DNA of 38,987 nucleotides from Gammaproteobacteria bacterium (GTDB lineage: Bacteria; Pseudomonadota; Gammaproteobacteria; JAKDMP01), in NCBI GenBank assembly GCA_027018875.1, contig JALUYA010000044.1, positions 1-38,987 of the forward strand. The letters run 5' to 3'. The first letter of the stretch is position 1, and each line of letters starts with the position of its first letter. This document shows positions 1 through 38,987 of this stretch, piece by piece. The notes beneath the pieces were generated by a model, which worked only from the letters and a program-made list of their open reading frames with translations, did not search any database and was not told where the DNA came from. A program made the position numbers and the translations under genes.

Positions 1-50
1 GGCTTGCGATACTTCTCGAACCCTTCCTCGGACAGACTCTGTTGGCGCAT
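1..50 (-). CDS. IS5-family-like transposase, N-terminal fragment (cut by window edge)
   Basis: Reading leftward from an ATG at 48-50, the frame stays open to the window edge and gives M-R-Q-Q-S-L-S-E-E-G-F-E-K-Y-R-K. I recognise this as the usual opening of IS5-family DDE transposases, which start with forms such as MRQQ(T/S)...GFEKYRK before the conserved block that follows. Only about 16 residues are visible, so no catalytic residues can be checked. It lies 134 bases beyond the rpoC stop, where rpsL normally begins in gammaproteobacteria. The short plus-strand ORF at 42-254 overlaps it and the end of rpoC and is not credible. The call rests on family memory of a short N-terminus; the rest of the element is outside the window. 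Confidence 0.6.
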   Translation of the reverse strand, partial: MRQQSLSEEGFEKYRK

Positions 51-122
51 CCCCGATTACTCCGTGCAGCAGAAATCCATAACGCGTATTATCCCAAATC
101 AGGGGAATTAATCAGAGCTTAC
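1..122 (-). mobile_element. Possible end of an IS5-like insertion sequence
   Basis: The transposase start at 50 is preceded in the transposase direction by about 70 bases containing an AT-rich stretch, GTAAGCTCTGATTAATTC (minus strand, about 122 to 105). That is a reasonable position for a terminal inverted repeat. Directly outside it, at 123-126, is CTAA (TTAG on the minus strand), which fits the YTAR target preference of many IS5-group elements. The other end and the second copy of the target duplication are outside the window, so the boundary is inferred. Confidence 0.35.
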
Positions 123-184
123 CTAAGAGATATCCCACGAAAACCGGTCGGGGAAATACCTTGTCGGCATCTCCCCCTATCCAT

Positions 185-3100
185 TTATGGATTGGAAGAT
201 ACCGCCTTGCCCGATTCGATTGCGCTTCCCTCGGCTGCCGCCGAATTGGCTTGAGCATCTGCGACGCCTATGAACAGGCTTTCAGCCTCGCTACGCGCTT
301 TCTCGGCTTCACTACGCGCCTTCTCGGCCCCTGACATGCCCTGGCGTAATCGATGGTAGGCTTGACCAGTTCCCGCAGGAATCAATCTTCCAACTATGAC
401 ATTCTCTTTAAGCCCGTGCAGATGATCAATGGCCCCTCGTACGGATGCTTCCGTCAAAACCCTGGTTGTTTCCTGGAACGATGCGGCTGAAATGAATGAT
501 TCCGTGGCCAATGACGCCTTGGTAATGCCAAGCAGAACCGGATCCCAGCTTGCCGGCTGCAATCCCTTTTCCACCGCCACCTCGTTAGCCGCCACTATGC
601 GCGCCCAATCAACCTGTTCTCCTTTAAGAAAAGAAGTATTACCAGGCTTGGTAATTATCCCCTTGCGCAACATCTGGCGAACGATCACTTCGATATGTTT
701 ATCGTTTATTTTCACACCCTGCAAGCGATAGACATCTTGAATTTCACGACCCATAAATTCTGCCAGTGGATACACTCCAAGAACTCGCAAAATATCATGT
801 GGATCGGGATCCCCATCTGCTATTACATCTCCTCGAACGACATGCTCGCCTTCAAAAACATTGATCTGCCGCCATTTGGGAATCAACATCTCAACCTCTT
901 CCCCATCTTCGGTCGTGATAACCAACCGCTGTTTTCCCTTGGCATCCTTGCCATAGGAAACCGCTCCACTGGCTTCGGCAAGAATTGCTGGTTCCTTGGG
1001 ACGACGAGCCTCAAATAAATCCGCCACACGTGGTAAGCCACCGGTGATATCCCGAGTCTTTGAAGTTTCCTGGGGAATACGCGCGATAACATCACCAACC
1101 CCAACCTCATCACCATTTTCCAGAGTTACGATGGCACCTCCAGGCAACGCATATTGGGCGGGTACTTGCGTACCCGGAAGATTAAGCGGGTTACCCTCGG
1201 CATCCAGCACTCGAACCATCGGTTTTAAATCCCGGCCAGCTGCAGGCCTCTGCTTGGAATCAAGCACACGAATGCTCGACAAACCGGTAATCTCATCCAC
1301 TTCCAATCGTGAGGACAGACCCTCTAAGAAATCACTAAACTGCACCCGACCTTTGACCTCGGTAACGATGGGATGGGTATGTGGATCCCAAGTAGCTACC
1401 ACCTGCCCTCCATTAACCGCCGTACCATCACGCACCGTCACTATAGCCCCGTAAGGCACTTTATACCGTTCTCGCTCACGACCCACATCGTCTACCACGG
1501 CCAGTTCACCTGAACGTGAAATCGCCACAAGATTGCCCTCAGTATTCTCCACATACTTGAAGTTCTGTAAACGAATTGAACCCTTGGATTTAACCTCAAT
1601 ATGGCTCACGGCAGCCGAACGTGAAGCGGCTCCACCAATATGGAAGGTCCTCATTGTCAGCTGCGTCCCAGGCTCACCGATCGATTGTGCTGCAATCACC
1701 CCCACCGCTTCACCAATGTTAACGCGCATCCCCCGCGCCAGGTCCCGCCCATAACACTGGGCACAAATTCCATAGGAGGTCCGGCAGGTAATTGGTGAGC
1801 GTACCACGACCCGATCCACACCAGCCTCCTCAAGCCGTCCTACCCAATTTTCGTCAAGAAGCGTACCCGCAGGCACAAGTTCCTCGCCAGTGTCCGGAAC
1901 TAATATCGGTTGTGCCGCAACTCGGCCAAGTACGCGTTCGCGCAAAGGCTCCAGTACTTCCCCCCCTTCGACGATGGGCTTCATTTCAAGCCCTTCCTCC
2001 GTGCCACAATCCTCTTCGGTAACCACCAAATCTTGGGCCACATCAACCAGGCGTCGGGTAAGGTAACCTGAATTAGCGGTCTTGAGCGCAGTATCGGCGA
2101 GTCCTTTACGCGCTCCATGAGTAGAAATGAAGTACTGCAACACGGTCAACCCTTCTCGGAAATTCGCGGTAATGGGCGTTTCGATAATCGAGCCATCCGG
2201 CTTAGCCATAAGACCACGCATTCCGGCAAGCTGGCGGATCTGAGCCGGAGAACCCCGAGCCCCGGAATCGGCCATCATATAAATGGAGTTGAATGAAGCC
2301 TGGCGAACCTGCTTTCCCTCGGCATCAACCACCTCCTCGCTACCGAGCCCATCCATCATCGCCTTGGCGACCTGGTCATTCGTGCGCGACCAGATATCAA
2401 CCACCTTGTTGTAGCGCTCTCCGACTGTAACCAGCCCCGATGAGTACTGATTTTCTATTTCCTTAACCTCGGTTTCTGCCGCGGCTAGAATTTTAGCTTT
2501 TTCAGGCGGAATAACTATATCGTCCACCCCGATTGAAACTCCCGAACGAGTCGCATAATAAAAGCCGGTATACATCAGCTGATCGGCAAACACAACCGTT
2601 GCCTTCAATCCACGAGAACGGTAGCATTCATCAATCAACCCGGCTATGGCCTTCTTGGTGAGGTCACGATTAATCAGGTCAAACGACATTCCCCGCGGCA
2701 GTATCTCGGACAATAAAGAGCGTCCCACCGTAGTTTTCACCAAGCGCAACCGAGAATATAACTCCCCGGATTCATCTTCAATATAGTCCTGTACTCGAAC
2801 CTTAACCCAGGTATGCAAAGAAACCACCCCGGAATCATAGGCACGATGAGCCTCGGAAACATCCGTGAAAACCATCCCCTCTCCCCGAGAATTAATCCTC
2901 CCCCGGGTTAAGTAATAAAGCCCAAGTACAACATCCTGGGTAGGAACAATAATAGGTTCGCCATTAGCCGGAGAAAGAATATTGTTCGAAGACATCATCA
3001 ATGTACGCGCTTCGAGTTGCGCCTCTATTGAAAGCGGCACATGAACAGCCATCTGGTCGCCATCAAAATCGGCATTAAAAGCTGTACATACCAAAGGATG

Positions 3101-4447
3101 TAGCTGTATTGCCTTACCTTCAATCAGTACCGGTTCGAATGCCTGGATTCCCAGGCGATGCAATGTAGGTGCACGATTCAAAAGCACGGGATGTTCACGA
3201 ATCACCTCTTCAAGAATATCCCATACTTCCGCTACTTCATCCTCAACCAGACGTTTAGCCTGCTTGATGGTTGTTGCCATTCCCCGCAGCTGGAGCTTAG
3301 AAAAAATGAAAGGCTTGAACAACTCAAGCGTCATACGTTTCGGCAATCCACATTGGTGCAGTTTTAGGGTGGGACCCACCACAATCACCGAACGCCCGGA
3401 ATAGTCCACTCGCTTGCCAAGCAAGTTCTGCCGGAAGCGTCCATGTTTCCCTTTGATCATATCGGAGAGCGATTTTAGCGGCCGTCTATTGGAACCGGTC
3501 ACCGCACGTCCACGGCGCCCATTATCCAAGAGAGAGTCAACCGACTCTTGTAACATACGCTTTTCGTTACAGACAATAATGTCAGGGGCTTTTAATTCGA
3601 GCAATCGATGCAAACGATTATTACGATTGATTACACGCCGATAGAGGTCATTAAGATCCGATGTTGCAAAACGTCCGCCATCAAGAGGCACCAAGGGTCG
3701 AAGATCCGGAGGTAAAACCGGTAAGACCGTAAAGACCATCCACTCGGGCTTGTTTCCCGACTCGAGGAACGACTCCATAAGCTTGAGTCGCTTGGCGATA
3801 CGCTTGGACTTGGTTTCCGAGTTTGTGGATGCAAGTTGCTGCCTCAAATTTACTATTTCGCTCTTCAGGTCAATCCCGGAAAGCAATTTGCGGACTCCTT
3901 CGGCACCCATACAGGCATCGAAACTGTCGCCGTTCTCCTCAATTGCATCGTAATACTGTTCCTCGGTAAGCAATTGTCCCCGCTCCAGCGGAGTCATCCC
4001 CGGGTCAACAACAATATAGGACTCGAAGTACAGCACTCTTTCAAGCTCACGCAACGTGAGATCCAACATCAGCCCAATACGCGAAGGCAGAGATTTTAAA
4101 AACCAGATGTGGGCCACAGGACTCGCAAGATCAATATGCCCCATTCGTTCCCGGCGCACTTTTACTGAAGTGACTTCCACTCCACATTTTTCACATACGA
4201 CCCCACGGTATTTAAGGCGTTTATATTTTCCGCAGAGGCATTCATAATCCTTCATAGGCCCAAAAATACGGGCGCAAAATAGCCCATCGCGTTCCGGTTT
4301 GAAGGTGCGATAATTAATAGTTTCCGGTTTTTTTACCTCACCATAAGACCACGAACGAATCGTTTCCGGAGACGCCAGGCGTACGCGAATCGCATCAAAA
4401 TCCGGAGACTGACCAGGCTGTTTGAACATTTGTAAAAGCTCTTTCAT
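185..4447 (-). CDS. rpoC: DNA-directed RNA polymerase subunit beta'
   Basis: Largest subunit of RNA polymerase. It forms the clamp and most of the active centre, in the cytoplasm with RpoA, RpoB, RpoZ and sigma. The protein is 1420 residues, about the usual gammaproteobacterial length. The N-terminal zinc ribbon cysteines are C70, C72, C85 and C88. The catalytic NADFDGDQ motif starts at N458, so the Mg-binding aspartates are D460, D462 and D464, the same numbering as in E. coli. A second cysteine cluster ([11 protein letters not shown]) lies near residue 890. The start at 4447 is preceded by AGGAGAGGT. It is the last visible gene of the rplKAJL-rpoBC block, 55 bases after rpoB. The C-terminal tail carries a duplicated heptad (285-326) and an Ala/Ser-rich end. 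Confidence 0.99.
285..326 (-). repeat. Two 21-bp tandem units inside the 3' end of rpoC
   Basis: Two adjacent 21-base units (285-305 and 306-326) differ at three positions, two of them synonymous wobble bases. They encode two successive copies of EKARSEA, followed by the partial copy E-S-L, in the charged C-terminal tail of RpoC. The tail beyond the conserved core tolerates length change in this family, so the repeat is probably a local slippage product. Confidence 0.85.
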
Positions 4448-4502
4448 GACCTCTCCTATCCACTAAAGGATCGAGCAGTTGGAAAACTCAGAAAATCCCT
4501 AA

Positions 4503-7500
4503 TCAATGGGCTTCAGCGTTATCCTTGGCGGACTCCAAAACCAGATTAATTCCCAAGGCCTCGATTTCCTTAACCAAAACATTGAATGACTCAGGCATCC
4601 CCGCCTCCATACGATGTTCGCCATCAACGATATTCTTATACATTTGAGTACGCCCATTAACATCGTCTGACTTAACGGTAAGCATTTCTTGCAACGTATA
4701 CGCAGCTCCATAGGCCTCCAATGCCCAGACTTCCATCTCCCCGAAGCGCTGCCCACCAAACTGCGCCTTCCCGCCCAGCGGCTGCTGGGTAACTAAACTG
4801 TAGGGTCCGGTAGAACGAGCATGCATTTTGTCATCTACCAAGTGGTTCAGCTTGAGCATATACATATAGCCGACTGTCACCTCACGCTCGAAAGCATCAC
4901 CGGTACGGCCATCGTACAAAATAGTCTGGCCGCTTTCCGGCAGACCAGCCAGGCGTAATAGATTCTTGATCTCATTTTCATCGGCGCCATCAAAAACCGG
5001 AGTTGCCATCGGAACACCATCTCGAAGATTACTTGCCAGCTCAAGAACTTCCTTATCACTTAACGAGTCGATATCGGCTCTGGACCCACTGGTTTTGTTA
5101 TATATAGAATTCAGAAATTTTCTCAATTTTGCAATCTCTTCCTGCTGTTCCAACAGTCGGTCAATTTTTTTCCCTAACCCTTTTGCCGCCCAGCCAAGAT
5201 GGGTTTCCAGAATTTGGCCGATATTCATGCGCGAAGGCACTCCGAGTGGGTTAAGCACAACATCCACCACCATGCCATTTTCCATGTATGGCATATCTTC
5301 GGCCGAGATAATACGAGAAATAACACCCTTGTTTCCGTGGCGGCCTGCCATCTTATCTCCCGGTTGAATACGACGCTTAACCGCAAGAAACACCTTGGCC
5401 ATCTTAAGTACACCAGGCGGAAGTTCATTCCCCGCAGTGAGCTTTTGTTTCTGGTATTCAAACCGTTCCGCTAAAACCTGTTTTTGCCGCTCAAGATACT
5501 CCTGCTTTTCTTCGAGCAATCGATTAATTTTCTCGTCACGAAGACGGATTTCAAACCATCTATCATGGGAAAGTCCGGCAAGATATTCCCGGGTTATTTT
5601 TGAGCCAGCCTTAAGTTTTTTTGGCCCGCCCTCAGCAACCTTATCAACCAACAAACGCTCGAGTCGCTGATAAATATCATTTTCTAAGATCCGCCTCTCA
5701 TCGTTAAGATCCTTACTCACCCTCCCAAGAGCGGCCCCCTCAATAGAAAGCGCACGAGCATCCTTGGTAACACCTTCCCGTGTAAATACTTGAACATCAA
5801 TAACAGTTCCATCCATACCCGGGGGAACCCGGAGGGAAGTGTCTTTCACATCCGAGGCATTTTCACCAAAAATCGCCCGCAGAAGTTTTTCTTCCGGAGT
5901 ATGTTGGGTTTCACCTTTGGGGGTTACCTTGCCAATAAGAATATCGCCGGCCTTTACCTTGGCACCGATGAATGCAATACCCGACTCATCCAAATTAGCG
6001 AGTGCGCTCTCACTCACGTTCGGTATATCACTGGTGATCTCTTCAGGACCCAGTTTTGTGTCCCTGGCAACGCAAGTAAGCTCTTCAATATGGATACTAG
6101 TAAATCGATCCTCTTCCACCACCCGCTCAGAAATAAGGATCGAATCTTCAAAATTGTACCCATGCCACGGCATAAAAGCCACTAATAAATTCTGCCCCAG
6201 CGCTAACTCACCCAAATCGGTTGAGGATCCATCGGCCAATACATCCCCACGAGTAATTGTATCACCCGTTCTAACCAATGGCCGTTGATTTATGCAGGTA
6301 TTCTGATTTGATCGCATGTATTTAGTCATACGATAAATATCTACACCAGGCTCTCCAGGATGAGTTTCATCTTCATTAACCATTATTACAATGCGGGATG
6401 CATCTACGGAATCGACACATCCGCCTCGACGGGCGATAATGGTTACCCCGGAGTCAACTGCAACAACCCGTTCCATCCCAGTTCCTACCAGCGGTTTTTG
6501 CGCCTTAAGAGTAGGGACCGCCTGACGTTGCATGTTAGAACCCATCAGCGCCCGATTTGCGTCATCGTGCTCCAGAAAAGGGATCAGCGAGGCGGCTACA
6601 GAAACCGTCTGCATAGGAGACACATCAATAAAATCAACTTTATCTCTAGCTGCCAACATGAACTCCCCTTGATACCGGCAAGTAACCAGATCATCCAGAA
6701 ATTCACGCTTTTTACCCAGCCTAGAATTGGCTTGTGCGATATAATATCGACCTTCCTCAATCGCGGACAAATAGACAATTTCATCGCCCACAATTGAATT
6801 CTTGACTACCCGGTAGGGAGTTTCAAGAAATCCATATTTATTAGTGCGTGCAAACACAGCAAAGGAATTAATAAGACCAATATTCGGCCCCTCGGGAGTT
6901 TCGATCGGGCAGATACGCCCATAGTGGGTTGCATGAACATCACGCACCTCAAAACCAGCCCGCTCCCGAGTCAATCCTCCTGGACCCAGTGCCGACACCC
7001 GACGCTTATGAGTCACCTCAGATAGTGGATTATTCTGATCCATAAACTGACTCAACTGGCTTGAGCCAAAAAATTCCTTCATCGCTGCGGCCACCGGTTT
7101 TGAGTTGATCAGATCCCGCGGCATCAAACCTTCGGATTCTGCAATGGCCAAACGTTCCCGGACTACACGCTCAACTCGAACCAACCCAACGCGAAATGCA
7201 TTTTCAGCCATCTCCCCTACACTGCGCACACGACGATTACCCAGATGGTCGATATCATCCGTTTGACCGCGACCATTGCGTATATCTATTAACGTCTTAA
7301 TAACACCAATAATATCTTCACAAGAAAGAATAGATGATCCGATATGCTCCTCGCGCCCAAGGCGCCGGTTAAACTTCATCCGCCCAACCGCGGAAAGGTC
7401 GTAGCGTTCAGGATTAAAGAAAAGATTGGAAAATAATTTCTCTGCTGAATCCTTGGTTGGAGGTTCACCTGGACGCATCATGCGATAAATTTCAACTTGC

Positions 7501-8600
7501 GCCTCAAATTGCGTGGCAGTAGGATCAACCCGTATAGTCTCGGAGATATAGGGACCTTGATCCAAGTCATTAGTAAATAAGACGTGAATTTCGTTAATGT
7601 CATTTTTGATAAAGGCCGCAACCTGTTCCTCAGTAATAATGTCATTGGCATTGGCAATGACCTCCCCAGTCTGGTCATCAATCACATCTTGCGCAATTGT
7701 CTTTCCGACCATGAATTCAAGTGGAACCACCAAATAGTCCACCTGGGCTTTTTCAATCTCACGTACATGCCGAGCTGTAATCCTTCGGCCTTCTTCAACG
7801 ATGACTTTATCGTTTACCTTTATATCGAAAGCTGCAGTTTCTCCTCGCAAGCGTTCGGGAACCAGATCCAGCCGAATTTCGCCATTTTGCAGGTGAAAAA
7901 CATTATGTTCATAAAACATCTCAAGCATCTGAACATTGGTATATCCCAGAGCCCGGAGTAATATGGTTACCGGAATTTTTCGGCGTCGATCAATGCGCAC
8001 GAAAACCTTATCGGTATGATCAAACTCAAAATCGAGCCAAGATCCGCGATAGGGAATGATCCGTGCCGAATAAAGTAATTTTCCAGAAGAATGACTTTTC
8101 CCTCTATCATGATCAAAGAACACGCCCGGCGAGCGGTGCAACTGGGAGACAATGACACGCTCGGTTCCATTGATGACGAATGTGCCATTATCGGTCATTA
8201 ATGGCAATTCTCCTAGGTAGACCTCCTGTTCCCGCATGTCTTTAACGCGCCTCGTGCCCCCTCTTTGCTTCTCATACAGCACCAGACTAACGGTCGCTTT
8301 TAACGCCGCCGCATAGGTAAGCCCACGAATCTGACATTCATGAACATCAAATACCGGCTCCTCGATCTTATAACCGAGATATTCCAGTGCTGCATTCCCC
8401 GAATGGCTTTCTATGGGGAACACTGATGTAAACGCACCATGCAATCCAACATCCTGCCTATCCTCCGGCTTCTTATCCAACTGCAAAAACTGATGATACG
8501 AATCAAGCTGAGTAGCCAACAGATAAGGCACAGGCAGAACACTCTGACTTTTGCCAAAATTTTTGCGGATACGCTTTTTTTCAGTAAATGAATACGTCAT
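4503..8600 (-). CDS. rpoB: DNA-directed RNA polymerase subunit beta
   Basis: Second large subunit of RNA polymerase, forming the other jaw of the active-centre cleft. It has 1365 residues against about 1342 in E. coli. The rifampicin-binding region is clear near residues 505-575, with [20 protein letters not shown] and then [11 protein letters not shown]. The residues most often changed in resistant mutants (the D, H and S equivalent to E. coli 516, 526 and 531) are wild type. The C-terminal region has the usual [20 protein letters not shown] block. The ATG at 8600 follows GAGGTGA. It is co-directional with rplL upstream and rpoC downstream. Its composition is markedly AT-richer than the rest of the window. 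Confidence 0.99.
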
Positions 8601-8667
8601 GCAGAATCACCTCGCCATATACTTTGCGCGGCATGCTGGCGCAAGCTTAGGCTCACGCCGGGTAAAC

Positions 8668-8710
8668 ACGGAAAGGCAGGTCGGCCTTTAGGCTAACCCG
8701 CCTTTTCCGT
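8668..8710 (-). promoter_or_regulatory. Intergenic hairpin between rplL and rpoB
   Basis: The arms ACGGAAAGGC (8668-8677) and GCCTTTTCCGT (8700-8710) are complementary with one extra base, giving a roughly 10-bp stem with an inner GC-rich loop. No T-tract follows in the rpoB direction, so it is not a plain terminator. In E. coli the rplL-rpoB gap carries an attenuator and an RNase III processing hairpin that set the L7/L12 to beta ratio. A similar role here is inferred from position. Confidence 0.5.
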
Positions 8711-8741
8711 ACGGATAACGTTGCACAAACTATAATCGAAA

Positions 8742-9122
8742 TTACTTAATTTCGACCTCTGCACCTGCTTCCTCGAGATCCTTCTTGATTTTTTCCGCTT
8801 CTTCCCTGGAAACACCTTCCTTAAGTGTCGTCGGTGCACCTTCGACCGTATCCTTGGCCTCTTTCAGCCCAAGCCCGGTGATTGCACGAACCGTCTTAAT
8901 AACCGAAACTTTGCTCGAGCCATAACTCTTTAGAACAATGTTAAATTCGGTCTGTTCCTCGGCGGTAGCACCACCATCACCTGCTGCGCCTGCGGGCGCT
9001 ACGGCAACGGCCGCAGCGGCTGAGACACCAAATTTATCCTCCATTGCGGAAATCAGATCCACAATTTCCATAACCGTCATATTAGAAATGGTTTCCAGAA
9101 TATCATCTTTAGAAACTGCCAT
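8742..9122 (-). CDS. rplL: 50S ribosomal protein L7/L12
   Basis: Acidic stalk protein of the large ribosomal subunit that recruits and stimulates translational GTPases. It has 126 residues. An N-terminal dimerisation helix (about 1-33) is followed by an Ala/Gly-rich flexible hinge (about 34-55) and then the globular C-terminal domain. That domain includes [19 protein letters not shown], the conserved factor-binding face. The ATG at 9122 follows GGGAGACGAAG. It lies 58 bases after rplJ, the usual pairing, since L10 and L7/L12 form the stalk complex. Confidence 0.98.
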
Positions 9123-9180
9123 CTTCGTCTCCCGGTTTACAATTTACTGTATCAATTTAAATTCTTGACTTGATATGCTC

Positions 9181-9708
9181 TCAAGCCGCCTGTTTTTGGT
9201 CGCGAATCGCCGCCACCGTACGCACCAGCTTCGCTTGCGGCTCAGCCAGTGTACGCACGAACTTCGTCAGCGGGGCCTTGAATGTTGCCGCCAACTTGGC
9301 AAGTGCTTCATCTCGCGTCGGCAGATCCGCTAAGCGATCAAGGTCAGCCGCAGAAAGTAGAACTCCGCCAAAGGCAAGCGCCTTGACCTTGAGTTTATCG
9401 TTTTCTTTAGCAAAACTCCTGATGATTCGTGCAGCAGCACTGGGCTCCTCGGTCGAGAAAGCAAGCACCAATGGTCCATGAAACACCGGTTGCATACACT
9501 CAAAATCAGTACTGGAAACGGCAAGGCGAGCCAGTGTATTCTTCATGACTTTAAGATAAACACCCAAAGCACGCGCCTGTTTTCGCAGTCCCATCATCTC
9601 CTCGACCGACAAGCCGATATATTCCGCACCAACACAGGCAGACGCTCGCTCGGCGACGCTTTTAACCTCTGCAACCAGTGCCTTCTTTTCTTCCAGCCGT
9701 AGTGGCAT
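9181..9708 (-). CDS. rplJ: 50S ribosomal protein L10
   Basis: L10 anchors the L7/L12 dimers to the ribosome and, as the L10-L7/L12 complex, represses its own mRNA. It has 175 residues. The N-terminal rRNA-binding domain includes VKNTL-like text (YLKVMKNTLARLA). The C-terminal helix that binds L7/L12 ends in KLVRTVAAIRDQKQ. The ATG at 9708 is preceded by GGAGAG at good spacing. The 290 bases upstream contain a recognisable L10 leader (9815-9945), so autogenous control is expected. Confidence 0.98.
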   Translation of the reverse strand: MPLRLEEKKALVAEVKSVAERASACVGAEYIGLSVEEMMGLRKQARALGVYLKVMKNTLARLAVSSTDFECMQPVFHGPLVLAFSTEEPSAAARIIRSFAKENDKLKVKALAFGGVLLSAADLDRLADLPTRDEALAKLAATFKAPLTKFVRTLAEPQAKLVRTVAAIRDQKQAA

Positions 9709-9814
9709 AAGCTACTCTCCAGTTTGAGCCCAGACACATACATTTAACCCTCCGTAAAGGGCCACCCGTGGATCCGTAGGGATCCGACGACATACCGGAA
9801 AACACACCGGGAAG

Positions 9815-9945
9815 CCGTCTACGCAGGCCATTAAGCCACTTCACTTTTTTATAAGCCCGAGAATCTTTCATCCTTCGATGCTTACGTCAACTTGCAAAAG
9901 CAACCACGAGCCATCCCGTGATCAAAAGCAGCACCTGCGGTCTTC
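9815..9945 (-). promoter_or_regulatory. Ribosomal protein L10 leader RNA
   Basis: On the minus strand the segment GACCGCAGGTGC (about 9931-9942) is followed about 100 bases later by CCTGCGTAGACGG (9815-9827). These are the two conserved, mutually complementary parts of the L10 leader known upstream of rplJ in gammaproteobacteria, where L10-L7/L12 binds and blocks translation. The spacing and its place between rplA and rplJ fit. A further small hairpin, GGATCC-CTAC-GGATCC, lies closer to rplJ near 9770-9785. Confidence 0.8.
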
Positions 9946-9998
9946 GACCTATCAACTTACGCCGATAGCAGCGGAATTATCCGCATCTTTACCACGCC

Positions 9999-10688
9999 TT
10001 ACAATGATGCGTGGTCAATTACAAGGCCCGGCCCCATAGTAGTAGAGACCGTCACCTTCTTAAGATAGATACCCTTTGAGCTTGCAGGCTTTGCCTTAAT
10101 CAAGTCATCCATCAGCGCCGCCAGATTTTCTTTAAGCGCACCAGAATCAAATTCCACACTGCCAATTCGGCAATGAACAATCCCTGACTTATCAGTTCGG
10201 TATCTAACTTGACCTGATTTTGCCTGCATCACCGCCTTGGCCACATCTGCTGTGACCGTACCCACCTTCGGGTTTGGCATTAGCCCCCGAGGTCCTAAGA
10301 TCGGCCCTAATTTACCGACAAATCGCATCGCATCCGGGGCGGCTATGAGAACATCAAAATCAATTTCCCCCGCCTTGATACGCTCTGCGAGGTCATCAAA
10401 CCCCACTATGTCGGCGCCCGCCTGCCGGGCAGCATCGGCATTCTGACCCTGTGCAAAAACCGCAACACGTACCTCCCGACCGGTTCCATGCGGCAGCACC
10501 GTCGCCCCACGGACAACCTGGTCCGACTTGCGCGGATCAACACCAAGATTTACCGCGGCATCTACGGACTCCGTAAATTTTGCTTGCGGCAAGGATTTAA
10601 GCAAACTGAAGGCCTCGACAGCATCATACACATATCCCGGTTTAATTCTTTCCGTGATAATTTTCCGGCGTTTGCTCACTCGGGCCAT
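9999..10688 (-). CDS. rplA: 50S ribosomal protein L1
   Basis: L1 binds 23S rRNA at the E-site stalk and represses the L11 operon mRNA. It has 229 residues from the ATG at 10688, opening [11 protein letters not shown]. The reading frame runs open further upstream, but that part overlaps rplK and lacks family similarity. The conserved block [13 protein letters not shown] and the following GTVT are present. Only one base separates the rplK stop from this start, so the two are translationally coupled. Confidence 0.98.
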
Positions 10689-10689
10689 A

Positions 10690-11121
10690 TCAAAATCCCT
10701 CCACATCAACACCCATACTGCGGGCACTGCCGGCAATCGTGCGTACGGCTGCATCTAGATCGGCGGCACTAAGATCCGGCGCCTTTATCTTTGCAATCTC
10801 CTCAATTTGAACACGTGTCAATTTAGCCACCTTATTTTGATTTGGCACCGCACTACCCTTAGCCAGCCCTGCAGCCTTGCGAATCAGTACCGATGCAGGT
10901 GGAGTTTTGGTGATAAAAGTAAAACTCCGATCGGTATAAACCGTAATAACCACCGGAATCGGAAGACCCTGCTCCATGCCTTTGGTATGCGCATTAAAAG
11001 CCTTACAGAATTCCATGATGTTCACGCCGTGCTGCCCTAGCGCCGGCCCTACGGGAGGACTCGGATTACCCTGTCCAGCCGGAACCTGGAGCTTAATGTA
11101 CGCCTTGACTTTTCGTGCCAT
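10690..11121 (-). CDS. rplK: 50S ribosomal protein L11
   Basis: L11 binds the GTPase-associated centre of 23S rRNA and is needed for RelA activation by uncharged tRNA on stalled ribosomes. RelA is also encoded in this window. It has 143 residues, the standard length. The N-terminal domain carries the proline-rich thiostrepton-binding segment [11 protein letters not shown]. The C-terminal RNA-binding domain contains KTPPASVL. The start at 11121 follows GAGGTGAATT. Confidence 0.98.
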
Positions 11122-11210
11122 AATTCACCTCATTATTTGGGTAGTAACGCCGATAATACCTATCGGCTCCCCGTTGTCAGCCCAAGTAGAGCCGGCACAT
11201 AGCCGGCCAC

Positions 11211-11239
11211 ACTTTAAAATTAAACTACCAGCCGATCAA
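11211..11239 (-). promoter_or_regulatory. Candidate promoter upstream of rplK
   Basis: On the minus strand TTGATC (11234-11239) and TAAAGT (11211-11216) are separated by 17 bases, each matching four of six consensus positions. E. coli has a separate L11 operon promoter in the same nusG-rplK gap. Two short hairpins lie downstream before rplK (11191-11207 and 11149-11167, the latter a 7-bp stem GCCGATA/TATCGGC). They may form the L1-responsive leader, which is inference. Confidence 0.4.
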
Positions 11240-11266
11240 TCTCACCATCTCTTTTGCAAATAAAAA

Positions 11267-11800
11267 TCAAGTTTTAACCACTTGATTGAAATCCAACTCA
11301 ACAGGAGTTGAGCGATTAAAAATCAGCACAGCCACACGCAAACGGCTCTTCTCGTAGTTAACATCCTCGATCACCCCATTAAAATCATTAAAAGGGCCAT
11401 CGATAACGCGAATCATCTCTCCGGGTTCGAATAATATTTTAGGTCGTGGTTTTTCCGCACCCTCACGCATACGTTCCATCACAGCCTCGGCTTCCCGCCG
11501 AAGTATAGGAGTAGGCCGGTCACTGGTTCCTCCTACAAACCCCATAACACGCGGAACACTTTTTACCAGATGCCAGGTCTCATCATTCATCTCCATCTCG
11601 ACTAGAACATATCCCGGGAAGAACTTGCGTTCGCTTTTGCGACGCCGCCCATCCTTCATCTCAACCACTTCTTCGGTTGGCACCAGGATTTCACCAAATT
11701 TTTCTTTCATGCCGCTGCGTTCAATACGCTCGGTCAGTGCCCGCATTACCTGACGTTCAAATCCGCTATAGGCATGAACCACATACCAATTTTTTGCCAT
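11267..11800 (-). CDS. nusG: Transcription termination/antitermination protein NusG
   Basis: NusG binds the RNA polymerase clamp, suppresses pausing and links polymerase to Rho or to the ribosome. It has 177 residues. The NGN domain opens [16 protein letters not shown] and includes [11 protein letters not shown]. The C-terminal KOW domain has [17 protein letters not shown]. It starts 19 bases after secE, the standard arrangement. Confidence 0.98.
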
Positions 11801-11819
11801 CGTTCGGCTACCTGTATTG

Positions 11820-12230
11820 CTACTGCCCAGTCAGACCCCGCAAGGCAAACTGAAGGATCAAATCGATCAGCCACATAAACACCCCGAGAGCCACTACCAA
11901 CACAATTACCGCTATCGTTGCCTGTATCGTCTGCTGCCGACCAGGCCAAACCATACGTTGGACCTCCCCGCGCGCACTCATTAAATAACGCCAAGAATCA
12001 GCGCCAAGGGCTGTAAACCGCGCCGCTAAGACCGAAAGAGCGAGCGCGACGAGCAGAACCACCAAACGAATAGCGGCCGGGACTTGATGTGCCGTGCCAC
12101 CATAGATCAAGGGATGAGCGCCAAAATAGTAAAATTGGCCGATAGCAAAGCCCAATAATACTACCGCCACACCCAACTTGATAAAATCCAGTATGCTGGT
12201 TCGGGCTCCGGTTTCAGGCTTTGCCGCCAT
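11820..12230 (-). CDS. secE: Preprotein translocase subunit SecE
   Basis: Inner-membrane clamp subunit of the SecYEG channel. From the ATG at 12230 it has 136 residues with three hydrophobic segments, near 13-37, 55-75 and 105-128. The conserved cytoplasmic amphipathic stretch [13 protein letters not shown] lies just before the last membrane helix. The frame is open further upstream, but that would overlap tRNA-Trp, so MAAKPET is taken as the start. Three-helix SecE is typical of gammaproteobacteria. Confidence 0.96.
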
Positions 12231-12251
12231 TACCCTTGCCTTTTTTGCAAA

Positions 12252-12327
12252 TGGCAGGCCAGGAGGGACTCGAACCCCCAACCTGCGGTTTTGGAGACCG
12301 CTGCTCTACCAATTGAGCTACTGGCCT
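12252..12327 (-). tRNA. tRNA-Trp(CCA)
   Basis: The 76-base minus-strand cloverleaf begins AGGCCAG and ends TGGCCTGCCA, so the acceptor CCA is encoded. The anticodon stem GCGGT/ACCGC encloses the loop CTCCAAA, anticodon CCA. The T arm has GGTTCGAGTCC. It sits between tuf and secE, a common position in this group. Confidence 0.97.
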
Positions 12328-12374
12328 GTACTCTCATCACGGTAACGACTCCTAATCGTTTAAACCAAACCGGT

Positions 12375-13568
12375 TCATTTAGATATTTTCGTTACCACGC
12401 CGGCGCCCACTGTGCGCCCGCCTTCACGAATCGCAAAGCGTAGTCCCTCTTCCATCGCAATCGGGGCAATCAATGTCGCCTTTAATTTCACATTGTCCCC
12501 CGGCATCACCATCTCGGTGCCCTCGGGAAGCTCCACCGCCCCGGTCACATCGGTGGTGCGAAAGTAAAACTGCGGCCGGTACCCCTTGAAAAAGGGCGTG
12601 TGCCGCCCCCCTTCCTCCTTGGCCAATACATAGACTTCACACTCAAACCCCGTGTGCGGCGTGATCGTTCCCGGCTTGGCCAATACCTGACCCCGCTCCA
12701 CTTCATCCCGCTTGATCCCACGCAACAACACCCCTATGTTATCCCCCGCCTGACCCTGGTCAAGCAGCTTGCGAAACATCTCTACCCCCGTCACCGTGGT
12801 CTTGCCCGTCTCATGAATCCCAACAATCTCAACCTCGTCCCCTACCTTGACTATCCCACGCTCTACACGCCCCGTCACCACCGTCCCTCGGCCCGATATC
12901 GAAAAAACATCCTCAATCGGCATCAAAAACGGCTGATCAACCGGGCGCTCCGGTACCGGAATGTACTCATCCATCTTCTCCAGCAACTCTACCACCGAGG
13001 GCACCCCAATCTCGCTGCGATCCCCCTCCAGCGCCTTGAGCGCCGAACCCTTGATAATCGGCGTCTCATCCCCCGGAAATTCATACTTGTTCAGCAACTC
13101 CCGAACCTCCAGGTCAACCAGCTCAATCAGCTCCTCGTCATCTACCATGTCCGCCTTGTTTAAATACACCACAATGTAGGGCACCCCTACCTGGCGCGCC
13201 AACAATATGTGCTCGCGCGTCTGCGGCATCGGCCCATCCGCCGCCGATACCACCAGTATCGCCCCATCCATCTGCGCCGCACCCGTAATCATGTTCTTCA
13301 CATAATCCGCATGCCCCGGACAGTCCACGTGCGCATAGTGCCTCTTGTCCGTCGAGTACTCCACGTGCGAGGTCGCTATCGTTATCCCTCGCGCCTTCTC
13401 CTCCGGCGCATTGTCTATCCTGTCAAACTCTACAAACTCCCCCCCTCCAAAATGCTCCGCCGCTACCTTCGTCAACGCCGCCGTTAATGTCGTCTTCCCA
13501 TGATCCACATGACCTATCGTCCCAACATTTATATGCGGCTTCGTACGCTCAAACTTTTCCTTGGACAT
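12375..13568 (-). CDS. tuf: Elongation factor Tu
   Basis: GTPase that delivers aminoacyl-tRNA to the ribosomal A site. It has 397 residues from the ATG at 13568, opening [12 protein letters not shown] and preceded by GGGAGG. An upstream extension of the frame would run towards tRNA-Thr and is rejected. The G1 motif GHVDHGKTT begins near residue 19. DCPGHADYV and NKADM follow, then the C-terminal beta-barrel domains. It is cotranscribed with the tRNAs upstream. In gammaproteobacteria this is the tufB-type locus; a second tuf usually follows fusA. Confidence 0.99.
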
Positions 13569-13640
13569 GCCACCGGCCTCCCGGTAATTAAAAACCAACC
13601 GATACTTCAGCCGTAGTAAAAAACCACGGCCCCCTTGTAA

Positions 13641-13716
<76 letters not shown>

Positions 13717-13737
13717 CCGGATCCTGAGCCTTCCAAC

Positions 13738-13811
13738 TGGAGCGGGTGATGGGAATCGAACCCACATAATCAGCTTGGAAGGCTGAGGTTCTACCACTGA
13801 ACTACACCCGC
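13738..13811 (-). tRNA. tRNA-Gly(TCC)
   Basis: The 74-base gene starts GCGGGTGTAGTTCAG and ends with an encoded CCA. The anticodon stem TCAGC/GCTGA encloses CTTCCAA, anticodon TCC. It corresponds to glyT in the E. coli tufB cluster. Confidence 0.97.
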
Positions 13812-13831
13812 ATCATTCAACATAATCCACC

Positions 13832-13917
13832 TGGTGGAGGGGGTAGGATTCGAACCTACGTAGGCGTAAGCCAGCAGATTTACAGTCTGCCCCCTTTGGC
13901 CACTCGGGTACCCCTCC
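13832..13917 (-). tRNA. tRNA-Tyr(GTA)
   Basis: The 86-base type II tRNA has a long variable arm, starts GGAGGGGTACCCGAG and ends with an encoded CCA. The anticodon loop CTGTAAA gives GTA. It is the first tRNA of the tuf transcript. The E. coli locus has an extra tRNA-Thr ahead of it, which is absent here. Confidence 0.97.
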
Positions 13918-13934
13918 TCGGGAGCAAGCGATAT

Positions 13935-13963
13935 ATTTTGCCGTAAAAACACAGCCTGGTCAA
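13935..13963 (-). promoter_or_regulatory. Promoter of the tRNA-tuf operon
   Basis: On the minus strand TTGACC (13958-13963) and CAAAAT (13935-13940) are 17 bases apart. The run between the -10 and tRNA-Tyr is short, as in stable-RNA promoters. A second, weaker candidate with an extended -10 (TGTTATACT) lies upstream at 14033-14041 without a good -35. The remaining bases up to tRNA-Lys at 14187 hold nothing I can assign. Confidence 0.6.
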
Positions 13964-14186
13964 GACCCAAATCTTCCTATGCCGACCCGAATCAAGGCTA
14001 CCGGTACCCGTGGCAGATCGTTGAATAATTTAAGTATAACAAAGAGGATGCACCAAAGGACGCATGAAGAAGAGTGCGCGGAGGGTTGCCGACACGATCA
14101 AAGGGCGCAGGTGCGTATCTCCGTATGGCAGGTCCGAACACGCGGGAACTGAAAAGCAGGTTTTCAAGATCTCTTATTGCTTTTTA

Positions 14187-14262
14187 TGGTGGGCCGTGCA
14201 GGATTCGAACCTGCGACCAGCGGATTAAAAGTCCGATGCTCTACCAACTGAGCTAACGGCCC
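14187..14262 (-). tRNA. tRNA-Lys(TTT)
   Basis: The 76-base gene starts GGGCCGTTAGCTCAG and ends with an encoded CCA. The anticodon stem TCGGA/TCCGC encloses CTTTTAA, anticodon TTT. It lies 80 bases downstream of queC on the same strand, as in Pseudomonas, so it may share the queC transcript. Confidence 0.97.
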
Positions 14263-14342
14263 ACGGTAAACCGTCTCCATGGAACATGCCGACGCGTCCA
14301 CTACACGGGCACCATAAGATCCATGAGTAAATTTTAACCGAC

Positions 14343-15068
14343 TTAGCGGTTCGATGCACCCGGCGCATACCGCGTGGGATCGGGAACACCGGCATCTTGG
14401 AAACCTTGGCGGCGCAAATGGCAGGCATCGCAGCGCCCGCAAGCCGCACCGCCGGCATCGGCCTGATAACAGGAAACCGTCCGCGAATAATCCACTCCAA
14501 GCCGTATCCCGCACCGGATGATTTCGGCCTTACTCATTTTAATCAGCGGGGCATGCACCTTGAAACGCCCCCCTTCAACCCCGATCCGGGTCGCGACCTG
14601 GGCCAGGTTCTCAAAGGCTTGAATAAATGCCGGGCGGCAGTCTGGGTACCCGGAATAATCCACTGCATTGACGCCGATAAAAAGGTCACGAGCGCCGATT
14701 GCTTCGGCATAACCGAGGGCCATCGCCAAGAATACTGTATTACGTGCCGGCACATAGGTTGGCGGAATAACATTACTTTCCGGTGCTTCTCCCGCCGCCC
14801 GTTCCGGGACGACAATGGTGGAGTCGGTCAGAGCCGAGCCCCCAATCGCACCGAAATCAATGCGGATCCGGCGCTGTGAAGATGCGCCAAGCGTGCGCGC
14901 CACCCGAACAGCCGCATCGAGTTCGGAACGATGGCGCTGGCCATAGTCGAAGCTAAGGGCATGGCAATTCCACCCCCTGGAAAGGGCATAGGCAAGCACA
15001 GTGGCCGAGTCGAGTCCCCCGGACACCAGCACCACCGCCAGGCGTACATCATCAGTGCCCTGGGACAT
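14343..15068 (-). CDS. queC: 7-cyano-7-deazaguanine synthase QueC
   Basis: ATP-dependent enzyme converting 7-carboxy-7-deazaguanine plus ammonia to preQ0, a precursor of the queuosine tRNA modification. It has 241 residues from the ATG at 15068. The PP-loop ATP motif SGGLDS is near residue 15. Four zinc-binding cysteines are in the C-terminal part ([18 protein letters not shown]). The upstream open frame is not queC-like. The start overlaps queE by 17 bases, so the two consecutive pathway steps are coupled. tRNA-Tyr(GTA), a queuosine substrate class (GUN anticodon), lies nearby. Confidence 0.96.
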
Positions 15069-15747
15069 TGCCCCAAAGCAACTTGTGAAGCTGAATTTGC
15101 ACTCGAACCGGCAGACGATCTTCAATGACCCATTCGGCAAGCGCCCGGGGAGAAAGTTCTCCCGCAACCGGAGAAAATAGAACTTCCGCCCGCAAGCCCG
15201 GTGTATGTTCGCGTAGGAAGGACCGTGACCATTCATAATCCGTGCGATCGGCCAATACGAATTTCACTTGATCCTGCTCCCGCAAGTGTCCGATATTTTC
15301 GATCCGGTTACGCCGGCTCTCACCCGAGCCCGGTGCCTTGACATCCATGACGATGCGCACGCGCGGATCCAGTCCGCCGATGTCGAGAGCTCCACTGGTT
15401 TCGATGGATACCGTGTACCCCCGGGTGGCTAAGCGGGCAACCAATTCGCGACAGGATTTCTGTGCCAGCGGTTCACCCCCGGTAAGGCACACGAGTTGCA
15501 CTCCGTACGCGGCCACCCGCTCTTCAATATCCTCCAGCCGATAGGACTGCCCGTCATGAAATGCATAAGCGGTATCACACCAGCGACAGCGTAAAGGACA
15601 ACCGCTCAAGCGAACAAACACGCTGGGACGACCCATATCGGCGGCCTCCCCCTGGATCGAGAGAAATATTTCATTCACCCGAAGCCGCCGCTCCGGTGCC
15701 GATTGAACCGGTGATACCCGGATTTCTCTCCCGGTAATTTCAGTCAA
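15052..15747 (-). CDS. queE: 7-carboxy-7-deazaguanine synthase QueE
   Basis: Radical SAM enzyme that turns 6-carboxytetrahydropterin into 7-carboxy-7-deazaguanine, the step before QueC. The cluster-binding cysteines are in CPLRCRWC (C-x3-C-x2-C). LTGGEPL is the SAM-binding GGE motif, and the conserved C-terminal QLHKLLWG is present. As drawn it has 231 residues and begins with TTG, 3 bases after the cpoB stop. A GTG about 23 codons in, just before [10 protein letters not shown], is an alternative that would match the usual short N-terminus better. Confidence 0.95.
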
Positions 15748-15750
15748 GAT

Positions 15751-16542
15751 CTACCGGCCTTGCGAACCCATTCGCGCCAGGCGTTGCTTGGCCAGTTCCG
15801 CCGCCGTTGTGCCCGGGTAACGGGTGATAACCATCCGGAAAGTTTGTTTCGCCGCACTGAAATTCTTCAGAGCCGCCTGAGCATAGCCGATTTTCAGCAA
15901 GGCATCGCGCGCCCGGGGAGATTTTCCGAAGCGAGCCAATGCGCTCTGGAAATTACTGATCGCTTCCCGGTAATTTCCATTCACATAGTTCGTCTCCCCC
16001 ATCCAGTACCAGGCACTCGGAACGTAACGACTGTCCGGATATTGGGAAATAACCTGTTTGAAGCTGGCAATCGCCGCAGAAAAATTATCGGCCTTAAGCT
16101 GGTCAAAGGCAGCACGATAGGCTTTTTTCGCCGCGGCCTCGCCGCTGGCGGTCGCAGAGGAAGCATTGCGAGCAGTGCCCGCCCGTTTCCCACTACCCGA
16201 CACGGCGCCTCCCACCGCGGAGACGCCCTGCTCCAGGGCCGAAAGCCGCTGATCAAAACTTTGGTCGACCGCTTGCTGACGCTGACCGGATTGCTGCAAT
16301 TGATGCTGTAACTCTTGCAACTGCCCTTGCAGGCTCGACAACCGGCTTTCGAGTTGTTGCTGCCGGGAGGCCATGCGCAACAACCCCTGTCCTTCTACCA
16401 TCTTCTGCATGCGCCTGACCTGCTGCTGGAGCGCGCCGAGCCGATGATATATTGGATCATTCGGCGAAACCTGGGTCGCGCAGCCCGCCAGGGTACCCAG
16501 GGTGAACAAGCCGGTAACAATAAGCAAGTGCCGAGGCTTCAT
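15751..16542 (-). CDS. cpoB: Cell division coordinator CpoB (YbgF)
   Basis: Envelope protein that links Tol-Pal driven outer-membrane constriction to PBP1B peptidoglycan synthesis in E. coli. It has 263 residues in order: signal sequence (1-20), a glutamine-rich coiled coil (about 30-105) that trimerises in the family, a linker, and C-terminal TPR repeats (about 135-260). The signal ends in TLAGCATQ, which reads as a lipobox, whereas E. coli CpoB is a soluble periplasmic protein. The start overlaps the pal stop by four bases (ATGA). Identification is firm from domain order and position. Confidence 0.94.
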   Translation of the reverse strand: MKPRHLLIVTGLFTLGTLAGCATQVSPNDPIYHRLGALQQQVRRMQKMVEGQGLLRMASRQQQLESRLSSLQGQLQELQHQLQQSGQRQQAVDQSFDQRLSALEQGVSAVGGAVSGSGKRAGTARNASSATASGEAAAKKAYRAAFDQLKADNFSAAIASFKQVISQYPDSRYVPSAWYWMGETNYVNGNYREAISNFQSALARFGKSPRARDALLKIGYAQAALKNFSAAKQTFRMVITRYPGTTAAELAKQRLARMGSQGR

Positions 16543-17096
16543 GATGACTTGCCTGCGGAATAGTTAATGACGACACGCCGATTTTTAGCCCAGGCCAAAG
16601 GGTTATTAGCCGGATCCGCCGGATAGGCCTCGCCGTAGCTGATGGTCTTGATCTGACCCGGGGTCACTCCCTGGAGCAGAAGGAAGTTCTCTACCGCCGC
16701 CGCGCGCCGTGATCCCAGCCCGATGTTGTACGCCCAGGTGCCGCGATCATCGGTATAACCCTCCAGAAGAACCCTTGCATTCGCATGTGCAAGCAGATAG
16801 TTCGCCTGGTTTTTCAGCAGCGGGAAATATTCGGGCTTAATAATGGACTTATTGAAGGCAAAATATACCGTCCGATTTTTATAACTGCTCTTCGGTCCGG
16901 CCACCGGGGGGGGTATCTCGGCGCTCAAACTCCGCCCACTGCCCGTACTCATGCTGGCGGCGCTCGTGGTCGAAGCACCGGTCGTTGTAACTTGAGTCGA
17001 ACCCGGAATGGGCTTCGAAGGTGGACTCTGGCAGCCTGCCAGGGCAAAGGTGATGGAGCCAACCACCACGATCCCGATCCATTTCATGGTTCCCAT
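16539..17096 (-). CDS. pal: Peptidoglycan-associated lipoprotein Pal
   Basis: Outer-membrane lipoprotein that binds peptidoglycan and TolB. It has 185 residues. The signal peptide ends in ALAGC, the lipidation cysteine at about 22. A Ser/Thr/Pro-rich linker (25-60) follows. The OmpA-like domain opens with YFAFNKSIIKPEY and has the diaminopimelate-binding block EGYTDDRGTWAYNIGLGSRR. An alternative start three codons in (MKWIGI) is equally possible. It lies 43 bases after tolB and overlaps cpoB. Confidence 0.97.
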   Translation of the reverse strand: MGTMKWIGIVVVGSITFALAGCQSPPSKPIPGSTQVTTTGASTTSAASMSTGSGRSLSAEIPPPVAGPKSSYKNRTVYFAFNKSIIKPEYFPLLKNQANYLLAHANARVLLEGYTDDRGTWAYNIGLGSRRAAAVENFLLLQGVTPGQIKTISYGEAYPADPANNPLAWAKNRRVVINYSAGKSS

Positions 17097-17139
17097 ATCA
17101 ACACCCCCATCGGCTTAGATAGAAGATTTTAACAAGGTT

Positions 17140-18477
17140 TTACGGCGTCGGCGTAGATACCTGCTCGGCATGTGCCAAATGCGGCGGGAAAGGGCCCCAG
17201 ACCGGCTGAACCAGCGTACCCGCCGTCCCGAAAAGTTCCTGCCGCACCTGCCCGTCTACCGATACTGTAGCCAGCATCTGGCGTCTCCCCATCACGGTGC
17301 TGTAAAGGATCATGGCCCCGTTGGGGGAAAAACTTGGTGAGACATCCGCGGGACCATTAGTCAGCAATCGCATATTGCCACTCGCCAGATTGATCAGTGC
17401 AATATGCAAGGCACCGTTTTCACGATGCACAAAAGCGATCTTCTTGCCGCTGGGAGAAACCACCGGGCGCGCATTGTAGCCACCCTGCCAGGTCAAGCGC
17501 TGTACCGACCCGGTGTCAAGATTCTTCTCATAGACCTGGGGTGAACCACCCCGCCCGGAGGTGAAGACAATCGCCTTGCCATTCGGCATCCAGGCCGGCT
17601 CGGTATCGATCGCGGGACTGTGGGTTACCCGGATAAGCTTACCACTGGCAAGATCGAGAATATAAATATCGGGATTACCGGGTGAAGAAGACAAAACCAC
17701 CGCAAGACGCTTACCGTCCGGCGAAAACCTCGGCGCACTGTTCAGGCCGGGCCTGGCGAACACCAGGCGCCTCTGCCCGGTGGCGATATTCTGGATATAG
17801 ATATGACTCCGGCTGCTCGCAAACTCCACATACGCAAGTTCCCGACCATTGGGCGACCAGGTAGGTGACATCAAGAGTCCCGGGGACTTGACGACCACCC
17901 GGGCATTCGCCCCATCGGCATCGGCTACCACAAGTTCCCAGCGGGTCCCCTTCCCTGCGGTCACACGCTTAATGTAGGCGATACGGGTTGCAAAGGCGCC
18001 GGGGATTCCGGTGAGCTGTTTGTAGATCATGTCACTCACCACGTGCGCGGTAAAACGCAAGGCATCGGGTGCGCTCGGAAGGACATAACCCAATAGCTGC
18101 CGTCCCGTATAAACGTTGTACAGTCGAAAGCGCACGTTATACCCCGAAGGAGTGGGCGTTACCGAACCGATGACCAGATCATTCACCCGCACCGCCTTCC
18201 AGTTGACGAAATGCACCGCCTTCGCCGTAGTGGGACGCGCCAACATCTTGGCCGGCGGCAGGGGCGCGAACAAGCCACTACGGGCAAGATCATCACGCAC
18301 CACCCGGGCGACATCGAGCGGAGAAGCGCCGCTGCCGCCCCAGCCGAACGGGACAACCGCGATCGGGGTAGGCTGGTTCACACCCTGGGTAATCTTGATT
18401 ACCAAGTCGGCGCGGGCGTCAGCCGCCAGGACAAGACCGACGACCAATAAAGCTGCATTGACGAGTTTTATTCGCAT
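17140..18477 (-). CDS. tolB: Tol-Pal system protein TolB
   Basis: Periplasmic beta-propeller that binds Pal and receives TolA. It has 445 residues from the ATG at 18477. The start is chosen because MRIKLVNAALL begins a normal signal peptide ending ADARA and GAGG sits five bases upstream. The N-terminal domain (about 25-150) is followed by propeller blades with repeats such as SPTWSPNGRELAYV, APRFSPDGKRLAVV, EPAWMPNGKAIVF and SPSFSPNGAMILY. It starts seven bases after tolA. Confidence 0.97.
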   Translation of the reverse strand: MRIKLVNAALLVVGLVLAADARADLVIKITQGVNQPTPIAVVPFGWGGSGASPLDVARVVRDDLARSGLFAPLPPAKMLARPTTAKAVHFVNWKAVRVNDLVIGSVTPTPSGYNVRFRLYNVYTGRQLLGYVLPSAPDALRFTAHVVSDMIYKQLTGIPGAFATRIAYIKRVTAGKGTRWELVVADADGANARVVVKSPGLLMSPTWSPNGRELAYVEFASSRSHIYIQNIATGQRRLVFARPGLNSAPRFSPDGKRLAVVLSSSPGNPDIYILDLASGKLIRVTHSPAIDTEPAWMPNGKAIVFTSGRGGSPQVYEKNLDTGSVQRLTWQGGYNARPVVSPSGKKIAFVHRENGALHIALINLASGNMRLLTNGPADVSPSFSPNGAMILYSTVMGRRQMLATVSVDGQVRQELFGTAGTLVQPVWGPFPPHLAHAEQVSTPTP

Positions 18478-18484
18478 GGAAGCC

Positions 18485-19423
18485 TCACTGATTTGGACCG
18501 GGTTGAAACACAAAAGTTATCCGCCGCTGAAAAATCGTCGGATCCGAAGGTTGCGGTAATGGCGAGGCACGATTCACAGCAGTGATAATCGACTGAACCA
18601 CCACCGATCCGCCATTGCAGGATAGCATCTCGACCTTGACCACCTGCCCACTCGGCAACTGGGTGACCCGCACCCGGCAGTTAATTCCGGTAGCCACATC
18701 GGGAGGACGGATCCAATTGCGTTGCACCTGAAGTTCTATAGCCCGAACCCAATTGCCGAGTGCTCGCCGGTTTCGGTCCACCTGCTCGGCCCGAAGCTGG
18801 CGCATCAACTGCGCCTTGCGGGCGGCCGCGGCCTGGACCAGGGCGGCCCGCTTTGCCGCAGCAATGGCCCTGGTTCGAGCCCTGGCTTCGGCCTGAAGCT
18901 TGGCCAGGCGTGCCTGCTCGGCCTGGCGTGCCTTGGCTGCGGCAACCGCCGCGGCGCGGAGCTCAAGCAACTGCTGCCGGGCCTGCCGACGCTGGGCCCG
19001 AACCTTTTTGGCCTCGGCCTCCACAGAGGCAAGTTGCTGTTGCCTGGTTTTCAGTTGCAACTGTTGTGCCTGCGCCTGCCGCAACGCGACCTGGCGCTGC
19101 TGCTGCAACCGGGCGAGTTCAGTTTGGGCCTTTTTGCGCGCCGCCTGGGCGGCCCGGGCGCGGCGCTGCAACTGGGTGAGCCGCTCTGCACGGGCCTGGT
19201 TTACTCGCCGGATCTGGGCCTCGGCATTCAGATAATCTTTCTCACTGACCACCGTCGCCTCGATCGGCTGCCGCTCCCGGGCCGTACCGGGCGCCGCCCG
19301 CGGGCTGACCACAGACAGGGAAGTCCCCCATATCAGCAATACGCCCGCCAAAGCATGCACCAGCAAAGCAAGCCCCAGGGACACACCCCGATCACGGAAC
19401 CAGATGCGTATGACACGGATCAT
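18485..19423 (-). CDS. tolA: Tol-Pal system protein TolA
   Basis: Inner-membrane anchored protein that spans the periplasm and couples TolQR proton energy to TolB-Pal. It has 312 residues: one membrane helix (about 14-36, GLALLVHALAGVLLIWG), a long Ala/Gln/Arg-rich helical domain (about 60-215) and a C-terminal domain with WIRPPDVATGINCRV and a TonB-like fold signature. The helical domain is arginine-rich compared with the lysine-rich E. coli protein, which fits the high GC. It overlaps tolR by four bases. Confidence 0.95.
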   Translation of the reverse strand: MIRVIRIWFRDRGVSLGLALLVHALAGVLLIWGTSLSVVSPRAAPGTARERQPIEATVVSEKDYLNAEAQIRRVNQARAERLTQLQRRARAAQAARKKAQTELARLQQQRQVALRQAQAQQLQLKTRQQQLASVEAEAKKVRAQRRQARQQLLELRAAAVAAAKARQAEQARLAKLQAEARARTRAIAAAKRAALVQAAAARKAQLMRQLRAEQVDRNRRALGNWVRAIELQVQRNWIRPPDVATGINCRVRVTQLPSGQVVKVEMLSCNGGSVVVQSIITAVNRASPLPQPSDPTIFQRRITFVFQPGPNQ

Positions 19424-19875
19424 CGGCCGGGTTTCCTGACCAGAGGCTCCTTGGGGTTACGGGTGATTAGGCCAACATTTTCCGCCCCGGCGGCCTGTAA
19501 CAAACTCATTCCGCGGACGACGGCGGCATAGCGGGCCCGGGCCGCTCCTCGAACCAACACCGGAGTCCGGGGATGGGCCTTCAATACCACCTCAACCAGG
19601 GCCACGACCAGGGCCGGCGCCACCGGTTTGTCGGGATGTTCACCAATATTGAGATATAAGCTGCCATCGGACTTCACCGTAAGCACCACCGGCTGGCGTT
19701 GGCGTTTATTCTGCGGCAAGGGTTGCGCCGCGGCCCGGGGCAGATGAACCCGCACTCCCCGGGTCAACAGCGGCGCGGTGATCATGAAGATAACCAGCAG
19801 CACCAGGCTCACATCGATGTAGGGCACAACATTGATCTGGGCCATCAACCGCCGTGTGTGCCGGCGTCGGTTCAC
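19420..19875 (-). CDS. tolR: Tol-Pal system protein TolR
   Basis: ExbD-family component of the TolQR proton channel. It has 151 residues. A short cytoplasmic N-terminus is followed by a single membrane helix (about 17-37) in INVVPYIDVSLVLLVIFM, whose aspartate is the proton-carrying residue of the family. A periplasmic domain follows with the usual VGLIT near the end. Four-base ATGA overlaps with both tolQ and tolA point to coupled translation and fixed stoichiometry. Confidence 0.97.
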   Translation of the reverse strand: MNRRRHTRRLMAQINVVPYIDVSLVLLVIFMITAPLLTRGVRVHLPRAAAQPLPQNKRQRQPVVLTVKSDGSLYLNIGEHPDKPVAPALVVALVEVVLKAHPRTPVLVRGAARARYAAVVRGMSLLQAAGAENVGLITRNPKEPLVRKPGR

Positions 19876-20564
19876 GTCGTCTTGGCGCCCCCGCCGCGTT
19901 CCATCTGCTGATGTTCGAGCACGTTGCTGAATTCATCACTGAAGGCATCGAAACGGGCATCGAGCCGATCGACTTGGTTCGCAAACCGATTATAGGCAAT
20001 CATCGCCGGAATGGCGGCGAACAGCCCCATTGCGGTAGCGATCAGGGCCTCGGCAATACCCGGTGCCACCAGTGCCAGCGTCGCCTGCTCCGCATTGCCC
20101 AAGCCCTGGAAAGCCCCCATAATACCCCACACGGTTCCGAACAACCCTACGTAGGGTGCGGTGGAGCCGACCGTAGCCAGCAGCCCCATGCTTTGCTCCA
20201 AGGACTCCAGTTCACGCGAACGCACCGCATCCATGGCCCGGCGGGTGCTGAGCAACACGTTGGCACCGCTGTGGCCGCGACGCGCCAAGTGCACAAACTC
20301 ACGAAATCCGGCGCGAAAGATCTTCCCCAAGGCCACGCCGGGGGCATCCTGCTCGAGCCGCCGATAAAACTCGTTCAGATCCACCCCGGACCAAAAGCGT
20401 TTTTCAAAAGCATCAGTATCGGCCCAAACCCGCCTTAACTCACTGACTTTACGAAAAATAACAGCCCAGGATGCAATCGATGCAAGCAATAATAGGGCCA
20501 GTACGGCCTGCACCACGATGCTGGAGCCGGCAACCATGTGATAAATCGAAAAATTGGTAGTCAT
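19872..20564 (-). CDS. tolQ: Tol-Pal system protein TolQ
   Basis: ExbB/MotA-family stator subunit of the TolQR motor. It has 230 residues with three membrane helices, near 14-36, 135-157 and 165-190. The conserved region GLFGTVWGIMGAFQGLG and then VAPGIAEALIATAMGL are typical. The long cytoplasmic loop carries the charged stretch between helices 1 and 2. It follows ybgC with an ATGA overlap. Confidence 0.97.
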   Translation of the reverse strand: MTTNFSIYHMVAGSSIVVQAVLALLLLASIASWAVIFRKVSELRRVWADTDAFEKRFWSGVDLNEFYRRLEQDAPGVALGKIFRAGFREFVHLARRGHSGANVLLSTRRAMDAVRSRELESLEQSMGLLATVGSTAPYVGLFGTVWGIMGAFQGLGNAEQATLALVAPGIAEALIATAMGLFAAIPAMIAYNRFANQVDRLDARFDAFSDEFSNVLEHQQMERGGGAKTT

Positions 20565-20983
20565 AAGCCCAACTTCTTAAGGATGATTTCTGGGATTCGA
20601 CGCCCACGAAAACGCCGTCGATCCACACAAGCCACTTCGACCAGCGCCGCCAATAAGGGTTCATCCGATGCGTCGGTACGCACGATGTTCTGCTCGAACC
20701 GCATGCGACCGATCCGGCGGGAAATCAGATGAACCGTCACCTTCAGGGAATCGTTGAAACGTGCCGGACGCAAATAACTTATTTCGACCCGGGTGACGAC
20801 AAAAACGATGCCCTCGGCTTGCGCCAGCTCATTCTGCTCGATCCCATGGGCCCGTAACCATTCGGTCCGCGCCCGTTCGAGGAATTTCAGATACTGTGCG
20901 TGATAGACCACCCCCCCTGCATCGGTGTCTTCGTAGTACACCCGAAGCGGCCAGACAAAGATAGAATCCGGTTCAGCGGCCAT
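20561..20983 (-). CDS. ybgC: Acyl-CoA thioesterase YbgC
   Basis: Hotdog-fold thioesterase that hydrolyses acyl-CoA and is the usual first gene of the tol-pal operon. It has 140 residues from the ATG at 20983, preceded by GGGGAGGACA. A TTG six codons upstream is possible but less likely. The motif [17 protein letters not shown] contains the conserved aspartate of the 4-hydroxybenzoyl-CoA thioesterase-like family. The start overlaps ruvB by 11 bases and the stop overlaps tolQ by four. Confidence 0.96.
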
Positions 20984-22013
20984 TGTCCTCCCCCCCGTCA
21001 AACAGGTCGAGATCCCTTTCCGGAGGAATCAGCCCAAGATGACGCCAGGCCCGCGCCCCGGCCATCCGCCCGCGGGGTGTTCGTTTAAGAAATCCCTGCT
21101 GAATCAGAAAAGGCTCTATCACATCTTCTATGGTGCCACGCTCCTCTCCGATCGCCGCGGCCAGGCTGTCCACGCCCACCGGCCCCCCATCGAAATTCTC
21201 GATAATCACCGCGAGCAGCCGCCGGTCCAAGGCATCGAATCCACGCTGATCGACCTCCAGAAAATCCAGGGCCTCATTCGCCACCGCCTCACTCACCACC
21301 CCATCGGCGCGCACCTCGGCAAAGTCTCGCACCCGGCGCAACAGGCGATTGACGATTCGTGGCGTCCCGCGGGCGCGGCGCGCGATCTCGCGAGCCCCGC
21401 CCCTCTGCAAGCTGACCCCCAAAATCCCCGCCGAGCGCACCGCGATGCGCTCCAGCGCCTCGGGAGAGTAAAAATTCAGGCGCGCAACGATACCGAACCG
21501 GTCGCGCAGCGGGGAGGTCAAAAGCCCCGCGCGCGTTGTCGCCCCCACCAGCGTAAACGGGGCCAGGTCCAGCTTGATCGAGCGTGCCGACGGACCCTCG
21601 CCAATCATGATATCAAGTGCATAGTCCTCGAGTGCGGGGTACAGCGACTCCTCCACCACCGGACTCAGCCGGTGAATTTCATCGACAAAAAGCACATCGC
21701 CACGGGCCAGATTGGTGAGCAGTGCGGCCAGATCCCCCGGCCGTTCCAGCACCGGCCCCGAGGTCTGGTGCAACTCGACACCCATCTCGTGAGCAATGAT
21801 GTGCGCGAGCGTGGTCTTGCCCAATCCGGGCGGACCGAAAATCAGACAATGATCCAGCGCCTCGGAACGGCCGCGGGCGGCACGGATAAAAATCTCCATT
21901 TGGGCACACACCTGATCCTGGCCAATGTAATCGGCCAACCGCTCGGGGCGCAGCTGCAACTCATCGTGCAGTTCGGGGGCGACAACCTCCCGGTCCACCA
22001 GTCGTTCGCTCAT
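20973..22013 (-). CDS. ruvB: Holliday junction branch migration helicase RuvB
   Basis: AAA+ ATPase motor that, with RuvA, drives branch migration of Holliday junctions. It has 346 residues. The N-terminal segment [11 protein letters not shown] is typical. Walker A is GPPGLGKTT (about 59-67), Walker B with DEIHRLSP follows, and [18 protein letters not shown] contains sensor 1 and the arginine finger. A winged-helix C-terminal domain ends the protein. The ATG overlaps the ruvA stop by four bases. Confidence 0.98.
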
Positions 22014-22594
22014 CGATCCCCTCCCAGTGCCCGTCGCAGGGCCTCTCGCACCACCTCTTCACTGGTACGTTCTCGGGTTTCCACGCCGCTCAGCAAGGTG
22101 GCGATTTCACGTGGCTTGTAGCCCAGCACACCGAGTGCCGACTCGGCCTCACCGCGCACATTACCCGGTATGCTCGCGGCCGCGGCCGCAGAGGCCACCA
22201 CCCGATCCGCCATCTCCACCACCAGCCGCTCGGCGGTCTTCTGACCGATACCGGGTAATCGCTTGAGCCTCGCCACGTCGCGTTCCACAATCACGCGGGA
22301 AAACTCCTCGACGCTTAACCCCGAGAGAATGCTTAGGGCGAGCTTGGCGCCAACGCCGCTCGCCCGAATCAGCGCCCGAAACAATTCCCGCTCACGTTCA
22401 GCGGCAAAGCCATAAAGTTGCAGGGTATCCTCGCGCACCACCAGGTGAGTATAAAGGCGTGTTTCCCCGTCGCCGGCGGGCAACGCGGCAAAAGTCGAGA
22501 GCGGGGCTTCCAGTTCATAGCCAATCCCACCGACATCGAGCAAAATCCGTGGCGGTCGCCGATGAATAATCCGCCCGCGCAAGAAGCCGATCAC
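22010..22594 (-). CDS. ruvA: Holliday junction DNA helicase RuvA
   Basis: Junction-recognition subunit that loads RuvB. It has 194 residues from a GTG at 22594 (VIGFLRGRI). The GTG overlaps the ruvC stop as GTGA, and family members begin at MIG(F/R)LRG, so the open frame further upstream is rejected. The helix-hairpin-helix segment [15 protein letters not shown] is near residue 108. The C-terminal domain (about 145-194) is the RuvB contact. Confidence 0.97.
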
Positions 22595-23082
22595 GCGCCT
22601 AACACCAATTTGCTGCCGAGTTCGCGGCTGTGAGCATGGCATAACGCCACAGCCAGGGCATCGCTCGCATCTTCGGCAATCGGGGCGGCAAGCCCCAAAA
22701 GATGACGCACCATATGCGCGACCTGCCTCTTATCGGCCCCCCCCGAGCCGACCACGGCCAGTTTGACCGCACGCGGCGTATATTCGGCCAACACACATCC
22801 CGCGACCAGCGCGGCGGCCAAAGCGGCCCCCCGCGCCTGGCCCAGAATCAGTGCCGTGGCGGGATTACGGTTTACAAAGACCTGCTCCACCGCGACCTCA
22901 TCGGGAACATGGCACCTGACCTGGGCGGCAACTCCGGTGTAAATAGTGCGCAGCCGGTCGCCCAGTCCACCGCGGCGCGGGGCGCGAACCACCCCCTGAG
23001 CCAAAACCGTCTGCCGCCGGCCTTCCACCGCAATCACTCCATAACCGGTCCGGTAAGACCCCGGATCGATACCAAGAATCAC
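22591..23082 (-). CDS. ruvC: Crossover junction endodeoxyribonuclease RuvC
   Basis: Endonuclease that resolves Holliday junctions by paired nicks. All four acidic catalytic residues are visible: D in LGIDPGS, E in AVEQVFVNRNP, and two D in EDASDALAVALCHAH. I place the start at the GTG at 23082, directly before ILGIDPGS, which gives 163 residues against 173 in E. coli. An ATG at 23139 would add 19 residues and overlap yebC, and cannot be excluded. The gene lies 25 bases after yebC. Confidence 0.95.
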   Translation of the reverse strand: MILGIDPGSYRTGYGVIAVEGRRQTVLAQGVVRAPRRGGLGDRLRTIYTGVAAQVRCHVPDEVAVEQVFVNRNPATALILGQARGAALAAALVAGCVLAEYTPRAVKLAVVGSGGADKRQVAHMVRHLLGLAAPIAEDASDALAVALCHAHSRELGSKLVLGA

Positions 23083-23107
23083 CAGCCTATGCCTTGGTAC
23101 CTTGGGG

Positions 23108-23845
23108 CTAGGCAAAGGTCTCTGCCGGGAAATGGGCATTGGAATAGACATTCTGGGTATCGTCAAGATCCTCCAACGCATCAAGCAACTTGAGCACACT
23201 TTCCGCCTGCGCCACATCCAGTTCCACCCAGGTAGCGGGTCGCTGGGTAATCTCGGCCTCTTCCAAGGCAAGGCCGGCGGCCCGCAAGGTATCCCGCACA
23301 GCTTCGAAATCGGCCGGATCGGTGATTACCTCGAAGGCGTTTTCCTCGTCGCGCTCGACGTCTTCAGCCCCCGCTTCCAGGGCGATATCGAGTACCTTTT
23401 CCTCATCCTGGTCGGCTCCCAGGCGAATCTGCCCCACCCGGCTAAATAGATAGGACACCGACCCATCAGCCCCGAGATGACCACCATACTTGCTGAAACC
23501 ATAACGCACTTCGGCGACCGTACGATTACGATTGTCGGTCATGCACTCCACCAGCACCGCCACCCCATGGGGAGCATACCCTTCATAGCGAACCTCGGCG
23601 ATGGCCTGGCCGTCGATCCCCCCACTGGCCCGCTTGATCGCCCGCTCGATATTATCCTTGGGCACGTTGGCGGCATTGGCCTTGTCGAGAGCAAGACGCA
23701 ACCGGGGATTGGCCGCGGCATCGGCCCCGCCCGTGCGCACGGCGGTGGAAATCTCGCGCACCAGGCGGGTAAAAATCTTGCCGCGACGCGCATCCTGAGC
23801 GTTTTTACGGTGCTGGATATTAGCCCATTTACTGTGTCCGGACAT
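23108..23845 (-). CDS. yebC: YebC/PmpR family regulatory protein (TACO1-like)
   Basis: Small cytoplasmic three-domain protein. The family has been described both as DNA-binding regulators and as factors that relieve ribosome stalling at proline-rich stretches. It has 245 residues, the standard length, opening MSGHSKWANIQHRK. Other conserved text includes NVPKDNIERAIKR, YEGYAPHGVAV and TDNRNRTVAEVR. It is next to ruvC, the usual context. Its start is only four bases from the yfaZ stop. Confidence 0.97.
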   Translation of the reverse strand: MSGHSKWANIQHRKNAQDARRGKIFTRLVREISTAVRTGGADAAANPRLRLALDKANAANVPKDNIERAIKRASGGIDGQAIAEVRYEGYAPHGVAVLVECMTDNRNRTVAEVRYGFSKYGGHLGADGSVSYLFSRVGQIRLGADQDEEKVLDIALEAGAEDVERDEENAFEVITDPADFEAVRDTLRAAGLALEEAEITQRPATWVELDVAQAESVLKLLDALEDLDDTQNVYSNAHFPAETFA

Positions 23846-23849
23846 GATT

Positions 23850-24422
23850 TTAAAACCGGATGGAAAAGCCGATATTGAACCCGTTATCCATGACCAGAGA
23901 ATCGGTTCCCTTAAATCTTGCGGTCATATGACGGTATCCGAGATAGATCGTCCCGTTCGGCATCAGTCGATATCCCGCCCGGGCCTCCAGAGCAAGATAC
24001 CGGTCGGCATTGGAAAAACTCGTTATATTGGGCGCCCAATACAGATATCCACCGAAAACCAGGCGATTATAGGCCGGCAGGGCAAACTCCACCCCCCCAC
24101 CCAGGGCCACTACATAACCGCTGGAAATCCCAGTATAACTAGGATCCAGCCACAAGGCCTTGGCGCCCAAAATCGCGGTGATGGGGGCCCCACCAGGGTT
24201 GGCGTTGGCCCGCAGGCCCAAACCGATGCCAGCGATATTACCGGCATCGGTATTATGCAACCCCTGAAACAAAAAATCGAGTCCCGAATAGCCGATCTGG
24301 GAATCATAGGAAACTCGGGCTGCATTGTTACTCACATTGATGTCGAGTCCACTACCCTGACCCCAAGCTGTGACGGCCGCAAGCCCCAGAAGTCCGCTCA
24401 CCCACAAATGTCGTATCTTCAT
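23850..24422 (-). CDS. YfaZ-like outer-membrane protein
   Basis: A 190-residue exported protein from the ATG at 24422 (MKIRHLWVSGLL). The signal peptide of about 22 residues ends AWGQ, and GAGGG lies upstream. The mature part is rich in glycine and alternating aromatic and polar residues. It ends with a C-terminal phenylalanine after NIGFSIRF, as in outer-membrane beta barrels. Segments such as LVFGGYLYWAPN and GTIYLGYRHMTARF resemble the YfaZ family, whose function is not established. The frame is open further upstream but unrelated to the family. The assignment rests on pattern memory. Confidence 0.75.
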   Translation of the reverse strand: MKIRHLWVSGLLGLAAVTAWGQGSGLDINVSNNAARVSYDSQIGYSGLDFLFQGLHNTDAGNIAGIGLGLRANANPGGAPITAILGAKALWLDPSYTGISSGYVVALGGGVEFALPAYNRLVFGGYLYWAPNITSFSNADRYLALEARAGYRLMPNGTIYLGYRHMTARFKGTDSLVMDNGFNIGFSIRF

Positions 24423-24436
24423 GCTGGTCAACCCTC

Positions 24437-24465
24437 TTGATTGGCAAAGATGAGCATAAGATAAC
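24437..24465 (+). promoter_or_regulatory. Candidate promoter for relA
   Basis: TTGATT (24437-24442) and GATAAC (24460-24465) are 17 bases apart, each with four of six consensus matches, about 30 bases ahead of the relA ATG. The yfaZ-relA divergent gap is only 72 bases, so a promoter for each direction must be packed here. I see no convincing one for yfaZ. Confidence 0.35.
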
Positions 24466-24494
24466 CTATCCTGTAATGTGCCTTGGGCATCGCG

Positions 24495-26399
24495 ATGGAA
24501 GTTACCGAAAACATCACTCTGGCTCGCTTGCTGACGCATGCGCCGCCCCCGCTGGCCGCCCAATCACAAACCATTGTTGAGATCCTCCAGGGCCTCGATC
24601 TCCCCCAGGACTGGCGCCTCGCTGCGGCGGCTGCCCCCCTGCTGAACGCAGGGGTAATCAAACCGGAAACTCTTGCGACCATTGCCGGTGACGGGGTACG
24701 CGAGCTGGCCGCCCAAATCTCCGCCCTGCCGGAACCGAATCTGGCCGCGAGCGAGGCCCTGCATACGCAAGACCCGGCCCAGAAGGAAAACCTCCGGCGC
24801 CTGTTCCTCGCCCTGATCCACGACATCCGCATCGTCCCCCTGGTACTCGCCCGACCGCTTGCCCGGCTGATGCTTATCAAAGACCACCACGACGCCGAAT
24901 GCAAGGCGCTTGCCCATGAAGTCTTTCTACTCTATGCCCCGCTGGCCAACCGTCTGGGAATATGGCAACTTAAGTGGCAACTGGAGGATTTGGCCTTTCG
25001 CGCCACCGAACCCGAACGGTATGCCGAAATCGCCGCGGCGCTCACCGAGCGTCGCGCGGCCCGGGAGGCCCGGCTTGCGGCGACACGAAACCGCCTGGAA
25101 CAACTGCTCACCGAAGCGGGAATCCAGGCCCGCCTCAGCGGTCGCCCTAAGCATATTTACAGCATAAGCCGCAAGATGCAGCGCAAAGACGTTACCATTG
25201 AAGATCTGTACGACCTGCTGGGCCTGCGAATCATCGTTGCCGACATTCCTGCCTGCTACGCCGCCCTGGGAGTCGTTCATGGAAACTGGCGTCACATCCC
25301 CCACGAGTTCGATGATTACATCGCCGTGCCCAAGGGCAACTTTTACCGCTCGCTGCATACCGCCGTGATCGATGACGGCGGGCAGGCACTGGAGATTCAA
25401 ATCCGGACCGAGGCCATGCACCAGGAGTCCGAACTGGGTATCGCCGCTCACTGGCGCTACAAGGAAGGTATCACCCATGATCCGGCACTCGAGGAGCGCA
25501 TCGGCTGGCTCCGCCGCCTGTTGAGCGAGGACTCCGCAGATACTGCGGACCTGGCCCACGGCATCGCCACCGAACTCGGTGGTGAACGGGTTTACGCACT
25601 GACCCCACGCGGACGAATCATCGACCTGGCTCCCGGGGCAACCCCACTCGATTTCGCCTACGGGGTGCATACCCAATTAGGCCATCGCACCATCGGTGCC
25701 CGGGTGAACGGACTCATGGTGCCACTCACACGCCCCCTCTCCACCGGTGATACCGTCGAGATTCTCACCCGCACCGAACCCCGTCCCAGCCCCGATTGGC
25801 TGCGCCCCGAGGCCGGTTATGCCGTCACCCGACGGGCACGGCGCAAACTGCGTGCCTGGTTTCACCAAGTCTCGGCCCCGGCAATAAACGCACCGGCGAG
25901 CACTGCACCCAGAAAACCCGCTCCCGTACGGCGCTACCGCAAATCGGCCAACCAACTCGCCACTCCCATTGTCGCCGGAATGCCGGAGTTGGCGACCGAG
26001 TCGGCCCGCTGCTGCCAGCCCCGGCCCGGCGAACGTATTGCCGCCCTGCTGACCCGTAGCCGCGGAATTCGCATACATCGCTTCGATTGCGCCAGTTTTC
26101 GCATTAGCGCGGCGCGCACTCCCGACCAAGTACTGGAGGCACACTGGAGCGGCGAGGGAATCGACCTCAACCTATTACTCGAAGATCGCCCCGGTCTGAT
26201 TGCCGAATTGACTGCCTACCTGAGCCGGAACGGTGCCACCATCCGGCAGATGGCTGCCAACAGCCAGGCGGGGATAGCCCACCTGCGTCTAAGTCTCGCC
26301 GCTCCAGGACAGCGCGAAGTCGATACGCTGCTCGCCACGCTGCCCCATCTGCCCGGAGTGCGCGAAGTGCATTTCAGCTACGATGGCACACATGAATAA
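24495..26399 (+). CDS. relA: GTP pyrophosphokinase RelA, (p)ppGpp synthetase
   Basis: Ribosome-associated enzyme that makes (p)ppGpp from ATP and GDP/GTP on amino-acid starvation. It has 634 residues from the ATG at 24495 (a TTG four codons upstream is possible), shorter than E. coli RelA at 744. The N-terminal region lacks the HDxxED metal motif of the hydrolase. The synthetase domain has GRPKHIYSI (about 215), the acidic EFDD (about 271) typical of RelA rather than SpoT, and LEIQIRT (about 300). A TGS domain (about 365-430) and a C-terminal ACT domain (LLLEDRPGLIAEL) follow. The missing length is mostly N-terminal and in the central helical part. Monofunctional RelA implies a SpoT elsewhere. 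Confidence 0.93.
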   Translation: MEVTENITLARLLTHAPPPLAAQSQTIVEILQGLDLPQDWRLAAAAAPLLNAGVIKPETLATIAGDGVRELAAQISALPEPNLAASEALHTQDPAQKENLRRLFLALIHDIRIVPLVLARPLARLMLIKDHHDAECKALAHEVFLLYAPLANRLGIWQLKWQLEDLAFRATEPERYAEIAAALTERRAAREARLAATRNRLEQLLTEAGIQARLSGRPKHIYSISRKMQRKDVTIEDLYDLLGLRIIVADIPACYAALGVVHGNWRHIPHEFDDYIAVPKGNFYRSLHTAVIDDGGQALEIQIRTEAMHQESELGIAAHWRYKEGITHDPALEERIGWLRRLLSEDSADTADLAHGIATELGGERVYALTPRGRIIDLAPGATPLDFAYGVHTQLGHRTIGARVNGLMVPLTRPLSTGDTVEILTRTEPRPSPDWLRPEAGYAVTRRARRKLRAWFHQVSAPAINAPASTAPRKPAPVRRYRKSANQLATPIVAGMPELATESARCCQPRPGERIAALLTRSRGIRIHRFDCASFRISAARTPDQVLEAHWSGEGIDLNLLLEDRPGLIAELTAYLSRNGATIRQMAANSQAGIAHLRLSLAAPGQREVDTLLATLPHLPGVREVHFSYDGTHE

Positions 26400-27360
26400 A
26401 AAAACACCGGTTTTGCTTGCGGCAATTCTGACTCCTGCGGCCGCTGCCATCGCTCTGTCCTGGTGGGTGGCACAGCATTCTCTGGCGGGTCTCGAGTGGC
26501 ATACCCGCCTGGTGCCGGTCGTGGCGACCACCCCCCGCGGCCTGACGCATCTATTCCGGTTCTATAAATACTCCTGGCCACCGCAAGCGCCGGTTCCTCC
26601 TCTCGGGCTTAAAAATCTCCCCGCCGGGCTGGAGCATTTACCTATCACGGAGAAAAAAGCCCTCTTTTTACGCGTGATCCTGCCCCTGGCGATTGCCGCC
26701 AACAACCGCATCCGCCGGGAACGAAGCTACCTGCGCCGTATTCTTCCCCGCTTAAACGATGTCCCTGGTGACCATCTGCCGCAACGCGTACTACGCCTTG
26801 CCCGGAAATATCAAGTTAGTCAATCCCTGGGCACGGCCGCCGGACGGATCCGCCTGCTCCGCCGCTGCGACACGGTACCGCTCGGCCTTATCCTCGCCCA
26901 GGCCGCCAAGGAAAGCGGCTGGGGCACGTCGAAATTCGCTCGCGGTGCGAACAACTTATTTGGAATCTGGACCTGGAAACCGGAGGCCGGTGTAGTACCG
27001 CGTGGGCGCGCTGAAGGTGCGACCCATCTCGTGCGTGTTTACCCCGACTTGGCACACTCGGTAGAGGACTACCTCTACAACCTGAACGTCGGCTTTGCCT
27101 ATCGCCGGTTTCGCGCCCGTCGAGCGCTCATGCGGGCAACCGCCAAACCACTGGATCCGCTCATCCTGGCCGCCACCCTGGTGGCTTACTCCCAGCACCG
27201 TATCCTCTATACCAGCCGAGTGATCCAGCTGATCCGCAACAACAAACTCGAGCGGCTGGGCAAGCCGCGGCTCTCACCGACCCTGATGAGCCCGGGAGCG
27301 CACAACACCACGCTTCTCAGGGCAGCAGCGTTCGGCTCAAGTCCCAATAATCGCGGGTAA
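26392..27360 (+). CDS. Bax-like beta-N-acetylglucosaminidase domain protein
   Basis: Predicted envelope peptidoglycan hydrolase. It has 322 residues from the ATG at 26392, which gives a basic MNKK start. An ATG three codons earlier is also possible. A hydrophobic signal or anchor segment spans about 6-27. The C-terminal half carries the glucosaminidase (GH73-like) signature LAQAAKESGWGTSKFARGAN followed by NLFGIWTW, with the catalytic glutamate near residue 173. E. coli Bax (274 residues) has the same block. The gene starts inside relA (8 to 17 bases overlap), so it is probably cotranscribed and coupled. Its end overlaps the opposite-strand gene by 44 bases. Confidence 0.85.
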   Translation: MNKKTPVLLAAILTPAAAAIALSWWVAQHSLAGLEWHTRLVPVVATTPRGLTHLFRFYKYSWPPQAPVPPLGLKNLPAGLEHLPITEKKALFLRVILPLAIAANNRIRRERSYLRRILPRLNDVPGDHLPQRVLRLARKYQVSQSLGTAAGRIRLLRRCDTVPLGLILAQAAKESGWGTSKFARGANNLFGIWTWKPEAGVVPRGRAEGATHLVRVYPDLAHSVEDYLYNLNVGFAYRRFRARRALMRATAKPLDPLILAATLVAYSQHRILYTSRVIQLIRNNKLERLGKPRLSPTLMSPGAHNTTLLRAAAFGSSPNNRG

Positions 27361-28348
27361 GGATATTCACCGGCAGCATTTCGCCATAGCTCGACAAGGG
27401 TTCATCCGCCGCTCCCACCCGGGTCGGCAATGTACTCAGCGATTCCGCCACCGGGATTGCACTCGCGGCATCGGCATAACGCAACCGGGTATGCAGATAG
27501 GCAGCACGGCGGCGTACCATTTCATGACGTTTTTCCTCTCGACCCGCCGCGGCGATGAGTTCGCGCACCTTATGCTCCATGCGCAAACACTCCTCGGCAA
27601 GACCGAAATAGGCCTCCTCAACCGGCTTGCGTGCCGCACTCAGCGCCGCCTCGGCGATCTGATCCTCCCGATACAGCAGGTAGAAATGCTGGGCGAGAGC
27701 AATCAGCAGGGTATTGATAGCCCGCCGGGTATTACAGGACAATTCTCCACCCTGCGGGGCGGCAACCTCGAGCCTCATCTCCCGGCGCAGATTTCCGAGC
27801 CGCACATCGGCCTCCGTGAGGCGGCGCTCGGTCTCGATCAGGGCCGCATGGAGCATTCCCTGCTCCCCTTTGCGGAAAGGCCGCTCCCGCTCATGCAGCT
27901 CATACTGTAACCGCGCAATCTCCTTACGCAGTTCCCCAGCCTCGGCCTCGGCAGCCTGCAGCCCGGGATTAACCGGCGGCGCGACCCAGGACTCACTTAT
28001 GTATTTTTCGCGAAACTGCCGCGACAATACCTGCAGATCACGGTGGCACATCGACCAGATCGCCCGAAGACGAAAATATAAAATCGCATTCTGTCCCTTC
28101 TCCGGATCGGCCATAATGGCTTCGAGCGCCGCGATCCGCGCCTTGAGCCGATCCCGATCCGATCTCATCTGGGCCAGTTTCTCTGCGTCGCTGATCCCCG
28201 CTACCGCAGCCTCTTGCCGGACATGCTGCTCACGATCCCTACGCACTTCCGCCTCATGTGCGGACCAGTCCCGTTCCAGTGGCCCATCTTCCCGGTAACG
28301 CTTCATCTCCCGGCTACCGAAACCCAGGCGTTCCCACCATCTTGCCAT
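27317..28348 (-). CDS. Uncharacterised coiled-coil protein, 343 residues
   Basis: I do not recognise this family. The ATG at 28348 (MARWWERLGFGSREMKRY) is preceded by AAGGAGAG at ideal spacing, and the composition is that of the local coding DNA, so the gene is likely real. There is no signal peptide or membrane segment. Charged, heptad-like helical stretches run about residues 30-80 and 130-195, followed by a more globular helical part (about 205-290). A tryptophan/tyrosine-containing block (ILYFRLRAIWSMCHRDLQ) lies near 90-107. It stands alone: its 3' end overlaps the Bax-like gene tail to tail, and upstream is a 358-base gap. Confidence 0.75.
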   Translation of the reverse strand: MARWWERLGFGSREMKRYREDGPLERDWSAHEAEVRRDREQHVRQEAAVAGISDAEKLAQMRSDRDRLKARIAALEAIMADPEKGQNAILYFRLRAIWSMCHRDLQVLSRQFREKYISESWVAPPVNPGLQAAEAEAGELRKEIARLQYELHERERPFRKGEQGMLHAALIETERRLTEADVRLGNLRREMRLEVAAPQGGELSCNTRRAINTLLIALAQHFYLLYREDQIAEAALSAARKPVEEAYFGLAEECLRMEHKVRELIAAAGREEKRHEMVRRRAAYLHTRLRYADAASAIPVAESLSTLPTRVGAADEPLSSYGEMLPVNILTRDYWDLSRTLLP

Positions 28349-28706
28349 TCATCTCTCCTTGATGCCCAAGCTAGGAGCATCATGGCACGATCCGGCTTTT
28401 GTTGCTACTCTATGTCGTATTCACCCCCCTGGAATTACGCTCCGCCCACTCCCACCGGCGACGTAACCCGGGTTTCCTCGTGGCAATAATCCAGCTATTT
28501 TTCGGGTGGCGATTGGTGTAGGTGCGGAATAGAGCAGAATGGTGCCCCGCCGGAGCACCCGCCAATCGCAATAAACATCGGGAATTTACTTATGAATACT
28601 CATCAACATATCAAACCACGCGGCTGGAACAGATCCTGCCTCCAGCAGTCCGGGAAGTGCCAAGCTCAACATAAGTGCTACCGTGATATGCCAAACACCA
28701 TATTTC
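28349..28706. other. 358-base intergenic region with inverted repeats
   Basis: The region lies upstream of the coiled-coil gene and downstream of ppsR. It contains an 8-bp inverted repeat GCGATTGG/CCAATCGC (28509-28516 and 28562-28569). The enclosed segment begins with GTAGGTGCGG at 28518 and holds a second small repeat, GGTGC/GCACC. The GTAG opening followed by a GC-rich imperfect palindrome resembles degenerate REP-type extragenic repeats. No T-tract terminator is seen after ppsR. A minus-strand mini-ORF (28586-28672, 28 codons, hydrophobic) has no ribosome binding site. Confidence 0.5.
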
Positions 28707-29570
28707 TCACGGGAGGGCAGGGCTGAGCCCCGTCTGATAGAGGATGATTGCCGCGATCTCTTCAACCGATATGGACGTGCTGTCGAGCACGGTCACCCCA
28801 TTGGCCCGAAGCAGGGCTTGCGCCTTCTCAACCTCGCGGCGTACCCGCTGGGGATCGGCATAGCCACTGCCGGGGCGACGTTCACTGCGAATCCGCACCA
28901 AGCGGGCCGGATCGACCGTGAGTCCGAACAGCCGGTCGCGGTAGTCTTGCAGAATCCGGGGCAGGCTTTCGCGTCCGACATCGTCCTCATCCAGGGGGTA
29001 ATTGGCAACAAAAATCCCGTACTGCAAGGCCAAATATAGGGAGGTCGGCGTCTTGCCAACCCGCGAGAGTCCTACCAAAATCAGTTGCGCTTCATGGTAG
29101 CGCTCGGTGTTCAATCCGTCATCGGCAGCCAAGGCAAAGTTCACCGCATCGATACGGCGTAGATAGCCGGCCGAATCGCGCATTCCGTGCGCACGCCCCA
29201 ACGCATGGCTGGATGCGGTCCCAAGCGCCTCTTCCAATGGGTGCATAAAGGCGGAGAAAAAATCCAGGGTCAGCGCCTGGGCGGAGTCCACGATCTGGCG
29301 CAATCGCTCATCGACCAAACTGGAGAAGACAATCGGCGTCAAGCCGCAGCGCTCGGCCTCGGCATCAATGCGCCGTACCGCCTCTTGGGCCTTCTCCTCG
29401 GAATTAACGAACGGGATGATGACATAGCCAAAACTCAGTGTCTCGAACTGTGAGAGGAGGCTATGGCCCAGGGTCTCGACCGTGACCCCGGTACCGTCGG
29501 AAACAAAGAAGACCGACCGTGGAATATCCGGTTGTACCGGTGTCAACATTGGTTCAATGAAGGAAGACAT
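28707..29570 (-). CDS. ppsR: PEP synthase regulatory protein (bifunctional kinase/phosphorylase, DUF299)
   Basis: The family reversibly inactivates phosphoenolpyruvate synthase by ADP-dependent phosphorylation of a threonine and reactivates it by phosphorolysis, controlling gluconeogenesis. It has 287 residues from the ATG at 29570; a TTG six codons upstream is less likely. The N-terminus SVFFVSDGTGVTVETLGHSL is the family signature. The P-loop-like GLSRVGKTPTSLYLA is near residue 168, and NYPL follows. The target gene ppsA normally lies next to or divergent from it but is not in this window. Overall length and motifs are normal. Confidence 0.93.
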   Translation of the reverse strand: MSSFIEPMLTPVQPDIPRSVFFVSDGTGVTVETLGHSLLSQFETLSFGYVIIPFVNSEEKAQEAVRRIDAEAERCGLTPIVFSSLVDERLRQIVDSAQALTLDFFSAFMHPLEEALGTASSHALGRAHGMRDSAGYLRRIDAVNFALAADDGLNTERYHEAQLILVGLSRVGKTPTSLYLALQYGIFVANYPLDEDDVGRESLPRILQDYRDRLFGLTVDPARLVRIRSERRPGSGYADPQRVRREVEKAQALLRANGVTVLDSTSISVEEIAAIILYQTGLSPALP

Positions 29571-29935
29571 ATTTCTCGCACCGAACAAAGATAATTAGAA
29601 AATCCGAGCAACTTCAGGCATACGGCAGGCTCCAGGCCAGTCGCCGCTGCCCGGCCTCCCGGGGCCGGTACGGGAGGCATTCCACAACCCCGGCCATACT
29701 CGCCCTGGGGCCCGGTAATCTCGATTTCCGTATGATGTTGTGGCGGGCTGGCGATGCCATAGCCGCGAGCGGGTACCGTTCCCGCCCACGGCAGGTGCGG
29801 AGCCGGGAAGATGCTCGCGCGACGCGACGCCTTGGCCTCAAAGCCGGGATCGAACATTCGCGGGGTAATCCCTTCACGCGAATGCAAGATGAACTGGAAT
29901 TTTTGGTATAGCACTGCAGGGAGCCGGAGCCGCCA
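29571..29935. other. 365-base divergent region with stem-loops
   Basis: No gene is supported between ppsR (leftward) and the PAP2 gene (rightward). Three perfect inverted repeats are visible. The first is GCCTCCCG/CGGGAGGC (29654-29661 and 29671-29678). The second is GCGGG/CCCGC (29769-29773 and 29781-29785). The third is CATTCGCG/CGCGAATG (29855-29862 and 29877-29884). None is followed by a T-tract. TATAGC at 29917-29922 is a weak -10 candidate for the PAP2 gene. The minus-strand ORF 29543-29914 has no family resemblance. Confidence 0.5.
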
Positions 29936-30646
29936 TTGTTTTCACCGAATTTTTCACCAAATTGCATATTGTCGCATAGCCTAGCCGACTGGCGGGACCT
30001 ACCCGCCCGTGGTTCCCGTATTTCGGCCTCCAGGGAAATTCTGCTGCAACTGGGCGCCGGACTGTGCTGTGCCGCGGCATACGTGTGGATCGACCATCCA
30101 CTCGCCCAGGCCGTCAATCGTCTTCTGCCCGCACGACGTATCGCCTCGACCCTGCCCGATCTACTCGGATCCTTCGTCGTCGCCATTTCTCTGCTGGGCC
30201 TTGGTGTTACCTGGATTGCCTATCGTCATGCCCTCACGGGACTTGCCCGCCTGGGGCCGTTACTCAGTCTTGGTGCCCCGCTCGCCTTTGCCACGAAGCT
30301 CCTGGCCAAATGGACTTTTGGGCGCATTGCCATCCGGGTGTACCTGTATCACCCTGGCTTCGACGGCTTCCACTGGTTCGCGGGGCAAGGCCCGTTCAGG
30401 GGCTTTCCATCCGGCCACATGTTGGTCGCGGCAACCCTGGTGGTGCTGGTGGTCGCGGTCTGGCCCCGGCTGCGGACGCTCGGCGTAGCGGTGCTGCTCG
30501 CACTCGCACTCACCCTCATCCTGACCTCTTATCACTTTCTCGCCGACATTATCGCCGGTTGGGCGCTTGGCCACGCGCTTGCCTGGCTCATGCTGACCGC
30601 AGACGCCCGCATACGTCCGGGAGCAACCGTGCCCACACCCCCCTGA
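29936..30646 (+). CDS. PAP2-family membrane phosphatase
   Basis: Integral membrane phosphatase related to PgpB/BacA-replacing lipid phosphatases. The substrate (undecaprenyl pyrophosphate, phosphatidylglycerophosphate or lipid A phosphate) cannot be told from sequence. It has 236 residues from a TTG at 29936, supported by GGAG six bases upstream. Hydrophobic segments lie near 38-60, 78-98, 105-125, 165-183 and 188-225. The active-site motifs are a degenerate first motif (KWTFGRIAIR), FPSGH with its catalytic histidine (about 160) and SYHFLAD with the second histidine (about 200). Its end overlaps hutG, on the other strand, by 59 bases. Confidence 0.85.
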   Translation: MFSPNFSPNCILSHSLADWRDLPARGSRISASREILLQLGAGLCCAAAYVWIDHPLAQAVNRLLPARRIASTLPDLLGSFVVAISLLGLGVTWIAYRHALTGLARLGPLLSLGAPLAFATKLLAKWTFGRIAIRVYLYHPGFDGFHWFAGQGPFRGFPSGHMLVAATLVVLVVAVWPRLRTLGVAVLLALALTLILTSYHFLADIIAGWALGHALAWLMLTADARIRPGATVPTPP

Positions 30647-31397
30647 GCCGCTCCCGGGCCCGGGCAAAGCGAGGCGTAGCGGGGGCGGCGGCTGGATCCG
30701 CCGGATCCAAGTAGGCTGCCCAGCTCATCTCGACCTGTAACGCCTCAGTCCCCTCCTGCTTTCCCACCCGCTCGGTGATCCACCCACCCTTGTAAGGGTT
30801 GTTGGCGATCACCGAAAAGCCCTCTTCCCGGTAGGCTGCGGCCGTGGTCTCGCGCAACCATGGCGCACAACTGCGCCCGTCGCGATCACCCAACATTATC
30901 TCGGCCGGTAGCGTCGCGCTGACCCGGGTCGGCTCCGAAGTCACGCTGTGCAGATCGAAAAACGCCACCCGCCTTCCCCGGCGACGCCGCTCAAGCAGTG
31001 CATCGAGCGCCGCATGATATGGGGCATAAATTTCATGTCGGGCCCGTTCGATCTCCACCTCGCTGGGTGGCACGTCGAATACCGGTTCGGCGTTAAATCC
31101 CGTGAGCGGCACCAGCCCGGTTTCGAACCGTCCCGGATACAGCGCCCGCCCGTCCGCCGGGCGATTCAGGTCGATCACGAAGCGGCTCATTTCGGCCACG
31201 ATCAACGTCACCCCCAGCGCCGGAAGGAAATCGAACAAGAGAGGCAGATGCCAGTCGGTCATCGGCAGGGTGCGCATGTAATCGCCGGCCAGGCGCCGGC
31301 GCAGCCCCGGCACCAGGCCCACTCCCGCGTGCGGGATGCTCGCCACCACCGGTAAAGCCAAGTTCTCGTCGGGTTCCCGAATCGTGTAAGCCTTCAT
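30588..31397 (-). CDS. hutG: N-formylglutamate amidohydrolase (deformylase) HutG
   Basis: Last step of the five-step histidine pathway: N-formyl-L-glutamate to glutamate and formate. It has 269 residues. Family text includes VASIPHAGVGLVP with the first metal-binding histidine, DWHLPLL, SRFVIDLNRP, AFFDLHSVTSEP and NNPYKGGWIT. This is the FGase family, not the arginase-like formiminoglutamase also called HutG. The pairing with HutF supports that. It overlaps hutF by four bases (ATGA). Confidence 0.92.
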   Translation of the reverse strand: MKAYTIREPDENLALPVVASIPHAGVGLVPGLRRRLAGDYMRTLPMTDWHLPLLFDFLPALGVTLIVAEMSRFVIDLNRPADGRALYPGRFETGLVPLTGFNAEPVFDVPPSEVEIERARHEIYAPYHAALDALLERRRRGRRVAFFDLHSVTSEPTRVSATLPAEIMLGDRDGRSCAPWLRETTAAAYREEGFSVIANNPYKGGWITERVGKQEGTEALQVEMSWAAYLDPADPAAAPATPRFARARERLRGVWARLLPDVCGRLRSA

Positions 31398-32734
31398 CGA
31401 CTCTCCAACAGTTGGATCATCCGATCATGATAGCGGTGTGTCACCTCCCCCTGCCCCGGCCACGCCCCTCCCTCGACCACCCGCCGCCCCCCGACATACA
31501 CCGCGGCCACATCCGCCCTCGAACCACCGATAACGAGCGCATCCACCCACCCCGGCGGCGCGTGTCCCCGCAGCGCAGTGGCATCGGCCTCTAGTACGAG
31601 CAGGTCCGCCGCCCGTCCCGGTGCCAGCGCCCCCAGCGGCAATTGCAGCGCCTGGGCTCCACCCGCGGCGATGCGTCGCCACAGCGCCGCGCCCAGGCCC
31701 GTGCCGTCGGCCAGGCAGGCCCGGGTCTCACGGGCAAGACGCTGACCATATTCCAACCACCGCATCTCCTCCACCGCATCGAGACGGGTATTGGCATCGG
31801 AGCCGAGCGCCAGCGCACCGCCGGCTTCGATCCAAGGCTTCAGGCCGGGCACCCCATCACCGAGGCAAGCCTCAGTGATGGGGCAAATCACCACACAGGC
31901 CCCACGCCCGGCGAGCCGTTCGAATTCCGCGGCCGTGGCGTGGGTGGCATGCACCAACGCCCAGCGTTCATCCACCGCCACCGCGTCGAGAAGAATCTCG
32001 ACCGGGGTATTCCCGCTCGCCTTGCGGCACTGCTCGACCTCAAGCCGCTGTTCGGCAATATGGATGTGTACCGGAACCGAATCCCCGATCACCCGCCGCG
32101 CCACCGGCAAGGCCTGCGCAATGGTCTGCGGTGCCACCGCACGCAGGGAATGAAAGCCGAGCCCCGGCCGATACGGGGCGAGAGCCGCAAGCAGATCGAG
32201 GAACTCTTTTACCCGGGAGTGAATGAAACGGGCCTGCTCCGGCTGCGCCACCCGGTCGAATCCACCGCGCTGGTAGAGCACCGGTATCAGCCGTAACCGA
32301 ATCCCGGCATCCCGGGCCGCGGCAATCACCGCTTCGGCCATCTCCGGCCCCCGCGCGCCATCCGGCGCGTGATGCAGGTAATGAAACTCGGCCACCGAGG
32401 TAAACCCCGCGGCAAGCATTTCACCGTACGCGTAACGCGCAATCACATACAAGTCCTCGGCATCCAGCCTCGCCGCCAACCGGTACATTTCCCGGCGCCA
32501 ACTCCAGAAGGAATCCCCCCCTCGGTGGGCCTCGCCGCGACCGGCCAGGGCGCGCTGGAACACGTGACTGTGCGCGTTCGGAATCCCCGGTAACGCCAAC
32601 GTCCCGGTCCATGGGCCGGAGGCCGGCTCGATATCCCGGATCATTCCCTCGGCGTCCACTACCAGCGCCTGATCGCGAAGCCAACCCTGCGGAGTGAGCA
32701 GGTATCGAAAGGTCAGTCGTTTTTCCTCAAGCAT
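31394..32734 (-). CDS. hutF: Formimidoylglutamate deiminase HutF
   Basis: Amidohydrolase-superfamily enzyme converting N-formimidoyl-L-glutamate to N-formyl-L-glutamate plus ammonia. It has 446 residues from the ATG at 32734 (MLEEKRLTFRYL). The open frame continues far upstream through hutI on the other strand and is not coding. Metal ligands are seen in NAHSHVFQRAL (HxH, about 58), VHIHIAEQ and GSDANTRLD. The start is 45 bases from the divergent hutI, so a shared control region is likely. Confidence 0.93.
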   Translation of the reverse strand: MLEEKRLTFRYLLTPQGWLRDQALVVDAEGMIRDIEPASGPWTGTLALPGIPNAHSHVFQRALAGRGEAHRGGDSFWSWRREMYRLAARLDAEDLYVIARYAYGEMLAAGFTSVAEFHYLHHAPDGARGPEMAEAVIAAARDAGIRLRLIPVLYQRGGFDRVAQPEQARFIHSRVKEFLDLLAALAPYRPGLGFHSLRAVAPQTIAQALPVARRVIGDSVPVHIHIAEQRLEVEQCRKASGNTPVEILLDAVAVDERWALVHATHATAAEFERLAGRGACVVICPITEACLGDGVPGLKPWIEAGGALALGSDANTRLDAVEEMRWLEYGQRLARETRACLADGTGLGAALWRRIAAGGAQALQLPLGALAPGRAADLLVLEADATALRGHAPPGWVDALVIGGSRADVAAVYVGGRRVVEGGAWPGQGEVTHRYHDRMIQLLESR

Positions 32735-32779
32735 AAGAACTCTTCTCGCTGTTATGCTGAATAGATTAGACAAACGGTC

Positions 32780-33976
32780 ATGGCAGTGTACGACCTCGTG
32801 ATGGAAAACGCCCGTGTCTATGCCCTGGATCAGGGTCACCTGGGCACGCCGGCCTCCAGCCTCGCGGTGCGGGCGGGGCGCATTGCCGCCCTCGACGTGC
32901 CCGCTTCCGCGCCGGCAAGGGCGCGCCATGATGCCGCCCAGGCGGTGATCCTGCCGGGCTTCGTCGATTGTCACACGCACCTGTGCTACGCCGGGAACCG
33001 CATGGAGGAACACGCGGCATACCTGGGCGGCACGAGCTATGAGGCCATCGCCCGGCGCGGCGGCGGAATCCGCGCCACCGTGGCTGCGGTCGCGGCGGCC
33101 GGCGAGCAAGAACTCGTGGACCAGAGTCTGCCGAGACTCGCCGCCCTCGCCCGCGAGGGTGCGACCACGGTAGAGATCAAGAGCGGCTACGGCCTCACGC
33201 CGACAGCGGAATTGAAACAACTACGCGCGATCCGGCGCCTCGGCGAGACGGCCCCGGTACGCATCGTCGCCACCTACTTGGCCCTCCACGCCATCCCGCC
33301 GGGGGTCAAGCGCACAAATTATTTGCACCAGGTCATTGACGAAACCCTTCCCGCGGTCGCCGCGGAAGGACTGGCCGAGTGCGTCGATGTATTCTGCGAA
33401 TCCATCGCCTTCACGGTGGAGGAGATGCGCGCGGTATTCGGCCGCGCCCGTGAGCTGGGCCTGGCCTGCCGCGCCCATACCGAGCAACTCACCCACCAGG
33501 GCGCCACCCGGGCCGCCGCTGAGCTTGGAGCGATTTCCTGCGACCATCTGGAGTATGCGGACGAGGATGACATTGCGGCGATGGCCGCGCACAATACGGT
33601 TGCCGTGCTCCTGCCGGGAGCGTTTTATTTTCTCGGTGAGCGCCGGGTTCCTCCCGTCAGCGCCTTACGTGCGGCCGGGGTGCCAATGGCACTCGCCACC
33701 GATCTCAACCCCGGAAGTTCCCCCATCGCCAGCCCGCTGGCGGCGTTGCACCTGGGGGCCAACCTGTTTCGCCTGACCCCGGCCGAAGCACTTGCCGGGT
33801 TCACTTGGCATGGCGCCAGCGCACTGGGACGCCGGGGCGAAATCGGCACGCTCCGACCGGGCGCACGAGCCGATTTTACCCTGTGGGATATTCCAGGGCC
33901 GGAGTTTCTCAGTTACCGCCTTGGCGGTCTTGCGCCGCGGGCCATCTACCTCGACGGGAGAAAACAGGATGCCTGA
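32780..33976 (+). CDS. hutI: Imidazolonepropionase HutI
   Basis: Third step of histidine degradation: hydrolysis of 4-imidazolone-5-propionate to formimidoylglutamate. It has 398 residues. Metal-binding and substrate motifs include PGFVDCHTHLCYAGNR (about 58-73), EIKSGYGLT, the histidine in CRAHTEQL and ATDLNPGSSP near the C-terminus. The ATG at 32780 has only a weak ribosome site. A second ATG seven codons in is possible. It overlaps hutH by eight bases. Confidence 0.95.
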   Translation: MAVYDLVMENARVYALDQGHLGTPASSLAVRAGRIAALDVPASAPARARHDAAQAVILPGFVDCHTHLCYAGNRMEEHAAYLGGTSYEAIARRGGGIRATVAAVAAAGEQELVDQSLPRLAALAREGATTVEIKSGYGLTPTAELKQLRAIRRLGETAPVRIVATYLALHAIPPGVKRTNYLHQVIDETLPAVAAEGLAECVDVFCESIAFTVEEMRAVFGRARELGLACRAHTEQLTHQGATRAAAELGAISCDHLEYADEDDIAAMAAHNTVAVLLPGAFYFLGERRVPPVSALRAAGVPMALATDLNPGSSPIASPLAALHLGANLFRLTPAEALAGFTWHGASALGRRGEIGTLRPGARADFTLWDIPGPEFLSYRLGGLAPRAIYLDGRKQDA

Positions 33977-35495
33977 AACTCGGATTAATGGGAAAAATCT
34001 TGACCTGGCGGCACTAGCACGCTTCGACCATGCACCGCCGACCCTGGTACTCGACGCCGAGGCGCGGGAGACGATGCAGCGCTCGGCAGACACGGTCGGG
34101 CGGGTCCTGCAGCAGGATGTCGCCGTCTATGGCATCAACACCGGCTTCGGAGCATTGGCCTCGCGGCGCATCGAGCCCGGCGATCTCGCACGCCTGCAAT
34201 ACAACCTAGTACGTAGCCACGCCGCGGGCATCGGCGATCCTTTACCCGAGCGCATCGTGCGCCGCATGTTGTTACTCAAAGCCAACGCGTTGGCAACCGG
34301 GGTTTCGGGTGTCCGCCCGGTCGTGGTCGAGGCCTTGCTTACGCTCCTCAACCGCGGCGTAACCCCGCGCATTCCCGAGCGTGGCTCGGTCGGCGCCTCG
34401 GGCGACCTCGCTCCCCTCGCCCATCTGGCGCTCGCCCTGATCGGGGAAGGTGAAGCCACCCGCGCCGGCGAGCTGCTCAAGGGTTCCGAGGTTATGCACG
34501 CGGCCGAACTAGAGCCGTTGGAACTGGCCCCCAAGGAAGGGCTTGCGCTGCTGAACGGAACCCAGCTTTCCACCGCACTGGCCCTCGAAGGGTTGTTTAC
34601 CGGAGAAAGCCTACTCGCCAGCGCCATCGTCTCCGGAGCCCTGGCGGTCGAGGGGTTGGCCGCCTCTTACACCCCCTTCGATGCCCGCATCCATGCCGCC
34701 CGCGGCCAACGCGGACAGATCGCCGTGGCCAGGGCATTTCGCTCGCTGTTGACCGGCAGTGAAATCTGGCGCTCGCATCGGTCCTGCACCCGGGTGCAAG
34801 ACCCCTACTCGAGCCGTTGTCAACCGCAGGTTCTCGGTGCCGTGTGGGACACCCTCGCCCACGCCGCCGGCGTACTCGAGCGCGAAGCGAACGGTGCCAC
34901 CGACAATCCATTGGTGTTTGGAGACGACGTGATTTCGGGTGGCAACTTCCATGCCGAACCGATTGCGCTGGTAGCCGACTTCATGAGTATCGCGCTCAGC
35001 GAGATCGGGGCCTTGGCCGAGCGGCGCATCGACACCTTCATGCGGGGTATCAACCCCGCCTTGCCGGAATTTCTGGCGTGGAAGCCGGGACTCGAATCCG
35101 GTTTTATGCTCGCCCATGTTTCCGCCGCGGCGCTCGCCTCGGAGAACAAGACCTTGGCCCATCCGGCAAGCGTGGACACCCTGCCCACTTCCGCCGGCCA
35201 GGAGGATCATGTGAGCATGGCGCCCTGGGCCGGCCTGAAGCTGTTAAGACTCGCAGATAACGTGGCCCATATTCTGGCCATCGAGTTACTCACCGCCAGC
35301 GCCGCGCTCGATCACCAGAAACCGCTCACCACCACCACCGAACTCCAGCGGGTATACCGCACGGTACGGGCACAGGTGGGGGAGGCGAAAAACGACCGCC
35401 GCCATGATCGGGAAATCGCGGCCCTTGCGCAAGCCGTAAACCAAGGCAAGTTCGCCGCCCTGCTTCCGGCTTGGAATCCGCCACGCCCGGGCTGA
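33969..35495 (+). CDS. hutH: Histidine ammonia-lyase HutH
   Basis: First step of histidine degradation: histidine to urocanate plus ammonia. It has 508 residues from the ATG at 33969, which overlaps the hutI stop (ATGCCTGA). The frame is open further upstream inside hutI but is not HutH-like. The Ala-Ser-Gly triplet that forms the MIO prosthetic group is in GSVGASGDLAPLAH (about 143-145). YGINTGFGALA lies near 53, and QDPYSSRCQPQ and NPLVFGDDVISGGNFH are also typical. Confidence 0.96.
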   Translation: MPETRINGKNLDLAALARFDHAPPTLVLDAEARETMQRSADTVGRVLQQDVAVYGINTGFGALASRRIEPGDLARLQYNLVRSHAAGIGDPLPERIVRRMLLLKANALATGVSGVRPVVVEALLTLLNRGVTPRIPERGSVGASGDLAPLAHLALALIGEGEATRAGELLKGSEVMHAAELEPLELAPKEGLALLNGTQLSTALALEGLFTGESLLASAIVSGALAVEGLAASYTPFDARIHAARGQRGQIAVARAFRSLLTGSEIWRSHRSCTRVQDPYSSRCQPQVLGAVWDTLAHAAGVLEREANGATDNPLVFGDDVISGGNFHAEPIALVADFMSIALSEIGALAERRIDTFMRGINPALPEFLAWKPGLESGFMLAHVSAAALASENKTLAHPASVDTLPTSAGQEDHVSMAPWAGLKLLRLADNVAHILAIELLTASAALDHQKPLTTTTELQRVYRTVRAQVGEAKNDRRHDREIAALAQAVNQGKFAALLPAWNPPRPG

Positions 35496-35511
35496 TCCCG
35501 GCCCGGCGGAT

Positions 35512-36906
35512 TTACTCCGGTTTCCCACCCATCAGCCCGAGCAGTTCACCGGTTTGGTGCAACATCAACTCACGATCCCCGCGCGATTCCACGTTCAGGC
35601 GTAACAAGGGTTCAGTATTGGAGGGACGAAGGTTGAACCGCCAGCGATCGAACTCCATCGACAGGCCATCCATGCGCTCGATTTTCGGCTTCCGGGCGGC
35701 ATAATACCGTTCCACGGCCTGGAGTACCCCCGGGACATCCTCGACCCGGCGATTGATCTCGCCGCTTACCGGATAGAGCGCCTCGCGCTCGCGCACCAGT
35801 TCCGCCAATGTCCGCTCGCTGGTGCTTATCAGGCTCGCCACCAACAACCAGGGGATCATCCCGCTGTCGCAATAGCCGAAACGTTCGAAATAATAGTGAG
35901 CACTCATCTCGCCGCCATAAACGCAGCCCGCGGTACGCATCTTCTCCTTCATGAACGCGTGCCCGCTTTTTACCACTACCGGAGTCCCACCATGGCGGGT
36001 AACGATATCGATGGTATTCCAGGTCAGGCGTGGATCGTGGAGGATCTTCGCACCCGGATGCCGGTCGAGAAAGATCTCGGCGAGCAGTCCCACGATGTAG
36101 TATCCCTCGACGAACGCCCCGGTTTCATCGAAGAAAAAACAGCGGTCGAAATCGCCGTCCCAGGCAATCCCAAGATCCGCCCCCACGGCGCGCACCTGCT
36201 CGGCGGTACGCTGCCGATTGGCTTTGAGCATGGGGTTGGGAACCCCGTTGGGAAAATCGCCGTCGGGCTCGAAGTCGAGTGTCACAAACTCGAACGGCAG
36301 GCGTTCGGCAAGCCTCTTTCCAATGGTTCCCGCACAACCGTTTCCGGCATTGACGACCAGCTTGAGGGGTTTGAGCCGAGCCGGGTCCACATAGCTCATA
36401 AGATGATCAAGATACGCGCTCTTGTCCCCCGCTTCGATACGCTCTCCCGGCGCGGGCGGGGCCACGAAGATACCGGCCTCGGCGCGGCGGCGGATATCGA
36501 TGAGCCCGGTGTCCGCACTCAACGGATGGGCCTGCTGGCGGACAAACTTCAACCCATTATAGTCTGCGGGATTATGGCTCGCGGTGATCATCACGCCCCC
36601 ATCCAACCCTCCATCGAAGGTGGCGAAATAGGTTTCCTCCGTGCCGCAAAGGCCGAGATCCCGAACCCGCACGCCGGCATCCATCAATCCCTCGGCCACG
36701 GCATCGGCGATCGCAATACTGGAATTGCGCACATCGCGTCCCATGCAAACCTCACGCGCGGCAATAAATTCTGCATAGGCCCGGGCGATACGATAGGCGA
36801 GCACCTCATCAAGTTCCTCCGGCACCCGTCCCCGCACATCATAGGCCTTGAAACACCGGATTGGTTCGGCGAGTGCCCCGGTGCGGGCGCGGCTGGATTG
36901 GCTCAT
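35512..36906 (-). CDS. manB: Phosphomannomutase ManB/CpsG
   Basis: Interconverts mannose-6-phosphate and mannose-1-phosphate. It has 464 residues. The catalytic phosphoserine loop is TASHNP (about residue 110). The metal-binding loop is DGDFDRCF (about 253). The sugar-binding motif is GEMSAHYYF and the phosphate-binding loop RPSNTEPLLR. It overlaps manC by four bases, so the pair forms one mannose-activation unit feeding exopolysaccharide or LPS. Family members can also act on glucose phosphates (AlgC-like). It converges on hutH with 16 bases between stops. Confidence 0.93.
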   Translation of the reverse strand: MSQSSRARTGALAEPIRCFKAYDVRGRVPEELDEVLAYRIARAYAEFIAAREVCMGRDVRNSSIAIADAVAEGLMDAGVRVRDLGLCGTEETYFATFDGGLDGGVMITASHNPADYNGLKFVRQQAHPLSADTGLIDIRRRAEAGIFVAPPAPGERIEAGDKSAYLDHLMSYVDPARLKPLKLVVNAGNGCAGTIGKRLAERLPFEFVTLDFEPDGDFPNGVPNPMLKANRQRTAEQVRAVGADLGIAWDGDFDRCFFFDETGAFVEGYYIVGLLAEIFLDRHPGAKILHDPRLTWNTIDIVTRHGGTPVVVKSGHAFMKEKMRTAGCVYGGEMSAHYYFERFGYCDSGMIPWLLVASLISTSERTLAELVREREALYPVSGEINRRVEDVPGVLQAVERYYAARKPKIERMDGLSMEFDRWRFNLRPSNTEPLLRLNVESRGDRELMLHQTGELLGLMGGKPE

Positions 36907-38327
36907 TTCGTCCCCTCATCTCCCTTGCGTCCATAAACATCTTCAAACCGAACAATGTCGTCCTCACCGAGATAACTCCCGGTCTGGACTTCGATCAGCT
37001 CGAGCGGAATCCGTCCTGGATTGTACAGCCGGTGGTGGGTTCCAAGCGGAATATAGCTCGACTGGTCCTCGGTCAGAAAAAACACCTCGTCTCCGCGCGT
37101 GACCTCGGCGGTACCGCTGACCACGGTCCAATGTTCGGCGCGATGATGATGCATCTGCAGTGACAAAGTGGCACCGGGGTTCACGCCGATGTGCTTGACC
37201 TGAAACCGCTCGCCTTCGACCATGCCTTCATACCATCCCCAGGGCCTATACACACGGCGATGAAACAGCGATTCCCGCCGTCCCTCGGCATTGAGCCGGG
37301 AAACCAGTTTTCTGACCTCCTGCGCGCGGCTTCGATCCGCGACCAGAACCGCATCGGGAGTCTCGACAATAATCTGGTTGCCTAGCCCCAGCACCGCCAC
37401 CAGTCGATGCTCGGCGCGCACATAGCTGCCATGTACATCCTCGAGCAACACATCCCCGCTGGCCACATTGCCGTCGCCGTCGGACCGCTGCACGGCGGCA
37501 AGCGCATCCCAGGTACCAATATCACTCCAGCCGGCATCGAGTGGAACCACCATGGCCTCGTGGGTGTGCTCCATCACCGCATAGTCGATCGAAATATCGG
37601 GCGCCTCCATAAACGGCGCCTTCGCCAGGCGGCAGAAATCAAGGTCTCGCTCCGCCACCTCGACCGCCGCCTCGACCGCCTCCAGCACCGCCGGTGCATA
37701 CCGGGCCAGGGCCTCAAGATAACGGTCGGCACGGAACAAGAACATTCCACTGTTCCATAAATACTCGCTGGAATCAATGTAGCCTTGAGCCTGTTCGGCA
37801 TCCGGTTTTTCCACGAACTCCGTGACCCGTACCGGGGCGCCATTCGCTAATTTCTTCGTGGCACGAATGTAACCGAATCCGGTTTCCGGCCGATCCGCAA
37901 CGATGCCAAACACAACCAGGGCCCCTTCGCGCGCCGCCTGGCTGCCAGCCTCAACCGCGCGCGCAAAAGCCGGCACGTCACCAATAACATGATCCGCCGG
38001 CAACACCAGCAGGAGATCCTCCCCCCCGCCGGCCACCAGTGCCGCGGCAGCGATCGCCGGCGCGGTATTGCGTCCCACCGGCTCCAGCAACAACTCCCGG
38101 GGCTTGACCCCCAGGGCATGCAACTGCTCGGCGGCAAGAAAGCGGTGTTCCACGCTGCTGACCACAAGCGGCGGCTCGATCTCGGGCAGACTGGCCAGGC
38201 GCAACAGGGTCGCCTGGAACAGGGTCTGCTCCGCGTCGTGCAGCTTCAGGAACTGCTTCGGATGGCGCTCACGCGACAACGGCCACAGGCGCGAGCCGGT
38301 ACCGCCGGAAAGAATAACGGGAATCAT
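36903..38327 (-). CDS. manC: Mannose-1-phosphate guanylyltransferase / mannose-6-phosphate isomerase
   Basis: Bifunctional type II enzyme (ManC/AlgA/XanB) making GDP-mannose. It has 474 residues. The N-terminal nucleotidyltransferase domain opens with the signature GGTGSRLWPLSRERHPKQ. FVEKPD near residue 170 is the family sugar-binding motif. The C-terminal cupin domain has RPWGWYE, LSLQMHHHRAEHW with metal-binding histidines, and IPLGTHHRLYN. It is the first gene of the manC-manB pair. The ATG at 38327 follows AAGGA. Confidence 0.95.
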   Translation of the reverse strand: MIPVILSGGTGSRLWPLSRERHPKQFLKLHDAEQTLFQATLLRLASLPEIEPPLVVSSVEHRFLAAEQLHALGVKPRELLLEPVGRNTAPAIAAAALVAGGGEDLLLVLPADHVIGDVPAFARAVEAGSQAAREGALVVFGIVADRPETGFGYIRATKKLANGAPVRVTEFVEKPDAEQAQGYIDSSEYLWNSGMFLFRADRYLEALARYAPAVLEAVEAAVEVAERDLDFCRLAKAPFMEAPDISIDYAVMEHTHEAMVVPLDAGWSDIGTWDALAAVQRSDGDGNVASGDVLLEDVHGSYVRAEHRLVAVLGLGNQIIVETPDAVLVADRSRAQEVRKLVSRLNAEGRRESLFHRRVYRPWGWYEGMVEGERFQVKHIGVNPGATLSLQMHHHRAEHWTVVSGTAEVTRGDEVFFLTEDQSSYIPLGTHHRLYNPGRIPLELIEVQTGSYLGEDDIVRFEDVYGRKGDEGTK

Positions 38328-38359
38328 CGGTCGGATTGTTCCTTCAGGATCGTGCTAGG

Positions 38360-38365
38360 ATTATA
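38360..38365 (-). promoter_or_regulatory. Candidate -10 element for manC-manB
   Basis: A perfect TATAAT on the minus strand lies 33 bases ahead of the manC ATG. The expected -35 position has no good match, so it would need an activator or be a weak promoter. The remaining gap to 38475 shows nothing else I can assign. Confidence 0.4.
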
Positions 38366-38475
38366 GACGGCTTGGTTCATGGGTTCCGGTATACAGCATA
38401 ATCCGGGCGAAAAACCTTGCTACTTAGCGCCCATTTACCTTAGCATCCAGGAAATCATCTAAAAACATATCGATA

Positions 38476-38987
38476 ATGTCCAGGCTCGCAGAATTGATCC
38501 TCGACCTCGACTGCCGGCTGGCCACGGTAACGGATCGGGCGGGTCTCGCCCAGATCCTGGTGGACTGGGCACTCTTCGCCGGTGCGGACGGGGCCTGGGT
38601 GGGACACCCGGACGAAAGCAAAAAGATGGTCTTTGAAGCCCTGGCCGGTGAAGGCATGGCGGAGTACCTCGACACCATCACGGTACGGGTGGATGACAGC
38701 CCCGAAGGCCAGGGCCCCAGCGGTCGCGCCTGGCGCAGCGGCAAGATACAAATCATGGACGACTGGGCCCGGCACAAGAACCCCACTCCTTGGGACGAAC
38801 CCCGCGCCCGGGCCGGCTGGCGCTCCTCGGCGGCAGTACCCCTTTGCAACCCCGCGGGAATCGTGGCAACAGCGACGGTTGTCAGCCGTCGTATAGTGAC
38901 CTTTTCCACCCCGCCTTGGCCCGATCTACTGCAACACCTGTCCGCCACCCTGGGGCTTACGCTCCAGCACCTGGATGACCGCCGCCG
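38476..38987 (+). CDS. GAF-domain protein, N-terminal part (runs off window)
   Basis: The ATG at 38476 opens MSRLAELILDLDCRLATVT and the frame stays open for about 170 codons to the window edge. An in-frame TAG at 38425 makes this the only standard start, although no clear ribosome site precedes it. The text AWVGHPDESK, then GPSGRAWRSGKIQIMDDW and WRSSAAVPLCNPAGIVATATV is the pattern of GAF sensor domains in signalling proteins, often ahead of GGDEF or kinase outputs. The output domain is not visible. Confidence 0.75.
   Translation, partial: MSRLAELILDLDCRLATVTDRAGLAQILVDWALFAGADGAWVGHPDESKKMVFEALAGEGMAEYLDTITVRVDDSPEGQGPSGRAWRSGKIQIMDDWARHKNPTPWDEPRARAGWRSSAAVPLCNPAGIVATATVVSRRIVTFSTPPWPDLLQHLSATLGLTLQHLDDRR

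Follow-up and report, generated by a model that had tools for sequence, protein, structure and literature searches.

Genes at the locus

The window, by which we mean the whole stretch of DNA analysed (38,987 nt of the gammaproteobacterial contig JALUYA010000044.1), carries on its minus strand a gene for a 343-residue protein, here called the window gene. The features of this region are as follows.

24483..26399, plus strand: RelA/SpoT homologue (RSH), which in the nearest relative is convergent with the family gene
26383..27360, plus strand: Bax-like glucosaminidase (Pfam Glucosaminidase, NCBIfam), convergent with the window gene and overlapping it by 44 nt
27317..28348, minus strand: window gene (343 codons in the list of open reading frames), a predicted helical protein of an undescribed family
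27449..27742, minus strand: second conserved block, codons 203-300, with R209, N212, Q220, G249, C254 and L285
27743..27985, minus strand: variable, predicted coiled-coil-like hairpin, codons 122-202, mostly absent from the nearest relative (L006/L041)
27986..28177, minus strand: first conserved block, codons 58-121, a predicted helix with E76, G85, L94, R95 and W98
28349..28706, minus strand: 358-nt gap between ppsR and the window gene, with no convincing remnant of the DUF1249 gene that lies upstream in 20/20 other homologues
28355..28360, minus strand: Shine-Dalgarno sequence AAGGAG, with a 6-nt spacer to the ATG of the window gene
28707..29588, minus strand: ppsR, PEP synthase regulatory kinase/phosphorylase (NF049928, 354.1 bits, cut-off 350), next upstream of the window gene

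The window gene is a real gene, as its open reading frame, Shine-Dalgarno sequence, coding composition and homologues under purifying selection attest. An earlier reading of the letters alone (the sequence-only reading) had already delimited the frame at 27317-28348 and 343 residues; it gave no strand, which is minus. The strong ribosome binding site that it reported is AAGGAG at 28360-28355, 6 nt before the ATG (28348-28346), and the normal coding character that it described agrees with a GC content by codon position (0.695/0.459/0.669) resembling that of the RSH, bax and ppsR genes alongside; third-position GC is lower in rpoB (0.448) and rpoC (0.497). The source genome (2.21 Mb in 54 contigs, 95% complete) contains a single match to the gene. 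The cytoplasmic location that had been proposed is plausible, given a 19-residue hydropathy scan that revealed no transmembrane-like stretch and peaked at a mean of 0.77 (residues 210-228).

The convergent 3′ side

The 44-base antisense overlap noted earlier is exact: the window gene and the Bax-like gene share 27317-27360, tail to tail. 'Bax-like' is a fair name for this neighbour, which lies above the cut-off of Pfam Glucosaminidase (7.7e-15) and matches the NCBIfam model 'protein bax' at 1.5e-28 and 99.8 bits, under its cut-off of 193. The further suggestion that the two transcripts interfere finds no support beyond the overlap itself, and we consider it highly improbable that the overlap is a regulatory device. 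Although the overlap exists and no terminator-like site was found within its 44 nt, it is not conserved: in the only other genome of the order examined (G001), the RSH gene is convergent with the family gene across a 44-nt gap and there is no bax gene at this place. Moreover, other members of the family also have convergent 3′ ends that lie very close together, 2 nt apart in L011 and 4 nt in L007, or overlap, by 23 nt in L032. Promoter and terminator scans gave 2 and 4 sites, respectively, versus 1.1 and 3.5 in shuffles, and no Rfam model reached its gathering score within 26000-30000. Of the 17 complete homologues, 11 have a Prc gene as the convergent gene downstream, five an RND pump gene and one RSH (Pfam confirmed Prc and RND on one protein each). 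Among the 18 stretches compared, a Bax-like gene adjoins the family gene only in the window.

An undescribed protein family

The window protein belongs to an undescribed family, and no known family was found for it. The sequence-only reading had recognised none, and database searches upheld this: all Pfam and NCBIfam matches fell below the curated cut-offs, PHROGs matches were weak (best 0.036), PADLOC gave none and the PDB sequences a single chance match (0.29), nothing among these being credible. The best match of the family profile to PDB sequences (0.018) was to coiled coils. Profile searching thus placed the protein firmly in no characterised family; homologues do exist.

The best subthreshold match was PspB TIGR02976 at residues 44-81 (19.3 bits against a cut-off of 51.7; E 0.001), with PspB PF06667 reaching 14 of 25.6 bits. 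An N-terminal membrane helix is a defining feature of PspB. Unlike PspB, the window protein has no membrane helix (maximum hydropathy mean 0.77), and only 2/18 family members show the signal; with the score under its cut-off as well, a PspB identity was rejected. When the 18 members were scanned singly, coiled-coil models were matched by some of them: SMC_prok_B (TIGR02168) by 9/18 at E <= 0.1 (best 3.7e-07), Rad50 by six (7.2e-07), Phage_scaffold by five (2.3e-06), APG6_N by five (4.3e-06) and CC149 by six (3.2e-05). We judged these matches generic, the models differing from member to member and having been evaluated without cut-offs or positions. The PADLOC JetC/LmuB models matched some members along long coiled-coil stretches (best 1.1e-05).

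The family is real, conserved and undescribed, and is confined to a few little-known bacterial lineages. In 369 genomes drawn evenly from the larger class, a four-row profile matched 13 and an 18-row profile 17. G040, G122, G208, G248, G343 and G333 were excluded, since their matches span no more than 55-100 positions of the profile, with E between 1e-3 and 1e-5 (the G333 row also contains four stops), so that the family was retained in 12/369 genomes from eight families (G000, G001, G018, G041, G119, G167, G181, G234, G274, G287, G330 and G367). The homologue of G167 lies in pieces at contig ends. Both genomes examined from the window's order, its own (G000) and G001, are carriers. Two peptide patterns located at least 12 loci in a named genome collection, all in metagenome-assembled genomes titled Gammaproteobacteria, Natronospirales, Chromatiales, Janthinobacterium lividum or uncultured proteobacterium; one peptide pattern found no relatives in viral contigs. 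The 12 loci from the collection and eight more from the class search gave 20 distinct non-window homologues, identical contigs being counted once (L006 = L041, L008 = L040, L014 = L032); they include near relatives (L034/L035, L016/L017, L040/L009) and are not 20 independent events.

The homologues are under purifying selection, as seen in three close pairs whose proteins are 91.6, 93.4 and 96.2% identical and whose differences fall mostly at third positions (dN/dS of 0.040/0.316, 0.035/0.427 and 0.019/0.370 by NG86; 0.046/0.219, 0.047/0.223 and 0.022/0.217 by YN00). This measure cannot be applied to the window, whose nearest relative is too distant; in the two distant pairs that contain it, NG86 gives for the window gene a dN of 0.50 and a dS of 2.3, near saturation. 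The family appears to descend mostly vertically.

Predicted structure and conserved residues

Structure prediction with AlphaFold2 (11 sequences) gave an essentially all-helical model of the window protein (pLDDT 79, pTM 0.57), in which a conserved helical core (residues 58-121 and 203-300) is predicted alongside a variable hairpin (about 122-202). The hairpin helices (128-153 and 160-194) make up the stretch missing from the in-frame, 261-aa homologue of G001, whose core is still confidently predicted (pTM 0.70, 11 sequences); this natural hairpin-less homologue could serve directly as a minimal construct for structural studies. On average, the most frequent residue of a column has a share of 0.53 in each of the two core blocks, compared with 0.38 across the hairpin (122-202), 0.31 at the N-terminus (1-57) and 0.43 at the C-terminus (301-343).

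The protein had earlier been described as a two-block coiled coil, a claim that holds in part. The model is helical throughout, and hydrophobicity at the helical period exceeds that of shuffles over residues 60-120 (22/1000 reach the value), over 128-153 (2) and over the entire stretch 122-202 (15); it does not do so over 24-60 (673), 160-194 (757) or 205-227 (89). The coiled-coil-like part is the variable hairpin, and the conserved part the helical core. The aromatic patch that had looked conserved, YFRLRAIW, is so, with W98 present in 17/18 and Y91 in 14/18 aligned members. Seven columns are invariant in the 18 sequences (E76, R95, R209, N212, Q220, G249 and L285), five of them polar or charged, and C254 is nearly invariant.

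Neither the whole model nor the core matched a PDB structure in Foldseek at E <= 0.001, and the best BFVD match to the whole model was at 0.027. With VIA-align 2, residues 122-200 filled the list for the whole model with generic coiled coils (best Z for the hairpin 9.9, rmsd 2.1 over 74), and the best match of the core (Z 6.0, rmsd 5.1 over 112) is commonplace for helical bundles. We do not claim a new fold, because a missing match proves none and each model was built from only 11 sequences.

Linkage to DUF1249 and ppsR

Inspection of the genes around the homologues, which the sequence-only reading had proposed, gave the main result of this study: the family gene is linked to DUF1249 and ppsR. 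Profiles of the neighbours place DUF1249 upstream of the family gene, in the same orientation, in 20/20 non-window homologues (17 complete and three cut by contig ends, L013, L015 and L042). They place ppsR likewise in 17/20 (14/17 complete, 3/3 cut), the stretch examined containing no ppsR in L011, L033 and L036 (3/20). Pfam PF06853 was confirmed on the three DUF1249 proteins tested. DUF1249 lies less than 190 nt from the family gene or overlaps it in 13/17 complete homologues; the overlap is 14 nt in L016, L017 and L032, which suggests that the two genes are translationally coupled there. The distance is 1.5-1.7 kb in L007 and L011, with another ORF between, and about 1.7 kb in L015. The intervening ORF of L007 (4490-5371) and L011 (2123-3055) encodes about 300 aa and is lipoprotein-like by eye; a similar ORF stands just after the family gene in L012 (7112-8050). 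In 10/20 homologues (seven complete, three contig-cut), ppsR was accompanied by a divergently oriented PEP synthase-like gene.

The pair also exists without the family gene, which is absent (best profile E 1.2) from 12 loci of other genomes of the class (L062-L073), chosen by eye for the closeness of ppsR and DUF1249 among the matches listed. The linked genes give a first clue to what the family might do: one controls phosphoenolpyruvate synthase, and the function of DUF1249 is uncharacterised.

Across the class, ppsR (PF03618) occurs in 164/369 genomes, comprising 12/12 carriers of the family versus 152/357 non-carriers (Fisher P 5e-5, uncorrected for kinship among carriers from eight families). 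DUF1249 occurs in 211/369, comprising 11/12 carriers versus 200/357 non-carriers (P 0.011, likewise uncorrected for kinship); its match in carrier G234 is weak (4.7e-4). The ppsR gene is not always adjacent, lying on another contig in G274 and about 10 kb off in G287. Tree distances of the family correlate with those of DUF1249 (r 0.52, 17 shared loci) and ppsR (r 0.59, 15 loci), values reached by 0/999 permutations, and those of DUF1249 with ppsR at 0.85 (14 loci); as common descent alone would produce such correlations, we did not use them as evidence of interaction. Long DUF1249 branches (1.3-2.0) were observed in G001 and in the f119 lineage (L002 2383-2850, L034 5249-5770, L038 5381-5797).

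The window as an exception

DUF1249 was not found in the window's genome (95% complete) by a profile whose control finds that of E. coli. The DUF1249 protein of the nearest relative finds nothing there either, which by itself shows nothing. Within the 358-nt gap, the best local score against the nearest DUF1249 was reached by 28/300 shuffles, and the scores of two other DUF1249 queries by 201/300 and 96/300; tblastn gave an 8-residue DUF1249 match on the right strand (E 0.067). A remnant of DUF1249 in the gap was not accepted as convincing. Together with the long branches described above, this absence looks as if constraint on DUF1249 had relaxed before the gene was lost.

Beyond ppsR, a 123-aa ORF (29543-29914, minus strand) is the decayed remnant of a ferredoxin-NADP-reductase-like gene (37% identity over 99 aa, E 6e-14). 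It has no Pfam match of its own, and in G001 the corresponding position holds an intact reductase gene (L041:8257-8994, FAD_binding_6 and NAD_binding_1); another partial relative lies on contig C47. The window's genome also has two PEP synthase-like genes on contig C15 (6586-8976 and 26188-28521), each sharing 54% identity with the PEP synthase-like gene next to ppsR in L032. The reductase flank of ppsR has thus decayed, and a gene has apparently disappeared from its other flank, with the window gene intact. Since it is intact despite the apparent loss of DUF1249, its function would not depend wholly on DUF1249, and a strict complex of the two proteins would not be general.

Possible roles of the family protein

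We tentatively propose that the family protein works together with the PpsR and DUF1249 proteins as a non-enzymatic adaptor in the cytoplasm. In some gammaproteobacterial lineages its gene would be the last of a ppsR - DUF1249 - family gene cluster, and the helical core would bind a partner, for which the DUF1249 protein is the first candidate and PpsR, which switches PEP synthase, the second. The hairpin may be a spacer of variable length or a dimer arm. In the window's lineage, where DUF1249 seems to have been lost, the core would need another partner, the simplest candidate being PpsR. Against such an adaptor, no set of invariant residues indicates a partner or catalysis, and gene linkage is not proof of contact.

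About as likely is an independent role, for instance as an envelope- or division-associated scaffold whose gene adjoins ppsR and DUF1249 through a stable ancestral gene order. Envelope genes are frequent among the 3′ neighbours (Prc protease 11/17, RND pump 5/17, the Bax-like gene in the window), the family gene is retained in the window's genome, where DUF1249 was not found, and tree distances correlate with those of DUF1249 (0.52) and ppsR (0.59) as an inherited order would give. The 3′ neighbours, however, are convergent and vary with lineage, whereas the 5′ neighbours are constant, and ppsR is kept by 12/12 carriers even where it is on a different contig (G274) or at a distance of about 10 kb (G287). 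We think it unlikely that the protein is an enzyme or a nucleic-acid-binding protein of helical fold with a site made up of E76, R95, R209, N212, Q220 and C254, the last of these nearly invariant. Five of the seven invariant columns are indeed polar or charged, but these residues may be core salt bridges, no metal or nucleotide motif was seen by eye, and no match to a family or fold with such a function was found.

The adaptor reading can be taken a step further, to a version that we put forward as speculation with rather little chance of being right: PpsR and DUF1249 might form a module controlling entry into gluconeogenesis, of which the family protein would be a third component, so far unrecognised. 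As a helical adaptor it would couple PpsR, and DUF1249 where present, to PEP synthase or a stress signal, and some lineages could dispense with DUF1249. We take PA4970 to be the DUF1249 protein of P. aeruginosa. One study reports a 7-fold induction of PA4970, whose neighbours are an NTP pyrophosphohydrolase gene and cpdA, when RpoH is raised (PMC9866376). In the literature searched, no paper uses the name DUF1249, no title listed for YqiB in Escherichia coli concerns its function, and no paper was found on ppsR with a hypothetical protein or DUF1249 domain, or on a PEP synthase regulatory protein operon in Gammaproteobacteria. DUF1249 was found in 211/369 genomes of the class, with E. coli among the controls. 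A lineage-restricted gene that, the window excepted, is always linked to DUF1249 in the loci seen, and is accompanied by ppsR, gives a handle on the role of DUF1249 and on whether PpsR has further partners. If the linkage reflects only ancestral gene order, this is an ordinary orphan family.

Comparison with known systems

SMC/Rad50-like proteins have ATP-binding head domains flanking a coiled coil. The likeness of the family to SMC/Rad50-type and other coiled-coil models (TIGR02168, PRK03918, JetC/LmuB) consists in the matches of some relatives; none of these models is matched by the window protein, which at 343 aa is much shorter and, at E <= 1, matches no ATPase domain of Pfam or NCBIfam. 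DUF1249 (PF06853), whose E. coli member is called YqiB, is similar in that its function is likewise uncharacterised, but the two are non-homologous as far as tested, the window protein having no PF06853 match (gathering score 25 bits). PpsR (PF03618, NF049928) also differs, in that the window protein does not match PF03618, and is alike in sharing the ppsR-DUF1249-family gene cluster; in the window no intervening DUF1249 was found in this cluster and ppsR is present, 358 nt upstream on the minus strand.
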